Shown here in pieces: positions 1 to 64,000 of a stretch of DNA of 64,000 nucleotides. Made by a program: the position numbers and the translations under genes. Location: NCBI GenBank assembly GCA_026003175.1, contig BPGT01000001.1, positions 720,839 through 784,838 on the forward strand, in the 5' to 3' direction. Each line of letters opens with the position of its first letter. Within the stretch, counting starts at the first letter, position 1. The notes below the pieces were generated by a model. The model worked only from the letters and a program-made list of their open reading frames with translations. It was not told the DNA's origin and did no database searches. The stretch comes from Armatimonadota bacterium. Its GTDB lineage: Bacteria; Armatimonadota; HRBIN16.

Positions 1-425
1 CGGTACAAACGGTAGACCGCGTGATCGACGTGTTCCCGCTGCACCAGCAACAGCAAATCCGAATGCAGCTGTCGGTGAATCTGGTGGGGGTGATTTCGCA
101 GACGCTATGTAAGCGTGCGGACGGCAAGGGGCGCGTGGCGGCGTTCGAGGTGCTGGTGGGAACCTCTGCTGTGCGTAACCTCATTCGCGAAGCCAAGACC
201 TACCAGCTCACCTCGCTGATACAAACAGGAACCAAGCAGGGCATGATGACTCTGGACCAGTCGCTGGCTTCTCTGGTGAAACGGGGTATCGTCACCTACG
301 AAGAGGCGCTGGCGAAGGCAAAAGACATCAAAGAATTCAACGCCTTGCTGGGCATGGACCAGCCTCAGTCGCTGCGTCCCTCGGGTGAGCCGAGTATAGC
401 AGGGGCGCGTGCAATGGGGAGCTGA
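1..425 (+). CDS. pilT: Type IV pilus retraction ATPase PilT, C-terminal part (5' truncated)
   Basis: About 140 C-terminal residues of a PilT/GspE-type secretion ATPase. The reading frame is open from base 3 and the start lies outside the window. The piece contains the family's ATPase C-terminal segment: the VDRVIDVFP stretch, then QQQQIRMQLSVNLVGVISQ, a basic loop, and the helical AIRNLIRE-like region (here VRNLIREAKTYQLTSLIQTG) with the M-T-L-D-Q-S-L element typical of PilT. PilT drives pilus retraction and twitching at the inner-membrane base of type IV pili. The Walker motifs are upstream and unseen, so a PilT paralogue such as PilU is not excluded. It ends 8 bases before the next gene, suggesting co-transcription. 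Confidence 0.85.
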   Translation, partial: VQTVDRVIDVFPLHQQQQIRMQLSVNLVGVISQTLCKRADGKGRVAAFEVLVGTSAVRNLIREAKTYQLTSLIQTGTKQGMMTLDQSLASLVKRGIVTYEEALAKAKDIKEFNALLGMDQPQSLRPSGEPSIAGARAMGS

Positions 426-433
426 GGAGAGGC

Positions 434-1429
434 GTGATGCGAATGCAACCTCTGGCGAATCCGCCCGGTCGAAGAGTGGCGGTTATCGCGAACCGGTCGC
501 AGCCGGAATCCGAAAAGCTGGCACGACAATACTGTCGCGACCGGGCAGTGCCGGAGGAGCATCTTATTCTGCTGCAATGCGCCGCCTCCGAGAGCATTGC
601 CGAGGGCGATTACCTCACCGATATTCAGGCTTCCGTTCGCAAGGCACTGCGCGAGCGCAAACTTACCGAAAAGATAGACTTTCTGCTCGTTGTCAAGGGG
701 GTGCCGATTAAAACCGCCCAGCGAGGCTTTTCGGTGGACAGCCTGCTGATGTGTATGAACCTGCCGATAGCGCCTCGCAGCCGCAATCCGTACTTTGGCA
801 AAAAGGAGCCCTTTTCGTCTGTGCGCTATGGCGGATTGTATCTCGTTGCTCGGCTAGATGGTTACACCTTCGCCGATGCCAACGCCCTACTGGAGCTTGC
901 GCTGAAGGCGCGACGGGCGGACGGCCTGTTCTTGCTGGACATCAGCCCCTCTCACCAGCGCGGTGCGTACGGCGAGGTAAATGAAGCAATGCGCCGCGCT
1001 GCCCGGTTACTGCAGAACAAGAAGATGCGCGTGCTGCTGGACGACACCAAAGAATTTATCGGCAATCAAAAAGGGTTGATGGGCTACTACTCGTGGGGTA
1101 GCAATGACCCGCAGTTTAAGAAAGATCTATACCTGAGCAACACCTTCCTGCCGGGCGCGATAGCCGAAACCGCCGTCTCCACCAGCGCGCGCACGTTTCT
1201 GCCCACCGACAAAGGGCAGTCGCTTATTGCCGACCTGATCAAGGCTGGCGTGACGGGCGTGAAGGGATACGTTTCCGAACCGTACGCCGATGCCCTCTGC
1301 CGCGCCGACATCCTCTTTGACCGCTATACCGACGGCTATACCCTCGCCGAGAGCTTCTGGATGGCGACACCTTATCTGTTCTGGAAGGATATGGTAGTGG
1401 GAGAGCCACTGTGCGCGCCGTATTCTTAA
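434..1429 (+). CDS. TIGR03790 family protein of unknown function
   Basis: A protein of 331 residues with no obvious signal peptide from this start. It matches the TIGR03790 pattern: an N-terminal half carrying DFLLVVKGVPIK, then YLVARLDGYTFADA, a GLFLLDIS stretch, and a C-terminal half with YYSWGSNDPQF and GVTGVKGYVSEPY followed by the LAESFWMATPYLFWKDMVVGEPLCAPY end. The family is sporadic in planctomycetes, acidobacteria and relatives, usually one copy per genome, with no established function. A GTG at 434 and an ATG at 437 are both preceded by a purine-rich GAGGAGAG at 424-431. It follows pilT by 8 bases, so it may be co-expressed, but a pilus role is only a guess. Confidence 0.8.
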   Translation: MMRMQPLANPPGRRVAVIANRSQPESEKLARQYCRDRAVPEEHLILLQCAASESIAEGDYLTDIQASVRKALRERKLTEKIDFLLVVKGVPIKTAQRGFSVDSLLMCMNLPIAPRSRNPYFGKKEPFSSVRYGGLYLVARLDGYTFADANALLELALKARRADGLFLLDISPSHQRGAYGEVNEAMRRAARLLQNKKMRVLLDDTKEFIGNQKGLMGYYSWGSNDPQFKKDLYLSNTFLPGAIAETAVSTSARTFLPTDKGQSLIADLIKAGVTGVKGYVSEPYADALCRADILFDRYTDGYTLAESFWMATPYLFWKDMVVGEPLCAPYS

Positions 1430-1445
1430 CAGGGAGGGGTATAAT

Positions 1446-1816
1446 GTGAACAGGAGCCGCGACTGGATGGAACAGGCGAAGTCCGACCTGGAGCATGCTC
1501 GCAAAAGCATCAACGTCGGCGACTACGACTGGGCGTGTTTTGCCGCGCAACAGGCGGCGGGAAAGGCCATGAAAGCATTGCACATGCGGCGCGGAGCCAT
1601 TGTATGGGGGCATTCCGTGCTGGACTTGCTGGAAGCGCTGGAGGGCGAATACGATATGGAGCCAGACGGCTGGACAGGTATTACATCGCCCCGCGCTATC
1701 CCGACGCGCATCCGGCAGGACCACCGCATCGATATTATACGGAACCCGAAGCGAAGCAGGCAGTAGCCGATGCGGAAAGTGTGGTGAACTGGTGTGACGC
1801 GAATCTTTCGAGTTGA
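1446..1816 (+). pseudogene. HEPN-domain protein, frameshifted (partner of an MNT nucleotidyltransferase)
   Basis: The GTG at 1446 follows a strong AGGGAGGGG. The first reading frame gives a normal HEPN N-terminus (WMEQAKSDLEHARKSI, then WACFAAQQAAGKAMKAL and GHSVLDLLEALEGEY). It then loses homology and stops at 1766. The expected HEPN C-terminus appears in the -1 frame from about 1665 to 1816: LDRYYIAPRYPDAHPAG, then AKQAVADAESVVNWCD. One base lost, or an equivalent indel, around 1640-1680 would explain this. HEPN proteins pair with MNT nucleotidyltransferases as toxin-antitoxin modules, the HEPN part often being an RNase. Here the toxin-side gene is broken, or the sequence has an error. The last 23 bases overlap the MNT gene. 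Confidence 0.75.
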
Positions 1817-2165
1817 TGCGGAGGCGATACGTGCCCGGCTTCGGGAATGGGCACAATGCCTGGGTAGCGAGCACCCGGATGTGCTGGCAGTGGTGCTTTT
1901 CGGCTCCTTTGCACGTGGGGACTACACCGCTGCCAGCGATGCGGACATCATGATTATCTTGCGGGAATCCTCTCTGCGCTTCGATGAGCGCATCCCCCTT
2001 TACCGCCCCCGACGCATCGGCGTGAGCGTGGATGTGTTCCCCTACACGCTGCAAGAAGCGAGGCAGAGCCTGCGCGAGGGCTGGAGTGTGACGCCAGTAG
2101 CTGTCAAAGAGGGAGAGGTATTGTATTGCACGACAGGCTCCTTGACCGAGCTGCTCTTTTCCTGA
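1794..2165 (+). CDS. MNT-type nucleotidyltransferase (HEPN/MNT antitoxin)
   Basis: A 123-residue minimal nucleotidyltransferase. The signature GSFARGDYTAASDADIMI (about residues 39-56) holds the GS motif and the metal-binding DxD, and a third acidic position follows in SVDVFPY. In MNT/HEPN modules this enzyme adenylylates and silences the HEPN RNase partner. The GTG start at 1794 overlaps the true HEPN reading frame by 23 bases, the usual coupled arrangement. Unlike its partner the gene is intact, so it may be a surviving antitoxin. It ends 8 bases before the convergent waaA gene, with no room for a long terminator between them. Confidence 0.85.
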   Translation: MTRIFRVDAEAIRARLREWAQCLGSEHPDVLAVVLFGSFARGDYTAASDADIMIILRESSLRFDERIPLYRPRRIGVSVDVFPYTLQEARQSLREGWSVTPVAVKEGEVLYCTTGSLTELLFS

Positions 2166-2173
2166 ACGACGCG

Positions 2174-3457
2174 CTATCGCGCCTCCACCATTGCTTTCAT
2201 CATTTCGATTATCCGTCGGGAGGCGCCTTGTTGCTCTGTAACAAGCGCTTTGGCTCGGCGAGCAACTTCGGCACGCAGGCGTTCATCTCCCAGCAGACGG
2301 GACACATGTTGCACCAGCTCCTCCATGTTGTGTGCTGTCCATGCTACACTCGCCTGCTGCGCCAGAGCAGCCACATCGCGGAAGTTGTGCATGTAAGGTC
2401 CATGCACTACCGGCTTGCCGTGCGCCAGCGGTTGCAGTAGATTCTGTCCACCTAAAGGCACGAAACTTCCACCGATTATGGCCACATCCCCCACCGCGTA
2501 CACCCTGCCCAGCTCGCCGAAGGTGTCTAGCACGATTTGCTCCTTGGGGGTGTCGGGTGTACCCTGTGTGCGAAGCCATGGTTGGAAGCCCTTTGCCTTC
2601 AGCGCCTCGACCACCGCATCTGCTCGCTCCACATGGCGCGGCGCCCACACAATGCACAGATTCGGGAAACGCTCGCGTAACCGGTGGTAGGCGGATGCAA
2701 TCAGATTCTCCTCTTCAGGGGCGCGGCTACTGCCAATGACCAGTACCGGTGCATCGTGAGGAAGCCCCAGCTCCCTTCGCAGAGAATCTGCGTCAACCTC
2801 CTGTGCGCCAACTGCCGCCTGGTCAAACTTGGTGTTACCCATAATATGCACACGGTCTGGCGGCGCGCCGATAGAGCAAAACCGTTTCGCGTCCTCTTCC
2901 GACTGTGCACATATCGCGTCCACACAGCGCAGCACCTGCGCGAAAAACCACCGGAACCGTCTGTAGGTGGGCAGACTGCGGTCGGAGAGGCGTCCGTTAG
3001 CAATGAGCGTGCGTGTCCCCTGGTGGTATGCCATCATCAGCAGGTTGGGCCATAGCTCGGTTTCCATCACGATAAGCGCATCAGGGCGTACCCGCCGCAG
3101 GGCGCGTCCCACCGCGAAGGGCAGGTCTACCGGCAGATAGCCTACCGCATCTACCAGTTTGCCCAGATGCTGGCGGGCGGTCGCGTTGCCAGTAGGCGTC
3201 AGGGTGGTCAGTAGCAGATGGTGTTCAGGAAACTCTGCGCGCAGTGCCTGCAGGAGAGGCAGAGCGGCGATAACTTCACCTACCGATACCGCATGAACCC
3301 AGATGGTCTTACGCCCCTGCGGGGGCAAGGGTAGTCCACCCAGACGCTGTGCCCACCCCTCGCGCGACTTGCCTCGCACCACGATGCGCCACAGCAGGTA
3401 CATCAGCCACAGGGGGGACGTCAGGATAAGAAAGAGGTTGTAGACCACACTGAACAT
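2174..3457 (-). CDS. waaA: 3-deoxy-D-manno-octulosonic acid (Kdo) transferase
   Basis: A 427-residue GT-B glycosyltransferase that moves Kdo from CMP-Kdo onto lipid A precursor at the inner leaflet of the inner membrane. A membrane anchor covers residues 4-26. The HAVSVGE segment near residue 55 contains the expected catalytic Glu (about E61). The C-terminal domain has GSSRAPEEE and the GGQNLLQPLAHGKPVV nucleotide-sugar-binding stretch. Length is normal for WaaA/KdtA. It is the last gene of the envelope operon, 3 bases after the DUF374 acyltransferase, which fits sequential action on the same lipid. Whether it adds one, two or more Kdo residues cannot be read from the sequence. Confidence 0.95.
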   Translation of the reverse strand: MFSVVYNLFLILTSPLWLMYLLWRIVVRGKSREGWAQRLGGLPLPPQGRKTIWVHAVSVGEVIAALPLLQALRAEFPEHHLLLTTLTPTGNATARQHLGKLVDAVGYLPVDLPFAVGRALRRVRPDALIVMETELWPNLLMMAYHQGTRTLIANGRLSDRSLPTYRRFRWFFAQVLRCVDAICAQSEEDAKRFCSIGAPPDRVHIMGNTKFDQAAVGAQEVDADSLRRELGLPHDAPVLVIGSSRAPEEENLIASAYHRLRERFPNLCIVWAPRHVERADAVVEALKAKGFQPWLRTQGTPDTPKEQIVLDTFGELGRVYAVGDVAIIGGSFVPLGGQNLLQPLAHGKPVVHGPYMHNFRDVAALAQQASVAWTAHNMEELVQHVSRLLGDERLRAEVARRAKALVTEQQGASRRIIEMMKAMVEAR

Positions 3458-3460
3458 GGC

Positions 3461-4147
3461 TCACGCTCGCTTTGTCCGAACCATCCGCTCCGCCTGCTCC
3501 TCCAGCATGTTAATGGCTTGCTCCACCTTCTGGCGTAACTGTTCGAACTGTTGCTCGCTGATGCCTTCGGGTACTTCGATAGGCTCTCCGAAGATGAACA
3601 CGCCGCGCGCGAAGGGCAGGGGTATCATGTAGCGGTCCCATGTTGGCAGCAGTTTACACGGATAGGCAGCGACACCCGCCGGAATGATAGGGCTTTTCGC
3701 CTTTTGGGCGATAAAAAGCGCGCCGGGCTGTACTTGCCGGTTGGGTCCACGTGGACCGTCGGGCGTGAACGCCAGAATGCCTCCTTCCGCTACACGACGA
3801 GCCGCTTCCAGTGCAGCGCGGATACCGCCACGTCCGGTGGAACCGCGAATGATACGGAAGCCGAACCGCCGGAAGATATGGTTCTGTATCTCGCCGTCGC
3901 GCGAGAGGGAGATAATCGCCCAGAACCCCTTGCCGTTGAACACATTGGCGGGGATAAGACTGCGCCCGTGCCATGTGACCAGCACTGCTCCTTTGCCTTC
4001 CCTCGCCCGCTCCAGCACCTGCTCGAAGTTGAGCACCTTCAGACGCAGGCTTAGCCCAATCGCCCGGGCGAGGCTCCAGACGATGAAACCCAGCAACTTC
4101 GGGCGCACCCTCTGCCACCAGCCCGGTTTTTCTTCGCCTTTACTCAC
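3461..4147 (-). CDS. DUF374 lysophospholipid acyltransferase family protein, candidate LpxJ-type lipid A acyltransferase
   Basis: A 228-residue protein with a TM segment at about 16-33. The VTWHGRSLIP motif (H60) stands in for the usual HX4D acyltransferase motif, and FTPDGPRGP (D130) is the second signature of DUF374. In Helicobacter and Campylobacter relatives, DUF374 protein LpxJ adds a secondary acyl chain to Kdo-lipid A. No LpxL/LpxM-type enzyme is visible here and this gene lies between msbA and waaA, so the same role is a reasonable inference. The GTG start at 4147 overlaps the msbA stop by 8 bases. The substrate is not proven by the sequence. Confidence 0.85.
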   Translation of the reverse strand: MSKGEEKPGWWQRVRPKLLGFIVWSLARAIGLSLRLKVLNFEQVLERAREGKGAVLVTWHGRSLIPANVFNGKGFWAIISLSRDGEIQNHIFRRFGFRIIRGSTGRGGIRAALEAARRVAEGGILAFTPDGPRGPNRQVQPGALFIAQKAKSPIIPAGVAAYPCKLLPTWDRYMIPLPFARGVFIFGEPIEVPEGISEQQFEQLRQKVEQAINMLEEQAERMVRTKRA

Positions 4148-5915
4148 TTTGCGTCACCAGCTCTCGTGCCACCTGCTCGCCCATCTGTTTACGGAACAGC
4201 CGGGCGTACACTCCGTTCTTCGCCAGCAGCTGCTGATGGGTACCCTGTTCCACAATGCGTCCGTGTTCCAGTACCAGTATCTGGTCGGCGTTGACCACCG
4301 TGCTCAGGCGGTGAGCGATGACCAGCGTGGTGCGCCCACGCATCAACTCCTCCAGCGCCTGTTGCACCAGTGCCTCTGAAGCGGTGTCCAGCGAGGAAGT
4401 TGCCTCGTCCAGAATCAGGATACGCGGGTTCTTCAGGATGGCGCGGGCGATAGCGATACGCTGTCGCTCCCCACCAGACAGACGCACTCCCCGCTCGCCA
4501 ACTAGCGTCTCATAGCCTTTTTCCAGCTGTTGAATAAACTCGTGCGCGTGCGCCGCCTTCGCCGCTTCGATCACCTGCTCGTCGGTGGCGTCGGGCACAG
4601 CGTAAGCGATGTTGTCGCGGATGGTGCCCCCGAACAGAAGCGTCTCCTGTGGCACAATGCCAATTTGCTTGCGCAAGGAGGCTATCTGCACCGTACGGAT
4701 GTCTATCCCGTCGATAAGTACCCGTCCCGCTGTAGGGTCGTAGAAACGCGGAATCAGGTCGGCGAGGGTGCTTTTGCCTGCGCCACTATGCCCGACTACC
4801 GCCACTACTGTGCCCGGCTTCATCTCGAAGGAGATATTCTCCAGCACCGGTCGCCCTCCGCGGTGGTAGGAGAAGCTTACTTGCTCGAACTGCACATGCC
4901 CGACGATGGGCGGCATCGGCGGCGCGCCGGGCAGCTCCTGTACCTCGGGGTGAACGTCCAGCACCTCGCGGTACACGCGCTCTGCCGCCGCGAGCACCTG
5001 CTGACGGGTGACGTTAATGCCACCCAGCGTCTGCATGCTCTGCGCCACCAGATTCAGCGTCAACAGGAAACTGCTCAGCCCGCCGAAGTCCAGCTCACCC
5101 CGTACAATCTGGTGACCGCCATACCACAGCACGAAGGCGATCCCGCCCGCACCGATGAGTTCGATCAGAGGACGTAACGCTGCGCTGGTGCGCACACCGT
5201 CCATCATGGCACGGTAGGAAAGGTAGTTACGTTCTTTGAACCGCTTGATTTCCATCGGTTCGGTAGCGAAGGCTTTGATGGTGCGCACTCCGGCGATGGT
5301 CTCCTGCATCACCGCGGTCACATCTTCTAGACGCAGCTGTGTCTGCTGACCGATGTAGCGCATACGCTTTCCGATAGCACGGATGATAAGCGCCATCAAC
5401 GGCACGCCCACCACTGCAATCAGCGACAGCTTCCACGAGATGACGAACAGCCACACCAGACCGCCCACCAGCCCGATAGGCGCAGCCACCATGTCTTTTA
5501 GCAAAGTGCCGCCGTTGGAGATGGCGTTAATATCGTTGGTAAGCACCGACATCAATGCGCCGGTACGACGGTGGGTGAAGTACGAGAGCGACAGGCTCTG
5601 CAGGTGTTCGTACACCTCCTCGCGCAGTCGCATGGTGAACCGGTTGATAGCCAGCGAGAGGTAATAGGTCTGTCCGTAGGCGAAGACGAACTTGATGAGG
5701 AACGCACCGATGACGATAAGGCTCACGCGGTTGAGCAGGCTTACATCATGGGAGTGTTGTGCGGCGTTCACCACGTCACGGGTGAGCGCGAAAATACGCA
5801 GGGTTATCGCCTGAGCTCCCGCGGCGCAAATCAAGCCGAGCACGATGTATTTCAGGTGCGGCTTGAGGTCTCGCCACAAGCGTCTTTGTAGTTGTCCGTC
5901 ATCTCGTGTTGACAT
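4140..5915 (-). CDS. msbA: Lipid A export ABC transporter, MsbA-like (fused permease and ATPase)
   Basis: A half-transporter of about 591 residues: six TM helices in the first 300 residues, then an ATPase domain with Walker A GHSGAGKST, the Q-loop, the signature LSGGERQR, Walker B ILILDEATSSLD and the H-loop IAHRLS. It is expected to work as a homodimer that flips lipid A core from the inner to the outer leaflet. Its place between lpxB and waaA supports this over a multidrug exporter. The ATG at 5915 is chosen as start; a GTG at 5930 is also in frame but has its purine-rich tract almost touching it. Either start lies inside the end of lpxB. Confidence 0.85.
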   Translation of the reverse strand: MSTRDDGQLQRRLWRDLKPHLKYIVLGLICAAGAQAITLRIFALTRDVVNAAQHSHDVSLLNRVSLIVIGAFLIKFVFAYGQTYYLSLAINRFTMRLREEVYEHLQSLSLSYFTHRRTGALMSVLTNDINAISNGGTLLKDMVAAPIGLVGGLVWLFVISWKLSLIAVVGVPLMALIIRAIGKRMRYIGQQTQLRLEDVTAVMQETIAGVRTIKAFATEPMEIKRFKERNYLSYRAMMDGVRTSAALRPLIELIGAGGIAFVLWYGGHQIVRGELDFGGLSSFLLTLNLVAQSMQTLGGINVTRQQVLAAAERVYREVLDVHPEVQELPGAPPMPPIVGHVQFEQVSFSYHRGGRPVLENISFEMKPGTVVAVVGHSGAGKSTLADLIPRFYDPTAGRVLIDGIDIRTVQIASLRKQIGIVPQETLLFGGTIRDNIAYAVPDATDEQVIEAAKAAHAHEFIQQLEKGYETLVGERGVRLSGGERQRIAIARAILKNPRILILDEATSSLDTASEALVQQALEELMRGRTTLVIAHRLSTVVNADQILVLEHGRIVEQGTHQQLLAKNGVYARLFRKQMGEQVARELVTQSE

Positions 5916-7068
5916 GGTGAACGTCCACACACTCCAGAAGCAGGCGCGCAGTGCGTTCTGTTGCGCCCGGCTCCCCTAGTACCGATTTTACCTCCTGCAA
6001 CGCCTCCCGTTGAAGCCGATGCCCTTCCGTGCCTGGTAAAAGCGTTAGCGAATAGGCGACGATGTTCTGTGGCGTTGCATCGTGCTGCAACAGCTCAGGG
6101 CAGATGCTTCGCTGCGCAATCAGGTTCGGTAAGCCGATGAAGGTGAGATTCAGCGAGCGCTTGCGAAGGTGGTATTCCATCTCCATCAGCCATGAGCCGC
6201 GGTACAGGATAATCATCGGTGTACCCAGTATCGCTGCCTCCAGCGTCGCCGTGCCGGAACAGCACCACAGCAGGTGGCTATACGCCATCACATCATACGT
6301 CATCTCGCGAGCAACTTGCCACCGAACGACGGAGCCGGCAAAGGCACGCCGGACCTCTTCCTCCTGTACCGACGGTGCTATAGCCATTACGAATTGCGCC
6401 CCTGGTTCCAAATCAGAGAGTAGCTCCGCCGCTTTGCGCATGGTGGGCAACAAAGCACGTACCTCCTGCCTGCGACTGCCTGGCAATAGCCCGATGCGTA
6501 ATCTCTCAGGATTCAGGTTCAACCTCGCACAGAACTCCTCGTCGCTCAGCGAGGGGCGTACCCTGTCCAGCAAGGGGTGTCCGACGAAGTGCGCGTTCGC
6601 GCCAGCCTGACGCAGCAGCTCGGCAGACCAGGGGAACGGCGTGACGATACAGTCGGTACAGTATGGAAGGTCATTGCGCCGGGGCAAGTACCTGCGCCAT
6701 GAGCCGGGCGGAAAGTAGTAAAACACCCTGATACCTCTCTGCTTTGCCCATTTCGCCAGCGGCACGTTGAACGCTCCGAAATCCACCAGCACCAGCAAGT
6801 GGGGAGGTTGCTGTGCCAAACGCCGCTTCAGGTTCTGTTGTGCCAGCCAGAGTGCAGGGGCGAGGCGTAATGCCTCTACCACGCCTACCGCTCCCCAGCG
6901 AGTGCTGTCGTACAGCAGTTGTACCCCCGCCTCCGCCATACGCCGTCCACCGATGCCCCAGAAGCGCACATCGGGCAATCTCTGGTGGACCGCCTGCACC
7001 AGCGCGGCGCAACTGGCATCGCCGCTTACTTCTCCTGCCACACAAGCGATAGTTATCGATGTACTCAC
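5899..7068 (-). CDS. lpxB: Lipid A disaccharide synthase
   Basis: A 389-residue GT-B type enzyme that joins UDP-2,3-diacylglucosamine to lipid X, giving the tetra-acylated disaccharide-1-phosphate. The N-terminal GEVSGD motif (about residues 12-17), VLVDFGAFN, the FYYFPPGSWRR region and the GLLPGSRRQEV segment are family hallmarks. Length is typical. The GTG start overlaps the lpxA stop as GTGA, and the 3' end overlaps msbA, so translation is probably coupled in both directions. The lpxA-lpxB order is the common one in Gram-negative bacteria. The hydrolase that makes its acceptor substrate (LpxH or LpxI) is not present in this window. Confidence 0.95.
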   Translation of the reverse strand: MSTSITIACVAGEVSGDASCAALVQAVHQRLPDVRFWGIGGRRMAEAGVQLLYDSTRWGAVGVVEALRLAPALWLAQQNLKRRLAQQPPHLLVLVDFGAFNVPLAKWAKQRGIRVFYYFPPGSWRRYLPRRNDLPYCTDCIVTPFPWSAELLRQAGANAHFVGHPLLDRVRPSLSDEEFCARLNLNPERLRIGLLPGSRRQEVRALLPTMRKAAELLSDLEPGAQFVMAIAPSVQEEEVRRAFAGSVVRWQVAREMTYDVMAYSHLLWCCSGTATLEAAILGTPMIILYRGSWLMEMEYHLRKRSLNLTFIGLPNLIAQRSICPELLQHDATPQNIVAYSLTLLPGTEGHRLQREALQEVKSVLGEPGATERTARLLLECVDVHHVNTR

Positions 7069-7886
7069 CTCATCCCGCGCGGGTCGTTAGCACGCCCTCC
7101 AAAGCCCTTGCGAATACTGCGCAGAAAGTCCAGCAGATAATCTCGCTCCGGACTGGGTTCCACCTCTTCTTCTATGGCTTCGATCGCCTGCGACATGTTG
7201 AGCTTCGAGCGATACAGCAGTTTGTACGCCTGTCGCAAACCTGCTCGCACTGCAGGAGGAATGCCGTGCCGTCGCAGACCGATCGTGTTCAGGTCCAGCA
7301 CCTCTGCGGGGCGTCCATCCACCATCATGAAAGGCGGTACATCCTGCACCACCTTGGACATCCCTCCCAACATCGCCAGCTTGCCGATGCGGGTGTACTG
7401 GTGTACGCCCACCATCCCGCCGAAGACCACGTGGTCCTCGACGATGACGTGCCCGCTGATGCCTGCTTGGTTGGCGATGATGATGCCGTTGCCCAGCTTG
7501 CAGTTGTGCCCGATATGCACATAGCCCATAATCATATTATCGTCACCGATAACAGTGGCTTCCTCCTCGCCGGTAGCGCGGTGGATGGTGACGAACTCGC
7601 GGATGATGTTACGGTCGCCGATGCGCAGGTAGCTGCGCTCCCCTTTGAACTTGGTGTCCTGCGGGGGTCCTCCCAAAATCGCACTGTGGAAGATATGGCA
7701 ATAGGAACCGATAGTTGTCCACTTCTCCACCACCACATGCGATTCGAGGATGGTTCCTTCCCCGATGTAGACGTGAGCTCCAACGATACTATAAGGACCT
7801 ATCTCCACGTCCGGAGCCAGCTCTGCCGTTGGGTGAATAATCGCCGTCGGATGAATCTTCGAGTGCGCCATAGTCTGTATGCTCAT
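7065..7886 (-). CDS. lpxA: UDP-N-acetylglucosamine O-acyltransferase
   Basis: A 273-residue trimeric left-handed beta-helix enzyme catalysing the first step of lipid A synthesis, transfer of a hydroxyacyl chain from acyl-ACP to UDP-GlcNAc. Hexapeptide repeats cover about residues 12-195. The catalytic His lies in HIGHN (about H127), and GGMVGVHQY and the DVPPFMMVDGRPA segment are conserved. The ATG at 7886 shares a base with the fabZ stop (TGATG), which decides the start; an ATG at 7871 lacks a ribosome binding site. It sits with fabZ and lpxC upstream and lpxB downstream, as expected for coordinated use of hydroxyacyl-ACP. Confidence 0.95.
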   Translation of the reverse strand: MSIQTMAHSKIHPTAIIHPTAELAPDVEIGPYSIVGAHVYIGEGTILESHVVVEKWTTIGSYCHIFHSAILGGPPQDTKFKGERSYLRIGDRNIIREFVTIHRATGEEEATVIGDDNMIMGYVHIGHNCKLGNGIIIANQAGISGHVIVEDHVVFGGMVGVHQYTRIGKLAMLGGMSKVVQDVPPFMMVDGRPAEVLDLNTIGLRRHGIPPAVRAGLRQAYKLLYRSKLNMSQAIEAIEEEVEPSPERDYLLDFLRSIRKGFGGRANDPRGMR

Positions 7887-8398
7887 CACCGAGAATTCCC
7901 TTCGTCAGCGGTAGAATTTGTCATCTGCTCCTGTGCGCGGCTGCCGTTCTTTTTGGGGTCAACCAGCGCAAAAATCATTTCCGCTTCCGCCACCACTTGA
8001 CCGTTCACGCGCCCGACCACGCGCACTTTGCCGGTGCTACCGCGAAAACGCAGTACCTCCACCTCGGTGATAAGCGTATCGCCCGGCACCACCGGTTTGC
8101 GGAAACGTACCTTGTCGATACCACCGATATAAGCCAGCTTATGGCGATGTTCCGGCAGAGAGAGCATCAGCACGCCCCCCACCTGCGCCATCGCTTCCAC
8201 CACCAGCACGCCGGGCATGATGGCTTGACCCGGGAAATGCCCGTTGAAAAACTCCTCGTTGATGGTGACATTTTTCAACCCCACCGCCCGCTTACCGGGC
8301 TCCAGCTCCAGAATACGGTCCACCAGTAGCAACGGATAGCGGTGCGGCAATATCTCGCGAACCGCTTCCACGTCCAGTACGCCGTTTGGTCCTATCAT
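7886..8398 (-). CDS. fabZ: 3-hydroxyacyl-[acyl-carrier-protein] dehydratase FabZ
   Basis: A 170-residue hot-dog-fold dehydratase acting on 3-hydroxyacyl-ACP in fatty acid elongation. The active-site His is in NGHFPGQAIMPG (H54) and the Glu in VVEAMAQ (E68). There is a short C-terminal extension of about 15 polar residues. FabZ competes with LpxA and LpxD for hydroxyacyl-ACP, so its place between lpxC and lpxA couples membrane phospholipid and lipid A supply. In some phyla LpxC and FabZ are fused; here they remain separate but overlap by ATGA. It is translated immediately after lpxC. Confidence 0.95.
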   Translation of the reverse strand: MIGPNGVLDVEAVREILPHRYPLLLVDRILELEPGKRAVGLKNVTINEEFFNGHFPGQAIMPGVLVVEAMAQVGGVLMLSLPEHRHKLAYIGGIDKVRFRKPVVPGDTLITEVEVLRFRGSTGKVRVVGRVNGQVVAEAEMIFALVDPKKNGSRAQEQMTNSTADEGNSR

Positions 8399-9222
8399 GT
8401 TTCCTCCCCCTGTATCGTCTGCCGTAGTGCCAGCGCGAAGGCAGTATTCAGAGTGTGGCTTGGCTTCACCGCCACGAGCAACGCCTCTACCTGCGCGCCC
8501 ACCAGCGTCATATCACCGATAATGTCCAGCACCTTATGCCGAAGCACTTCATCCGGGAAGCGGAGGGGCGCGCTGTAGCGGTCGGGGAAAACCACCAGCG
8601 CATTGTCCAGACTACCGCCCAGTGCTTTCCCTCGCGCCAGCAACGCTTCCACCTCCTCCCAGAAGCCGAAGGTACGAGCAGGTGCTATCTCCTCCAGATA
8701 GTCTATTTTATCCAGATGGAACCATGCTACCTGCGTACCTATCAACGGGTGGTCATAGTGTACTGTGGTGATGAGCAACCGTTCGGGGTGGGGCATCGCC
8801 CAGATGCCACGGTCACCAGCCATCACCGATACCGGGCGCGTGAGGCGGATGCGCTGTCGCTCTGTGCTTTGCTCGCGTAGCCCCGCCCTGTAGAAACGCT
8901 CCACCCAGGGCTTTGCACTGCCGTCTAAAACCGGTATCTCCTCGCCTTCCACCTCGATGCGCACATTATCTACGCCTGCGCCAGCCAGCGCAGAAAGCAG
9001 GTGCTCGACCGTCATCACGCGCACCCCATCCACGCCCAGTGTGGTACACCTGTCGGTGGAAACCACGTATTCTGCCAACGCGGGTATTATCTGTCTGTCT
9101 ACGTAAAAGACGATACCAGTGTTCTCATCCGCCGGTTTGACCGTCACCCGGCATTGTTTGCCCGTGTGCACGCCAACGCCCTCGACGCTCACTGCCTCCT
9201 TCAGCGTGCACTGTCTGTTCAT
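8395..9222 (-). CDS. lpxC: UDP-3-O-acyl-N-acetylglucosamine deacetylase
   Basis: A 275-residue zinc amidase that carries out the committed step of lipid A synthesis. Zinc ligands are visible as H74 in TVEHLLSAL and H229/D233 in RHKVLDIIGD; the general base is E73 and H256 in KPSHTLN matches the general acid. The substrate-binding FGFWEEVEAL loop is present. The length is slightly shorter than the E. coli enzyme (about 305) through a shortened C-terminus. Start and stop overlap lpxD and fabZ by ATGA. No FtsH-type degradation tail can be recognised. Confidence 0.96.
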   Translation of the reverse strand: MNRQCTLKEAVSVEGVGVHTGKQCRVTVKPADENTGIVFYVDRQIIPALAEYVVSTDRCTTLGVDGVRVMTVEHLLSALAGAGVDNVRIEVEGEEIPVLDGSAKPWVERFYRAGLREQSTERQRIRLTRPVSVMAGDRGIWAMPHPERLLITTVHYDHPLIGTQVAWFHLDKIDYLEEIAPARTFGFWEEVEALLARGKALGGSLDNALVVFPDRYSAPLRFPDEVLRHKVLDIIGDMTLVGAQVEALLVAVKPSHTLNTAFALALRQTIQGEET

Positions 9223-10247
9223 CTTTTCTCCTCCAACGACGAACTCAATTTTCGTTCCAGCTCCTTCACCCGCTCGAACAGTTCAGGCAGGCGGCTGGTG
9301 TAAGCCATGAGGCGCAGCTGCTTGCTGTGCTCGCGGGCGGGGCTGCCGAAGTAGCGCTGTCCACCCTGCAGGTTGCCTGCCACCCCGGATTGCGCAGCAA
9401 CGATGGCGCCGTCGCCGATGCTGATGTGGTCTGCTACGCCCACTTGTCCTGCTAATACCACATAGCGCCCCAGCCGAGAGCTGCCCGCAATACCCACCTG
9501 CGCAACCAGAAGACAATTCTCCCCAATCTGCACATTATGCCCGATGTGTACCAGATTGTCAATCTTGGTGCCCGAGCCGATGCGGGTTACACCCGTTTTC
9601 GCACGGTCAATGCATACGTTTGCGCCAATCTCCACATCGTCACCAATCTCCACCGTACCGATGTGCGGCACTTTGCGGTGCACGCCGTCCACTGTGGCAT
9701 AGCCAAAACCGTCTGCGCCGATGACCGAGCCCGGATGTACTATGACTCTGTTTCCCAGCTTCACCCCATGCATGAGAGTAACGTTTGGGTACAACACACA
9801 CTGCTCGCCTATCTGCACGTCCCGCCCGATGTAGCATAGAGGGTACAGCACGCTGCCTTGCCCGATACGCACCCCTGCTTCGATAACACATCCCGCACCG
9901 ATAGCCACGTTCTCCCCGATGTCGGCGTCTGGCGAGATGACGGCGTTGAGGTCAATACCTTCAGGATGATGGGGTTCAGGGGCGAATAGCTCCAGCGCTT
10001 TCAAGAACGCCTGCCTGGGCGATTCGACGCGCAGAATGGGCTTTTCAATGGACGGAGCATTCTGCCATACGATGACCGCCGCAGCCGGACACCGTTCTGC
10101 CATGCGCAGGTAGCGCGGCGACTCCGCAAATACCACATCTCCCTCCTGCGCGAACTCTATCGAGGATACGCCGGTGATGGAGGTACTGGCATCGCCCTCC
10201 ATCTGCGCGTTTAGTTTTTGTGCCAGTGCTTGCAATGTGAGTTTCAT
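9219..10247 (-). CDS. lpxD: UDP-3-O-(3-hydroxyacyl)glucosamine N-acyltransferase
   Basis: A 342-residue trimeric acyltransferase for the second acylation in lipid A synthesis, at the N-2 position. The N-terminal uridine-binding domain covers about residues 1-100 (SSIEFAQEGDVVF). Left-handed beta-helix hexapeptides follow at about 101-305, with the catalytic His in NLVHIGHN (H237). A C-terminal helical extension with a basic/acidic repeat ends the protein. The length matches the family. It overlaps the preceding lipoprotein gene and lpxC by ATGA at each end. Confidence 0.95.
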   Translation of the reverse strand: MKLTLQALAQKLNAQMEGDASTSITGVSSIEFAQEGDVVFAESPRYLRMAERCPAAAVIVWQNAPSIEKPILRVESPRQAFLKALELFAPEPHHPEGIDLNAVISPDADIGENVAIGAGCVIEAGVRIGQGSVLYPLCYIGRDVQIGEQCVLYPNVTLMHGVKLGNRVIVHPGSVIGADGFGYATVDGVHRKVPHIGTVEIGDDVEIGANVCIDRAKTGVTRIGSGTKIDNLVHIGHNVQIGENCLLVAQVGIAGSSRLGRYVVLAGQVGVADHISIGDGAIVAAQSGVAGNLQGGQRYFGSPAREHSKQLRLMAYTSRLPELFERVKELERKLSSSLEEKR

Positions 10248-11275
10248 GGCATGTTCCCTCGCATCTCCCGGGCGATTTGTGGGGTAACATCAGGCACGCC
10301 TGCGCGCCCCTGCCAGACAGGTACCCAGCCGTGGCGACGGCATATCGCTTCCACCCACCGTTTGACATCTTGTTCTATCAGGGAGCGGATGTCTCGTTGA
10401 GGAACTGCAGGTGGGGGAGGCAGCCGCACTCCGCTGATAACTTTGTTCGGCATGCTGAAGGTAGTGTGCGGGAAGGTAACGGGCTTGCCCATGTCGGCGA
10501 AGGCGCGCACCTGTACGCTGGCGCGGAGCTGCTCCGCCTGCAGGCGTTGGGCGCTCCTCTCTCGCAGTTCTTCGCGTCTGCGTGCATATTCCTGTTCAAT
10601 GGCTTCCGTACGTTCGCGGATACGGCGAGCAGTTTCCTCCTCGAGGCTTGCCAGCTTGTGACGAAGTGTTTCCGAGAGATGCTGTTGCTCTGTTTCCACT
10701 TCCTGCAGGCGGACATTCAGCGTGTCGCGCTGATCGGGGCGGATACGCACCAGTCGCTGCAAAATGCGTCGTTTGATTTCGGCATCAGCTTGTGGCAGCT
10801 GGTACTGGCGCAATGCTTGTTCGACCTCTTGCTCCGCCTGGCGGAGCTCTTCCTGACGCGCCAGCTCCGTTTGCGCCTTCTGCTCCGTTTCCAGCTGTGC
10901 CATCTCCTCTTGTAAAAGGCGCGTTTCCATCTGTTGCAAGCGGGCGGTCAATGCCTGTTGCTGTTGCGCGGATGTTTGTATCACGCGCTGGCGTCTGCGC
11001 TCGGAGTCAGGCGTTTGCATAGGCTGAAGAGTTGTGCCCGGCAAGGAGAGGGTTGTCGGGAACGTTTCCTCCCTGACGGTGTGTGTCGGCTGGGGAGTGC
11101 GCCCGGATATCTGCGCATCCCATAGAGGATGGTATACTAGCAATGCTTGCCATTGTACGGTGACCATCCTCTGGGGCGGTCTCCGGACGCAACCACTCAG
11201 GCATCCCCCAGCTGCCAGCAATGCTAGAAGCAGGATGACTGTTTGTCTACTTCTTGTTGAGTCGTTTGATGACAT
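10244..11275 (-). CDS. Predicted lipoprotein with long coiled coil, unknown function
   Basis: 343 residues from the ATG at 11275, which overlaps the ompH stop by 29 bases; a start 24 bases upstream is possible. A hydrophobic stretch ends in a lipobox LSGC at about residue 28, so it is probably a lipid-anchored periplasmic protein. After a Pro/Thr-rich linker, roughly residues 85-250 are charged and Gln/Glu/Arg-rich with heptad-like spacing, a long coiled coil. The C-terminal part (PPPPAVPQRDIRSLIEQDV) looks globular. I do not recognise a family. Its site between an OmpH/Skp chaperone and lpxD suggests a role in outer-membrane protein or LPS handling, which is inference from position only. Confidence 0.8.
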   Translation of the reverse strand: MSSNDSTRSRQTVILLLALLAAGGCLSGCVRRPPQRMVTVQWQALLVYHPLWDAQISGRTPQPTHTVREETFPTTLSLPGTTLQPMQTPDSERRRQRVIQTSAQQQQALTARLQQMETRLLQEEMAQLETEQKAQTELARQEELRQAEQEVEQALRQYQLPQADAEIKRRILQRLVRIRPDQRDTLNVRLQEVETEQQHLSETLRHKLASLEEETARRIRERTEAIEQEYARRREELRERSAQRLQAEQLRASVQVRAFADMGKPVTFPHTTFSMPNKVISGVRLPPPPAVPQRDIRSLIEQDVKRWVEAICRRHGWVPVWQGRAGVPDVTPQIAREMRGNMP

Positions 11276-11870
11276 CGCTGGTGATGTCGTTAGAGGCATA
11301 AAGCACCTGCGTGCTGTCGAACACTACTGCCAGTCGCTTTTCCTGCGCGACTGCTGCCACCGCTTTGCGGATGTCCTGCAGCATCTGGTTAATCATCTCA
11401 TCGCGCCGCGTGTTGAGCTGCTGCTCGAAGTCGTCCTGCATCCGCGCCAGTGCCTCTTTGTTACGGTTCTCGATAGCGGTAAGCTGGTTGATACGCTGTA
11501 CCTCTTGCTCGGACGGCGGGTTCTTCTGGCGCAGCTGGGAAAGCTCCTGATTGAGCTGTTGCGACTTCTGCTCGATCTGCTGCATTCGTTGCTTCTGCTG
11601 GTCAGTTGGGTTCGCGATACTCGCCAGATTCTCATACTCGGTGATTTCTGCCTCGTCGAGCAGCAGGTTGTTCGCCCTCCATTGCAGCTTGGCACGCATC
11701 TGGTCACGCATCTGCTGCAGTTGGCTTTCCAGTGTTTTGCGCTGTTCGTACTCGTCCACGACGCGCTTCAGGTCTACCATGCCGAACGCGCTTTGTGCTT
11801 GTGCCCCCGCGCCCGCGGTCAGGCTGATGACTCCTGCTATTACTGCTAGCAGGCTGAACGTTCGCTTCAT
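11247..11870 (-). CDS. OmpH/Skp family periplasmic chaperone
   Basis: A 207-residue protein with a signal peptide (hydrophobic residues about 6-25, cleavage near GAQAQS). The mature part opens with FGMVDLKRVVDEYE, the OmpH/Skp beta-strand motif, followed by long Gln/Glu/Arg-rich helices and a closing strand (RLAVVFDSTQVLYAS). Skp trimers hold unfolded outer-membrane proteins in transit to the BAM complex. At 207 residues it is somewhat longer than E. coli Skp (161). A clear GAGGAGGA lies before the ATG. It follows bamA by 36 bases, the same bamA-ompH-lpxD order found in many proteobacteria. Confidence 0.9.
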   Translation of the reverse strand: MKRTFSLLAVIAGVISLTAGAGAQAQSAFGMVDLKRVVDEYEQRKTLESQLQQMRDQMRAKLQWRANNLLLDEAEITEYENLASIANPTDQQKQRMQQIEQKSQQLNQELSQLRQKNPPSEQEVQRINQLTAIENRNKEALARMQDDFEQQLNTRRDEMINQMLQDIRKAVAAVAQEKRLAVVFDSTQVLYASNDITSDVIKRLNKK

Positions 11871-11906
11871 CGGTTATTCCTCCTCGTGTTTCTCACTGAT
11901 GATACC

Positions 11907-13688
11907 TCAGAATACATTGCCGATGCTGAAGTGAGTACGTGCTCCCTCACTACCGAAGCCGTAGTCCAGCCGCAGTGGCCCGATAGGTGTGCGCACTCGG
12001 ATGCCGATTCCTGCGCCTATCTGCGGTTTGAAGCCGGAGTGCTGGGTAAAGTTGTTAATTGTGCCATAGCGTCCGCCCCAGGCGTCGCCGGCGTCTACGA
12101 ACAGTACGCCCACCAGGTTCTGCGCCAGAGGGGCACGATATTCCACGCTGAGCAGCGCCACGTTCTCGCCCCAGAAGCGGTCTTCAGGGTAGCCTCGCAG
12201 GCTCTCTGCACCGCCTAGGAAGAACTGTTCGAAGAAGGGTAGTTTCCCAAACGCCTTACCTGCATACAGCCGCACGGCAAAAACATGTCGCTTGTCGGCA
12301 AGCGCGCGTCTGCGCCCCTGCGGGGAGAAGTAGCGCCTCAGGTCTATGGAAACCTTATTGAAGTTTGCCTTACCCACAAAACCGCCCGAGATGGCAGTGC
12401 CGATGTCCTTCAGGTCTGCCAGGGCGGTTTCGACAGCAAAGGAATCGAAGCCGCCTGAAGCGGGGTCAAAGTCCACGTCGCGCGTGTTGTGCGTCAGACG
12501 CAGTGAGAGTGAGCTCACCGTGCCGTCCTGCTTGATAAACACCTCGCTGGGCAGAACCGCCGGGTTGTTTGTGCGTACCGACTCGGTGCGTAAGCCGATG
12601 TAGGCTCGCGTTGTTTCCGATAGCGGGCGACTGAGAGTAACGATGCCGCCGCGGCGCCGTTCGTCGTACCGGTCCTCGTTGCCGATGGTGCCGGGGTCGG
12701 AAGTGAACAGCCCGCTGCTGAACCGGTAGAGGGTTTTGTCAAAGACGCTAAGCGACAACGAGGTATTGCGACTATCCAGCCAAGGTTCGGCGAAGTTTAT
12801 CTCGTAGTTGTTGGCGTTGGCAGGTCCGCCACGCTCGAGACGTATACCCAGCGTTTGCCCAAGTCCCCGGAAGTTGGTTTCGAACATTTCGAGAAAGCCC
12901 ACTAGCTGCTGGCGATTGTTGTAGGCTGCGCCGACGGAGAACAGCCCGGTACGCCTTTCCACCACGTTCACCGTGACGATGACTTTGCTCAGGTCGGAAC
13001 CGATTTCGGCTTTATAGCTGATGTCGTCGAACAGCTCGGTATTGTATACCCTCTGCAGGTCCTTTTGAATCTGTTCGAGGTTGTACAGCGCGCCCGGGCG
13101 GGTATAGCGCATTTCGCGAAGCACGACCCGCTCGCGCGTCTTGCGCAATCCGGTCACCTTCACCGCCTCCACAGTAACCTCTTTCAGAGGCAGATTCAGG
13201 ATAGTGGGGTCATTGCGGTCGGGACCGACGGTGTCGGGGTCCACGTTCACCAGATATCCTTTCTGCATGTACAGCCGGGTAATCGCCTCGATGTCGGCGG
13301 CGAGGTCGTTGTGATTGAGCAGTCTACCCGGCTGTGTGCGCATCAGCTTCAGTATCTCGTCGGTGGAGAAGACGGTGTTGCCAGTGATGCGCACCTGACT
13401 GATGCGAGGGTATTCCTGTACCTCGTAAATGATGCGAATACCCTGCGGGGTGGTTTCTGTGCGCGGGATAACGTCACTGAAGAAGCCCATATCCCGCAGC
13501 GCAGCACGGTCTTTACTGAGCAGGGACTGGTCGAAGTCCATGCCAGGTTTGGCTGAGATTTTTGCCAGAATGGCTTCCTGGGGCACGTTGACATTGCCTC
13601 GGATCACAACCTCAGCGATACGCTGCGCATGGGCAGCAATGGCGATTGCCCACAGTGTCAGGCAGAATATTATGCGCAGTATTCTCAT
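11907..13688 (-). CDS. bamA: Outer-membrane protein assembly factor BamA (Omp85)
   Basis: 593 residues from the ATG at 13688, chosen because a signal peptide (MRILRIIFCLTLW to AHAQ) begins there. Three POTRA domains follow: RIAEVVIRGN, RISQVRITGN and TVEAVKVTGL each open one. E. coli BamA has five. The C-terminal half is a 16-stranded barrel of the Omp85 type, with FFLGGAESLRGYPEDRFWGEN (VRGF/Y-like loop) and the end HFSIGNVF closing on Phe. BamA inserts beta-barrel proteins into the outer membrane. TamA is an alternative with three POTRAs, and tamB is in the same operon, so this protein could serve as BamA or as a combined partner; linkage to ompH and lpxD favours BamA. Confidence 0.9.
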   Translation of the reverse strand: MRILRIIFCLTLWAIAIAAHAQRIAEVVIRGNVNVPQEAILAKISAKPGMDFDQSLLSKDRAALRDMGFFSDVIPRTETTPQGIRIIYEVQEYPRISQVRITGNTVFSTDEILKLMRTQPGRLLNHNDLAADIEAITRLYMQKGYLVNVDPDTVGPDRNDPTILNLPLKEVTVEAVKVTGLRKTRERVVLREMRYTRPGALYNLEQIQKDLQRVYNTELFDDISYKAEIGSDLSKVIVTVNVVERRTGLFSVGAAYNNRQQLVGFLEMFETNFRGLGQTLGIRLERGGPANANNYEINFAEPWLDSRNTSLSLSVFDKTLYRFSSGLFTSDPGTIGNEDRYDERRRGGIVTLSRPLSETTRAYIGLRTESVRTNNPAVLPSEVFIKQDGTVSSLSLRLTHNTRDVDFDPASGGFDSFAVETALADLKDIGTAISGGFVGKANFNKVSIDLRRYFSPQGRRRALADKRHVFAVRLYAGKAFGKLPFFEQFFLGGAESLRGYPEDRFWGENVALLSVEYRAPLAQNLVGVLFVDAGDAWGGRYGTINNFTQHSGFKPQIGAGIGIRVRTPIGPLRLDYGFGSEGARTHFSIGNVF

Positions 13689-13722
13689 GGTTGAACCGGT
13701 GTTCCCTCCTTCTGTGAAGCCG

Positions 13723-14289
13723 TCAACCCCTGTAGTAGGGCTCCAGTTTTCGGCGCAATAGCGCACGCGCACGTGAGATGCGCGTCTTCACGGTATCCAG
13801 CGGCAAGCCGGTGACCTCCGCAATCTGTTCGTAACTCATCCCCTCCAGGTCACGCAGGACTGCGAAGGCGCGATAGCGCGGGGGCAACGAGTGCACCGCC
13901 TGATGTATCCGTTGAATCAGCTCCTCTTTCTCCAGCATTTGCAACGCCGATGGCGACGGGTCGGGTAGCTGCGTGAACAGGCTCTCGCCGTCTACATCTA
14001 CGGGCTCGTCCAGCGAACGGCTCACAAACTCCTGTTCGCGTCGAAGCCGCCGCAGGTACGAGCGATACTCATTGATGGCAATTCGATACAGCCAGGTGTA
14101 AACGCTTGCCTCACCGCGAAACCGCCCGAACGCTTCGTATGCCTTCACAAATGTGTCCTGCGTCAGGTCTGCAGCAAGATGCGTATCCGACACAATGTGG
14201 CAGAACAGGTTATAAATCCGAGCGTAGTACGCATCGACCACTTCTGCGAACCGGCGACGGTGTTCTTCTTTGTCCTCATCCAGTGCCAT
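13723..14289 (-). CDS. ECF-subfamily RNA polymerase sigma factor
   Basis: A 188-residue sigma-70 factor with region 2 (RIYNLFCHIVSD, then DLTQDTFVKAYEAF and the VYTWLYRIAINEYRSYLRR segment, about residues 25-85) and region 4 (LPPRYRAFAVLRDLEGMSYEQIAEVTGLPLDTVKTRISRAR, helix-turn-helix, about 135-182). The linker is about 50 residues long. It recruits RNA polymerase to a dedicated promoter set, typically after envelope stress. No anti-sigma gene adjoins it; the neighbours are tamB and bamA. That placement suggests that it monitors or amplifies envelope assembly genes. A weak CAGGAAA precedes the ATG. Confidence 0.93.
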   Translation of the reverse strand: MALDEDKEEHRRRFAEVVDAYYARIYNLFCHIVSDTHLAADLTQDTFVKAYEAFGRFRGEASVYTWLYRIAINEYRSYLRRLRREQEFVSRSLDEPVDVDGESLFTQLPDPSPSALQMLEKEELIQRIHQAVHSLPPRYRAFAVLRDLEGMSYEQIAEVTGLPLDTVKTRISRARALLRRKLEPYYRG

Positions 14290-14348
14290 GGCTTTCCTGT
14301 AACGATGCCCTTTGTTCTGCGTCGCCTTGGCTGCTGTAGTCTTTCACT

Positions 14349-17300
14349 TTAGAAACGAAAACTTCCTTCTATGCCCCACAGGCGCTGCTGCTTCTCATCC
14401 ACCGAGAAACTCAGCAGTAGGCGACGCGATAGTCGCGTCCATTCTGGCAATTCATAAAGTATCTTGACAATGTACCGGTCTTGCTGCGCGGATACCGTTC
14501 GCCAGTAACTCAGACTGAAACCGTTCCATAACCGTTTCACTAAAGTTACGGTAACCGGTTCGTATCTATCGTACTCGAGACGGAACTCGCGCAGCTGTAA
14601 AGCCTCCTCGATTCCGCGCTCCAGCGGTGAAAAGAGCTGGGGTACGTAGGCAGAGGTGAACAGGTTCACTACCTCGCGCTGGAGCACCTGCTCTACGTTG
14701 CGCCCGGTCAGCAATTCCTCTATCGTACCCACTCCGAGCGCACGTGCAATCTGCTGGGTGGAGAGCTCGGGCGGGTCGGAACGGAACTCGGTACGCAGCC
14801 CTTCCGGCGAGGTAATCGCCCCGTTGACCAGGACGGTAATACCATACCGGCGAACGCCGCCCGCAGGCGAAGCCAGGCTGAGGCTGGTGCTTGCCTGCAC
14901 GTTCACGTTGACGCGAAATGGGTTATCGCCCGGAACCGGATAGTCCAGCGCAATAATGCCCCCCGGCTCCAGGCGAAAACGTGCGGTGGGGAAGTACACG
15001 TAGCCTCGCTCCAACCCCAGCTGCCCGTGTACCACAGGCTCCTGTAGCGTGCCGCTCAGCACGATGTCGCCGGAAGCCTGTGTGGAAAGACGCGGGCTAT
15101 TTAACCACATGCCCTCGCCGACGCGCAGCACCACATTATCAAAGCGCAGGTTGACAGGCAAGGGGCGGGGTTCCGCTCTCTGCTCGGGGAAGCTGGCTGG
15201 CAGGGTAAATGCTCCACCGCTGGCGGTAATCATGCCCGCTACCTGCGGACTTTCCGCGCTACCCGTTATCTTCAGATCGCCGTCCAGGAAGGTGCGTATC
15301 TGTTCGCCGTACTGCCCCGACAGGTTGCGTTCTTCCAGCCAGAATCGCTCCAGCTTCAGGCTGGCGTCAATGCGTTCCTGTTGCTCTCCGCCGAACTGTA
15401 CCGTGCCCGTCCCGACGATGCGTCCACCGCGCGGCGTATCTCCCACCGCCGAGAACTCTACGAGGCGAACGGTATCGCTGGACAGCTGTACCATCGCGCG
15501 AACATCGCGCAGTCCGGTTGCCATCGGGGCGACACGGAGTCTATCGGCGTCAAGGCGCATCTGCCCGGAAAGCTGGGGAGAGGCTCGCGTGCCTGCCAGA
15601 GTTGCCTCCAACGACCATCGTCCTGCGACGTCGGTCACCTTTGCGGCGGGGAGGTATGCCAGCAACGCACTCAGCGGTTGGGGAACCGCTTCTATATGCA
15701 GATTTATCGGCTCCTCTTCAGGTACACCGAACGGTTCCCAGTGGAAGGGCAGGGTTCCCCAAAGGCGCACCTGTCCGTTCTGCTGTGCCAGTACGACCTC
15801 CGATATATCTATCTTTCCTTCCGAAAGTTGTACTTTACCGGTCAGCACCCGTTCGGCGCGCACCCCCCCAAGCTGAGGCTCCTTCAGCGCGACCGTCAGC
15901 GTCAGGTCGGGAGAATCGCTTTTGCCGGTGGCTTCAAGGGTAGCCATCTCCAGCCTGCCGCGCAGTTCGGTCGCCCGTGGGAGCCACCGCTGGAACCAGG
16001 ACAGGTCAAAGTTGTACGCCTCTGCACTAAGGTGTATCTCCCCATCGGTATTGATTGTACCGGAAGCCATCAGGCGGTGTTCCCCGTTCGCCAGGACCGC
16101 GTTGCGCAATTGCCATGTACCGGCAGCATCCCGACGTATCTCCGCCTGCAGTGTGCCCAGAGCGCGCCCATCTATCTCGATATCTTCTATGCGCGGCGAG
16201 GCTTGCACGTTTAGCCTCTCGCTTTCTCCCCATAGCCGGAAGGGCGCTGTCACCTTGCCAGTAATGCGTCCCATTTCGCGCAATACCTCGCCCAGTCTGG
16301 GTACTCTATTGTGTAGCCACGTGCTATCCAGCGCACGCAGGCTTAGCTGCTCCAGTGAAGATACCGTTAAAGTTCCTTCTGCTTCAACAGCACGTGGTGA
16401 ACTTGTCCACTGGAGGGAGCGGAGCGTAACCTCTGCCTCCGGGCTGGTAAGGCGGACGTTGTGGGCGTTCAACCCCTCTTTGCGCCACTCTATCTCAGCA
16501 TAACCGTTGCTCAGCTTCAGTACATCCCATACGGCGCCCTCCGTGAGCAATTCCCCACGAAATTCTGGCTGGTTTTCATTACCGGAGAGCACGCCACGTA
16601 GCGATACCTCTCCGCTGATACCTTGAGGAGCATCTTCGGGCAAAAGGGGGCGTATCTGAGCGAGAGGCAGCTGTTTGCCCTCTACGCGGAATGATAGCCT
16701 ACCCTCGTTATCTCGCTCGCCTTCCACCTTCAAAGCGCCATCGCCCAGCCTGGCAGAAAGCGGGGCAACCTTTAGCGTACCGTCTTCGTAATGAAGCGAA
16801 CCGGTGAGATTGGTTAAACTCCAGTGCTGTATCTGCACAGTGGGCACGTTCAGGGTTAGGTCAGCGGTGGGCGAGCGCAGATTGCCCGCAACATGAAAGA
16901 ACACCCTTCCGATTGCCTCTATCGGAGGCGGGCTTTCACCATCTGCCTGCTCGCGCAGAGCTGTCAGAACCTCCTGGGCATCTACATTGTTCGCAACGCC
17001 GGCGATGGTGATCCGCGCCTTGTCGGCATCCAACGGCTGCTGCAATTCGCCCTGCAAGGTGACCTCCATCGGCGGACGACGGATGATACTGCTTTCTACA
17101 GTAACCCTTTGCGCGGAAGCCTGTACGCGAGCGACCAGGTAGTCTAGCGTCCAGCGTCGCCACTGTAGGTCGGTCGCCTCTATCGTGCCTCGAAATACCG
17201 GTTTAGCGAACGGACCCTGCAGAACGCCTCGCGCATACACCCACGCAAAAGGCACATCGCCCTCATGTTTGATCTTTGGAGCAAGACGTTCTACCCATGG

Positions 17301-18887
17301 CGCCAGCAACACCTCGTCGGCGCGCACGCGCAGGGCAAGCTGCCGACGCGAGAGGTCTGCCTCTCCGGACACATACACCGAGCCGCTCCAGTCTTCCAGC
17401 ACTGCACCGTCGATGTTCAGCATTCCGGGCGTCCAGCGTATCCGCGCCTGTGCCTGTTCACACCGCCACATTTCGCCCGCCAGCCGTTCGCCCCACAGGT
17501 TCGCCAGCACTGCTGGCTTCTGTAAAGTGCCCTGTGCCAGTCCCTGCCCGCGCACCGTACCCCGTACGTCCTCCGGCAGATATGGACGCAAGTGGGCAAG
17601 GTTTACTCCTTCTGCATACCATTGTGCGGCGAACCACCATTCCTGCCTTTCCCTCCACACCGCTGCCTGTGCTCGAACGTTGCCTTCGGCAACGCGCAGG
17701 GTAACCTCTGGCAGCAGAGCAGATTGTAGATTCAGCATAACTTTTGCTATCAATCCCTGCACATTTATTCGCTGCACGATTGCCTGCGCAGTGCTTACCA
17801 CCCCTTGTATGTACGGCTGTGAAGGTGTGCCACGCACGGTCATGTTTGCGTCTACGGGCGCTTTCAGCGCTACCTGTGGCGCATATCGGCGCAGCCAGGG
17901 GCGCAGTTCGGATGGCGGTATCTTCCGGGCGTCTATCAACAGGTCAAGAGCGATCCGCGGCTGCCACTGCACGGTGCCCGAAGCGAACACCAGGCCAGAA
18001 CCTGCGTTTGCTTGAGCCTGCCACATCGCTATTCCTGTTTGGAACTCCCCGGAACCGCTCACGTTGTTCAACGAAAGAACACCTTGCCGCAGCCGCCACC
18101 GCACCCGCGTTGCCTGCACTTTTGCTGTGCCACTGTAGTGGATGCGTTGCTGTGCGTCGGTGTACACCCGAACGGTTCCCGACGCGCTCGCGTCATCCAG
18201 ATCTAACGAGGGTATCCGCGCGTACGCCAGCAGTTTGGAAACGGGAACATCGGAGGCGTCCACTCGCAGGCGCAGCAGTCCGTTGTGAAGCCAACCGTTT
18301 ACCTGTGCGCGGAAGTTGGGTTCTGCTTGCTGATGCGTGAAGTGGAAGGTGGCCACTCCCGCTGCTTGGCGTATCTCTCCCTTTACCTGCCTCAGGGTAA
18401 CGTTGAGTGCTGGGCGCGTCTTGTGGTCCTCGAAATAGAGAGTGGCGTCTGTGATATGCACCGTCCAGAAGTTTTCTGTGGGGGGGCGGCGGCGTTTTGG
18501 TATGAGAGGAGAGAAGTTCCAGCGTCCGTCAGGCAGGCGCACCACACGCGCAACCGCATGGGTGACCATGATGCTCGGCTGAAGCGAGAATAGCTCACTT
18601 ACTGTGACCTCTTGCGCGGCGATCAGCGGTCTTCGGGGGGAGGTGGGGTCGCCCAGAAAAACGTTTGTTGCGGTCACTTTGCCACGTCGCAGGTCGGTGG
18701 AGATTTCGCCTACCAGCACCGGTATCCGCCATTCATTTTGTGCCCATGCGAGCCCTGCCTCTATCGCCTGCTGCTGGAAGCGGGGAACCACCTGCCAGAG
18801 GTAAAAAACGCAAAAGCAACATACCCACACCAGCGGCGCAGCCACCACCAGCCAGGCGATATGTCGGTGAGAACGACGGAGGGTCAA
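14349..18887 (-). CDS. tamB: TamB/YtfN-like translocation and assembly module protein
   Basis: A 1512-residue protein with one N-terminal TM anchor (about residues 8-33) followed by a very long repetitive beta-rich region of the AsmA/TamB type (GTVRVYTDA, then many 'V-x-G-x-L/A-x-G' strands). The C-terminal DUF490 domain includes LGLERGYVYFPTARF, ALDYPVPGDNPF, and a closing WNGFSLSYWR barrel-like end. TamB-like proteins bridge the periplasm and carry phospholipid, or assist outer-membrane insertion with a BamA/TamA partner. The bamA gene two positions downstream fits. The TTG start at 18887 overlaps the lipA stop as TTGA, implying coupled translation. Confidence 0.9.
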   Translation of the reverse strand: MTLRRSHRHIAWLVVAAPLVWVCCFCVFYLWQVVPRFQQQAIEAGLAWAQNEWRIPVLVGEISTDLRRGKVTATNVFLGDPTSPRRPLIAAQEVTVSELFSLQPSIMVTHAVARVVRLPDGRWNFSPLIPKRRRPPTENFWTVHITDATLYFEDHKTRPALNVTLRQVKGEIRQAAGVATFHFTHQQAEPNFRAQVNGWLHNGLLRLRVDASDVPVSKLLAYARIPSLDLDDASASGTVRVYTDAQQRIHYSGTAKVQATRVRWRLRQGVLSLNNVSGSGEFQTGIAMWQAQANAGSGLVFASGTVQWQPRIALDLLIDARKIPPSELRPWLRRYAPQVALKAPVDANMTVRGTPSQPYIQGVVSTAQAIVQRINVQGLIAKVMLNLQSALLPEVTLRVAEGNVRAQAAVWRERQEWWFAAQWYAEGVNLAHLRPYLPEDVRGTVRGQGLAQGTLQKPAVLANLWGERLAGEMWRCEQAQARIRWTPGMLNIDGAVLEDWSGSVYVSGEADLSRRQLALRVRADEVLLAPWVERLAPKIKHEGDVPFAWVYARGVLQGPFAKPVFRGTIEATDLQWRRWTLDYLVARVQASAQRVTVESSIIRRPPMEVTLQGELQQPLDADKARITIAGVANNVDAQEVLTALREQADGESPPPIEAIGRVFFHVAGNLRSPTADLTLNVPTVQIQHWSLTNLTGSLHYEDGTLKVAPLSARLGDGALKVEGERDNEGRLSFRVEGKQLPLAQIRPLLPEDAPQGISGEVSLRGVLSGNENQPEFRGELLTEGAVWDVLKLSNGYAEIEWRKEGLNAHNVRLTSPEAEVTLRSLQWTSSPRAVEAEGTLTVSSLEQLSLRALDSTWLHNRVPRLGEVLREMGRITGKVTAPFRLWGESERLNVQASPRIEDIEIDGRALGTLQAEIRRDAAGTWQLRNAVLANGEHRLMASGTINTDGEIHLSAEAYNFDLSWFQRWLPRATELRGRLEMATLEATGKSDSPDLTLTVALKEPQLGGVRAERVLTGKVQLSEGKIDISEVVLAQQNGQVRLWGTLPFHWEPFGVPEEEPINLHIEAVPQPLSALLAYLPAAKVTDVAGRWSLEATLAGTRASPQLSGQMRLDADRLRVAPMATGLRDVRAMVQLSSDTVRLVEFSAVGDTPRGGRIVGTGTVQFGGEQQERIDASLKLERFWLEERNLSGQYGEQIRTFLDGDLKITGSAESPQVAGMITASGGAFTLPASFPEQRAEPRPLPVNLRFDNVVLRVGEGMWLNSPRLSTQASGDIVLSGTLQEPVVHGQLGLERGYVYFPTARFRLEPGGIIALDYPVPGDNPFRVNVNVQASTSLSLASPAGGVRRYGITVLVNGAITSPEGLRTEFRSDPPELSTQQIARALGVGTIEELLTGRNVEQVLQREVVNLFTSAYVPQLFSPLERGIEEALQLREFRLEYDRYEPVTVTLVKRLWNGFSLSYWRTVSAQQDRYIVKILYELPEWTRLSRRLLLSFSVDEKQQRLWGIEGSFRF

Positions 18888-19792
18888 CCCACCTCAGCAC
18901 CCCTTTGCACAGCTTCCAGCTGAGCCAGACGCTGTGCCATCACCTTGCGCGAGAACGCCTCCGCGTTGTACGAACTGCGCACGAAGGGCGCGGAAGCGAC
19001 AAACAGGAAGCCCATCTCCTCGCCGATGCGCTTGTACTCGGCGAACACGCTGGGATGCACATACTCCACTACCGGCAGATGGTTCATCGTCGGGCGCAGG
19101 TACTGCCCGATGGTCAGACAATCCACCCCTGCATCACGCAGGTCACGCATGGTCTGTATCACTTCCTCTTTGGTCTCGCCCAAACCCACCATTAGCCCCG
19201 ACTTGGTGTAGATTTTAGGGTTGGTGCGCTTGACATAGTACAGCAGGTCGATAGAACGCCAGTATTTGGCCTGCGGGCGCACCAGGTGTTGTAACCGTTC
19301 CACCGTCTCCACATTGTGGTTGTAGATGTCGGGTTCGGCGTCAGCGACCGTCTTGATACACCAGCGGATGCCCTTGAAGTCCGGCGTTAACACTTCCACA
19401 ATCGCGCCGGGTATCTCGTAGCGTACCGCGCGGATAGTGGCGGCGAACTGTTCCGCGCCACCGTCTTTCAGGTCGTCTCGTGCGACGGAGGTGATGACCA
19501 CATGCTTCAAGCCCAGATGCTTTGCCGCCAGAGCAACGCGCCGGGGTTCCAGCGGGTCCACCATCTCGCCGCGCCCGGTCTTGATGGCGCAGAAACCACA
19601 GGCGCGGGTGCATACATCGCCCAGAATCATGAAGGTAGCGGTACGTTTGCTCCAGCATTCGGTGAGGTTTGGGCAACGCGCGCTCTCGCACACGGTGTGT
19701 AGTTGTAGCCCCTTGATGAGGCTGTCCACTTCCTGTATCTGCCCCGGACGTGGGGCGCGTATGGTCAACCACTCGGGTAATCTTCGGTTCAT
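18884..19792 (-). CDS. lipA: Lipoyl synthase
   Basis: A 302-residue radical-SAM enzyme inserting two sulfurs into octanoyl groups of 2-oxoacid dehydrogenase and glycine cleavage E2/H proteins. The auxiliary cluster cysteines are C35, C40 and C46 (CESARCPNLTEC). The radical-SAM CxxxCxxC is C61/C65/C68. The terminal RSSY motif that provides the serine ligand is present (FVRSSYNAEAF). Length is typical. It is the first gene of the envelope operon, 30 bases after the predicted transcription start. No functional link to LPS is obvious; lipB is not in the window. Confidence 0.96.
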   Translation of the reverse strand: MNRRLPEWLTIRAPRPGQIQEVDSLIKGLQLHTVCESARCPNLTECWSKRTATFMILGDVCTRACGFCAIKTGRGEMVDPLEPRRVALAAKHLGLKHVVITSVARDDLKDGGAEQFAATIRAVRYEIPGAIVEVLTPDFKGIRWCIKTVADAEPDIYNHNVETVERLQHLVRPQAKYWRSIDLLYYVKRTNPKIYTKSGLMVGLGETKEEVIQTMRDLRDAGVDCLTIGQYLRPTMNHLPVVEYVHPSVFAEYKRIGEEMGFLFVASAPFVRSSYNAEAFSRKVMAQRLAQLEAVQRGAEVG

Positions 19793-19828
19793 GCGACCTT
19801 CCTCTGCGTTGGGAAATCTACCGGTAGC

Positions 19829-19858
19829 ATTATATCCTTCCGAGAGGGGGTATGTAAA
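19829..19858 (-). promoter_or_regulatory. Sigma-70 promoter of the lipA-to-waaA envelope operon
   Basis: Reading the minus strand, a TTTACA -35 element (19853-19858) is followed by an 18-base spacer and a perfect TATAAT -10 (19829-19834). Transcription would begin near 19822, about 30 bases before the lipA ATG, with GAGGAAGG as ribosome binding site. No comparable promoter is evident inside the following 17.6 kb of overlapping genes. Confidence 0.7.
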
Positions 19859-20046
19859 GGAGGGAGAGTGCTATAAGGGACACTGCGAGCACAGGGATAG
19901 TAGTTCGTCAAACATCAATCTTGTCAACGGTCATGCCCTGTTGCAACCGTTATGTTATGGCAAGCCGCGAAGCGGCGAAGCCATCTCCTGTGCCAGACCG
20001 ACCTCACCCCCGTTCCCTCCCCTACGAGCAGAAGGGTGATTGTGGT

Positions 20047-20076
20047 TTCCCCCTTCCCTCGCAGGGAAGGGGGGAA
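20047..20076. repeat. Pyrimidine/purine inverted repeat downstream of the kinase gene
   Basis: The left arm TTCCCCCTTCCCT (20047-20059) pairs with AGGGAAGGGGGGAA (20063-20076) around a three-base loop, with a single bulged G. It lies about 40 bases past the kinase stop (minus strand) but lacks a T-run on either side, so it may be a transcript-stabilising or repeat element rather than an intrinsic terminator. Confidence 0.5.
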
Positions 20077-20113
20077 GGAGGGGGGAGCCTCGTCTTCTCC
20101 AAGATGAACCTTG

Positions 20114-22777
20114 CTATGCGGCTTGCTGGAGTATCTGTCGTTCAATATAGTTCCGCACGCGCTGCCACTCGGCAAAGAGCGATTGCGCGGTTTCCAGAGC
20201 CTCTTCTGTGTGTTGCTCTTTGCCTGCTCGTTCCAGTGCCAAGGCAATCTCGGCAAAGGTTTGTGCGCCCACCGCCCGCGCACTGCCTTTGATGGTATGC
20301 GCCGCGCTTGCCAGAGCCTTGCTGTCGCCTGACGCAAGAGCCTGGCGCACCTGCTCTATTAAACTGGGAATAGTGCTCAAGAACTCCTGTAAAAGTTCCC
20401 GTTCGAATTCGGTGTCACCGCCTGTCATGTCCGCGAGGAAGTCGCGGTCAATCGGCGAACGCTCCATTGACTCCATGGGGGAGTCCAAATCTTGCCACTT
20501 CTCAAGCATCTCTTGCAGAACCTCCATTTTGACTGGTTTACTCAAGTAGTCATCCATGCCCGACGCGAGGCATTGTTGCACATCTTCCTTCATTGCGCTG
20601 GCGGTCATCGCGATAATCACCTGATGCTCACCCGTGCTGCGTTCACGCTCGCGGATGAGCCGCGTGGCTTCGAGACCATCCATGCGCGGCATGTGTACAT
20701 CCATCAGCACCACATCGTACCGTTGTTGGGCGGTTTTCTCCACCGCTTCCTCGCCATCCGACGCCACGTCCACCTCATAGCCGAGCTTCTCCAGCAGGCG
20801 CAGGGCGACTTTCCGGTTTACCTCGTTGTCTTCTACTAGTAACACGCGCCTTGCCGCGCGGGCAATGCCCTGGTCAGCGTCACCTTGCAATCGGGGCAGG
20901 GCGTCGCTGGCTATCCCCTGAGATTGTTCCATATTCGGGACGAAAATCGGTAATGTCACCCAGAAAGTACTGCCCTCGCCCTCCTCGCTATGTGCGCCGA
21001 TGCTTCCACCCATCAATGTGGCCAGCTGGCGGTTAATTGCCAAACCAAGACCGCTGCCCCCATATCGGCGTGTGGAGGAACTGTCGGCCTGGGTAAAGCT
21101 CTCAAAGATAATCTCTTGCTTTTCGGCAGGGATGCCGATGCCTGTGTCGCTAACCGCCAGCCGCAGCCACACAGTGCAATAGCTTTCCGGTATGCCGAGC
21201 CGCTGACGCAGGGACGCTACGCTTGCCTCCTCACCCGTTTCGGCAAGGCTGACCCGGATGGTGATGCCGCCGCTTTCGGTAAACTTGACCGCGTTGCCCA
21301 CGAAGTTGGAGAGTATCTGGCGCAGGCGCAGTTCGTCGCCTACCACACGAGAAGGAGCCTCATCGGCTATTTCCACTTGCAGGGACAGCCCTTTTTCTTT
21401 TGCGCGGGCGTCGAACAGCCGAGCGACCTGGTATACCAGCTGATGTAAGTCTAACGGGGCGTAGTGCAGCTCCATTTTGCCGGCTTCTATGCGAGAGATG
21501 TCCAGGATGGCTCCTAACAGCGATAGCAGGCTCTCCGCGCTGTTCTTCAACGTAGCGACGTAATCCCTCTGCTCCTCGTTCAACGGAGTATCCATGAGCA
21601 GTTGCGCCATGCCGAGGATACCGTTCATCGGGGTACGAATCTCGTGGCTCATGTTGGCGAGGAACTCCGATTTGGCGCGATTAGCCGCCTGTGCTTGCTC
21701 TAGCGCCTCCGCCAGCTGCCGCTCGAAACGCTTGCGTTCGGTGATGTCCTGTTTGATGGCGACGAAGTGGGTAATGACACCGTTTTCATCCCATACTGGC
21801 GCGATGGTCATCTCTTCATGGTAGAAGCTGCCGTCCTTACGTCGGTTGACTACCTCTCCTTTCCAGACCTGTCCACTCAAGATAGTTCCCCACATTTGTT
21901 CATAGAACGTACGATCATGCCTGCCCGATTTCAGGATGCGTGGATTCTTTCCAAGTACCTCTTTGCAGGCGTAGCCTGTGAGGGTGGTGAAGGCTGGATT
22001 TACCCATTGGATCGTTCCGTTGCGGTCAGTAATCGCGATGGCGTTCCCTGCCATCTCCAGCGCCCGCGCGTGCAGGCGTAACTGCTGGCGAGCTTGCTCA
22101 GCTCGTCGGGATAACGCGTACACTGCTGCACCTACCAGTATGCTGGCAACCAGTATCAGTGCGTAGGTAATGTGTGCATGGTGTCGGATTGCAGCCAGCC
22201 GCTCGCGATATTCGTTCACATGCAGGTCTACGCCCACGATACCTACCAGCTTGCCCGCGGAGTCGCGGATGGGAGCGTAACCACTGATGACCGTTCCCCA
22301 CTGGTCGGTATAAAACTGTTTTTCCGCAAGGGCTCTCCCCTCGCGCAGAGCACGAAGCATTTCAGGAGTCGCCTCGTCATAAGGCTGTTTCAAGTAGGAA
22401 TAATCCGGTTTGCCGGTCTTCGGGTCATTATCGGGCGTGCCCAGCACAAAGTACACCTTGCCATCGCGCAGGACGCAGGTGTAAATGTCGTAGATGTCTC
22501 TGGATGCTTCCATGAGGCGGTAGAAAGGAGCAATCGCCTTCTGGTATTCCGGTGTCAGGGCGTCCTCTGGCTTCCATCGCAAATGTCTGTCCCCATCCAC
22601 GTGTAGTGCGGCGACGCGAGCGAGGCGCACCAGATTCTGACGCACCTCGTGGTGCAAGGCGTTCTCCGCCTTCTTTTGCAACGACACCCCGCTGGTAAGC
22701 GATACCACAACTATCGATACTACCACCGCCGTCGCGGTAACAGACGGCTTAGTAAACCAGCTGGTGACCGATTTCAT
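20114..22777 (-). CDS. Hybrid sensor histidine kinase (PAS, HisKA, HATPase, REC, Hpt)
   Basis: An 887-residue inner-membrane phosphorelay protein. TM1 is about residues 12-30 and TM2 about 203-222, enclosing a Cache-like sensor of about 170 residues. A PAS domain follows (about 235-350). HisKA has SHEIRTP with the phosphorylated His near 378, and HATPase shows SDTGIGIP and [13 protein letters not shown]. The receiver domain has Asp near 693 ([11 protein letters not shown]). A C-terminal Hpt domain carries His near 827 ([13 protein letters not shown]). No output response regulator lies alongside, so phosphate must pass to a regulator encoded elsewhere. The ligand is unknown. It is a single gene with AGGAGAAA before the ATG. 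Confidence 0.94.
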
Positions 22778-23041
22778 AGAGACCCGTTTTTTCTCCTATC
22801 TCTGGAATTATCGGCAAGGGGGTAGTATTTCACGAGGGCGTGTCCATGATATCGCTCCGACCATGTGGCACGTGCGCCAGTTACCGGCAGAAAAGGACGG
22901 GGCGTGCGGATGAAGCACTAGAGGCAAGACCAGTCATAGAAGAAGGCAATCTCTCCTTTTCCTAATTGGGAAGGAGCATCAAAGGAGCATGACACGTGCG
23001 CAACGAACTTTTACCTCATCAAGGGCGACGAGGTGGTGTGT
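22778..23041. other. Divergent intergenic region between kinase and CocE-like hydrolase
   Basis: About 264 bases separating two divergent genes, so it should contain both promoters. I see GATAAT-like and AT-rich stretches near 22807-22830 but no convincing paired -35/-10. A purine-rich GGGAAGGAG near 22970 and AAAGGAG near 22980 resemble ribosome binding sites not followed by a usable reading frame. No gene is supported. Confidence 0.4.
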
Positions 23042-24703
23042 ATGCGTAAAGCGAAATGGTGGCGAACGGTATTGACGATTGGTGCGTGCGCTGTCGGCGT
23101 CGGTTTTCTGGTTCGGACGGTTCTCTGTAATCTGCAACCACCGGTCAAGAAACAAACGGTGATGGTGCCGATGCGCGACGGCGTGCGCCTGGCGACCGAC
23201 ATCTACTTCCCCGAAGGCGACGGACCCTTCCCCGTTATTCTTCTGCGTTCCCCGTACGACCGCAAACTGGGTGAGGGCATCGCGCAAGACGCGGCGCGGC
23301 GGGGCTATGTGATGGTGATCCAGAACACGCGCGGGCGGTTCGGCTCGGAAGGGGAGAACCTGCCCTTCGAAACCGACGGCTGGGGCAAGCTACGCGACGG
23401 CGAGGACACTGTAGAGTGGATTGCCCGACAGCCCTGGTGCAACGGCAAAATCGGCACATGGGGTGGCTCTGCATTAGGCATCACGCAGTACCTGCTGGCG
23501 GGTACGGGCACGAAAAAGATTACTGCTCAACACATCACCGTCGGCGCACCGAACCCGTACAATGGCGTAGTATACTGGGGAGGGGTATTCCGCAAGGCGA
23601 TGATTGAGGACTGGTTGCGTATCAGCGCGTTCAGCCCCGACGCGCTCAAAATCTGGACATCCCATCCCACCTATGATGCCTACTGGCGCGAACGCGACAT
23701 GACCACCCGCTATCGCTTCGCCAATGCGCCCGCCATCCATATCGGCGGATGGTACGACATCTTCGCGCAGGGGACGATAGACGCCTTCGTGGGGATGCAA
23801 ACACGAGGTGCACCTGGCGCGCGCGGCAAGCAGAAGCTGGTGATGGGACCGTGGACGCACGGCGTGTTTCAGGAGAAAGCGGGCGAGCTGACCTTTCCCA
23901 ACGCTAAGACCCCCCCTATCACCGCGCACGACATCTGGAAATGGTTCGACCACTACCTCAAAGGCGTGGACAACGGCGTAGACCGCGAGCCGGCGGTGAC
24001 CTACTACGTGATGGGCGATGTGACCGACCGCAACGCCCCTGGCAACGAGTGGCGCACCGCCGACAGGTGGCCCCCTGTTCCTGCTACACCAACCCCTTTC
24101 TACCTGCACTCGGATCGCTCTCTATCCACGCAAAAGCCTGAGGGAGGCGGCACGCTCAGTTACACTTACGACCCCCAAAACCCTGTACCGACGGTGGGCG
24201 GACCGCGCCTCACCCTGCCCGCTGGGGCGATGGACCAGCGCAAGATAGAGAGCCGTCCCGACGTACTGGTGTTCACCAGCGAGCCACTGCGCGAGCCGAT
24301 GGAGGTTACAGGCAGGGTGAGGGTGATACTGTGGGCGTCCAGCGACGCACCCGATACCGATTTTGTGGCGAAGCTGTGTGACGTGTATCCCGATGGACGC
24401 TCTATCAACATCTGCGAGGGCATCCTGCGCGCCCGTTTCCGAGAAGGTTTCTCCAGAGAGAAACTGATGAAGCCGGGCACCCCCTACCGCTTCGAGATAG
24501 ACCTGTGGAGCACCAGTATCATATTCAATAAAGGGCACCGCATTCGGCTGCACATCACCTCCAGTAACGCGCCCGCCTTTGACCCCAACCCGAACACCGG
24601 CGAACCCTTCCGCGCCAGCGAGCGCACCCGCCCGGCGCACAACACGATATATATGGACGCCAAACGCCCGAGCCACATCCTGCTGCCGGTGGTGCGGAAG
24701 TAA
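23042..24703 (+). CDS. CocE/NonD family hydrolase (X-Pro dipeptidyl-peptidase S15-like)
   Basis: 553 residues from the ATG at 23042, which has GACGAGG about 10 bases upstream; in-frame GTGs at 23033 and 23036 are too close to it. A hydrophobic N-terminal segment (about 8-25) suggests membrane anchoring or export. The alpha/beta-hydrolase part has MVPMRDGVRLATDIYFP, the nucleophile elbow GTWGGSALG (Ser about 143), and GGWYDIF and GPWTHG for the Asp and His. The C-terminal jelly-roll domain (from about residue 330) is the X-Pro/CocE galactose-binding-like domain. Family members hydrolyse esters or Pro-peptides; the substrate here is unknown. It is divergent from the kinase gene and convergent with the protease gene 2 bases away. 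Confidence 0.92.
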   Translation: MRKAKWWRTVLTIGACAVGVGFLVRTVLCNLQPPVKKQTVMVPMRDGVRLATDIYFPEGDGPFPVILLRSPYDRKLGEGIAQDAARRGYVMVIQNTRGRFGSEGENLPFETDGWGKLRDGEDTVEWIARQPWCNGKIGTWGGSALGITQYLLAGTGTKKITAQHITVGAPNPYNGVVYWGGVFRKAMIEDWLRISAFSPDALKIWTSHPTYDAYWRERDMTTRYRFANAPAIHIGGWYDIFAQGTIDAFVGMQTRGAPGARGKQKLVMGPWTHGVFQEKAGELTFPNAKTPPITAHDIWKWFDHYLKGVDNGVDREPAVTYYVMGDVTDRNAPGNEWRTADRWPPVPATPTPFYLHSDRSLSTQKPEGGGTLSYTYDPQNPVPTVGGPRLTLPAGAMDQRKIESRPDVLVFTSEPLREPMEVTGRVRVILWASSDAPDTDFVAKLCDVYPDGRSINICEGILRARFREGFSREKLMKPGTPYRFEIDLWSTSIIFNKGHRIRLHITSSNAPAFDPNPNTGEPFRASERTRPAHNTIYMDAKRPSHILLPVVRK

Positions 24704-24704
24704 G

Positions 24705-26693
24705 TCAAAACATCGGCAGGCATTGCAGCCGAACTTCCCAGCGCCTCGTGCCGCGCTGTAGAAGCACGCGCTTGAACGTGCCCTCTTCGCCCGCCAGCCA
24801 TTTCTGCACTTCGGAGGGGGACACGCCTCTGGTGGAACGCCCATCCACTGCCAGCACCTCGTCGCCGCGCTCGATACCTGCTTCCCACGCAGAGGAAAGT
24901 GGAGTTACCCCAGCCACCTTCACGCCTTCCCCTGTCAGGTCCAGCACGATGCCTACTGTGGCGGCGTCATCCAGCGACGCGGGCCCGGGCATTCGCTGTA
25001 ATACCACCGTGCGCATCGGATAATCGATGGTTAGTCGGAAGTGGCGCAGCAGGTTATTACCCAGTAAGCCAAAGCCTGCCTCCGAGAGTATCTGCACCGG
25101 TGCGCCACGAGGATCTGGCGAAGAGAACATCAACGTCACATCCCTGAGGGTCTCGTTGGCGAGTTTGACCGAACCGGCGCGTGCCGCCCGCGGGACGTTC
25201 CCTGCACCTCCCACTCCCAGCGTCAGCCCTAACGACGCCGCTCGCCACGGCTGCCATTGCTGTGCCGCCGCCACTGGAAGGATACTCATCGCTGCACCGG
25301 TATCCAGCAACATCGGCACCTTGCCGATGTCCTCTATCTCAGCCTCTAACATCGGCGTTGCGTCCATAAAGGAGACCTGTTTCGCCCAGCCCGGCGGCAA
25401 TGCACTGCCCGACCTGTCCAGCGTCAGCGTCCGCCGATGGTAATCTACCGTTATGCGAAACCGGTTGAGCACGTTGAAACCCAGTATGCCGCCGAAGCGG
25501 CTACCTCCTATCAGGCGAATCAGTCCCAAGTCGGTCACCGCTACTTGCACGTCCCGCAGGTGTACACTGCCTATCTGCAAGCTTGCTACTCTGGTCACCG
25601 AAGCGGTTCCTTGTCCACTCGCGCCCAGCACGTTCATGCTTTTGCCCGGTGGCAGGTGCAACGCCTTCGCAGTCGGCTGGTCAATCACGGTGATGCCTGC
25701 GCCGGTGTCCAGCATCATCACGTAGTCGCGCCCGTTCAGCTTCACCTCCACGAGCATCTCACGTTGGGAGAAGCGGAGGGGTAGGGTAACAGGCAGTCCC
25801 GCCGGTGGGGGCAAAGGTGGAGGCGGTTTCAGCTTCGGCAGCAGCGCGCTTCTCGGCAGACGTTCCACCTGCTCCCAGCGCACCGTCTGGGTGTGGCGGT
25901 CGTCTTCGTAGACCTTCATCTCTGCAGGCAGGCGCGCGCTGTTGCACTCTTTCCACTCCACAGGGATAATCACGAACTGTGTCGGTCGGCGGCGGAAATC
26001 ATCGTTCTCGTGATAGCCCCACGCCAGCAAGTTGTCCTGCTCGTCGCAGTAGATGTCCCACGGGACACCCCTGTGCGGAACCACCTTCAACCAGCGTGCC
26101 TTACGCCCATCGGGCAGGGCGGCTGTGCCACACTCTATCACGCCCAGCTGCCCGCTTGACGCGCGGAGAAGGGTCTCTCGCAGGCGCAGGGGAGAGAGCC
26201 TGCTGAACTGTTGAACGTCACTCGTGTCAGCAGGTAACACCAGTCCATGCTGTTTTCGCCAACCGGAGGCAGTCGCGGCATCGTACGCGCTCTCGCTGGC
26301 GACATCCCCCACGCTCAAGTTGACATGAAAACTGTCACCGTCTTCCACAAGCGTCATCGTGCCCGTGTTGTTCATCGGGTAGAATATCTGCACCGTGCCG
26401 CTGAGGCGCAAGACAGGTAAGGTCCCTTCAGGGATTGTGCCAACAATTTGAGAAGCAGATTTCCGCAGAATCTCTGAAGGCGATTGGTACGTCGTTTGGG
26501 CACCTAACCTCCTGTCCCCCTCCTCTACGAGGGCAGGAGGAACGTCTTGCTCCCCTCTCTCTGTGGGGAAGGGGTTTGCATTAGCAATAGCACTTGCCAT
26601 CGTCCCCATCAACCACAGGGCAACGGCAATTCTCCAATGCAGACCACGCTTCAGGCGCGCGTGCGCGCCGTTTCTAATCTCAGCTGTCCACAT
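24705..26693 (-). CDS. Secreted protein with two retropepsin-like aspartic protease domains and a PDZ domain
   Basis: A 662-residue protein with a signal peptide (hydrophobic about 21-38, cleavage near ANANP). The first 290 residues are a lipoprotein/LolA-like beta-rich domain. A Pro-rich linker (about 285-300) leads to two retropepsin-like domains: MMLDTGAGITVID (D329) with a following ILGFNVL, and MLLDTGAAMSILP (D464) with LLGNNLL. A PDZ domain (about 585-655) ends the protein with GDEVLAVDGRSTRGV. Two retropepsin domains in one chain could pair intramolecularly like a pepsin. The start overlaps the rlmN 3' end by 43 bases. The substrate is unknown. Confidence 0.85.
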   Translation of the reverse strand: MWTAEIRNGAHARLKRGLHWRIAVALWLMGTMASAIANANPFPTERGEQDVPPALVEEGDRRLGAQTTYQSPSEILRKSASQIVGTIPEGTLPVLRLSGTVQIFYPMNNTGTMTLVEDGDSFHVNLSVGDVASESAYDAATASGWRKQHGLVLPADTSDVQQFSRLSPLRLRETLLRASSGQLGVIECGTAALPDGRKARWLKVVPHRGVPWDIYCDEQDNLLAWGYHENDDFRRRPTQFVIIPVEWKECNSARLPAEMKVYEDDRHTQTVRWEQVERLPRSALLPKLKPPPPLPPPAGLPVTLPLRFSQREMLVEVKLNGRDYVMMLDTGAGITVIDQPTAKALHLPPGKSMNVLGASGQGTASVTRVASLQIGSVHLRDVQVAVTDLGLIRLIGGSRFGGILGFNVLNRFRITVDYHRRTLTLDRSGSALPPGWAKQVSFMDATPMLEAEIEDIGKVPMLLDTGAAMSILPVAAAQQWQPWRAASLGLTLGVGGAGNVPRAARAGSVKLANETLRDVTLMFSSPDPRGAPVQILSEAGFGLLGNNLLRHFRLTIDYPMRTVVLQRMPGPASLDDAATVGIVLDLTGEGVKVAGVTPLSSAWEAGIERGDEVLAVDGRSTRGVSPSEVQKWLAGEEGTFKRVLLQRGTRRWEVRLQCLPMF

Positions 26694-27679
26694 GCGGCGG
26701 AAATGTCATGTCCTTTCTCTACCCGTTGTGTGACGGCAACGCCTGCTTCCTCCAGCACCCTGCGGAAGCGAGCCACACGCGACGGTTCGGGACGGGTGAA
26801 GCCATCGGGAGTCTCCACCTGATTGAACGGTATCAGGTTAACGTTACATACCATTCCTTTCACCAGGCGAGCCAGCGCGTGCGCGTGATGCGGTTCATCG
26901 TTGACGCCTCGCAGCAGCAGGTACTCAAAGGTCACTTTACGCCCGGTCACCTCGGTATAATGGCGCGCGGCGTCTATCAGCTCCTGCACTTTCCACTTGC
27001 GTCCAACGGGCATGATGCGCTGGCGTAGTTCGTCGTCGGGGGCGTGCAGGGAGATGGCTAGCGTGATTTGCAGACGATACTGAGCCAGCTCATAAATAGC
27101 GGGCACGACGCCAACAGTAGAAACGGTGGTATGTCTTTGCGAGATGCCTACCTCCCGATTCAACAGCAGGATGCTCTTCACCACCTCCGGCAGGTTCCAC
27201 AGCGGCTCACCCATGCCCATATACACCACGTGGCTGACTCGTTGACCGCTCATCTGCTGTATGGAAAGTACCTCGTCCACCATCTCACCAGCGGTCAGGT
27301 TGCGGGTGAAGCCCATCTGTGCGGTGGCACAGAAACGGCATCCTGCAGCGCAGCCTACCTGCGAGGAGATGCACACGGAGGTGCGGTCATCATAAGGCAG
27401 AAACACCGCTTCTACGTGCTCACCGTCCGCCAGCGCGAAGAGATACTTCACCGTGCCATCTGCCGAGCGTTGTAAGCGAACAATCTCCAGCCGCCGCAGG
27501 GGCAGTAGCTCCGGCAAGGCTTGCCGCAGGTTCATGGGCAGATTGGTCATCTGTTCGTAAGTGCGCGCACCCTTGCGGTACACCCATTCGGCTATCTGCT
27601 GGGCGCGATAGTCCGGTTGCCCCAGCGTGCGCACCACCTGCAGTATCTCCTCGCGCGTTGCGCCGGGCAGGACGGGCAT
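26651..27679 (-). CDS. rlmN: Dual-specificity 23S rRNA/tRNA methyltransferase RlmN
   Basis: A 342-residue radical-SAM enzyme that methylates C2 of A2503 in 23S rRNA and A37 in certain tRNAs. The CxxxCxxC is C110/C114/C117 (VGCAAGCRFCATAQMGF). GMGEPLWN and AISLHAPDDELR are conserved, as is the C-terminal catalytic Cys in DISAACGQL. Cfr, an antibiotic-resistance relative, shares these features; the housekeeping context and sequence fit RlmN. It lies 6 bases after gatC and overlaps the protease gene downstream. Confidence 0.95.
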   Translation of the reverse strand: MPVLPGATREEILQVVRTLGQPDYRAQQIAEWVYRKGARTYEQMTNLPMNLRQALPELLPLRRLEIVRLQRSADGTVKYLFALADGEHVEAVFLPYDDRTSVCISSQVGCAAGCRFCATAQMGFTRNLTAGEMVDEVLSIQQMSGQRVSHVVYMGMGEPLWNLPEVVKSILLLNREVGISQRHTTVSTVGVVPAIYELAQYRLQITLAISLHAPDDELRQRIMPVGRKWKVQELIDAARHYTEVTGRKVTFEYLLLRGVNDEPHHAHALARLVKGMVCNVNLIPFNQVETPDGFTRPEPSRVARFRRVLEEAGVAVTQRVEKGHDISAACGQLRLETARTRA

Positions 27680-27685
27680 AAGACG

Positions 27686-27982
27686 TTACTCCTCCACGAT
27701 AATGGGCACGATGAAACAGCCGTCGCGTTGGTCGGGAGCGTTGCTGAGAATCTCCTCCTGAGGCAAAGAGGGCTGTACCGCGTCCTCGCGGAACACGTTG
27801 TACACCGGAAACGAGTGCGCAGTTGGCTCCACGCCGGTGGTTTCTAGTTCCTGTAGTCGTTCAAACTGCGCCATCAGGTTATTGATGTGTTTTTCCATCT
27901 GGCGCATCTCCTCTTCGCTCATCGCCAGCCGCGCCAGTCGCGCCACATGGGCTATCTGTTCCAGCGTCAACCTTTGTGCCAT
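27686..27982 (-). CDS. gatC: Aspartyl/glutamyl-tRNA amidotransferase subunit C
   Basis: A 98-residue GatC, the small clamp subunit of the GatCAB complex that converts Glu-tRNA(Gln) and Asp-tRNA(Asn) to their amides. The typical N-terminus LEQIAHVARLARLAMSEEE and the C-terminal LPQEEILSNAPDQRDGCFIVPIIVEE are both present. GatA and GatB are not adjacent, so the complex is encoded at split loci. Its presence suggests an indirect route for Gln- or Asn-tRNA. It sits between prs and rlmN in the same transcription unit. Confidence 0.95.
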   Translation of the reverse strand: MAQRLTLEQIAHVARLARLAMSEEEMRQMEKHINNLMAQFERLQELETTGVEPTAHSFPVYNVFREDAVQPSLPQEEILSNAPDQRDGCFIVPIIVEE

Positions 27983-28000
27983 CGCTGTTGCCTCTCTCCG

Positions 28001-28960
28001 TTAGTCTCCCACGGCGTGCGGGAGCACGATAGTATCCAGTGTCCGGTCGTGGTATACGCGCCGAATCGCCTCTGCGAACAGGTGTGCCGTCGGTATCACC
28101 GTCACGCGGGGATGCTGGTGGTGTTGGGGGATGGTATCGGTAATCGCCAGCTCCACCACCTCCGGCTGCATTACCCTCTGCAGCGCATCCCCCGCCAGCA
28201 CGCCATGCGTCGCAGCTACCCGGATTTCAGGGATACACCCCTGCCGAATCAACGCCTTCACACACGATTCTACCCGTTTTCCGGTAACTATCATATCTTC
28301 GATAATCAACGGTTTCAAGCCCTCTATATCTCCCGCGAAGCGGATATGCGCCGGGTTTTCTGTGTGTCCACTCCGGGCGTAGGCTACCGCGAGCGGGGCT
28401 CCCAGCTTCTGCGCTACCGCCCGCGCCAGCCGCACTGCCCCTGCATCCGGCGCAACCACCACCAGATTCTCACCCCTCAGCCGAACAAAGTGATGCGCCA
28501 GTAGAGAGAGCGCGCTCAGGTCGTCTACCGGAATGTGGAAAAAGCCGGTAATCGCTTCCGCATGCAGGTCCATGGTGATGACGCGGTGCGCGCCGGCAGT
28601 GCTCAGCATATCCGCCACGACCTTTGCGGGCACAGGGTCACGCGGGGTATTCTTCTTCTCCTGCCGCGCGTAGGCGTAATAAGGTACAACCACCGTTAAG
28701 CGCGCGGCGGAGGCACGTCGCAGGGCGTCCAGCAGGATGAGCAGTTCCATCAGGTTGTCGTGGATAGGCGGGCAGAGGGACTGGATGACGAACACATCGC
28801 ATCCTCGCACCGTCTCGTGACACTCCACGCGCACCTCGCCATCGCTAAAACGACGTACCATCAGCTCGCCCAGCGATACTCCCAGCTCAGTGGCGATGCG
28901 TCGGGCGAGGTCAGGGTTTCCATTGCCGGCGAACAGCTTGAGCGGTCGGCGCTGTCTCAT
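28001..28960 (-). CDS. prs: Ribose-phosphate pyrophosphokinase (variant PRPP-binding loop)
   Basis: A 319-residue PRPP synthetase making phosphoribosyl diphosphate from ribose 5-phosphate and ATP. FAGNGNPDLARRI, RFSDGEVRVECHE, VVPYYAYARQEKK and MDLHAEAITGFF follow the family. Two active-site stretches diverge: the usual DAGG is DAGA, and the ribose-phosphate loop, normally DDMIDTAGT, reads EDMIVTGKR here, losing the second Asp. The length is normal. It may therefore be a diverged or regulatory paralogue. It is preceded by a strong hairpin after the beta-barrel gene, and followed by gatC. Confidence 0.85.
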   Translation of the reverse strand: MRQRRPLKLFAGNGNPDLARRIATELGVSLGELMVRRFSDGEVRVECHETVRGCDVFVIQSLCPPIHDNLMELLILLDALRRASAARLTVVVPYYAYARQEKKNTPRDPVPAKVVADMLSTAGAHRVITMDLHAEAITGFFHIPVDDLSALSLLAHHFVRLRGENLVVVAPDAGAVRLARAVAQKLGAPLAVAYARSGHTENPAHIRFAGDIEGLKPLIIEDMIVTGKRVESCVKALIRQGCIPEIRVAATHGVLAGDALQRVMQPEVVELAITDTIPQHHQHPRVTVIPTAHLFAEAIRRVYHDRTLDTIVLPHAVGD

Positions 28961-28972
28961 AGTGTGATGAAG

Positions 28973-28999
28973 AAGGGGCGGTAGCGCATACCGCCCCTT
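28973..28999 (-). terminator. Strong hairpin between the beta-barrel gene and prs (terminator or attenuator)
   Basis: A perfect 11-bp stem (AAGGGGCGGTA at 28973-28983 with TACCGCCCCTT at 28989-28999) and a five-base loop. It lies 5 bases past the stop of the beta-barrel gene, reading the minus strand, and is followed by a mixed T/C tract (TTCTTC). It probably makes the beta-barrel gene more highly expressed than prs-gatC-rlmN behind it. Confidence 0.65.
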
Positions 29000-29004
29000 G
29001 AACC

Positions 29005-29541
29005 TTAGAAGCGGTAACCGATCAGGATGGTGGTGCTATCCCCACGGAAGTCCATCTCTTTGCCGGTGAGATGGTAGTTCAGCTCGACGAAGAGTTTCTC
29101 ATTGATGTCGTAGCCGAACACAAACTTGCCGCCAAACACGGTCTTCGCGCTGACACCGGCAGGCTTCAGCACGTACGCGCCCGCTCCCACACCGATGTAG
29201 CCCTTGAACTTCTCGGATGGGTCTACCGAGAACACCTGCGTCAGGGTGATAGCGGTGATGCTGGACGATTGACCGCTTTTGCTGCGGGTGTAGTAGTCTA
29301 CCCCAAGCAGAAGCTCTCCCTCGCCAATGGGTGAGCCGCCGCGCAGCTTCACGTCCGCACCCACAGCCAGCCATACGTCGCCCACCGCGCGCATGTTCGC
29401 TCGGTTGACCACGTTTGCACCCAGACGGACGCTCACATCAGTTGCGGGGTTGTCGAACTGCGCCTGAGCCTGTTGTGCTGCGAAAACACCGAGCGTCAGC
29501 GCCAAAGCAAACAGCGTTGCAAGACGAGACAAGCCTTTCAC
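29005..29541 (-). CDS. Small exported beta-barrel-like protein
   Basis: A 178-residue protein with a clear signal peptide (LATLFALALTLGVFAAQQAQAQ). The mature part is made of amphipathic strands such as VSVRLGANVV, GELLLGVDYYTR, GYIGVGAGAYVL and LFVELNYHLTG. It ends in ILIGYRF, a terminal Phe typical of outer-membrane barrel proteins recognised by BamA. No enzyme motif is visible. The GTG start follows AAAGGAGGAGAG. A consensus promoter directly upstream and a hairpin right after the stop suggest high, separate expression. The function is unknown; a small eight-stranded OmpA/OmpX-like barrel is the best structural guess. Confidence 0.8.
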   Translation of the reverse strand: MKGLSRLATLFALALTLGVFAAQQAQAQFDNPATDVSVRLGANVVNRANMRAVGDVWLAVGADVKLRGGSPIGEGELLLGVDYYTRSKSGQSSSITAITLTQVFSVDPSEKFKGYIGVGAGAYVLKPAGVSAKTVFGGKFVFGYDINEKLFVELNYHLTGKEMDFRGDSTTILIGYRF

Positions 29542-29882
29542 TCACTCTCCTCCTTTTGCCGAATTGACGAACGGCAGCAGCTTTCCGCGTTGCCTGCTAC
29601 CCTCGTCAGCATTATACGTCTTCGCCGTGCCTTTGTCAAATCTCCTGCTCCCAGACTCCTTCCGAGTTTCCGAGGGCAAGGCTTCGCCCAATACCTCCTG
29701 ACCTCCACGCTGACGTGTGCCGTTGCATCCCCAAAACAGACGGCTCGGCAGGAGCCTCGCCTTCCGCGCGCTTGTGTGGGGGGAGGTGCACTGCCGCGTC
29801 CGACGGGGAAAAGGTTTTGCCTCGCGCAAGTCGAAGTAACATTCCGTTATACGCTAGCCGATTTTGCCCAGAGAGTGAGAGC
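29542..29882. other. Intergenic region between the beta-barrel gene and selB
   Basis: About 340 bases between divergent genes. The left part holds the consensus minus-strand promoter at 29611-29639. The middle (29660-29830) contains G/C-rich inverted fragments such as GGCTCGGCAGGAGCCTCGCC (about 29739-29760), which look like an intergenic repeat. Several open frames cross it on both strands but none has a ribosome binding site or recognisable product. A selB promoter could not be identified confidently. Confidence 0.5.
29611..29639 (-). promoter_or_regulatory. Perfect sigma-70 promoter for the beta-barrel/prs/gatC/rlmN operon
   Basis: On the minus strand a TTGACA (29634-29639) and TATAAT (29611-29616) are separated by exactly 17 bases. 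Transcription should start near 29604, giving a leader of about 63 bases before the GTG at 29541. Confidence 0.8.
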
Positions 29883-31784
29883 ATGTCCGAGAAACACGTT
29901 ATCATTGGCACGGCTGGGCACGTGGATCACGGCAAGTCCACGTTGATTACCGCGCTGACCGGAACCAACCCCGACCGTCTGAAGGAAGAGCAGGAGCGCG
30001 GGATGACCATTGACCTCGGCTTTGCTGCGCTCACCTTGCCCAACGGGCAAACGGTGGGCATCGTGGACGTGCCGGGGCACGAACGCTTCCTGAAGAACAT
30101 GTTAGCAGGCGCGGGCGGGGTGGATGTGGTGCTGCTGGTGATTGCCGCCGATGAGGGCGTGATGCCCCAGACGCGCGAGCATCTGGACATCCTGCGCCTG
30201 CTGGACGTGAAAGCGGGCGTGGTTGCGCTCACCAAATGTGATCTGGTGGACCCGGAGTGGCTGCAACTGGTGACCGAGGAGGTGCGCGCGTTTCTGCAGG
30301 ATACACCCCTTCGCGACGTGCCGGTGGTTGCGGTGTCGGCGGTGACAGGGCAGGGTTTACCCGAGCTGCTGCGCGCTCTGCAAGAGGCGGTGGCGCGTGT
30401 GCCCGTCCGCGAGGTGAATGCTCCCTTCCGCCTGCCGATTGACCGCGTGTTCACCCTGGCGGGGGCAGGTACGGTAGTGACGGGCACGCTGGTCAGTGGG
30501 CGGGTACGCGTGGGCGATGCGATAGAGATACTGCCCCCCGGCTTGCACTCGCGGGCGCGTCAGATACAGGTGCATGGGCGCAAGGTGGAAGAGGCGGTGG
30601 CTGGCAGTCGCGTTGCCATCAACCTGCCCGGCGTGGAGAAAGAGCAACTGGAGCGGGGGATGGTGTGTGCGCCGCCGGACGTGTTCCAACCGACGCAGGC
30701 GTTCGATGCGCAACTGAGCCTGCTTCCTGATGCAGCGAAAGGGTTGGCGCACCGCACGCGGATACGGCTGTATCTGGGCACGGCGGAGGTCATCGGGCGG
30801 GTTTCTCTGCTGGACAGTGAGCGTCTGGAGCCGGGGCAGCAGGGCTTCGTGCAGCTGCGCATGGAAAAGCCCCTTGTCGCTGCGCGGGGCGACCGCTTTG
30901 TCATCCGTACCTACTCGCCTATGTTCACCGTCGGCGGTGGAATCGTGCTGGAACCGCACGCAGCAAGGCACAAGCGGTTTGACTCCGCCGTCATCGAACG
31001 CCTGCAGTCGTTGCTGGGAGGCAGTCCGGAGGAAAGGGTGCTGGCGATTCTGGCGCAGTCGCCTGCCGGTATGCATGAAGCCGAACTCGCCCGTCACGCC
31101 GAGACGGACGTGCAGAGCGTACTTGCCATCCTCGATCGGTTGCAAACGCAGGAACAGGCGGTGCGGGTCGGCGATGTCTGGTTCGCGCGAAGCGTATGGG
31201 ATAGCCTGCGCCAGCGGGTGGAGCACACGCTGCACCGCTACCATCAGCAGAATCCTCTACGCGCCGGTATGCCCCGTGAAGAGTTGCGCTCCACGCTGGG
31301 CGGAAAGTTGCCCGCTCGCTTGTTCGAGGCGATGCTGCTGCGGTGGCAGGAGGAAGGGGTTCTCACCCTGCAAGGAGCACTGGTCAGGCTGGCGGGCTTC
31401 ACCGTTCGTCTGAACGAGCGTCAACAACGTCTAGCTCAGCGCGTGGAGCAGATACTGCGCGAGGCAGGAGTCACCCCTCCGCCGGTAGAGATTATCTCGC
31501 AGCAAGCGGGCGCGCCGCCCGACGCGGTACGGGCAATGATACAGGTGCTGCTGGAGCAGGGGATGCTGGTGAGGCTGGAGGGTGACCTGTTCTTCCACCG
31601 TGAGACGATAGACCGGCTTGCCGAGCTGGTGAAGCGCACCATTCGCGAAAAAGGCTCACTCAGCGTCGGCGAGTTTCGCGACCTTACCGGTTCCAGCCGC
31701 AAGTTCGCCGTGCCTCTGCTGGAATACTTCGACAGCATCCGCCTGACGCGCCGGGTGGGGGATGTGCGTGTGCTGGTGGAATAG
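29883..31784 (+). CDS. selB: Selenocysteine-specific translation elongation factor SelB
   Basis: 633 residues from the ATG at 29883 (GAGAGTGAGAG upstream); the in-frame extension to 29715 reads through an intergenic repeat and is rejected. The GTPase domain has GTAGHVDHGKSTLI, the DVPGHERFLKNM G3 motif and TKCD. EF-Tu-like beta-barrel domains II-III follow to about residue 340. The C-terminal third has the winged-helix repeats that bind the SECIS hairpin (for instance GSLSVGEFRDLTGSSRKFAVPLLEYFD). SelB delivers Sec-tRNA to in-frame UGA codons. selA, selD and tRNA-Sec are not in the window. Confidence 0.95.
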   Translation: MSEKHVIIGTAGHVDHGKSTLITALTGTNPDRLKEEQERGMTIDLGFAALTLPNGQTVGIVDVPGHERFLKNMLAGAGGVDVVLLVIAADEGVMPQTREHLDILRLLDVKAGVVALTKCDLVDPEWLQLVTEEVRAFLQDTPLRDVPVVAVSAVTGQGLPELLRALQEAVARVPVREVNAPFRLPIDRVFTLAGAGTVVTGTLVSGRVRVGDAIEILPPGLHSRARQIQVHGRKVEEAVAGSRVAINLPGVEKEQLERGMVCAPPDVFQPTQAFDAQLSLLPDAAKGLAHRTRIRLYLGTAEVIGRVSLLDSERLEPGQQGFVQLRMEKPLVAARGDRFVIRTYSPMFTVGGGIVLEPHAARHKRFDSAVIERLQSLLGGSPEERVLAILAQSPAGMHEAELARHAETDVQSVLAILDRLQTQEQAVRVGDVWFARSVWDSLRQRVEHTLHRYHQQNPLRAGMPREELRSTLGGKLPARLFEAMLLRWQEEGVLTLQGALVRLAGFTVRLNERQQRLAQRVEQILREAGVTPPPVEIISQQAGAPPDAVRAMIQVLLEQGMLVRLEGDLFFHRETIDRLAELVKRTIREKGSLSVGEFRDLTGSSRKFAVPLLEYFDSIRLTRRVGDVRVLVE

Positions 31785-31786
31785 GC

Positions 31787-32152
31787 TCACAACAGGTCGT
31801 CAGAGCCGCCTTCCTCGTCGCCAGCTTCACCGCCTCCGCCTGCTGCTTTCTCCTCTTCTTCGGCGAGAATCTCGTCGAACTCGTCGGTGAAGTCTTCGCC
31901 CAGCTCTTTGCCCATCTCCTTCACCCAGCGGCGCATGGTTTTGGGGTCTTCGGGGTCGCCGATTTTGTCGGGGTCTAGCATATCGTCTATCAAGTCATCC
32001 TCGTTACGCACTCGGGCGAAGCGCGAGATAAGGCGCGTGATATCCGTTCCCCCACAGCGCGGACACTGCAGAGGGTCGTCCTCGGCAATCACCCCCACCA
32101 GCACACTGAAACGCCTTCGGCAGGCATTGCACCGGTACTCGTAGATGGGCAT
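31787..32152 (-). CDS. FmdB-family zinc ribbon protein
   Basis: A 121-residue protein. Residues 1-42 form the FmdB/CxxC zinc ribbon: MPIYEYRCNACRRRF with C8 and C11, then QCPRCGGTDI with a second CxxC. The rest is highly acidic and low-complexity (DEFDEILAEEEEKAAGGGG to a Ser/Asp-rich end), which fits a regulatory or ribosome-associated small protein, but no function is established for the family. GGAGGTGATAG precedes the ATG. It converges with selB, 2 bases apart. Confidence 0.88.
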   Translation of the reverse strand: MPIYEYRCNACRRRFSVLVGVIAEDDPLQCPRCGGTDITRLISRFARVRNEDDLIDDMLDPDKIGDPEDPKTMRRWVKEMGKELGEDFTDEFDEILAEEEEKAAGGGGEAGDEEGGSDDLL

Positions 32153-32175
32153 AAAACACTATCACCTCCACCAAC

Positions 32176-32181
32176 ATTATA
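32176..32181 (-). promoter_or_regulatory. Extended -10 element upstream of the FmdB-like gene
   Basis: A TATAAT on the minus strand preceded by TGG (extended -10 form), 24 bases before the ATG at 32152. No good -35 is seen at 16-18 bases, which is usual for extended -10 promoters. It lies in the 35-base gap after the DUF6785 gene. Confidence 0.45.
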
Positions 32182-32187
32182 CCAGCG

Positions 32188-34188
32188 TCATATCCAGAAT
32201 ATCTGGTTGCCCTTTGCGCCGCTGAAGTAGTCTACGATGAGCCAGAAGCCGTTGCAGGTGTATTGTCCCACAATCAACCCCAAAAAGAAGGGTAGTGACA
32301 ACCGAAACCAACGCAACCCGCCAAAGTGCAGGATAATCCACTTCACCAGCCACGCGATGAAGCAAGTAAGCCATATCTCGTCCATAATCCACGTGCTGCC
32401 CACGCAGAAACCGACGGGATGAAGGGGCCAGCCCACAAACCGCTGGCGCATGGCGTTCAAGAAGCCCATCACCGCCGCACCGAAGCCGGTCAACAGCCAG
32501 CCAGTGAGGCTGGGCTCGGAAGGGTTGTTTATCTTGCCTGCCACCCATTTGTATGGGAACTGCGGACCGTCGATGAAAAACCAGCGGTTGAGGTTCACTC
32601 CGCCGCGCTCATAGGCAAGCAGCAACGTGACAGTGATCGATGCCATGAGGCTGATCAGAATGGCGAGCACCATCGCCCAGAACAGTCCGCGCGAACACAC
32701 TCCTGTACGTTCGGCAAGGCGCAGACCGTGAATGCTCGACGCCATCACCGTCGTGCGGATGTCGGCGGAGTACACCCACGTCAGCCCCAATGCGGTCAGT
32801 CCGCGCGCTCCGAAAGGGGCACTGCCGAAACCTGCCACCGTGAATACAGGTGCAATCATCGCGGCGACAGCCTCTGCCAGTCCCGTTTCCACCACCACGC
32901 GCGTTAACCCGAAAAACAGCACCATCATGAACAAAAGGTAGAGCCATGTCGCCCAGTATGGCAAGCCCGACCACCATATCCACACGCTCATTGCCAGCAG
33001 GCCGAGCACCGTACCCCAGAAGGCGACAGGATAGCTCAGCACCTCCCCGCTGTCGTCCACATCCTTGCCTCTGCCCATTGCTTTGCGCACCACGTCCGAC
33101 AGGTGTGCACGCGCCGACCACAGGCTGGTTGCCACCAGTATCAGCATCGCGCCCATGCCCAGATACTTATAGGGGATGTACGGTGTGCCGTACGCCCCGC
33201 CGAGGTCCTCGTGAATCTCCACGCCGTAGATGTTCAGGTATCCACGCACTACCATAAATAGCAGGTTGAAAAACCACAGGCTGAACAGTGCGTCCAGATT
33301 CGCCAGATAGAAAAAGCCTAGCATGGGGAAGCTAAAACGAAACGTCCACGTGACGGTCTCGCGGAAAATCGGCACGCGGGTGAAGACAGGTAGCGCAGGC
33401 ACGGAAGGTGCGTAGTTGTGCAGGGCTATCAGGCTGCCTGCCGCAAGGGGCAGGGCGAATCCCAGCCAGAAGAGTGGCTTGCGCAACAGAGGCTCCTGCT
33501 CGTTCACCATCTCCAGCGGCAGCTGGGTGACAGGAAAAGCCAGACGCTCGCGGTCCATCCACTGTCGGCGGAATACCACCATCACCGTTATCATGACGAA
33601 GTAGAGTGCAAGGATCAGCGGCACCCACATCAGTAGTGGGGGGAGCCAAACCTCCCAGGGTACCGTTGCGCCCGGCTTGCCCTCAAAGAAGAGCCGTACC
33701 GCCTCCTTGTCACGTGGCACGAGAAGGGGATGCAGATGCGGGTGTATCAGGCGGTCCCAGCTGTTGGTAGGGTTAGCGTAATAGGTCACCGCCGCGAGCA
33801 CAGGCAGAATCTGCGCGGTGAACCCCAGAGTGGGCACAACGCAGGTGACAATCATCATGACGTAGATGACGATAAGCTCCGCGGGACGCAGGGCAGTGCT
33901 GGGGCTGAGCCGCTTCCACATCCCGTTGACCATAGCAACTATCACGAAGAACAGAAATACCGCCGCCGGAGTGCTGTAGTCCAGCGTCATGTAGGAGCCT
34001 TGTATCACATACAGCCCGTAGGGGTCCAGCGTAGCGATGATGGCTGAAGCCAACAGACCGATAATCATTGCCCGAAGGGTAAGCGGCCGTTCGTATCTCT
34101 TCTCTCGCTGCATGATCCGTTGAGCATCCTTCCCGAGCAACTTTTCAGGCGGATGCTCTTTGATTCGCGAAACACTCTCCCAACCCAT
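32188..34188 (-). CDS. Large polytopic membrane protein, DUF6785/DUF6784 type
   Basis: 666 residues from the ATG at 34188 (GAGGAG upstream); a longer frame to 34470 runs through a palindromic repeat and is rejected. The protein has about 12-14 hydrophobic helices, starting with LRAMIIGLLASAIIATLDPYGLYV and YVMMIVTCVVPTLGF. Soluble stretches include the SWDRLIHPHLHPLLVP loop (about residue 150). The C-terminal quarter (GWLLTGFGAAVMGFLNAMRQRFVGWPLHPVGF) resembles the DUF6784 domain. Such proteins are common in Armatimonadota and planctomycetes and have no assigned function; a transporter or channel is likely. Family assignment is from memory of sequence style. Confidence 0.75.
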   Translation of the reverse strand: MGWESVSRIKEHPPEKLLGKDAQRIMQREKRYERPLTLRAMIIGLLASAIIATLDPYGLYVIQGSYMTLDYSTPAAVFLFFVIVAMVNGMWKRLSPSTALRPAELIVIYVMMIVTCVVPTLGFTAQILPVLAAVTYYANPTNSWDRLIHPHLHPLLVPRDKEAVRLFFEGKPGATVPWEVWLPPLLMWVPLILALYFVMITVMVVFRRQWMDRERLAFPVTQLPLEMVNEQEPLLRKPLFWLGFALPLAAGSLIALHNYAPSVPALPVFTRVPIFRETVTWTFRFSFPMLGFFYLANLDALFSLWFFNLLFMVVRGYLNIYGVEIHEDLGGAYGTPYIPYKYLGMGAMLILVATSLWSARAHLSDVVRKAMGRGKDVDDSGEVLSYPVAFWGTVLGLLAMSVWIWWSGLPYWATWLYLLFMMVLFFGLTRVVVETGLAEAVAAMIAPVFTVAGFGSAPFGARGLTALGLTWVYSADIRTTVMASSIHGLRLAERTGVCSRGLFWAMVLAILISLMASITVTLLLAYERGGVNLNRWFFIDGPQFPYKWVAGKINNPSEPSLTGWLLTGFGAAVMGFLNAMRQRFVGWPLHPVGFCVGSTWIMDEIWLTCFIAWLVKWIILHFGGLRWFRLSLPFFLGLIVGQYTCNGFWLIVDYFSGAKGNQIFWI

Positions 34189-34223
34189 GCATGGCTCCTC
34201 TGCCGGCATCCGCGAGACTGTAT

Positions 34224-34294
34224 GTGTCATTGCGAGCCGCGAAGCGATCACCCTGGAGATCGCTTCGAGTGTTAAAGTACCCTCGCAATGACAC
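34224..34294. repeat. Nested palindromic intergenic repeat (GTGTCATTGCGAG family)
   Basis: The outer arms GTGTCATTGCGAG (34224-34236) and CTCGCAATGACAC (34282-34294) are exact complements. The inner arms CGAAGCGATC (34240-34249) and GATCGCTTCG (34258-34267) form a second exact pair. The 71-base unit could fold as a cruciform or RNA hairpin and looks like a small non-autonomous repeat. A degenerate half-copy lies at 47649-47688. Confidence 0.75.
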
Positions 34295-34337
34295 GGATGT
34301 GAAACGAAGGAACCTCGCCTGCCAGCAACATCAACCG

Positions 34338-34646
34338 CTAACGACCCTGCGCCATTGGCGTAGCCTGTCCGGCAGAGGGCGGCACGTAAACAGGCGGCAT
34401 ACCTGGTGCGGGCGAAACCCATCCACCCTGTGGTAATCGTTGCTGTAGTTCCTGCTGTTTGACCTGCCACGCTTGCTCGGCAGTGACGCGCCTTTGCGGG
34501 AATATCGGCGTGATGAACTGGTTAACAAGCAAGAGGATGATTACCAACAGCGTCACGCCCGCCAACACAGCAACCCCCGGATTGACCTCACGCTGCCACC
34601 AATCGGAACCCTGCTGCCCACCGCCACGACGAATGGTTTGCGGCAT
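34338..34646 (-). CDS. Small single-pass membrane protein paired with a prepilin
   Basis: 102 residues from the ATG at 34646, which follows GGGAGGTGAATC. A Gly/Gln/Arg-rich N-terminus is followed by one TM helix (VAVLAGVTLLVIILLLVNQF, about residues 25-44), a short polar helix (AEQAWQVKQQELQQRL), then a Pro/Gly-rich tail to the end (about 75-102). It begins 64 bases after the DUF1559-type prepilin gene. A second prepilin in this window (47921) is also followed by a gene for a single-TM protein starting with a basic residue pair. The function is unknown; a membrane partner or anchor for the pseudopilin is inferred. Confidence 0.75.
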   Translation of the reverse strand: MPQTIRRGGGQQGSDWWQREVNPGVAVLAGVTLLVIILLLVNQFITPIFPQRRVTAEQAWQVKQQELQQRLPQGGWVSPAPGMPPVYVPPSAGQATPMAQGR

Positions 34647-34710
34647 CTGATTCACCTCCCTGTCAGAGAAGGTGCCCCCCTCATTGGGAGAGGAGGGCAC
34701 CCATATCATG

Positions 34711-35697
34711 TTAGTCCGACGAAGCCGTATGCTGACGCATGTAGGTATCCCGCTGGAACTTCACGTGCCCATCCGCGAAGACGAGGTTCATACCGCCGTT
34801 GTGTGGGTGGATGGCTCGGTCATTCGACCGCTGTACAGACATCACCGTACCGTCTTCGTTCAGTTGCCCGTTCTCCATCACCCAGAAGTTGGGGTCGGTT
34901 TTGGCTCGCTTCAGCGGGCGGTTCGGGTGATAGCCAGCGGGGAAGCCGCCCTCCGCGGGATACGCCGCTGCCATCTTCGCCAGGATGGTAGCGGGGTCGC
35001 CGGGGTACGAGCTCATGTCACAGCATTCCGCAAACATGGGTCCCGTACCCACCGGACCCTCCATGAACACGATAGAGTCCGCCGGATGGGTCAGGCGAGC
35101 CAGAAGTGCTCCCTTCGCGCAGCCCCAACCCCATCCCTGGCATTCGGGCAGCTGTCCGCACAGGAAGTCCGCACCGCCTCCTGCCGCCGCGCCCGCGCTC
35201 TCGGGGTTAATGGGGTCGGCATTGATGTTGCTCTGGTTGATACCGTAAGTCAGCGATCCCCATCCACTCTCGCCACCTACAGCGGGAATCAGCGAGTCGC
35301 CTGTTGGGCAAGTGAACACCGCACGATTGCCCTTGGCGATGGGACGCCCTTGCGCGTCATATACTGCAGCACGCCCTGCCTTGACATACGGGTAGATGAG
35401 GTCAGGCCAGTACTGCCCCCAGGGCGTCCCCGTGTATGGCGCGCGGAAGTTGGGGTCGACCACAGGGAAACACCCGAGAGTGAGGTTACTCTTGACCCAC
35501 ATGGGCGGACCAGTTTCATCATAGTCCTGCGCATACATTGCCCAGGCGGTTCCGATGTTCTTCATATTGCTGGTGCAGGTTGCCTGGCGCGCCTTCTCCC
35601 GCGCCTGGGCGAACACGGGGAACAGGATCGCTGCCAGTATCGCGATAATCGCGATGACCACCAGCAACTCAATCAACGTGAAAGCTCTCCGAGACAC
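34711..35697 (-). CDS. Prepilin-like protein with DUF1559-type domain (first copy)
   Basis: 328 residues from the GTG at 35697, which has AGGAGGTGTGAGG about 9 bases upstream; a GTG at 35706 touches that site and is rejected. The N-terminus [18 protein letters not shown] is a type IV prepilin methylation helix with Ala rather than Gly before the cleavage point. The rest is the DUF1559/H-X9-DG type domain, with [24 protein letters not shown] near residue 45 and [11 protein letters not shown] at the end. It is predicted to be processed by prepilin peptidase and assembled in a pilus or type II secretion pseudopilus. A GntR/LacI-type regulator is upstream. Confidence 0.88.
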
Positions 35698-35807
35698 GCT
35701 CCTCACACCTCCTGATGAAATAGTTTGTAACCTCCTGGTTAGTGCTCTTGCAGTTGCAACATGGCATCACTGCCTATTGTGTTGCTCTTCGCCAGAGACG
35801 CTCGCCA

Positions 35808-36941
35808 TCAACCACCTCCTTTTGCCGGTGCTGTGGTAAGCGCGGACGCCACTATCGCCGTTGAAACAACGGTAGAGGCACGAATGCGCAGGTTTACAGG
35901 CAATACCACATGCTGGGCGGGCAGCTCTCTATCGCGAATACGACGAACCAGCAAACGCACCGCCTCTGCCCCCATGCGTAGCGACTGTTGTTCCACGGTG
36001 GTCAAGCTGGGGCTGACTAGCTCGGATAGCTCCATACCGTCGTAACCCACAATGGCTATCTCTTCGGGCACGCCGATGCCCTGTTCGCGAAGATACCGCA
36101 AGGCTCCGGCGGCTAGCAGGTCGTTCATCGCGAACAGGGCGGTAGGCGGCTGGGGTAGCTTGAGCAGTGCCTGTGTCTGCGCTTTTCCCTGATGCAGGTA
36201 TTCGTCCCAGCCATCGCGACGCTTGCCTACCGCATGTCCAATCAGCGCGGGGTCAAACGGCACGCCGAACTCTTCCAGCGCCTGTTGATAGCCACGCAAC
36301 CGCTCGGTACAAGTGGTGGCTTTCCGTGCCGAGATGACCCCAATTCGACGATGCCCCAGCTCCAGCAGATGGCGCGTCGCCAGGTAACCTCCCTGCATAT
36401 TGTCAGAAGTGACCCTATCCACGTTAAACTCGGGCAGGTAACGGTCTACAAACACGAACGGAATGCCTTGCACGAGCAGTTGTCCATAGTGTGCGTGGTT
36501 CTGGTTACCTGTTGCCGGGGCGATCACGAAGCCTGCTACGTGCGACTGCAGCTCCAGCAGACACTCGCGCTCTTTTTCTGCATCGTTGTCGGTGGAGCGC
36601 ACCAGCAGTTTATAGCCGTGTACCGCTGCCTCTTGCTCTGCCCCGCGGATAATCTTGCCGAAGAAATCCAGCTGTACATCCAGCGCAAGTAGAGCGATCA
36701 GCTTTGGAGTGGAAGACGAAACCTCACTATGCCGCACGAAGGTACCCTTTGCCGGGATGCGTACCAGCAAGCCTTCCCGTTGTAGCAGTGCAAGCGCGTT
36801 GCGCACCGTCACCCGGCTTACCCCGAAACGTTGAATCATTTCGTTTTCGGTGGGTAATTGCGACCCCGGCGGATAGTGACCACTCAAAATGTCCGCTTTC
36901 AGGGCACGATAGATTTGTCTGTAGAGTATCTGGTCGTCCAT
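35808..36941 (-). CDS. GntR-type winged-helix regulator with LacI-type sensor domain
   Basis: 377 residues from the ATG at 36941, with GGAG five bases upstream. Residues 1-70 form a GntR HTH (LKADILSGHYPPGSQLPTENEM, then GVSRVTVRNALALLQREGLL). From about residue 78 a periplasmic-binding-protein-like sensor of the LacI type follows (GFVIAPATGNQNHAHY, HLLELGHRRIGVISA, AIVGYDGMELSEL). This chimeric architecture is that of AraR, the arabinose repressor. The ligand is probably a sugar. It has its own promoter, with an inverted repeat over the -10 that may allow autorepression, and lies 110 bases upstream of the first prepilin gene. Confidence 0.92.
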   Translation of the reverse strand: MDDQILYRQIYRALKADILSGHYPPGSQLPTENEMIQRFGVSRVTVRNALALLQREGLLVRIPAKGTFVRHSEVSSSTPKLIALLALDVQLDFFGKIIRGAEQEAAVHGYKLLVRSTDNDAEKERECLLELQSHVAGFVIAPATGNQNHAHYGQLLVQGIPFVFVDRYLPEFNVDRVTSDNMQGGYLATRHLLELGHRRIGVISARKATTCTERLRGYQQALEEFGVPFDPALIGHAVGKRRDGWDEYLHQGKAQTQALLKLPQPPTALFAMNDLLAAGALRYLREQGIGVPEEIAIVGYDGMELSELVSPSLTTVEQQSLRMGAEAVRLLVRRIRDRELPAQHVVLPVNLRIRASTVVSTAIVASALTTAPAKGGG

Positions 36942-36983
36942 ACGCACTCCATACGAATAATATCATACATTATAATACATTAT

Positions 36984-37021
36984 GGTATCTATAGTATACC
37001 AAAGGTCTGCGCAAATGTCAA
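36984..37021 (-). promoter_or_regulatory. Promoter of the GntR/LacI-type regulator with operator-like inverted repeat
   Basis: On the minus strand TTGACA (37016-37021) and TATACT (36993-36998) are 17 bases apart. An inverted repeat GGTAT-N7-ATACC (36984-37000) covers the -10 and the start site, a natural place for repression. Further down the leader, ATACATTAT is directly repeated (about 36965-36983). The transcription start would be near 36986, about 45 bases before the ATG. Confidence 0.65.
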
Positions 37022-37189
37022 GGAAGGCAATGCGGGGTTGTATCGCTGAGAAAACTCATTGTACTGCTGTCTTGCCCTTTCCGATGCTCCATTCGACGCC
37101 GCACCAATCTCGCAATCGCGCAGGTCATGCAAGCCCAACAGATGATAGGCATAGGCGTGTTGCTCATGGTGCCCGAACCACAGAAAGGG

Positions 37190-37480
37190 TCCCACCGTTC
37201 GCCCCACCCGGAAGAACTTTCGAAGGAATTTGCCGAGAGGTGGTATTGTTCGGTTCATTGGCTTCGGAGAAACCGTCCCCTGACGATATCGACCTTGCGG
37301 TCTTTCTGAACAGCACGCAGGAAACCTCTACATTGGCGAGGTACGCTTGCAAAATGTCTTCCGTCACTCACGCCTGGGGGTGCTTCTGTTTAGCAACCAG
37401 CAGGAGCATCTTGGGCATATCTGCCCCAACCTGTTCGGTGATGCATGGCGTGAATTATCCAGCAGTGTTCCCTGAAACTG
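37190..37480 (+). pseudogene. Decayed nucleotidyltransferase gene
   Basis: The plus-strand frame around 37240-37345 encodes VVLFGSLASEKPSPDDIDLAV, an unmistakable minimal nucleotidyltransferase signature (GS then DxD). Upstream, the expected N-terminal part is split between frames. Downstream, in the next frame (about 37350-37455), VFRHSRLGVLLFSNQQEHLGHICP resembles the family's usual C-terminus, which then stops. No single start, ribosome binding site or continuous frame joins the pieces, and its end overlaps the 3' end of the endonuclease gene. It is best read as a remnant with at least one frameshift. Confidence 0.55.
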
Positions 37481-38135
37481 CCCTGTATGCACAGATGTCC
37501 GCTAGGGGGCACTGTTCACAGCGGGGGCGTTGCGCCTTGCATATCTGCCTGCCGTGCCGAATGAGGTGCACATGGAAGGGGTAGATATGCTCTTCGGGCA
37601 CAACCCGCTGTAGCAGGTCGTGCGCCTTTGCTTCGCCTACCCTGCGGTCGAAGAACCCCAGACGCCATGAGACGCGAAACACATGGGTGTCCACCGGTAT
37701 CACCGGTCTGCCCAGCGAGAAGCACAGCACAATCGCTGCCGTTTTGGGACCTACTCCCGGCAGGCTGAGCAGGTAGCGTCGGGCGGATTCGGTATCCATC
37801 TCCTGCAGGAAGTCCAGGCTAAGCTTACCTCCGTTGTGCTCCGCGATAGTGCGTAACACCGCTTGAATGCGCGGTGCTTTGCTGCTGGCAAGCCCGCCCG
37901 GACGGATAGCCGCTTCCACTTCCTCAGTCGGCGCTTCCATCACCGCCTGCCATGAGGGGAAACGCTCGCGCAGTTGCCGATAAGCGCGCCAGGAGTTGGT
38001 GTCCGAGGTATGCTGAGACAGGATGCAGGCGATGAGCTCTTCCAGAGGGGGCATTCTTTGCTGCCATACGGGACGACCGTGCAGGGCGTCCAGCCTCCGA
38101 ACCACCTCTCGCGCCAGCTCAGAAGGGGAAAGCAT
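37455..38135 (-). CDS. nth: Endonuclease III-like DNA glycosylase/AP lyase
   Basis: 226 residues of HhH-GPD fold. The helix-hairpin-helix LPGVGPKTAAIVL carries the catalytic Lys (K131), and VIPVDTHVFRV carries the catalytic Asp (D149). The C-terminal [4Fe-4S] loop has C199, C206, C209 and C215 in the C-x6-C-x2-C-x5-C spacing. The enzyme removes oxidised pyrimidines and nicks abasic sites. The N-terminal LSQHTSDTNSW region matches the Nth group rather than MutY. It starts 9 bases after nuoK and may be transcribed with the nuo genes. Confidence 0.93.
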   Translation of the reverse strand: MLSPSELAREVVRRLDALHGRPVWQQRMPPLEELIACILSQHTSDTNSWRAYRQLRERFPSWQAVMEAPTEEVEAAIRPGGLASSKAPRIQAVLRTIAEHNGGKLSLDFLQEMDTESARRYLLSLPGVGPKTAAIVLCFSLGRPVIPVDTHVFRVSWRLGFFDRRVGEAKAHDLLQRVVPEEHIYPFHVHLIRHGRQICKAQRPRCEQCPLADICAYRAVSGNTAG

Positions 38136-38144
38136 TGGGGCAGA

Positions 38145-38465
38145 TTACCCTCGCATCTGCGCCACTTCGTCCACGTTCACTGTGTGCAGTGTCCGGTAGA
38201 TGGAAAGTACTACCGCCATGCCCACTGCTACTTCCGCCGCTGCCACGGTGATGGTCACCAGCACAAACACCACGCCTTCCAGCGACTGCGGGTGCAGGTA
38301 ACGCCAGAAGGCGACGAAGTTCAGGTTCGCTGCGTTCATCACAATCTCGATGGACATCAGCACAGCGATGGCATTACGGCGAGAAATTAAGCCGTACAGC
38401 CCAATAGCGAACAGCACGGTGCTCAGTAGCACGAAGAAATGAAGGGGTAGGTGGCTGAGATTCAT
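38145..38465 (-). CDS. nuoK: NADH-quinone oxidoreductase subunit K
   Basis: A 106-residue membrane subunit of complex I with three TM helices (FFVLLSTVLFAIGLYGLI, then VLMSIEIVMNAANLNFVAFW and VFVLVTITVAAAEVAVGMAVVLSIY). The conserved Glu residues in SIEIVMNA and AAAEVAVG, involved in proton translocation, are present. It overlaps nuoJ by ATGA and is the last nuo gene in this cluster. Confidence 0.95.
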   Translation of the reverse strand: MNLSHLPLHFFVLLSTVLFAIGLYGLISRRNAIAVLMSIEIVMNAANLNFVAFWRYLHPQSLEGVVFVLVTITVAAAEVAVGMAVVLSIYRTLHTVNVDEVAQMRG

Positions 38466-38995
38466 CCTTCACTCTCCTCTTCCAGTTCTACTCTGGGGTT
38501 GCGCGCGAGGAAAATCGCGCCCAGCATCGCGCTCAACAGCAGGGCGGAAGTGAGCTCAAAAGGCAGCACGTACTCGTTGAGCAGCATGGCTCCCAGTTGC
38601 CGGGTGATGGCATCGGCTTCTACTTCGCGAGGGAGTGCAGCCAGCCCTCCCATACTGCGGTAGATGACCACTATCAAAAAAGCCATCATGCTCGCGCTGG
38701 CGGCTATCGCCGCCACGTACAGGCGATTCGTCTGGCGAATCTGCGGATTCATCACGTCGCGCGTGAGCATGAGCGCAAAAAGCACCACCACCATCACCGC
38801 CCCCGCGTACAACAGCAGCTGCAGGGCGAACAAAAACTCCAGCGAGAGGATAAGATAGAAACCGCCGACGCCCAGGAAGAAGGGTAACAACCAGAATCCT
38901 GCGTGAATGAGGTTACGGACCGCAACCACCATCAGCGCGGAGAATACCGTTATGACCGTAAGGAAGACGAGCAAAGCCAGTTCCAGCGTGCTCAT
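38462..38995 (-). CDS. nuoJ: NADH-quinone oxidoreductase subunit J
   Basis: A 177-residue five-helix membrane subunit of complex I. LIHAGFWLLPFFLGVGGFYLIL and ALQLLLYAGAVMVVVLFALML are characteristic, with the pi-bulge region of TM3 in LLYAGAVMV. A short charged C-terminal tail (LARNPRVELEEESEG) follows the last helix. Its start overlaps the nuoI stop and its stop overlaps nuoK, both as ATGA. Confidence 0.93.
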   Translation of the reverse strand: MSTLELALLVFLTVITVFSALMVVAVRNLIHAGFWLLPFFLGVGGFYLILSLEFLFALQLLLYAGAVMVVVLFALMLTRDVMNPQIRQTNRLYVAAIAASASMMAFLIVVIYRSMGGLAALPREVEADAITRQLGAMLLNEYVLPFELTSALLLSAMLGAIFLARNPRVELEEESEG

Positions 38996-39558
38996 TCCGA
39001 TTGCCCTCCCGCCGCGTGTGCTGCGTGAGCCGGCTTTGCCTTCTCTTCTTCCGCTAGCAGCCGCTCTATCGTTTCGATATTTTTGCGCACCGCTTCCTCG
39101 CCACCCTGTGCCAGGTCGGTGATGCGGAAGAGTGAAATATCTCGTTGCTCGCCAGCGAGTTCATATACGGGTCCCATGTAGATAGCGTCAAACGGGCACG
39201 CTTCTACACACAGATTGCAGAACATACACCGCCCGAGGTCCATCGTGAACTCGCTGACCCCCGCGTGTGTTCCCTTGCCCAGCTTCACCATCGAAATTAC
39301 GTCGGTGGGGCAGGCTTGCGCACACAGTGTGCAGCCAACGCAGTTGAGTCGTTGCTTCTCCTCGTTCCACTTCAGGTAGAACAATCCACGATAGCGCGGC
39401 GGCACCGGACGACGCTGATAAGGATAGCGCACGGTGATTTTGGGGCGCCACAGGTTGCGCCAGGTCACCACCATGCCGTTGAACAGTGTGACCAGCCCGT
39501 CGATGAAATAAACCAGCGGATTATACTCTGTATCTCTTGTTGTCCGTTGACGACTCAT
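38992..39558 (-). CDS. nuoI: NADH-quinone oxidoreductase subunit I (8Fe ferredoxin-like)
   Basis: A 188-residue peripheral subunit carrying two [4Fe-4S] clusters, N6a and N6b: CVGCTLCAQACP and CMFCNLCVEACP. Basic stretches at the N-terminus (WRPKITVRYPYQRRPVPPRYRG) match the membrane-facing region. The C-terminal tail of about 30 residues is Ala/Glu-rich. It passes electrons towards NuoB and quinone. It starts 2 bases before nuoH ends. Confidence 0.95.
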   Translation of the reverse strand: MSRQRTTRDTEYNPLVYFIDGLVTLFNGMVVTWRNLWRPKITVRYPYQRRPVPPRYRGLFYLKWNEEKQRLNCVGCTLCAQACPTDVISMVKLGKGTHAGVSEFTMDLGRCMFCNLCVEACPFDAIYMGPVYELAGEQRDISLFRITDLAQGGEEAVRKNIETIERLLAEEEKAKPAHAAHAAGGQSE

Positions 39559-39559
39559 G

Positions 39560-40546
39560 TTACCTCACCCCCAGAGCGATGGCGAACAGCAGGTTCGCCA
39601 GACTGACCGGTACCAGAAATTGCCACGCGAAACGCAGAATCTGGTCTATTCGCAGGCGCGGAGGTGTCCACCGCACCCACATAAACACGAAAATCATCAC
39701 GAGCACCTTCAGGAACATCCACACGATTGGTGGCAGGATGGGACCGTCCCATCCTCCGAAGAAGAGGATGGCGGCAAAGGCGGTGATGAAGAAGTTGTTG
39801 GCGAACTCCGATGCGAAGAAGAAGGCGAAACGCATCCCTGAGTATTCGGTATTGAAACCGCTGACCAGCTCCGACTCCGCCTCCGGCAAGTCGAACGGGG
39901 TGCGATTGATTTCAGCCAGCGCACAGATGAAATAGATGAGAGCAGCAATCATAATCGGCGGATGCCAAATGTTCCACCCGTGCTTCACCTGATACTCCAC
40001 GATGCCTGTGAGACTGAGCGAGCCGGTATAGAACACCACTGTCAGCACCGAGAGCACCATCGGGATTTCGTAGGACAATAGCTGTGCTACCGCGCGCAAA
40101 CCGCCCAGCAGAGAGTATTTGTTGTTCGATGACCACCCCGCCATCAGGATACTCACCACGTTGAACAGCGATACCCCAATCACGAACAGCACCGCCACGT
40201 TCATCTCCAACGCCACCCAGCCGGGCGCAAACGGCAGCACCATGAAGCACAACACGGTGGAAATGAACGCAATGTACGGCGCAAGATAGAAGAACCGTTT
40301 GTCCGCGCCTTCAGGGACGATGTCCTCTTTCAACAGCAGCTTCAGCGCGTCCGCGGCGGTTTGAAACGCACCCTGCGGTCCCACATGCAGAGGTCCCAGG
40401 CGGCTCTGGATAAAGCCCGCCACCTTGCGCTCCACATAGATGACTGCCAGCGGAATCATCAGCGTGAAGCTGGCCAGCACTACCGCTTTCACAAATGTCC
40501 ATAACAGCGGGTGTCCTTGAAAAAACTGTGTTATTGCTGCAATCAC
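39560..40546 (-). CDS. nuoH: NADH-quinone oxidoreductase subunit H
   Basis: A 328-residue eight-helix membrane subunit that forms much of the quinone-binding site with NuoB and NuoD. VYVERKVAGFIQSRLGPLHVGPQGAFQ carries the conserved acidic/basic E-channel residues, and AEINRTPFDLPEAESELVSGF is the other hallmark. The GTG start overlaps the nuoD stop (GTGA). Confidence 0.95.
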   Translation of the reverse strand: MIAAITQFFQGHPLLWTFVKAVVLASFTLMIPLAVIYVERKVAGFIQSRLGPLHVGPQGAFQTAADALKLLLKEDIVPEGADKRFFYLAPYIAFISTVLCFMVLPFAPGWVALEMNVAVLFVIGVSLFNVVSILMAGWSSNNKYSLLGGLRAVAQLLSYEIPMVLSVLTVVFYTGSLSLTGIVEYQVKHGWNIWHPPIMIAALIYFICALAEINRTPFDLPEAESELVSGFNTEYSGMRFAFFFASEFANNFFITAFAAILFFGGWDGPILPPIVWMFLKVLVMIFVFMWVRWTPPRLRIDQILRFAWQFLVPVSLANLLFAIALGVR

Positions 40547-41688
40547 CGGTCTATCTCTCCTAACACCACGTCAATACTACCCAGTATGGCTACGAGGTCG
40601 GCTACCTTTGCTCCTTCCAGCAAGCGTGGCAGCACACTCAGGTTCACGAACGAGGGCGCGCGAATGTGTACACGCACTGGATTGGGGCTTCCGTCGCTAA
40701 CCATCATAAAGCTCAGTTCGCCGCGCGGGCTCTCCACGCGCGAGTAGGCGATGCCAGCCGGTGGCTTGAATATCTTGGGCAGTTTGGTCTGCACCGGACC
40801 ATCCGGCATATCGCGCAGCACTTGCTCGATAATGCGCAGGCTCTGGCGTAGCTCCTCCATGCGCACCAGATAACGTGCCCACACGTCGCCGCTCTCAAAC
40901 ACCGGCACGTCAAACTCTACTCGGTCGTACACCTCGTACGGAGCCACCTTGCGGATGTCGTAGGCTACACCGGAGGCTCGCATTACAGGACCGCTGCACC
41001 CGTATGCCAGCGCTGTCTCCTTTGGTAAGACACCGATGCCCTGCGTGCGCGAGCGGAAGATACGGTTGCGCGTCAGCAGCATGTCGTACTCTTCGATACG
41101 CTGACGAAAGATTCTGACGAAATCCAGCACCTTCTGTCCGAAGCCCTCCGGCAGGTCGTCCGGCACACCGCCTACACGCACCCAGTTGTAGGTTAACCTC
41201 GCGCCGGTACACTCCTCCAGCAGGTCCAGCACCATCTCGCGCTCGCGGAAAGCGTAGAGGAACATGGTGGTTGCGCCCAAATCGGTACCGAATGTGCCCA
41301 GAAACACCAGATGGCTGGCGATACGCTGCAGTTCCATGAGCAGTACGCGGATATACTGGGCGCGTTCGGGAACCTCCACTCCACCCAGCCGCTCGATACA
41401 CTGGCAGATGCCCAGGTTGTTAGACAGCGCGGCGAGATAGTCCAGTCGATCGGTAAAGGGAATGTTATGACGGTAGGGACGGCGCTCCATCATCTTCTCC
41501 AGCCCTCGGTGCAGGTAGCCGATGACGGGTTCGCACGCCACAATCTGCTCGCCATCCAGCGTGAGTATCAGTCGCAGCACCCCGTGTGTAGAGGGATGTT
41601 GCGGTCCGACGTTAATCACCATCCCCTGAGAGAGGATTTCCACCGTGCTCAGTGTGGATGATGGTTGTGATGAAACGGGTACGCTCAT
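40543..41688 (-). CDS. nuoD: NADH-quinone oxidoreductase subunit D (49 kDa)
   Basis: A 381-residue hydrogenase-like subunit that contributes the quinone site. INVGPQHPSTHGVLRL (quinone-binding His), GYLHRGLEKMMERR and SPRGELSFMMVSDGSPNPVRVHIRAPSF are conserved; the C-terminal DxVxGExDR (here SIDVVLGEIDR) is also present. It is not fused to NuoC, in contrast to E. coli. The ATG is 1 base from the nuoC stop. Confidence 0.96.
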   Translation of the reverse strand: MSVPVSSQPSSTLSTVEILSQGMVINVGPQHPSTHGVLRLILTLDGEQIVACEPVIGYLHRGLEKMMERRPYRHNIPFTDRLDYLAALSNNLGICQCIERLGGVEVPERAQYIRVLLMELQRIASHLVFLGTFGTDLGATTMFLYAFREREMVLDLLEECTGARLTYNWVRVGGVPDDLPEGFGQKVLDFVRIFRQRIEEYDMLLTRNRIFRSRTQGIGVLPKETALAYGCSGPVMRASGVAYDIRKVAPYEVYDRVEFDVPVFESGDVWARYLVRMEELRQSLRIIEQVLRDMPDGPVQTKLPKIFKPPAGIAYSRVESPRGELSFMMVSDGSPNPVRVHIRAPSFVNLSVLPRLLEGAKVADLVAILGSIDVVLGEIDR

Positions 41689-41689
41689 C

Positions 41690-42169
41690 TCAGTTCACCG
41701 GTTGCGGTCCGTGTAAGGGATTTCCACTGGGCTCTGCCACATAGTCCTTACGGAAGGGAAAGCCCTCCCAATCTTCGGGCAGAAGGATGCGCTTCAGGTT
41801 CGGATGCCCCTCGAAAATCACCCCGTACATATCATACATTTCGCGTTCGTGCCAATCTACGCCTGGGTAGAGAGTCGCCAGCGAGGCAATGTGCGGCTGC
41901 TCGCGCGAGATAGATGTCAGCACTATCACGTTGTAGTTATACTGTGAAGACCACAGACGCAAATACACGCCAAACTCATTGCCCGTATCCCATACCGTGA
42001 GGTCGGCAGGATAGTCCATCTGCCACAGGGGGTCATCGTGCAGATACTGTGCTATCTCTCGCCAGTGCGGCGCCGAGACTGTCAAGCGCACCTCGTTGGG
42101 GCTAACCTGTGTCCACTCGATAACCGCCTCGCCAAAACGCTGCACCAGGTTCTCTATCGCCTCATTCAT
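41690..42169 (-). CDS. nuoC: NADH-quinone oxidoreductase subunit C (30 kDa)
   Basis: A 159-residue subunit of the peripheral arm. The conserved C-terminal signature reads [38 protein letters not shown]. The N-terminal half is a short alpha/beta domain of the family. It overlaps the end of nuoB by ATGA and precedes nuoD as a separate gene. Confidence 0.95.
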
Positions 42170-42726
42170 CCTGCGGCTCCCGTTTCGGGGATGATAATCG
42201 GCTCACGCACGGGCTTGGGCAAGCCGTTCTTCTCCGCCAGATGCTCGCGGCGGATACGCTCCTGCAATTTCAGGATGCCCAGGATCAGGTTTTCGGGGCG
42301 AGGCGGACAACCGTAAACATACACATCCACCGGCACGAACTGGTCCACACCCTTCACGATAGTGATGGAGTCGCGATAGGGTCCCCCTGCGCTGGCGCAA
42401 CCGCCCATCGCAATCACATACTTGGGTTCGGGCATCTGCTCGTAGAGGCGTTTGATAAAGGGCGCCATCTTCACCGATACCCAGCCTGCCACAATCATCA
42501 CGTCCGCCTGGCGCGGTGTGGCGCGGAAGAACATACCGAAACGGTCTAAATCGTAGCGTGAGGCGGCGGTCGCCATCATCTCAATCGCGCAACACGACAG
42601 CCCAAAGGTGAGCGACCACATAGAGGACTTGCGTGCCCATGCCATGAGGTCTGCCATCTTGGCGACAAGGATAGTTCCGCCCGGAACCTTAATCAGCCCT
42701 TTCTCCAAACGCTCCTTCACTCCCAT
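42166..42726 (-). CDS. nuoB: NADH-quinone oxidoreductase subunit B (PSST)
   Basis: 186 residues from the ATG at 42726, which overlaps the nuoA stop by 10 bases. It carries the N2 [4Fe-4S] cluster: LSCCAIEMM provides the tandem Cys pair, with further Cys in [10 protein letters not shown] and [10 protein letters not shown]2 hands electrons to quinone. The long in-frame extension upstream is antisense-like and out of keeping with the family and is discarded. Confidence 0.95.
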
Positions 42727-43076
42727 GTCAATGCCCCCCTTCGCCAGGCGTACAGCAAGCCTGCGCCCAGAATAACGATAAACAGCGCCACCTCGGTAAA
42801 TACCAGCTGCGGCGCATTCAGGCTCTTCGCCACCAGCGCTACCGGCGCCAGCAACGCCAGCTCCACATCGAACACCACGAACAACAGGGCGAAGATGTAT
42901 ATATGCAGATTTTGCTGACGCCAGGCATCTGTGAACACCTCGGCACCGCATTCGTAAGTTTCGCCCTTCACCGGCGTGGGCATTCGGGGAGCAATAGCGT
43001 GAGAGAGCGCCAGCGTGACACCCACTATCAGGATAGCAACGAACGTAAACACTCCGATAACGATAAGTGTACTCAC
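42717..43076 (-). CDS. nuoA: NADH-quinone oxidoreductase subunit A
   Basis: A 119-residue, three-helix membrane subunit, the first gene of the cluster. [42 protein letters not shown] contains the conserved Cys-containing loop and the FDVE acidic motif. The hydrophobic N-terminus has [38 protein letters not shown] lies ahead of the ATG, and a plausible promoter at 43133-43161 serves the cluster. Confidence 0.93.
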
Positions 43077-43132
43077 TCCACCACCTCACCGCGTCACTGC
43101 AGTATGATGATTAAATAAATCTGCCGTTACTA

Positions 43133-43161
43133 ATAGTACTTGTTTTGAGGGAAAAAATCAA
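43133..43161 (-). promoter_or_regulatory. Probable promoter of the nuoABCDHIJK cluster
   Basis: On the minus strand a TTGATT (43156-43161) and TACTAT (43133-43138) are separated by 17 bases, each matching four of six consensus positions, in the AT-rich gap upstream of nuoA. The predicted start is about 50 bases before the nuoA ATG. The nearest upstream gene, the ceramidase, ends at 43211. Confidence 0.5.
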
Positions 43162-43210
43162 GGGTGCAGATGGACAAAAACGGGTTCCCCTTGGGTTGCA
43201 ATGCCCCCTC

Positions 43211-44545
43211 TTATGCTTCTACCATGTACGGTGCCCTGTCTGCAGACGGCACGCCCAGCAGGTCGTACACCTCCTCGCGAATCAGGCGTTCACACTCGGA
43301 GGATACCATGAGCGTACCGTAGTAGCGATATGCCATGTCCACTTCATATCCGCCGATTTCGTAATCTGCTGCTGTGGGGATGTAGCCCCAACAGCCGTTA
43401 CTGTATCCCAGCACGATGGTCGGTTTGTGCGGCGATTGCTTCTCGAAGTCAAGAGCGTACTGCACGAACATCTCCGCAGGGAAAGCCAGCAGACACGCGT
43501 CGCCGACTCGCAGCAGCTGTATCTCAAAAGGCATACTTTTCGGCTCGCCTTTTTCCACCGCGAGCACGAGATCCTGCGCCCAGCGCACCATATCGCGCCG
43601 CCACATCAGGATACCGAGCGGTGCCGCTTCTTCCTCTGCACGTCGCAGCTCTTCCTCTGCTTCCTGCAGATATTGCTGTGCCTGCTCAAGGGAGGGGAAG
43701 AGGTAGGGCAGCTGCACTGTGCGCAAACTCCCCGCAATCGGCACACCGTTTACCGGTTCCGACAGGTGGGATGCCACTACCACCGCCGCGCCCAGTATCT
43801 CGCCCAGCTTGCGGGCATGTGCGAAGGTAGCTCCAGTGTGTAGCGGGTTAATGTCTCCAGCGCAACCTTGCAGGAACATGGACATGCCCATCCCCGCCCG
43901 ATTCAGGAAGTCGCACGCCATACCCGGGTAGTCTGCGCTCACCCACAGATTCTGTCCGCCCAGCACCACCGGATGGGCGGCGTAGGCAAAGAGCACCGCC
44001 AGCGGGCTGCCGTCCTCACGGTCCACGCGCAGCACGTCCACGTACGGTTGAACCGGACGTTTGGGATTCTGCCCGATTATCGTTTGCGCTCCGCGTTGCT
44101 CGCGGCGGTTGATGCCGATTTGCACGGGCGCGCGCCCCCAGCGCAGGCTAGCCGGCTCCAGCATATCCGCTGCCTGCTGCACCGCGCCAACCACCTTGCG
44201 CGCCATCACGTTACAGTACAGCTCGTCGCGCTCACCCATAGTGCGGAAGGTGCGTGTACCCGGACCGGAATGGGTGTGCGAGCAGTTCAGCAGTACTCGC
44301 TCTGCAGGGATGCCCACCTTGCGGGAGATACCCTCCCGTATCATCTCCACGAGGTCAATGTCCAGCGCGATGAGGTCCATGCTGACGATACACGCCAGAC
44401 TGAGACCATCGTCCAGCACCAGCGCGCGGGCGTGTAGCTCATCGTGCACGCCGATGCACCCGCTGGAACGACCGGCGAACCCTGCCAGCCATACCCCTAT
44501 CGGGGGCGTAATGTTTGTTTCACAGACAGCAGCTTTGAGCGACAT
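43211..44545 (-). CDS. Neutral/alkaline ceramidase N-terminal domain family protein
   Basis: A 444-residue protein of the neutral ceramidase family (PF04734 N-terminal domain). TNITPPIGVWLAGF opens the fold. NCSHTHSGPGT (about residues 87-97) carries Zn-binding His and the Ser nucleophile, and FAYAAHPVVLGGQN and GCAGDINPLHTG are further metal/active-site segments. There is no signal peptide and the C-terminal immunoglobulin-like domain of true ceramidases is missing (about 650-700 residues in the family). Bacterial members in this group have unknown amide or ester substrates. It lies 2 bases after the DUF4091 gene, presumably one unit. Confidence 0.85.
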   Translation of the reverse strand: MSLKAAVCETNITPPIGVWLAGFAGRSSGCIGVHDELHARALVLDDGLSLACIVSMDLIALDIDLVEMIREGISRKVGIPAERVLLNCSHTHSGPGTRTFRTMGERDELYCNVMARKVVGAVQQAADMLEPASLRWGRAPVQIGINRREQRGAQTIIGQNPKRPVQPYVDVLRVDREDGSPLAVLFAYAAHPVVLGGQNLWVSADYPGMACDFLNRAGMGMSMFLQGCAGDINPLHTGATFAHARKLGEILGAAVVVASHLSEPVNGVPIAGSLRTVQLPYLFPSLEQAQQYLQEAEEELRRAEEEAAPLGILMWRRDMVRWAQDLVLAVEKGEPKSMPFEIQLLRVGDACLLAFPAEMFVQYALDFEKQSPHKPTIVLGYSNGCWGYIPTAADYEIGGYEVDMAYRYYGTLMVSSECERLIREEVYDLLGVPSADRAPYMVEA

Positions 44546-44547
44546 AC

Positions 44548-47500
44548 TTATTCCTCCTTCGCAACCTTTCCTCCCGCGCGCTCTATCTTCTGCAGGCGTT
44601 CAATCGTTCTGGCTATCTTGCGCCTATGCTCCAACAGCGGGCGCGGGTCGGTGGTGAAATGCGTGAGGTCCTGTGAGATATGCTCCGGCACCTGCAACAG
44701 CTTTTCGGCTTCGGCGATCAGCGAGGCAGGCGCTTTACCGCGCACGCGCTCTACCTGCTTCTGCAGGATGACAAAATACTCGTAGTCCTCCACGCCGTCG
44801 CGCAGGTTCTCCCAACGTAGGGACGGGGAAGGCGGCTCGAGGACAGGAGGATACGGGACGTTGGGGTCGCGCCGTGGGGGATACAGGAACCGTCCATCGC
44901 CATTGCCCCAGAACTGTTTAGTGCCCTGCGGTACGCCGTATCCAGTGACGTAGCTCATCGGGTCTTCCCACGGGTTCTGCAGCCTGTCGGGGAAGGCGGT
45001 CGGGCTAGTCCAGTAGGTGGTTTCCCATATCAGGATGCCCTGAATGCCGTACTGCCACGTTTGCCATCCCCACAGGCGCATCTCCACGCCCGGATGCTCG
45101 ATGAACAGTCCGATGTACGGTGCGCGCGGACCTGTGCAGATGTACCACCACACCTCCTCGCCTGCTTTCTTGCGCTCCTCTGCCTTCTCACGCGTCCATT
45201 CGGGAGTAAGCCCGCACCACAGGTCCACATGTCCGTACAGAGGCGGTTCCGGCTGCTCGGTGAGCATTCGGCGGATGCCTGGCGCGTGACGTTTGATGCG
45301 CTGCATCCCTTCTATGACAAAATCGTAATCGCGAGGTTCCGGCTCGTCGAACCAGTAGACGTAAGCCTTCTCCAGCCATCCTTTTTCGCGCAGGTGAGAT
45401 TCTATCTGGTGTACATAGTCGCCCCACAATCGCTCGTACTCGGGCGTGCCCGCCTTAAAGCCTCCAAACTCGCCTGGGTATCGCTCGTAGAATGTGCCTC
45501 CCCCCATCCCCTCCAGGGGCAGCACGAAGGCGTTAAAGCCTATCCTGTCCAGATAAACGCTCGCTGCCTGGTCAAACTCGCTGAAGTCCACGATCACCTT
45601 CTTGTCTGCCCCTTCGCCCTCGAAACGCACACGAATGGGGGCATGCGCGTAGAATGAGTACGGCGAGATGCGATGTTCGGCAAAGGAGCGCATATACATG
45701 TCCCAGACCAATTTCTCCTGGTCCGGTCGTTCCAGATGGTGATACCGCTTGATGTTCCATGGGCTGATGCCAAAACCACTGCGCAGGGTGGGCGATTTGG
45801 GTAAAGCAAAATCGAACACCGTAACCTGTAGCGGGACAGTGATTGTGCCCCTGCTAGTGTGTAAGGTGATAGTGCCATTGTAATCGCCTGCTACCGCGCT
45901 CTCCGGCACATGAACCAGTATCCACAGCGCCTGGTTGCGCCCCTGCGGCAGGGCAATCGGTGGTTTGAGCGGGGGCAGCGGATCGGGATATTCGCCGGGC
46001 ATACCAAGCGAGTCGCTGGGGTGTTCTACCGGCACCGTTGCCACCTCGTGTACCTGAATCTGGGAGGCGTTAATGCGCGTGCGTGCGCCCACTAGGTCGC
46101 TGACGGAAAAGCCTTCCAGCACCGTATTTGCCTCTCTCGCCCGAAGCACCAGCTGGGCAGGCTCGAACTCACCTCGCGCGGCTTCGATATGGATAGCAGG
46201 GCTGGGTTTGCCGGAAGGAGCAGGACGGTCGCGTCCTACCTTCCATGCGCCCTCGCACCACCATATCTCGCCAAAGCCAATCGGTGCGGCAAGAGGATAG
46301 CCGTAGTGCGATTCGTCCAGGACCATCGTCGTCACCTCGGTTTGTGCAGCGTAAACCATCGCTCGCCCGGAGGTCGCGCGCAGGGCTATTGTATGTTTGC
46401 CTGCCGATAACCCCGGCAACCTCAACGTAGTCTCGCCGCTGGCACGGGGTTTAAGGACAACCTTCCCAAGCGATTGCCAGCGACTGTCCTCCCCCAGGGC
46501 GACCTCTATCTGGCGAGCAGAGGGCTGTCGATTCATCCAGCGCACGCGCCATACATTGCCATCAGCGTACCATTGCGCCTGCAAACCGGGTGACGTAGTA
46601 CGCTCTTCTATCACCAGCGTCTGCCCAATGCGGGGCGTGCCACGATAGCCCACCTTTGCTCGGAGGCGGTAGGTATCTACCTGAGCATACGCGTTGTCCC
46701 CCTCTACCGATAGCCGGACGTACAGCTGTCTTGTCGGGAAGAGGCTCTCGGGCAGCTGCGCCTCTACCTGTCCTGCCCTGGAGGCAGTGATAGCCCGTTG
46801 CCATTGTTGCCCATCCGTGCTCACACCAACCACCAGCGCGCCGCCAGTATGATAGTTGACATTTATCAGCAGGCTCCCCTGATGCATAAGGTAGGGCAGA
46901 GTATGTCGGTAGATCACCTCATCACCCGGGCTGAACACCCAGCGGTTGGTGTTGAAGTACGCCTTCTGCCGGAAGAGCGTGCGATGGATAGTTGTGCCGT
47001 ACCAACCAAGCATGTGTGTATCGGTGTACTCTCCGTCTTGCAGGCTTTCTCCTTCGCCGAGGGTTACACCACCCCAGCGGCGGTGTACCACCTGCGCGGG
47101 ATACAGCTCCGCATCGTCGAAGTGCACAACGCCTTTTAGATGCCACTGTCCCAGACGCGCAAATGGCGCAGGCGCTTCGGGGGCGCGAAAGGCGAACACA
47201 AAACGCTGCCACTGCGCACTGGCGCCGAAATCGTGGTTGACCGTGTTCAGCCCGCTGATGATGGTTCCGCCGCCCTCGGCGCGAGCACGGAAACAAAACA
47301 CGTACGCTGCGCCCGATTGCAAGTTGAGCACGTGGGTGCGCCAGTATGCGCTGTCTTCGCCTGTACCCCGCACCGCCAGCACCTGCTTGCCGTTTGCCTG
47401 AGTGCGAAACACACTCTGCTGTACGCTCCAGTCGGCTGGCACGCCGGATGCTTCGCCCGCCTGCCACTGCGAAAGCGGCGGCAACAGATTCTGCGCTGCT

Positions 47501-47550
47501 GCATGAAGAGGCAGTAGCGCCCACACGATAAGAAGAGAGAGAATACGCAT
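44548..47550 (-). CDS. Secreted 1000-residue DUF4091-domain, glycoside-hydrolase-like protein
   Basis: A protein of exactly 1000 residues with a signal peptide (MRILSLLIVWALLPLHAAAQ). The first 430 residues are beta-sandwich carbohydrate-binding or discoidin-like modules. A further beta-rich region of about 430-600 (with SDSLGMPGEYPDPLPP) precedes a TIM-barrel-like part of about 600-880 with the motif YWFDEPEPRDYDFVIEG, where D/E are the likely catalytic acids. The DUF4091 end includes WETTYWTSPTAF and the LRDGVEDYEYFVILQK region. Related proteins include GH123-type hexosaminidases. It is probably exported to degrade complex carbohydrates. Confidence 0.85.
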   Translation of the reverse strand: MRILSLLIVWALLPLHAAAQNLLPPLSQWQAGEASGVPADWSVQQSVFRTQANGKQVLAVRGTGEDSAYWRTHVLNLQSGAAYVFCFRARAEGGGTIISGLNTVNHDFGASAQWQRFVFAFRAPEAPAPFARLGQWHLKGVVHFDDAELYPAQVVHRRWGGVTLGEGESLQDGEYTDTHMLGWYGTTIHRTLFRQKAYFNTNRWVFSPGDEVIYRHTLPYLMHQGSLLINVNYHTGGALVVGVSTDGQQWQRAITASRAGQVEAQLPESLFPTRQLYVRLSVEGDNAYAQVDTYRLRAKVGYRGTPRIGQTLVIEERTTSPGLQAQWYADGNVWRVRWMNRQPSARQIEVALGEDSRWQSLGKVVLKPRASGETTLRLPGLSAGKHTIALRATSGRAMVYAAQTEVTTMVLDESHYGYPLAAPIGFGEIWWCEGAWKVGRDRPAPSGKPSPAIHIEAARGEFEPAQLVLRAREANTVLEGFSVSDLVGARTRINASQIQVHEVATVPVEHPSDSLGMPGEYPDPLPPLKPPIALPQGRNQALWILVHVPESAVAGDYNGTITLHTSRGTITVPLQVTVFDFALPKSPTLRSGFGISPWNIKRYHHLERPDQEKLVWDMYMRSFAEHRISPYSFYAHAPIRVRFEGEGADKKVIVDFSEFDQAASVYLDRIGFNAFVLPLEGMGGGTFYERYPGEFGGFKAGTPEYERLWGDYVHQIESHLREKGWLEKAYVYWFDEPEPRDYDFVIEGMQRIKRHAPGIRRMLTEQPEPPLYGHVDLWCGLTPEWTREKAEERKKAGEEVWWYICTGPRAPYIGLFIEHPGVEMRLWGWQTWQYGIQGILIWETTYWTSPTAFPDRLQNPWEDPMSYVTGYGVPQGTKQFWGNGDGRFLYPPRRDPNVPYPPVLEPPSPSLRWENLRDGVEDYEYFVILQKQVERVRGKAPASLIAEAEKLLQVPEHISQDLTHFTTDPRPLLEHRRKIARTIERLQKIERAGGKVAKEE

Positions 47551-47648
47551 CGTAACCTCTCGACTGATAGAGCAATTACTTCGACATGTTATCGGAGGGG
47601 ATTACTCCAGCCATTCGTGCTGCGCGATGGCACCAGGCAACGTTCACC

Positions 47649-47688
47649 GTGTCATCGCGAGGGAGCGTAGCAACTGAAGCAATCTCCC
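47649..47688. repeat. Degenerate half-copy of the palindromic intergenic repeat
   Basis: GTGTCATCGCGAG (47649-47661) matches the outer arm of the 34224-34294 unit with one mismatch and continues as GGAGCGTAGCAACTGAAGC, a variant of the GAAGC core. The complementary arm is missing, so it looks like a decayed copy. Confidence 0.55.
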
Positions 47689-47798
47689 CTGTCTCTTTCA
47701 GTAAAAACTTCGACAGCGGTCGTAACAATCCTGCGGTTGACCCAGAGGGAGTGTGGGCATCCGGCAGTATTTTTTTCGGCGCTAGCTATCCAAAATAC

Positions 47799-47827
47799 TT
47801 GACTTTTTTGGAAGGAGCTAGTATTAT
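47799..47827 (+). promoter_or_regulatory. Promoter of the second prepilin gene
   Basis: TTGACT (47799-47804) and TATTAT (47822-47827) are 17 bases apart, each one base from consensus. Transcription would start near 47834, giving a leader of about 88 bases. The palindrome at 47837-47848 would lie at the very start of the transcript. Confidence 0.65.
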
Positions 47828-47836
47828 ATGAGTTGT

Positions 47837-47848
47837 GAATACGTATTC
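47837..47848. promoter_or_regulatory. Perfect palindrome GAATACGTATTC next to the prepilin promoter
   Basis: A 12-base exact palindrome centred about 15 bases past the -10 element, in a position suited to a repressor site. No regulator with this recognition sequence is known to me. It is not shared by the operator at 36984-37000, although both are AT-rich with GTAT/ATAC parts. Confidence 0.4.
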
Positions 47849-47920
47849 TCGTTGTATAACGTGGCGATAAGCGGTCGGCAACGACCGTGAGCATACCATT
47901 ACCTGAAGGGGGTTACTTCC

Positions 47921-48796
47921 ATGTTCAAGCGACACGCTTTTACGCTCATCGAGCTGCTTGTTGTTATCGCGATTATCGCGATACTGGCAGCCATTCTGTT
48001 CCCGGTATTTGCGCAAGCCCGTGACAAGGCACGACAAACCGCGGACCTCAGCAACTTGAAGCAGATTGGCCTGGCTATTCAGATGTATGCCCAGGACTAC
48101 GACGAGACGATGGCTCCCGCAGAGGGCTGGCGTCCCGATTTGCCGGCAGACCCCGGGCAGTTTGTCACGTGGATGGCGCTGGTTCTACCTTACACCAAGA
48201 ACCACCAGATTTTCCGCTCGCCCAAGTATGCTTTTCTGTATCCAGAGAGCATTGCCAACTGGCTGAACTACGGCTTGCATGGCCCTATGGTACAGGGCAC
48301 ATCGCCCAACCGTGTGCTTCCCATCTCGTACACGGCGGTGAACCTGCGCTGGTCTACCTGGCCTCACCAGACCACCGTATCGGTGAACGACGGCTACGGG
48401 GGCAAGGGGGGTATGTATGCCTCCTACCCGCAGTGGACACAGGGTGATACTCCTGTGAGCCTGGCAGCGATTGAGGAGGTCGCCGCTACCCGTATAGTGA
48501 CCAACGGATTGTCGTATCATGCCATCAGTGGTTGCGACCTGGATATTCTGGATGACAACGGGCAGTTGCCTTGTGGCTTCACCATGATGACCTACCGCGA
48601 TCCGGGCGGAAACGCGCCCTGGTCGGTGAACCTGAATCCGCCTAATCCTGACGTGTTGGCACCGTTTGCGCGCAGGATGAATGTGGTCTTTGCTGACGGA
48701 CACGCTAAGTCGGTACAGTGGGGAACAGGCTGTCCGCACGAGTACACCGTGGAGGCGGATCGGACGCTGGTGCCCACACGCTGTCGTCAACAGTAA
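47921..48796 (+). CDS. Prepilin-like protein with DUF1559-type domain (second copy)
   Basis: A 291-residue secreted pseudopilin-like protein. The N-terminus [19 protein letters not shown] is the prepilin methylation helix with Ala before the cleavage site, followed by [21 protein letters not shown]. The globular part has [18 protein letters not shown], and near the end [15 protein letters not shown], the H-X9-DG-type signature. GAAGGGGG lies about 8 bases upstream of the ATG. It is preceded by a good promoter and followed 13 bases later by a small single-TM protein gene, as is the copy at 34711. Confidence 0.88.
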
Positions 48797-48809
48797 GGGA
48801 GGCGGAGAG

Positions 48810-48980
48810 ATGATACGCCGTGAAATCCCGCTACCGGTGGCTATCGGCGTCATTGTGCTTATCCTGATTGTGGTGGCGGCGATTCTCTGGAGGCAGACTT
48901 CACCGCCCACAGAGGGCGTTTTGAAGAAGTGGACACCTTATCCACAGATACCCACCCGATCAGGATCAGCTCCCCGATAA
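48810..48980 (+). CDS. Small single-pass membrane protein after the second prepilin
   Basis: A 56-residue protein with one TM helix (VAIGVIVLILIVVAAILW, about residues 10-27). The N-terminus MIRREIPLP is basic, and the tail is short and Pro/Ser-rich (SPPTEGVLKKWTPYPQIP). GGGAGGCGGAGAG precedes the ATG 6 bases away. Its position, size and plan (basic start, TM, Pro-rich tail) match the larger 102-residue partner of the first prepilin, although direct sequence identity is low. The function is unknown. It is followed by a strong hairpin. Confidence 0.7.
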   Translation: MIRREIPLPVAIGVIVLILIVVAAILWRQTSPPTEGVLKKWTPYPQIPTRSGSAPR

Positions 48981-48996
48981 CGACAAGACCTCTCCG

Positions 48997-49024
48997 GGTG
49001 GCAGGCACAGATGCGCCTGCCACC
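48997..49024 (+). terminator. Hairpin terminator after the second prepilin unit
   Basis: A perfect 10-bp stem, GGTGGCAGGC (48997-49006) with GCCTGCCACC (49015-49024), around an 8-base loop, followed by a partly T-rich stretch (TCGCTTCGTTTG). It separates the prepilin/TM pair from the next operon. Confidence 0.65.
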
Positions 49025-49117
49025 TCGCTTCGTTTGCCCTGTCTGCACTAAACGGCTCGGGTTGCCGATAATAGATTCCGAAACGCCTTTCAAGTGCATG
49101 TAGAGAGGGGGATAGCC

Positions 49118-49321
49118 ATGAACCCCGATGACATCGCTGTCCGACCGGTCATCACCGGCAACGCGGTGCGTGCTGTACATCGAGAGGCGCCCTCGCGTGA
49201 CTCCACAGAGGGACGACGACCCCATGTGCACGAGCCGGAGGAAACCGAGCAAGCCGAAGTCACGGAGGACAGCATCTCGGCAAACGCGGAAGAGACCCAT
49301 TTCATAGACCTGCGAGCATAG
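49118..49321 (+). CDS. Small acidic, disordered protein, unknown
   Basis: 67 residues from the ATG at 49118, which follows GAGAGGGGGA. The composition is polar and acidic, with runs such as EPEETEQAEVTEDS, and no hydrophobic core or signal peptide. The end, EETHFIDLRA, is a short possibly structured tail. I do not recognise a family. It is 10 bases upstream of the next gene and is likely the first member of the operon running to 52274. Confidence 0.55.
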   Translation: MNPDDIAVRPVITGNAVRAVHREAPSRDSTEGRRPHVHEPEETEQAEVTEDSISANAEETHFIDLRA

Positions 49322-49331
49322 AGGAGGCGGT

Positions 49332-49874
49332 GTGGGCGTTATCGGATATCTGACCGTCGCGGAGGTAGAACCTTCGTTGTTCCTCGGCGCGGCGATGACT
49401 ACCGACTCGTTCGGTCTACCCGTAGAGTTTCGTTACACCGAGCCGGTACGCGCGACGTCGTTACAGCGCATCCTGTACGGCAACGCGTTGCACCGTTATT
49501 TGTGTCGGGAGGTGATTGCCTCCGCCCTGTTGCAGGCGATGGAGAGCCGTCCAGAGGTGTGGGTGGTGCAGGATGAGCTATTGCTGGAGCCGCTGGAAGC
49601 AATGAAGGCTCCTGTAGTGATGCTATTTTCAACCGAGATGGCGCCGATGAGCGATTTGGGCGCGACGATGCCTGCGGGCGATGGAGAGATGCTGGTTCAG
49701 CTTTCCCTTGCTGGTGCGCCATTGCGCGTGCGGTTTGGTAACGAGGACGCTGGACTACAGCGTCAGGCGGTGCAGGCGCTGACCGAAGCGGCGCGTACCA
49801 TGGACGTGCTGGAGCCGCTGAGCCGCTTACAGCAGGCGGTGCGCGCGGTGCGGCAGGAGCAGGAAGCGGCTTGA
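49332..49874 (+). CDS. Conserved-looking cytoplasmic protein of unknown function
   Basis: 180 residues from a GTG with GAGGAGGCG a few bases before it. It begins GVIGYLTVAEVEPSLFLGAAM, continues with LPVEFRYTEPVRATSLQRILYG and has an alpha/beta pattern, with a helical C-terminus (LQRQAVQALTEAARTMDVLEPLSRLQQAVRAV). There is no signal peptide, TM or known motif. The stop overlaps the start of the next gene. The consistent codon use and strand coupling argue that it is real. I could not assign a family. Confidence 0.7.
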   Translation: MGVIGYLTVAEVEPSLFLGAAMTTDSFGLPVEFRYTEPVRATSLQRILYGNALHRYLCREVIASALLQAMESRPEVWVVQDELLLEPLEAMKAPVVMLFSTEMAPMSDLGATMPAGDGEMLVQLSLAGAPLRVRFGNEDAGLQRQAVQALTEAARTMDVLEPLSRLQQAVRAVRQEQEAA

Positions 49875-50680
49875 ATATGTCGTGGTGGGGATGTTTTTGG
49901 GTTCGGATACTGACGTGGTTTCTCGCTGTGGAACAACCATCGGTGCATGGAGGGAACCTGGCGGTTCCTTCTCCGGCGGTAGCGGTCGTTCCTGTACGAC
50001 GTGGGAATCTCTCCGTTTATCTACCACGCCCTCTTCACTGTCGGGTTGTGGGCGTTTCCGCCCGCGCGCAGCGCTGCGCGGTGCGTCACCTTTCTCCACC
50101 GAGGACGCAGGTGCGTATGGTGTGTGCTCCCTCCGCTATCGCGAGAGTGCAAGCCGTGCCTCTGGCGATTCGTATACGGTCGTGTAAGCTCGTACCGATG
50201 CGTGCAACCTTACCTGTGCCTCGTCGCGTATTATTATACAGGTATCAGCCCGCGATTCGTGCTCGCGTGCGCCTGTTGCCAAAGCAAGTGAGAACCGTCA
50301 GCGCGGGTTTGCAGTGGCGCTGTCGGACGCAGCAGGTAACCGTCGAGCGGTTTCGCTGTCGAAGTGTGTACTCCTCGCTGGCATGGCAATTGCCCATCGC
50401 CCGACGTGCATTGTGCTTCGAGCACCTGGCGGCGGAGCACCGTCGCCAGTGCCGGGATGCGTTACAGCGAGCCGCGAAAGGATACGCGCGCGTCCAGAGC
50501 GTATACTACCCTGTACCCGCGCACGCTGTTGCACGCCTTGAGATAGACGAGCGGGTCGGTGTGCTTTACGTGCATCCCCGCAAGGGACGTTCAGACGTTG
50601 TCCCTGCTTGTTTGTGGGTGGTGTCGGGGGTGCAGCTGGTAGACGGTCGCGCCGTACGTGCGGTGCTGAGGATGATCTGA
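49871..50680 (+). CDS. Arginine-, valine- and cysteine-rich protein of unknown function
   Basis: 269 residues from a TTG at 49871 that overlaps the preceding stop (an ATG at 49877 is the alternative). Composition is unusual: about 10 Cys, many Arg and Val, few acidic residues in the first 160 positions (for example CRVVGVSARAQRC). The C-terminal 70 residues are more ordinary (ARLEIDERVGVLYVHPRKGRSD). There are no known motifs. Both ends share overlapping stop/start signals with neighbours, and the frame stays open for 810 bases. Even so it could be a high-GC artefact, so confidence is moderate. Confidence 0.55.
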   Translation: MNMSWWGCFWVRILTWFLAVEQPSVHGGNLAVPSPAVAVVPVRRGNLSVYLPRPLHCRVVGVSARAQRCAVRHLSPPRTQVRMVCAPSAIARVQAVPLAIRIRSCKLVPMRATLPVPRRVLLYRYQPAIRARVRLLPKQVRTVSAGLQWRCRTQQVTVERFRCRSVYSSLAWQLPIARRALCFEHLAAEHRRQCRDALQRAAKGYARVQSVYYPVPAHAVARLEIDERVGVLYVHPRKGRSDVVPACLWVVSGVQLVDGRAVRAVLRMI

Positions 50681-51186
50681 TGGGGCTACTTTTTCTGCTG
50701 GCGCAGGCGGTTCTGCTTATTCTGGCGGGTGTGATGGCGCTGCGTGTGCGTGAGGAACTGCAGCTGCTGGTGCGGCAGGCCGCCTCGCAACAGCAGGGTG
50801 AGCAGATAAAGCGTCTGCACGAGGAACTGCAGCAGACCCTGCGTGAGGTGCGTACGACCTTAAGCGAGGGTATCGTGCAGCTGGAGGGACGCATCACGCG
50901 GGCAGAACAGGTGCTACGCATGTTGGAGGCGCACCTGCCGGACGAATCGGCGGGGCCGCCTTCGGATTCGCAAGACGCCGCACGGCGTGTTCCTGTAGAG
51001 CGCATCCTCGCGCTGGCGGATACCGGTTGTGACGTGAAGGAGATTGCGCGATTGACAGGTGTAGCAGAGGGCGAGGTGCTGCTGGTATTGCAGCTGCGCG
51101 CGCAACGGGTAGACCAATCAGGTAACACTTTTGAAGAGCCATCTTCTGGCAATTTTGCCCGGAGGAACGAAGGGACGGACGAATGA
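50680..51186 (+). CDS. Membrane-anchored coiled-coil protein with C-terminal HTH-like segment (SwrB/YlxL-like plan)
   Basis: 168 residues from the ATG at 50680, sharing a base with the previous stop (TGATG). An N-terminal TM helix (about 3-22, LLFLLAQAVLLILAGVMALRV) is followed by a coiled coil (about 25-90). The end, ILALADTGCDVKEIARLTGVAEGEVLLVLQL, looks like a short helix-turn-helix of the DUF6115/DUF2802 type. SwrB/YlxL of Bacillus has this same plan and helps assemble the flagellar export gate. The resemblance is one of architecture; a similar role is only inference. Confidence 0.7.
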   Translation: MGLLFLLAQAVLLILAGVMALRVREELQLLVRQAASQQQGEQIKRLHEELQQTLREVRTTLSEGIVQLEGRITRAEQVLRMLEAHLPDESAGPPSDSQDAARRVPVERILALADTGCDVKEIARLTGVAEGEVLLVLQLRAQRVDQSGNTFEEPSSGNFARRNEGTDE

Positions 51187-51203
51187 GAGGAGAACGAATC
51201 ACG

Positions 51204-52274
51204 ATGCGAAAATGGCTACCACTGTGGATAGCGATTCCGGTGGCGATGATGCTGGTTGCCACCAGCTGTGGCAGGAAGACCGTCGGCAGAGTGAATGACA
51301 AAGCGATCAGCCAGGCGGAATATTACAAAACGCTGGAGCGGATGGCAGTGCCCATAACGCAGGGCGAGAACCCCATGCGCGACCCTGCTACCGGTCGTCT
51401 GATGCGTGAACAGGCAGGGTATCTCGCGCTGCGGATGCTGGTAGACCGCCAGATTATCCTCGATATGGCAGAAAAAGAGAAAGTGATGCCCACTGAACAG
51501 GAGATTAACCAGGCGCTTGAGCGACAGAAGAAGCTGCCCGATTTCAATGAACGACTAAAAATGCTCGGCTACACGCAGGACGACCTGAAAGAGGATATCA
51601 AGGTGGAGCTGGCAGCCTTCAAGCTCATCACCAAGGGCATCACCGTCAGCGATGATGAGGTGAAGAGGGCGTATCAGCAAAACATCCAGCAGTTTACCAT
51701 TCCAGCACAGGTGCAGGTGGCGCTGATTCTGATGGATAACCGCAAAACGCTGGAGCAGGTGCAGTCTCAAATCAAAAAAGGCGTGGATTTCTCGGTGTTA
51801 GCCACGCAGTACAGACTGCCCGATATGCCTGTAAGCGCCAATGTCACCAGCGTATGGTTTTCGGAGAACAACGATATGTTCCGACGATTTCCCTACCTGT
51901 GGCAGACTCTGCAGAAGACGCCCGTGGGAGCTTTGACCCCACCGCAGCCCATCAAGTTACAGTCGGCACAGGGCAAAGTAGTGGACGGCTGGGTTATCTT
52001 CAAGGTGCTGGGCAAGAAAGACCGCCAGGTGCGTCCGCTGGACGAAGTAAAAGAGGACCTGCGTCGGCTGCTGATGCAGGCAAAGAGCAAGCGCAACCTG
52101 GTGCGCGAACTGATGCAGATGCGGGCACAGGCAAAAGTATCGTTTGAGATACCGCGTTTCAACCGCCGCTGGCAAGAAGAAATGAAACAGTTGCAGCAGC
52201 AGCTTCAGGAAACACAATCGCCGCCTTCCGTTCCCACGGTGCCAGCGCCGTCCACCGGGGGCTCGACGCCTTAA
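51204..52274 (+). CDS. SurA/PrsA-like periplasmic lipoprotein (peptidyl-prolyl isomerase family)
   Basis: 356 residues from the ATG at 51204, with AGAGGAGA 11 bases upstream; an ATG at 51183 that overlaps the previous stop is possible. The N-terminus ends with a lipobox-like VATSC (about Cys 22). Residues 27-145 match the SurA N-terminal chaperone fold (VGRVNDKAISQAEYYKTLERM, then LVDRQIILDMAEKEKVMPTEQEINQAL). About 150-290 is a parvulin-like domain with degenerate motifs. A Pro/Thr-rich tail ends the protein. It should assist folding of exported or outer-membrane proteins. It is the last gene of the operon, followed by a hairpin. Confidence 0.85.
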   Translation: MRKWLPLWIAIPVAMMLVATSCGRKTVGRVNDKAISQAEYYKTLERMAVPITQGENPMRDPATGRLMREQAGYLALRMLVDRQIILDMAEKEKVMPTEQEINQALERQKKLPDFNERLKMLGYTQDDLKEDIKVELAAFKLITKGITVSDDEVKRAYQQNIQQFTIPAQVQVALILMDNRKTLEQVQSQIKKGVDFSVLATQYRLPDMPVSANVTSVWFSENNDMFRRFPYLWQTLQKTPVGALTPPQPIKLQSAQGKVVDGWVIFKVLGKKDRQVRPLDEVKEDLRRLLMQAKSKRNLVRELMQMRAQAKVSFEIPRFNRRWQEEMKQLQQQLQETQSPPSVPTVPAPSTGGSTP

Positions 52275-52281
52275 CTCGCAA

Positions 52282-52304
52282 GAGGCAGCCCGTTGGGTTG
52301 CCTC
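52282..52304. terminator. Bidirectional hairpin between the SurA-like gene and galT
   Basis: A 10-bp stem with one G-T pair (GAGGCAGCCC at 52282-52291, GGGTTGCCTC at 52295-52304) and a GTT loop, lying 7 bases after the plus-strand stop and 6 bases before the end of the convergent galT gene. It can terminate either transcript. Confidence 0.65.
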
Positions 52305-52310
52305 GCTGCG

Positions 52311-53342
52311 CTATATTCCCAATTGCTGTACCTGCTCGCGCAGATAGGCGGCAGTTTCCTCGGGAATGGCTGTGGTGATGTAAATACCGCTTCCCAGCTC
52401 GAATCCGGCGGGTGTGGTCAGGCGCGGCACGATTTCAAGGTGCCAATGGTAGTAGTCCATGCAGCTATCGCGCAGGGGAGCAGTATGCAGCACGGCATTG
52501 TAGTCGGGGTTGTTCGCTGCGCGGTAAAGCAGCAGCAGCGTTCGGCGTAGCGCTTCTGCCAGAGGCGCGATATCTTCTCCCTTCGCCTCCGCCACGAAGG
52601 ATGCACTATGCTGGCGCGGCAATATCATCAGTTCGAAGGGAAAGCGGGAGGCGAAGGGAGCCAGCACCACATAGTGCTCGGTGCTCAGCACGATTCTCTC
52701 GCCGCTTTCTATCTCTTTCGCCAGCATGTAGCAGTATACACATGTCACACGGTCATCGTAGAAGCGGCGTGCCTCCTCGACCTCTTCGCGGATGTTGGTG
52801 GGCACGATGGGCGTAGCGATAAGCTGGGAGTGCGGATGTACCAACGACGTGCCTGCTGCTGCTCCGTGGTTGCGGAACACCTGCACGAAGGCGATGCGAT
52901 GGTCCTGCGCCAGAGTACGCATCCGCTGCAGTACCGCCTGCAGCACCAGCTCCACTTGTTCCTGTGGCAGGGTAGCCAGTGTCTGATTGTGCTGGGGCGT
53001 TTCGATAATTACCTCATGCGAGCCGTAACCGTTGATGGTGGTAAAAATCTCGGGATGCTTTATCTCCCATTTCGCCCCCAGGGAAAGGGCGGCGAACTTG
53101 TTCGGCACCACGCGCACCTTCCATCCTGGTTGATTCGGCTCGCTGCCGTTGCGCAGAGCGTACACCTCCGGCGGGGTCTGCGTTTCGTTGCCCTCACAGA
53201 AGGGGCAGTCGTCGCGATGGTCAGGTTCCTCCTGCACGATTGCCTGCTTCAGGAACTGGTGCGGGCGCTTGGCGCGCTCTTTAGAAACAATCACCCACCG
53301 TTTGGTAGCGATGTCCTGGCGCAGTTCCGACACGTTGATCAC
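52311..53342 (-). CDS. galT: Galactose-1-phosphate uridylyltransferase
   Basis: A 343-residue Leloir-pathway enzyme converting galactose-1-phosphate and UDP-glucose to UDP-galactose and glucose-1-phosphate. Nucleophile H171 lies in LVHPHSQ; the Zn site uses C46 and C49 (DDCPFCEG) with a later His. FRNHGAAAGTS and HWHLEIVPRL are conserved. The length matches the bacterial class I enzyme. It overlaps the thioesterase gene at its start. No galK or galE is adjacent, so it may also serve UDP-sugar recycling for envelope glycans. Confidence 0.94.
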   Translation of the reverse strand: MINVSELRQDIATKRWVIVSKERAKRPHQFLKQAIVQEEPDHRDDCPFCEGNETQTPPEVYALRNGSEPNQPGWKVRVVPNKFAALSLGAKWEIKHPEIFTTINGYGSHEVIIETPQHNQTLATLPQEQVELVLQAVLQRMRTLAQDHRIAFVQVFRNHGAAAGTSLVHPHSQLIATPIVPTNIREEVEEARRFYDDRVTCVYCYMLAKEIESGERIVLSTEHYVVLAPFASRFPFELMILPRQHSASFVAEAKGEDIAPLAEALRRTLLLLYRAANNPDYNAVLHTAPLRDSCMDYYHWHLEIVPRLTTPAGFELGSGIYITTAIPEETAAYLREQVQQLGI

Positions 53343-53833
53343 TCCTTCCGCTCAAACTCTTGTAGCAGATCTTCCGGCGAGACGGCGTCCGGGTCGTGTA
53401 TCATCATCTTCAGCACTTCGGTGGTGCGTTCCTTGCCGATGGAAACATATTTGCCGACGGCGCGAACGTACACTGTACCCATCTCATCTACAATTTCCCC
53501 GTGCGCGTACCAGACCCTGCCTCGCCGCTGGGTCATCTGCGCCCGCGCGGTCAGAGGGGTATGTAGCGGTACCGGCTTGAGGAAGCGTGTGCTGATTTCC
53601 GCCGACATGCTAAACTCTCCCGTCTGCATCGTCGCTGCCCAGCCCATCAGTTCATCCAGAATGCTCATGAGCACACCGCCATGCGCAATGCCCGGATAGC
53701 CCATCTGTTCCTCGCGCAAGAACAGCGGCACGCTCGCACCGTGTTCGTCGGCATAGAAACGAACGTTCAGCCCCTTGGGGTTGCGTTCTCCACACACAAA
53801 GCAAGTATAGGAATGGGGTAGCTTACGCGGCAT
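53339..53833 (-). CDS. PaaI-type hot-dog-fold thioesterase
   Basis: 164 residues from the ATG at 53833; the longer frame to 54145 runs backwards through tRNA genes and is discarded. CFVCGERNPKGLNVRFYAD is a cysteine-containing start found in this PaaI-like subgroup. GYPGIAHGGVLMSILDELMGWAA is the core hot-dog helix motif with the catalytic Asp/Glu. ISTRFLKPVPLHTPLTARAQM and the VYVRAVGKYVSIGK strand complete the fold. It probably hydrolyses an acyl-CoA. It precedes and overlaps galT by 4 bases. Confidence 0.9.
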   Translation of the reverse strand: MPRKLPHSYTCFVCGERNPKGLNVRFYADEHGASVPLFLREEQMGYPGIAHGGVLMSILDELMGWAATMQTGEFSMSAEISTRFLKPVPLHTPLTARAQMTQRRGRVWYAHGEIVDEMGTVYVRAVGKYVSIGKERTTEVLKMMIHDPDAVSPEDLLQEFERKE

Positions 53834-53929
53834 CTGTCTTCTATACCTCCATCTACTATGGTCAGCAAACAACGTAAAATTACCCGAAGAGACAGGGGAA
53901 TCCTGTTTTGGCTTGCCCTCTTCTTTCCC

Positions 53930-53959
53930 TTGACAGAGGCAAGCAACGCACTGTATAAT
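53930..53959 (+). promoter_or_regulatory. Consensus promoter of the tRNA cluster
   Basis: TTGACA (53930-53935) and TATAAT (53954-53959) both match consensus exactly, with an 18-base spacer. The predicted start near 53966 is about 12 bases before tRNA-Glu. Together with the promoter at 29611-29639 it shows that the housekeeping sigma factor uses standard recognition sequences. Confidence 0.8.
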
Positions 53960-53977
53960 AAGAGCGCAAGGGCATGG

Positions 53978-54054
53978 GGCCCCATCGTCTAGAGGACTAG
54001 GACACCTGGTTTTCAGCCAGGAGATCGGGGGTTCGAATCCCCCTGGGGCTACCA
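53978..54054 (+). tRNA. tRNA-Glu (anticodon TTC)
   Basis: A complete cloverleaf. The acceptor arm GGCCCCA pairs with TGGGGCT with an initial G-T pair, and the anticodon arm CCTGG-TTTTCAG-CCAGG carries TTC. The T arm is GGGGG-TTCGAAT-CCCCC. The CCA end is encoded (54052-54054). It is the first of three tRNAs in a row behind a consensus promoter. Confidence 0.95.
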
Positions 54055-54062
54055 TTTTCGGT

Positions 54063-54147
54063 GCCGAGGTGGCGGAACTGGTAGACGCGCACGTTTGAGG
54101 GGCGTGTGCCGCAAGGCGTACGGGTTCAAGTCCCGTCCTCGGCACCA
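54063..54147 (+). tRNA. tRNA-Leu (anticodon GAG)
   Basis: A type II tRNA with a long variable arm (TGCCGCAAGGCGT). The acceptor GCCGAGG pairs with CCTCGGC. The anticodon stem CACGT pairs with GCGTG around the loop TTGAGGG, giving GAG. The T arm ACGGG-TTCAAGT-CCCGT is canonical, and CCA is encoded. It lies 8 bases after tRNA-Glu. Confidence 0.95.
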
Positions 54148-54153
54148 GCAGGT

Positions 54154-54228
54154 GGGCGATTAGCTCAGCGGAAGAGCGCCTCGTTCACACCGAGGAGGTC
54201 GGAGGTTCAAGTCCTCCATCGCCCACCA
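54154..54228 (+). tRNA. tRNA-Val (anticodon CAC)
   Basis: The acceptor GGGCGAT pairs with ATCGCCC. The anticodon arm CCTCG-TTCACAC-CGAGG carries CAC. The T arm GGAGG-TTCAAGT-CCTCC is canonical and CCA is encoded at 54226-54228. It ends 13 bases before the convergent third prepilin gene. Confidence 0.95.
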
Positions 54229-54241
54229 TTTGTTTTGATGA

Positions 54242-55012
54242 CTACTGCAGCTCCGGACAGGGCGCCTGCCCCCAAGCACCGCCGATTACGTCCTTCTTCA
54301 GGCAGAACCAGCCGTTGTCCAGCTTGCCGTTGCCGTTGAAGTCGCCCAACGTGCTCTTCCTCAACCACTTCGCGTGCCCGTCACAGAAGACCACATTGTT
54401 GCCCTGATTGTGGCGCTCGGCAATCTGCTCCCCGAACAACGCCGTACCAGCTGCACCCCTGCACGTGTTCCATGACACAGGGGTTAGCCATAGCGCCCCC
54501 GGATAGGTGGCGCCGGGGTTGACCGCCTTGGTGATTTCGGTCATCGCGACGGTTTCGGCGGGACGGTCAATCGCTCCCATGGTCATAACGGAGCCGTCGG
54601 GTGTGGCGAAACCGGGACCGAGGTAGTAGTAGTTGTAGCCGTAACTACCACTGCCCCACCAAGCCGAGCTTTCCGGCGGAACACCTGTCACCCGTGGGTC
54701 ACAAAACTCACCGCTACCGGCAACGATGCTCGCACTGGGACACACCAGAATGCCTCTGTTCTTCATGTAGGGCAAGAGCACTGCATGCCAGTACCCTACT
54801 TGAGTGCCGTACCAGTAAAGCGGCAAAGTCTCCTCGTAGTCGGTTACGTACATGTTCCATGCCAGAGCGAGCTGCTTGGTGTTCGAGAGGCAGGCGGTAG
54901 CTCGCGCTTTATCACGAGCCTGTGCGAACACCGGGAACAGGATGGCTGCCAGTATAGCGATAATCGCGATGACTACCAGCAGCTCAATGAGCGTAAACGC
55001 TTTTCGGGACAC
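54242..55012 (-). CDS. Prepilin-like protein with DUF1559-type domain and EF-hand/dockerin-like tail (third copy)
   Basis: 256 residues from a GTG at 55012 preceded by AAAGGAGG at a 9-base spacing; ATG starts further upstream lie before that site. [19 protein letters not shown] is the prepilin helix with Ala at the cleavage position, then [26 protein letters not shown] gives the DG signature. The tail differs from the other two copies: [17 protein letters not shown] contains a DxNxNGxxD Ca-binding loop like one dockerin/EF-hand repeat. No small TM gene follows it; tRNA genes are downstream instead. Confidence 0.87.
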
Positions 55013-55093
55013 TGTGTCAATCCTCCTTTTGAGACGCATGGATGCCCCACACCTGAGAGGTGGGAGCAAGGTCGTATAACATTATGCATTCTC

Positions 55094-55123
55094 AATATAC
55101 TGCCTTCGGCACCCTGTTGTCAA
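55094..55123 (-). promoter_or_regulatory. Promoter of the third prepilin gene
   Basis: On the minus strand TTGACA (55118-55123) and TATATT (55094-55099) have an 18-base spacer. The leader before the GTG at 55012 would be about 75 bases and can form a small hairpin around CCCACCTCTCAGGTGTGGG. The other prepilin promoter (47799) also gives a long leader. Confidence 0.65.
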
Positions 55124-55290
55124 TATCCGGAATATGACAAAATAAAGAATCTTCATCTACGAGCACTACCGCTTTGTGTCTGCAATGAACCCGCATCGAG
55201 CAGGAAACCGCCCGCTACAGGCTTAATTTGTTCTTACCTGCGCTTGTGCTGAACCGATTAATAATCGCTGACGGCGAGGTGTTTTACGTG

Positions 55291-57672
55291 ATGAACCTGT
55301 TTGCTACCGACTACGGCTATTTCGCCGAATCAGGCGACGAATATGTGATCGTCCGCCCCGATACACCCATGCCCTGGGTGAACGTTATTTCCAACGGGGA
55401 CTACGGCATGGTAATATCCCAAGTGGGCAGTGGTTACAGCTGGCGCACACACGCCAGCATGAACCGCCTTACCCGCTGGGAACAGGACCTTGTGCGCGAC
55501 CGCTGGGGCAAGTACCTCTACCTGCGCGACGTGGAAACCGGCGAGTTCTGGAACCCAACGTGGCATCCCTGCCCGAACAAACTCCAAACATATCGAGTGC
55601 GACACGGATGGGGTTATTCGGTCTTTGAGGGCGATTACAGACAAATCACCAGCGAACTTACCCTGTTTGTGCCTCTTGAAGAGCCTTGTGAGGTCTGGTT
55701 GTTACGTTTACATAACAAAGGAAACACTGTGCGCCGGCTACAAATATTTTCGTATCTGGAATGGTTGTTGGGAACTGCCCCCGACTGGCATCGTGAGTTC
55801 CGACGGCTGTTTATTGAAACACGATATGATCCTGAGCGTGGCGTGCTATTCGCCACCAGTGTGATGTGGGATATTCCCGGCAGGAGCAATACGCACTGGA
55901 ACAGTGACTGGGAGTATGTGGCGTTTCACAGCGCCTCGGTGATGCCTGCCGGTTTCGATGGGGACAAACGCGCGTTTCTTGGAAAATACGGTGACCTGGA
56001 CGCCCCACAGGTAGTTGTGGAAGGCAGGTCGCGTGGTACACAGGGACGCTGGGGTGATGGCGTCGGCAGTCTGCAGGTAGTTGTCGAAATTGCGCCGGGC
56101 GAGTCCACAGAAGTGGCTTTCGTGCTGGGCGCTGCGGATAACGAAGGACAGGCTCTGTCGCTGGTGGAGAAATATCGCCATTTGCCCACTGTGCATGATG
56201 TACTGACGCAGGTCAAGCGGTTCTGGAAAGAGACGGTAAGCGGTCTTGTTGTGCAGACGCCAGATGATGCCGTCAACGTGATGGCGAACGGCTGGCTGAC
56301 GTATCAGGCGATTTGCTGTAGGTTGTGGGCGCGTACCGCCTACTATCAAACAGGCGGCGCGTACGGCTACCGTGACCAGCTACAGGACAGTCTGGTGTGG
56401 CTATTGCTGGGGCAACCTCAGCGCACGCTGGAGCAGATTCGTCTGCACGCCGCACACCAGTATCAGGACGGCACGGTGTTGCACTGGTGGCACCCACTGG
56501 CTGAGCAGGGCTTGCCTTCCCACTATAGCGACGACCTGCTGTGGTTACCGTTTGTCACGCTGCACTACCTGCTGGAGACGGGCGATTTCAGCTGTTTGCA
56601 GGAGGAGATGCCCTTCTTCGACGGCAGCTCTGCACCTCTGCTGGAGCACTGTCTGCGGGCATTGAATAAGGCGCTGAGCCGACGCAGCGGGCGGGGTTTG
56701 CCGTTGATTCTGCAGGCGGACTGGAACGATGGCATGAACGCCGTGGGCATCGGCGGTAAGGGTGAAAGCGTGTGGATGGCGCACTTTTTGCACTATCTGC
56801 TGACGCGCTGGGCGGAGCTGCCCGTGCTGGATGAGCAGACCGCTACCCGCTTCCGCAGAGAGGCGCAATCCCTGCGCGAGGCAGTGAACACGCACGGCTG
56901 GGACGGCAAATGGTACTGGCGGGCGAGCACCGATTCGGGCAGACTGGTCGGTTCAGCGCAAAATACGCAGGGGTGTATCTTCCTCAACGCGCAAACATGG
57001 GCGGTTATCGCCGATACTGCACCTCCCGATCGTGCCGAGCAAGCTCTGCAGTCCGCACGCGAGCACCTGTACAAGCAGTACGGCGCGCTGTTGCTGGCTC
57101 CGGCGTACAGTGTTCCTGACCCAGAGATTGGCTACCTCACTCGCTACGCGCCGGGCACACGCGAGAACGGCGGCGTCTATTCGCACGCGGCGTGCTGGGC
57201 AGTGCTGGCAGAGCGCAAGCTGCATGGTGTGCAGGCTGCCTATCGGCTGTGGCGCAGCTTCTGCCCGCCGATACGGGGGATGGAACCGGAACGCTATGTT
57301 GCCGAACCCTACGTGATGCCCGGCAATGTGGATGGACCCGATTCGCCGTACGAGGGCAAAGGTGGCTGGACGTGGTACACTGGCTCGGCGGCGTGGTATC
57401 TGCGTGCGCTGGTGGAGGGTGTGCTGGGCATCGAAGCCACCCTGAACGGCTTGCGCGTGCAGGCGCAGTTGCCGGAGGAGTGGGAATCGTTCCGTGTGCA
57501 ACGGCGTTTTCGGGGAAGTACTTACGATATCATTGTGCGTCGGGCACAGCAAGGCGAAGAAGCAGGATGTACAGTGGATGGACAGCGCTGGCAGGGGGAT
57601 ACGCTGCCGGTGTTTGAAGCGGGTACAACGCACCGGGTGGAAGTGGTGCTGAGTACGCAGACAGCCCGCTAA
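55291..57672 (+). CDS. GH94-family glycoside phosphorylase-like protein
   Basis: 793 residues from the ATG at 55291, with GGCGAGGT 10 bases upstream; a GTG at 55288 also fits. There is no signal peptide, so it is cytoplasmic. The first 270 residues are the N-terminal beta-sandwich (GYFAESGDEYVI, LTRWEQDLVRDRWGKYLYLRD). An (alpha/alpha)6 barrel follows with YRDQLQDSLVWLLL and the catalytic-Asp motif QADWNDGMNAVGIGGKGESVW (D480). It resembles cellobiose/chitobiose phosphorylases and the GH94 part of cyclic glucan synthases. It should cleave a beta-linked disaccharide with phosphate; the exact sugar is unknown. Confidence 0.87.
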   Translation: MNLFATDYGYFAESGDEYVIVRPDTPMPWVNVISNGDYGMVISQVGSGYSWRTHASMNRLTRWEQDLVRDRWGKYLYLRDVETGEFWNPTWHPCPNKLQTYRVRHGWGYSVFEGDYRQITSELTLFVPLEEPCEVWLLRLHNKGNTVRRLQIFSYLEWLLGTAPDWHREFRRLFIETRYDPERGVLFATSVMWDIPGRSNTHWNSDWEYVAFHSASVMPAGFDGDKRAFLGKYGDLDAPQVVVEGRSRGTQGRWGDGVGSLQVVVEIAPGESTEVAFVLGAADNEGQALSLVEKYRHLPTVHDVLTQVKRFWKETVSGLVVQTPDDAVNVMANGWLTYQAICCRLWARTAYYQTGGAYGYRDQLQDSLVWLLLGQPQRTLEQIRLHAAHQYQDGTVLHWWHPLAEQGLPSHYSDDLLWLPFVTLHYLLETGDFSCLQEEMPFFDGSSAPLLEHCLRALNKALSRRSGRGLPLILQADWNDGMNAVGIGGKGESVWMAHFLHYLLTRWAELPVLDEQTATRFRREAQSLREAVNTHGWDGKWYWRASTDSGRLVGSAQNTQGCIFLNAQTWAVIADTAPPDRAEQALQSAREHLYKQYGALLLAPAYSVPDPEIGYLTRYAPGTRENGGVYSHAACWAVLAERKLHGVQAAYRLWRSFCPPIRGMEPERYVAEPYVMPGNVDGPDSPYEGKGGWTWYTGSAAWYLRALVEGVLGIEATLNGLRVQAQLPEEWESFRVQRRFRGSTYDIIVRRAQQGEEAGCTVDGQRWQGDTLPVFEAGTTHRVEVVLSTQTAR

Positions 57673-57756
57673 AGGAGAATCCCCGCTCGAAAGGGAATCA
57701 TCGCAAGGGCGCATGGATTTTGCGCTCGCACTAACGAGGGCGTTAGGAGGAACGCG

Positions 57757-58869
57757 ATGGTTATCGGAGTGCCAAAGGAAATCAAGGACAGCGAGTTCCG
57801 CGTGGCAATGGTGCCTGCGGGTGTAGAGATATTGACGAAGGCAGGGCATACAGTGCTCATCGAGAAAGATGCGGGCAAGGGCACCGGTATCAGCGACGAG
57901 GAGTATGCTCAGGCTGGGGCGCGCATCGTGCCCGACGCGCGAACGGTGTACACCGAGTCGGATCTGGTTGTGAAGGTGAAAGAGCCTCTCCCGCAGGAGT
58001 ACCCGCTGATACGCCCCGGACAGGTCCTCTTCACCTACTTCCACTTCGCCGCCGATGAAGGGCTGACGCGGGCGATGATAAAAAGCGGCGCGGTGTGCAT
58101 CGCATACGAGACCCTTCAGATGGACGACGGTTCTCTTCCCCTGCTTATCCCGATGAGCGAGATTGCAGGACGTATGGCGATACAGGAAGGGGCAAAATAT
58201 CTGGAGCGACCGATGGAAGGCAGGGGTATTTTGCTGTCAGGCGTGCCGGGGGTGCGTCCTGCGCATGTGGTGGTGCTTGGCGGTGGCGTCGCGGGCACGA
58301 ACGCTGCCAAAATCGCCGCCGGCATCGGGGCGAACGTCACCGTGCTGGACATCAACACCGCACGCCTGCGCATGCTGGAGGACATCCTGCCCAAGAACGT
58401 GGATACCCTGATGTCCAACGCCTACAACATTCGCGACGAGCTGCGTCGCGCGGACCTGGTAATCGGCGCTGCGCTGCGCCCGGGAGCGCGTGCACCCATC
58501 CTGATCACCCGTGACATGCTCTCGCTGATGAAGCCGGGCGCAGTGATCGTGGATATCAGCATTGACCAGGGCGGCATCACCGAGACCTCCAGACCAACAA
58601 CCCATTCTCAGCCTGTCTATACGGTAGACAGCGTTATCCACTACTGTGTGACCAACATGCCGGGGGCTGTTCCCGGAACCAGCACCTATGCGTTGACCAA
58701 CGAAACCACGCGCTGGGTGCTGGAGCTGGCGAACCTGGGCTGGAAAGAGGCAGCGCGCAAACATCGCCCCTTACAACATGCGCTCAACGTCGTGGAAGGC
58801 AAGGTCACCTACGCAGCCATTGCGGAGCTGTTCGGGATGCCGTATACACCGGTGGAAGCGGTGTTGTAG
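57757..58869 (+). CDS. ald: Alanine dehydrogenase
   Basis: A 370-residue NAD-dependent enzyme interconverting alanine and pyruvate plus ammonia. MVIGVPKEIKDSEFRVAMVPAGVEILTKAGH is the typical start, with the catalytic region near QVLFTYFHFAADEGLT. The Rossmann fold has VVVLGGGVAGTNAAKIAAGIGANVTVLDI. YTVDSVIHYCVTNMPGAVPGTSTYALTNET is conserved near the end. AGGAGGAACGCG precedes the ATG. The final third of the gene's last 100 bases is overlapped by a convergent antitoxin-like gene. It lies 84 bases after the phosphorylase gene, possibly co-transcribed. Confidence 0.95.
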   Translation: MVIGVPKEIKDSEFRVAMVPAGVEILTKAGHTVLIEKDAGKGTGISDEEYAQAGARIVPDARTVYTESDLVVKVKEPLPQEYPLIRPGQVLFTYFHFAADEGLTRAMIKSGAVCIAYETLQMDDGSLPLLIPMSEIAGRMAIQEGAKYLERPMEGRGILLSGVPGVRPAHVVVLGGGVAGTNAAKIAAGIGANVTVLDINTARLRMLEDILPKNVDTLMSNAYNIRDELRRADLVIGAALRPGARAPILITRDMLSLMKPGAVIVDISIDQGGITETSRPTTHSQPVYTVDSVIHYCVTNMPGAVPGTSTYALTNETTRWVLELANLGWKEAARKHRPLQHALNVVEGKVTYAAIAELFGMPYTPVEAVL

Positions 58870-59166
58870 GACTGTGCTTGTTCTCTTGCTGGCGGGGGTA
58901 ACTTTTACGCTGTCCTTTGAAACCTCTTCCTCTTGTTCTTCCCACATCTCCTGGTCGATGTGCCGGATATCCTGTACAGCCTGTCGGATAGCCTCTGCCT
59001 CTTCGTGGCTGAGTGTGCCCACCAATTGGAGCCACGCTTGCGGCGAGTTGCGTCGAGGGACGTTCTCCTCCGGTGCTACCGTAACCTCTACCCGTGTGCC
59101 GTCGGCAAAGGGCAGAGGTTCATCCAGCTCTATCACGTTACCCCGAATAGTGCCTTTCACGCTCAT
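58771..59166 (-). CDS. VapB/DUF104-like small antitoxin-type protein with a long C-terminal tail
   Basis: 131 residues from the ATG at 59166 (GGAGGTGAG upstream). The first 80 match a known antitoxin-like type: KGTIRGNVIELDEPLPFADGTRVEVTV is an AbrB/DUF104-like swapped-barrel strand set, then AEAIRQAVQDIRHIDQEMWE. In relatives the protein ends near that last motif. Here it continues about 50 residues, the last 33 antisense to the end of ald. No toxin gene is beside it, so it may be an orphan. A short inverted repeat in its promoter suggests autoregulation. Confidence 0.65.
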   Translation of the reverse strand: MSVKGTIRGNVIELDEPLPFADGTRVEVTVAPEENVPRRNSPQAWLQLVGTLSHEEAEAIRQAVQDIRHIDQEMWEEQEEEVSKDSVKVTPASKRTSTVLQHRFHRCIRHPEQLRNGCVGDLAFHDVERML

Positions 59167-59199
59167 CAAATCTCACCTCCTCGAGGGGTTCCCGTGCTG

Positions 59200-59217
59200 A
59201 TTATACCACGCTGTGGT
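59200..59217 (-). promoter_or_regulatory. Extended -10 and ACCAC-N3-GTGGT operator-like repeat of the antitoxin-like gene
   Basis: On the minus strand a TGGTATAAT (-10 at 59200-59205) lies 33 bases upstream of the ATG. Directly upstream of it, ACCAC (59205-59209) and GTGGT (59213-59217) form a perfect short inverted repeat, at the normal place for an antitoxin to repress its own promoter. Confidence 0.5.
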
Positions 59218-59262
59218 GTAGCGTGACTCGGCGGGAACCCCCGTACGATGATGTTCGCAGCG

Positions 59263-59346
59263 AAAGCCGCTCCCTTTCCAACGAAGCCTGCCTGCGCTGG
59301 TTGAAACCCTGTGAAGTCGGGGTTTTGTTGGTGTGGGAGCGGCTTT
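59263..59346. repeat. Inverted repeat AAAGCCGCTCCC / GGGAGCGGCTTT
   Basis: Exact 12-base arms at 59263-59274 and 59335-59346, with 60 bases between them that hold a CGGGGTTTTGTTGG stretch. The unit lies in the 225-base gap between the antitoxin-like gene and the Gfo/Idh/MocA gene. It may be a mobile repeat or a factor-independent stop for the latter gene. No coding potential. Confidence 0.55.
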
Positions 59347-59391
59347 AGCCGTCTGCTTATTGTGCTTCGCCCTTCAGCGGCAGGGAAAAAG

Positions 59392-60381
59392 TCATACCGC
59401 CATCGGCATTCCACCCTGTGCGGCAGATTTCCACGCCGCCTCGGTCATTTCAATCACGCGCAAGCCACACTCCGGCGGTGACTCCACCGGCACACCCTTC
59501 AGGATGGCGTCCACGAAGTTGCGCCCGGGACTGCTGCCTGCAGGCATGTCCTTCTCGGTCAGCTCATGTCGTTTGCCTGCGGCGTCCACGAACTGCAGAT
59601 GACCGTTGCGGTAGAGGAACATGCCTTCGCTACACCAGATGGAGATGTCCTCATGCCAGGTGGGGGCGTTGCCCACGATGGAGATATTGCCCAGCGCACC
59701 GTTCTGGAACCGAATGGACAGCGCGCTGTTGATGTCCACCTTCGACTCGAAATTCTCCATGAAGGCGGTCACCACCTGGGCGTTCAAGCCGGTCGTCCAC
59801 AGGATGATGTCCACCAGATGGCTACCCGAATCGTTCAGCTGTCCTCCACCCGACAGCTCAGGGTCCTGTCGCCAGGTGCCCATAGTGCCTTTGTACCACC
59901 CTTGGCACTGCAGCGCAGAGACAAACTGCACCTCGCCAACCTTGCCCGATTCGATGCTCTGCTTGATGTATCGAAACTGCGGGGCGTAGTGGCGCTGGTA
60001 AGAGACCAATCCGACCTTACCCGTCTCCTTGAAGCGGTTGACCAGTATCTTCGCGTGCTCGGTGGTGCATACCATCGGCTTTTCGATCAGCACGTGTAGC
60101 CCTTTGTCCAGGGCATCCATCGCCTGCTGGAAGTGCTGCGTGTGCGGGGTGATAATGGCTACCGCGTCCATCGCCACCTTTTCCAGCATCTCGCGGTAGT
60201 CTTTGAACACCGGGGTGTCCTTCAAGGAGGGAAACGCCTCGAAGCACCGATTGATTTGCTCGTCACTGGGGTCGCACAGAGCAACGATTTGCGCTTCAGG
60301 GACGTTGGTGAAGAAGTTTTTCATATGGGCGCGCGCCATCCCGCCGCACCCGATAAAACCGATTCGTACCCTTTCTGCCAT
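59392..60381 (-). CDS. Gfo/Idh/MocA family NAD(P)-dependent oxidoreductase
   Basis: A 329-residue sugar-type dehydrogenase. The N-terminal Rossmann domain has VRIGFIGCGGMARAHMKNF (GxGGxA variant of the dinucleotide loop), then DAVAIITPHTQHFQQAMDALDKGLHVLIEKPM, where EKP holds the conserved Lys. The C-terminal domain includes GGGQLNDSGSHLVDIILWTTG, with the catalytic Asp/His region. Substrates of the family range from inositol to sugar acids, and none can be chosen here. GGAGGCTCAG precedes the ATG. It is single, divergent from the macroglobulin-like gene. Confidence 0.92.
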   Translation of the reverse strand: MAERVRIGFIGCGGMARAHMKNFFTNVPEAQIVALCDPSDEQINRCFEAFPSLKDTPVFKDYREMLEKVAMDAVAIITPHTQHFQQAMDALDKGLHVLIEKPMVCTTEHAKILVNRFKETGKVGLVSYQRHYAPQFRYIKQSIESGKVGEVQFVSALQCQGWYKGTMGTWRQDPELSGGGQLNDSGSHLVDIILWTTGLNAQVVTAFMENFESKVDINSALSIRFQNGALGNISIVGNAPTWHEDISIWCSEGMFLYRNGHLQFVDAAGKRHELTEKDMPAGSSPGRNFVDAILKGVPVESPPECGLRVIEMTEAAWKSAAQGGMPMAV

Positions 60382-60556
60382 CTGTTACTGAGCCTCCAAA
60401 TCTATATGTTGTGGTCATTCAGGTTACTACCAGATTACTGAAGGCGGGACAGAATATCCTGCGTTGCAAAGTACAACGTGCATCGGGTCAACGAAGTAAC
60501 CGTGTCTCCCGGTACAGCGTCTAAACGATGCCACACTGCTTATCAGGAGAAGTGCC

Positions 60557-64000
<3,444 letters not shown>

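What the first reader, a model, noticed from the sequence alone, without database searches (positions are those of the whole stretch)
49118..52274. Five-gene operon of mostly unrecognised proteins ending in a SurA-like lipoprotein
The set comprises a small acidic protein, a 180-residue unknown, an Arg/Cys-rich unknown, a TM/coiled-coil/HTH-like protein and a SurA/PrsA-like lipoprotein. The last four genes overlap each other, and the first lies 10 bases ahead. The fourth has the plan of SwrB/YlxL, which helps assemble the flagellar export gate. The order lies directly after a prepilin unit and a terminator. It may be a compact system for export or surface-structure assembly, with no close described counterpart that I know of.
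Basis: partly seen in the sequence, partly recalled or inferred. Interest (0 to 1): 0.65.

Follow-up and report, generated by a model that had tools for sequence, protein, structure and literature searches.

The report
Detached tail of a flagellar operon
These five genes are a conserved accessory unit for building bacterial flagella that has broken away from the main flagellar operon; it joins a membrane protein of the FipA/SwrB type with two undescribed proteins, one of which has the fold of a DNA/RNA-cutting enzyme but lacks its full active site.

Summary
The five genes are real, translated and conserved. The genome is a flagellated armatimonadote.

Genes 2-3 (180-aa protein and Arg-rich partner) follow the flagellar sigma factor in Vampirovibrionia. 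In one armatimonadote family, small protein + 180-aa protein follow flhA-flhF-flhG-glgA-sigma28. In another, genes 4+5 follow flhA-flhF-flhG-sigma28. The whole five-gene set recurs in a third family and genes 2-5 in a fourth. In this genus the ancestral operon is split into three pieces. A sigma-28-type -10 box (CCGATAAT, identical to the flagellin promoter's) precedes the unit in 8 of 9 congeners.

Gene 4 matches both DUF6115 (also rings in Bacillus subtilis, presumably SwrB) and DUF2802 (FipA, the FlhF partner), with FipA's three invariant residues at identical spacing. Gene 5 is a SurA/PrsA-type lipoprotein. The 180-aa protein is confidently predicted to have an Endonuclease V/PIWI-like RNase H fold without the first catalytic Asp.

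A sister class of the 180-aa protein sits next to SNF2 helicases and is not tied to flagella.

Best reading: a flagellar accessory module, gene 4 acting as a FipA/SwrB-like membrane factor; the role of genes 1-3 is unknown beyond a likely acidic/basic complex. The prepilin neighbourhood is incidental.

The parts
48996..49025 (+). Intrinsic-terminator-like hairpin that closes the upstream prepilin unit
   Evidence: RNA fold -25.8 kcal/mol for 48985-49045, z -2.75; similar GGCAGGC...GCCTGCC hairpins precede most congeneric units
49065..49072 (+). CCGATAAT, the -10 element of a sigma-28-type promoter; -35 element weak or absent
   Evidence: Conserved in 8 of 9 congeners in an otherwise unalignable leader; same octamer behind TAAA at about 16 bases in flagellin promoters of this genus; 13 genome hits of TAAA-N14..17-CCGATAA against 4 for the reversed control, several before flagellar genes
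49118..49321 (+). Gene 1: small acidic protein (67 aa) with conserved N-terminus and C-terminal H(L/F)IDLR(A/V) tail; positional counterparts in f25 and f42 end in HLIDIRV / LHIDVRA
49332..49874 (+). Gene 2: 180-aa protein, new family, predicted RNase H-like (Endonuclease V/PIWI-type) fold; hallmark G-x-P-x-E-F-R...Q-x-x-L-Y-G
   Evidence: Alignment A2; AlphaFold pLDDT 93.9; Foldseek PDB best E about 5e-6 to 1e-5, EndoV TMq 0.5-0.6; no Pfam, NCBIfam or PADLOC family
49877..50680 (+). Gene 3: Arg-rich partner (267 aa; alternative TTG start 49871): N-terminal helix, long predicted-disordered linker, conserved C-terminal alpha/beta domain (about residues 170-267)
   Evidence: pN/pS 0.45 (0.29 in the C-terminal part); C-terminal homology across f1/f22/f42/Vampirovibrionia by hhalign; model confident only at the C-terminus; no PDB fold match
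50680..51186 (+). Gene 4: FipA/SwrB-type protein (168 aa): N-terminal TM, coiled coil, DUF6115/DUF2802 C-terminal domain with G116, E132, L135
   Evidence: 11/13 family members match DUF6115 and 11/13 match DUF2802 at E <= 0.01; alignment A4; spacing equals FipA G110/E126/L129 (PMC11620751)
51183..52274 (+). Gene 5: SurA/PrsA-like peptidyl-prolyl isomerase with lipoprotein-type signal
   Evidence: Rotamase_2 46.7 bits (cut-off 27), SurA_N_3 36.4 (27.2), SurA_N_2 38.1 (28.5); orthologues in f11, f22, f42 in the same place

Best explanation
The unit is an accessory operon for flagellum biogenesis: the tail of an ancestral flhA-flhF-flhG-glgA-X-fliA(sigma28)-[small]-[180-aa]-[third]-[FipA/SwrB-like]-[SurA-like lipoprotein] operon, which in this genus has come apart into three pieces. 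It is probably switched on with the flagellar genes by sigma-28. Gene 4 is anchored in the inner membrane and, like FipA or SwrB, engages the flagellar machinery from the cytoplasmic side (FlhF recruitment and/or activation of the export gate). The acidic 180-aa RNase H-fold protein most likely forms a complex with its basic, partly disordered partner and works with FlhF/FlhG, sigma28 or the basal body rather than as a nuclease. The lipoprotein isomerase would fold exported envelope components. Shown here: translation, conservation, flagellar gene order, FipA residues, fold prediction, sigma-28-type -10 box. Inferred: the complex, the membrane target and the function of every protein.
For: Gene order: sigma28 - 180-aa - third in Vampirovibrionia L019-L023 and in L087 (sigma identity checked for L019 and L087); flhA-flhF-flhG-glgA-X-sigma28-small-180 in f25, L089; flhA...sigma28-DUF6115-SurA lipoprotein in f11, L095; small-180-third-gene4-SurA in f42, L072; 180-third-gene4-SurA in f22. 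In G000 flhG-like-glgA-X-sigma28 sit on contig 6 and flhA-flhF 800 kb away. FlhA occurs in 16/16 armatimonadote carriers of this class (159/221 others, Fisher p = 0.006) and in 8/8 carriers of the Cyanobacteriota phylum. Flagellins and FlgM present. CCGATAAT conserved upstream. Gene 4: DUF6115 and DUF2802 matches and FipA residue spacing. Acidic 180-aa / basic third in all Armatimonadota tested.
Against: Most flagellated Armatimonadota (about 150 of 175) lack the 180-aa protein, so it is not needed for a flagellum as such. In this genus the unit is not next to flagellar structural genes, and the -35 of its promoter is not sigma-28-like; no such motif was found upstream in f22, f25 or f42. In G275/G293 the 180-third pair sits beside an acyl-CoA dehydrogenase gene. 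The sister class of the 180-aa protein is tied to SNF2 helicases, not flagella. Co-occurrence counts are not corrected for phylogeny.
Confidence: 0.65

Rival explanations
1. Gene 4 is specifically a FipA-type FlhF recruiter (flagellum positioning), and genes 1-3 are additional FlhF/FlhG partners that set flagellar place and number.
For: Same plan as FipA (TM, coiled region, DUF2802) and same genomic place in f11, after flhA-flhF-flhG-fliA; G116, E132, L135 match FipA G110, E126, L129, of which G110 and L129 are needed for FlhF binding (PMC11620751). flhF and an flhG-like gene are present in the genome.
Against: G and E are invariant but the L is replaced by M or T in two relatives, and several f22 members have a one-residue insertion; the window protein itself reaches E <= 0.01 only with DUF6115 and scores weakly with DUF2802 (0.048).
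Confidence: 0.4
2. Gene 4 is a SwrB-type activator of the flagellar export gate (FliP), and the unit licenses flagellar type III secretion; the lipoprotein isomerase folds exported parts.
For: The DUF6115 model matches 11/13 relatives and rings in Bacillus subtilis; SwrB is a single-pass protein that activates the export apparatus through FliP (PMC4526659; PMC12153297).
Against: The SwrB paper states that it is conserved only in Bacillus; the B. subtilis hit was not traced to SwrB itself here; no FliP contact could be tested.
Confidence: 0.25
3. The 180-third pair is a nucleic-acid-binding module related to SNF2-helicase defence or repair modules and rides along in flagellar operons, acting on flagellar gene expression or not on flagella at all.
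For: EndoV/PIWI-like fold; class II relatives next to SNF2 helicases with or without an Mrr nuclease; strongly basic partner.
Against: No acidic residue where the first catalytic Asp of RNase H-fold enzymes lies in beta-1; class I is found only in flagellated genomes; the third gene has no helicase or known nucleic-acid-binding domain.
Confidence: 0.2
4. An envelope or pilus system tied to the prepilin unit upstream, unrelated to flagella.
For: The prepilin gene lies about 320 bp upstream in the window and is kept there in several congeners.
Against: A terminator separates them; no such prepilin gene takes that place in f25, f42 or Vampirovibrionia, where sigma28 or the small gene does.
Confidence: 0.05

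Closest known systems
FipA (DUF2802), gammaproteobacterial FlhF-interacting protein
   Same: N-terminal TM, coiled region, C-terminal DUF2802-like domain; G/E/L spacing; place behind flhA-flhF-flhG-fliA in a relative
   Different: Weak sequence match for the window protein itself (better for its relatives); accompanied by three undescribed proteins and a lipoprotein isomerase; FlhF binding untested
SwrB/YlxL of Bacillus subtilis (DUF6115 rings in that genome)
   Same: Single-pass membrane protein with cytoplasmic coiled coil and HTH-like end; operon place after the flagellar sigma factor (for Bacillus recalled, not tested)
   Different: Different phylum; SwrB described as Bacillus-only; no FliP evidence here
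Endonuclease V / PIWI domain (RNase H-like fold)
   Same: Predicted fold over nearly the whole length (Foldseek probability 1.0, TMq up to 0.63)
   Different: 12-15% identity, no profile hit, first catalytic Asp absent, genomic setting flagellar
SurA/PrsA peptidyl-prolyl isomerases
   Same: SurA-like N-domain and PPIC-type domain above Pfam cut-offs, lipoprotein-type signal
   Different: Fixed place behind a FipA/SwrB-like gene in the flagellar operon tail
Zorya ZorD / Dpd DpdE SNF2 helicases (only for the sister class of gene 2)
   Same: Class II relatives of gene 2 are followed by a ZorD/DpdE-like SNF2 helicase, in some cases with an Mrr nuclease
   Different: No helicase in the window's unit; no other Zorya or Dpd genes were noted next to class II

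Membership tests
FipA (DUF2802) | Single N-terminal TM, coiled region, one cytoplasmic DUF2802 | tested here: inconclusive
   11 of 13 family members match PF10975 at E <= 0.01, best 4.8e-6; window protein 0.048 and below the curated cut-off; hydrophobic N-terminal stretch and coiled-coil-like stretch judged from the sequence only
FipA (DUF2802) | Invariant G110, E126, L129 at +0, +16, +19 | tested here: met
   Window G116, E132, L135; G and E invariant in all 13, L in most (PMC11620751)
FipA (DUF2802) | Encoded directly behind the flhA-flhF-flhG-fliA operon | tested here: inconclusive
   Met in f11 (L095); in the window's own genus the operon is broken and the unit stands alone
FipA (DUF2802) | Binds FlhF | not testable with these tools
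   Needs two-hybrid or pull-down
SwrB | Sequence family DUF6115 | tested here: inconclusive
   11/13 members match, best 5e-8; seven congeners reach the curated cut-off, the window protein (24.9 bits against 27) does not; the model rings in B. subtilis
SwrB | Activates the export gate through FliP | not testable with these tools
   Genetic and secretion assays needed (PMC4526659)
Endonuclease V | RNase H-like fold | tested here: met
   (prediction)
Endonuclease V | Catalytic Asp in beta-1 with Glu and Asp partners | tested here: not met
   No conserved acid in beta-1 of 25 sequences (IGYL...); an acid after beta-4 is frequent but not invariant. Judged from sequence and predicted strands, not from a superposition
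Endonuclease V | Sequence profile match | tested here: not met
   No Pfam hit at E <= 1; PDB profile search found no EndoV
SurA/PrsA-type PPIase | SurA-like N-domain plus PPIC domain | tested here: met
   orthologues
Flagellar regulon (sigma-28) | TAAA-N15-GCCGATAA promoter | tested here: inconclusive
   -10 box conserved in 8/9 congeners; -35 at the right spacing absent
FlgM (anti-sigma-28) substitute | Genome lacks FlgM where the unit occurs | tested here: not met
   FlgM found in G000, the other f1 genomes listed, most f22, f42 and f25
Known anti-phage defence system | Match of window genes to PADLOC models | tested here: not met
   None for genes 2, 3 and 5; gene 4 only a weak ZorB hit, E = 0.003; gene 1 not scanned

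The most novel reading that the evidence does not exclude
An Endonuclease V/PIWI-fold pseudo-nuclease, shared with SNF2-helicase modules that look like DNA defence or repair systems, was recruited together with a basic disordered partner into flagellar operons of Armatimonadota and Vampirovibrionia, where it acts with a FipA/SwrB-type membrane protein to place or license flagella.
Probability: 0.3. Interest if true: 0.8.

Novelty: new variant of a known kind. Interest (0 to 1): 0.57.

Why it matters
It adds conserved, undescribed components to the flagellar repertoire of two little-studied lineages. It extends FipA/SwrB-type proteins, described so far from gammaproteobacteria and Bacillus, to Armatimonadota, and suggests through bridging sequences that FipA and SwrB may belong to one superfamily, which can be tested directly. 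It also defines a protein family with an Endonuclease V-like fold that occurs in two settings, flagellar operons and SNF2-helicase modules.

Tried and rejected
FlgM replacement: rejected, FlgM is present. Prepilin/pilus link: disfavoured (terminator, no conservation of that neighbourhood outside the genus where tested). Third ORF as a spurious frame: rejected. Known fold for the third protein: none (mean pLDDT 53, only the C-terminus usable). Homology of the third gene to the N-terminal regions of the SNF2 partners: no hhalign support. Profile search of the 180-aa family against PDB sequences: only a repeat-driven chance hit, Crov588. PADLOC match of the unit: none of weight. Sigma-28 motif upstream of the unit or of the sigma gene in other families: not convincing. 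The first co-occurrence test over all 180-aa carriers (24/27, p = 0.04) mixed in the SNF2-linked class and was redone by class. An early idea that the G031 locus supports a flagellar link was dropped: its partner is a SNF2 helicase.
Full report
Where it is. The window is G000:C1:720839-784838 of an armatimonadote genome (4.1 Mb, 7 contigs); nearest named records include Bacterium HR16 and a 'Chthonomonadia bacterium'. The genome has FlhA and an FlhF-like gene (C1:1.57 Mb, L035), a FliA/WhiG-type sigma-28 (contig 6), three genes with flagellin N-domains and FlgM, so it is flagellated by gene content.

The five reading frames, their sizes and the tight spacing are as described. The doubtful third frame is coding: it is open over 269-270 codons in eight congeneric genomes, pN/pS is 0.45 in this frame against 1.15 and 1.38 in the other forward frames, and constraint is strongest in the C-terminal third (0.29). 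Its likely start is ATG 49877, not TTG 49871. The small first gene is conserved in the genus at both ends.

Neighbourhoods. The 180-aa protein was searched in 237 armatimonadote genomes (27 carriers) and 292 genomes of the Cyanobacteriota phylum (4 carriers), besides five named loci from Vampirovibrio and relatives. In the Vampirovibrionia and in L087 the order is sigma-28, 180-aa, third gene (two of the sigma factors checked); in L019 a histidine kinase and a response regulator follow. In family f25 (L089) the order is flhA-flhF-flhG-glgA-X-sigma28-small-180, where the contig ends; the small protein ends in HLIDIRV like the window's HFIDLRA (glgA there was read by eye). In f11 (L095) it is flhA ... 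sigma28 - DUF6115 protein - SurA-like lipoprotein. In f42 (L072) the complete five-gene unit is present, followed by mazG. In f22 genes 2-5 are together, again followed by mazG. In G000 itself an flhG-like gene, glgA, a short ORF and sigma-28 lie on contig 6 (L109), and flhA-flhF lie 800 kb from the unit. The parsimonious reading is one ancestral operon that broke into three in this genus. In congener G008 a flagellin gene lies on the same contig about 12 kb from the unit, with a CheB-like gene between them (sequence read by eye).

Regulation. One set of flagellin promoters of the genus reads CTAAAG...CCGATAAT. In G000, TAAA-N14..17-CCGATAA occurs 13 times against 4 for the reversed control and precedes a flagellin, a FlgF/G-type rod protein, the flhG-glgA-sigma28 operon, a protoglobin chemoreceptor and an HD-domain response regulator. 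Upstream of the five-gene unit the octamer CCGATAAT (49065-49072) is the only strongly conserved block of the leader, in 8 of 9 congeners. The -35 is not canonical and the motif was not seen upstream in other families, so sigma-28 control is likely but not shown.

Gene 4. Eleven of thirteen relatives match DUF6115 and eleven match DUF2802. DUF2802 is FipA, an FlhF partner encoded directly downstream of the flhA-flhF-flhG-fliA-che operon, with a TM, a coiled region and the C-terminal DUF (PMC11620751). FipA's three fully conserved residues (G110, E126, L129) have exact counterparts in spacing: G116, E132, L135; the first two are invariant in our alignment. The DUF6115 model also rings in Bacillus subtilis, presumably SwrB, the FliP activator described as Bacillus-specific (PMC4526659); that hit itself was not inspected. 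The armatimonadote proteins therefore bridge the two families. The main text of the FipA paper does not mention SwrB, although a library-wide count found the word three times elsewhere in that file, so the link may have been remarked on already.

Gene 2. AlphaFold gives pLDDT 93.9 and pTM 0.89; the best PDB neighbours are Endonuclease V and PIWI domains (61 matches with E <= 0.001). No acidic residue is conserved in strand 1, where the first catalytic Asp should be, so catalysis is unlikely. The protein is acidic in every relative (pI 4.3-5.9); the third protein is basic in all Armatimonadota tested (9.5-12) and mostly basic elsewhere, which suggests a complex.

Two classes. A tree splits the 180-aa family into a class followed by the third gene and a class followed by a SNF2 helicase (support 93/95, just under the starred level). 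The second class has a ZorD/DpdE-like SNF2 helicase next to it in all nine loci scanned, two of those with an Mrr nuclease domain. FlhA is present in 16/16 armatimonadote genomes and 8/8 Cyanobacteriota-phylum genomes with the first class, but in 8/11 with the second, which equals the background. This internal control ties the window's class, and not the whole family, to flagella. Counts are not corrected for relatedness, and the FlhA background in the Cyanobacteriota phylum was not measured.

What remains open. The function of genes 1-3, the direct target of gene 4, and whether the lipoprotein isomerase acts on flagellar parts are inferences. Most flagellated Armatimonadota lack the 180-aa protein, so the module is accessory. 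Two genomes (G275, G293) keep the 180-third pair next to an acyl-CoA dehydrogenase gene; both carry FlhA.

Noticed in passing
L026, L027, L073-L079, L090 (G031, G042, G096, G116, G236, G076, G239, G120, G084, G240): Sister class of the 180-aa protein directly followed by a ZorD/DpdE-like SNF2 helicase, with an Mrr nuclease domain in L075 and L077: a candidate two-gene defence or DNA-processing module; the 180-aa partner has no PADLOC match.
   Followed up: partly
window 22807-22814 (- strand): CCGATAAT about 30 bp before a PAS/HisKA/receiver/Hpt hybrid kinase (20114-22777); possible sigma-28 target. The octamer occurs 5 times in the window against 0.95 expected.
   Followed up: partly
L109 7187-10804 (G000:C6) and L089: A glycogen synthase gene (glgA) sits between flhG and the sigma-28 gene in two families; an odd, conserved member of a flagellar operon.
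   Followed up: partly
L071 (G070), gene 4 homologue: The C-terminal HTH-like (FipA/SwrB-type) motif appears twice in one protein.
   Followed up: no
L086, L088 (G293, G275): 180-third pair beside an acyl-CoA dehydrogenase gene in the Cyanobacteriota phylum; these genomes carry many FlhA-like matches (12 and 10).
   Followed up: partly
L036 (G031:C107): Second, divergent flagellar-type export cluster (FliH, FlhA-like and others) with its own sigma-28, besides the main FlhA on another contig.
   Followed up: no
window 44548-47550, 55228-57672: GH123-type and GH94-type carbohydrate-enzyme genes flank the region; the latter lies beyond a cluster of three tRNAs and a second prepilin-type gene.
   Followed up: no
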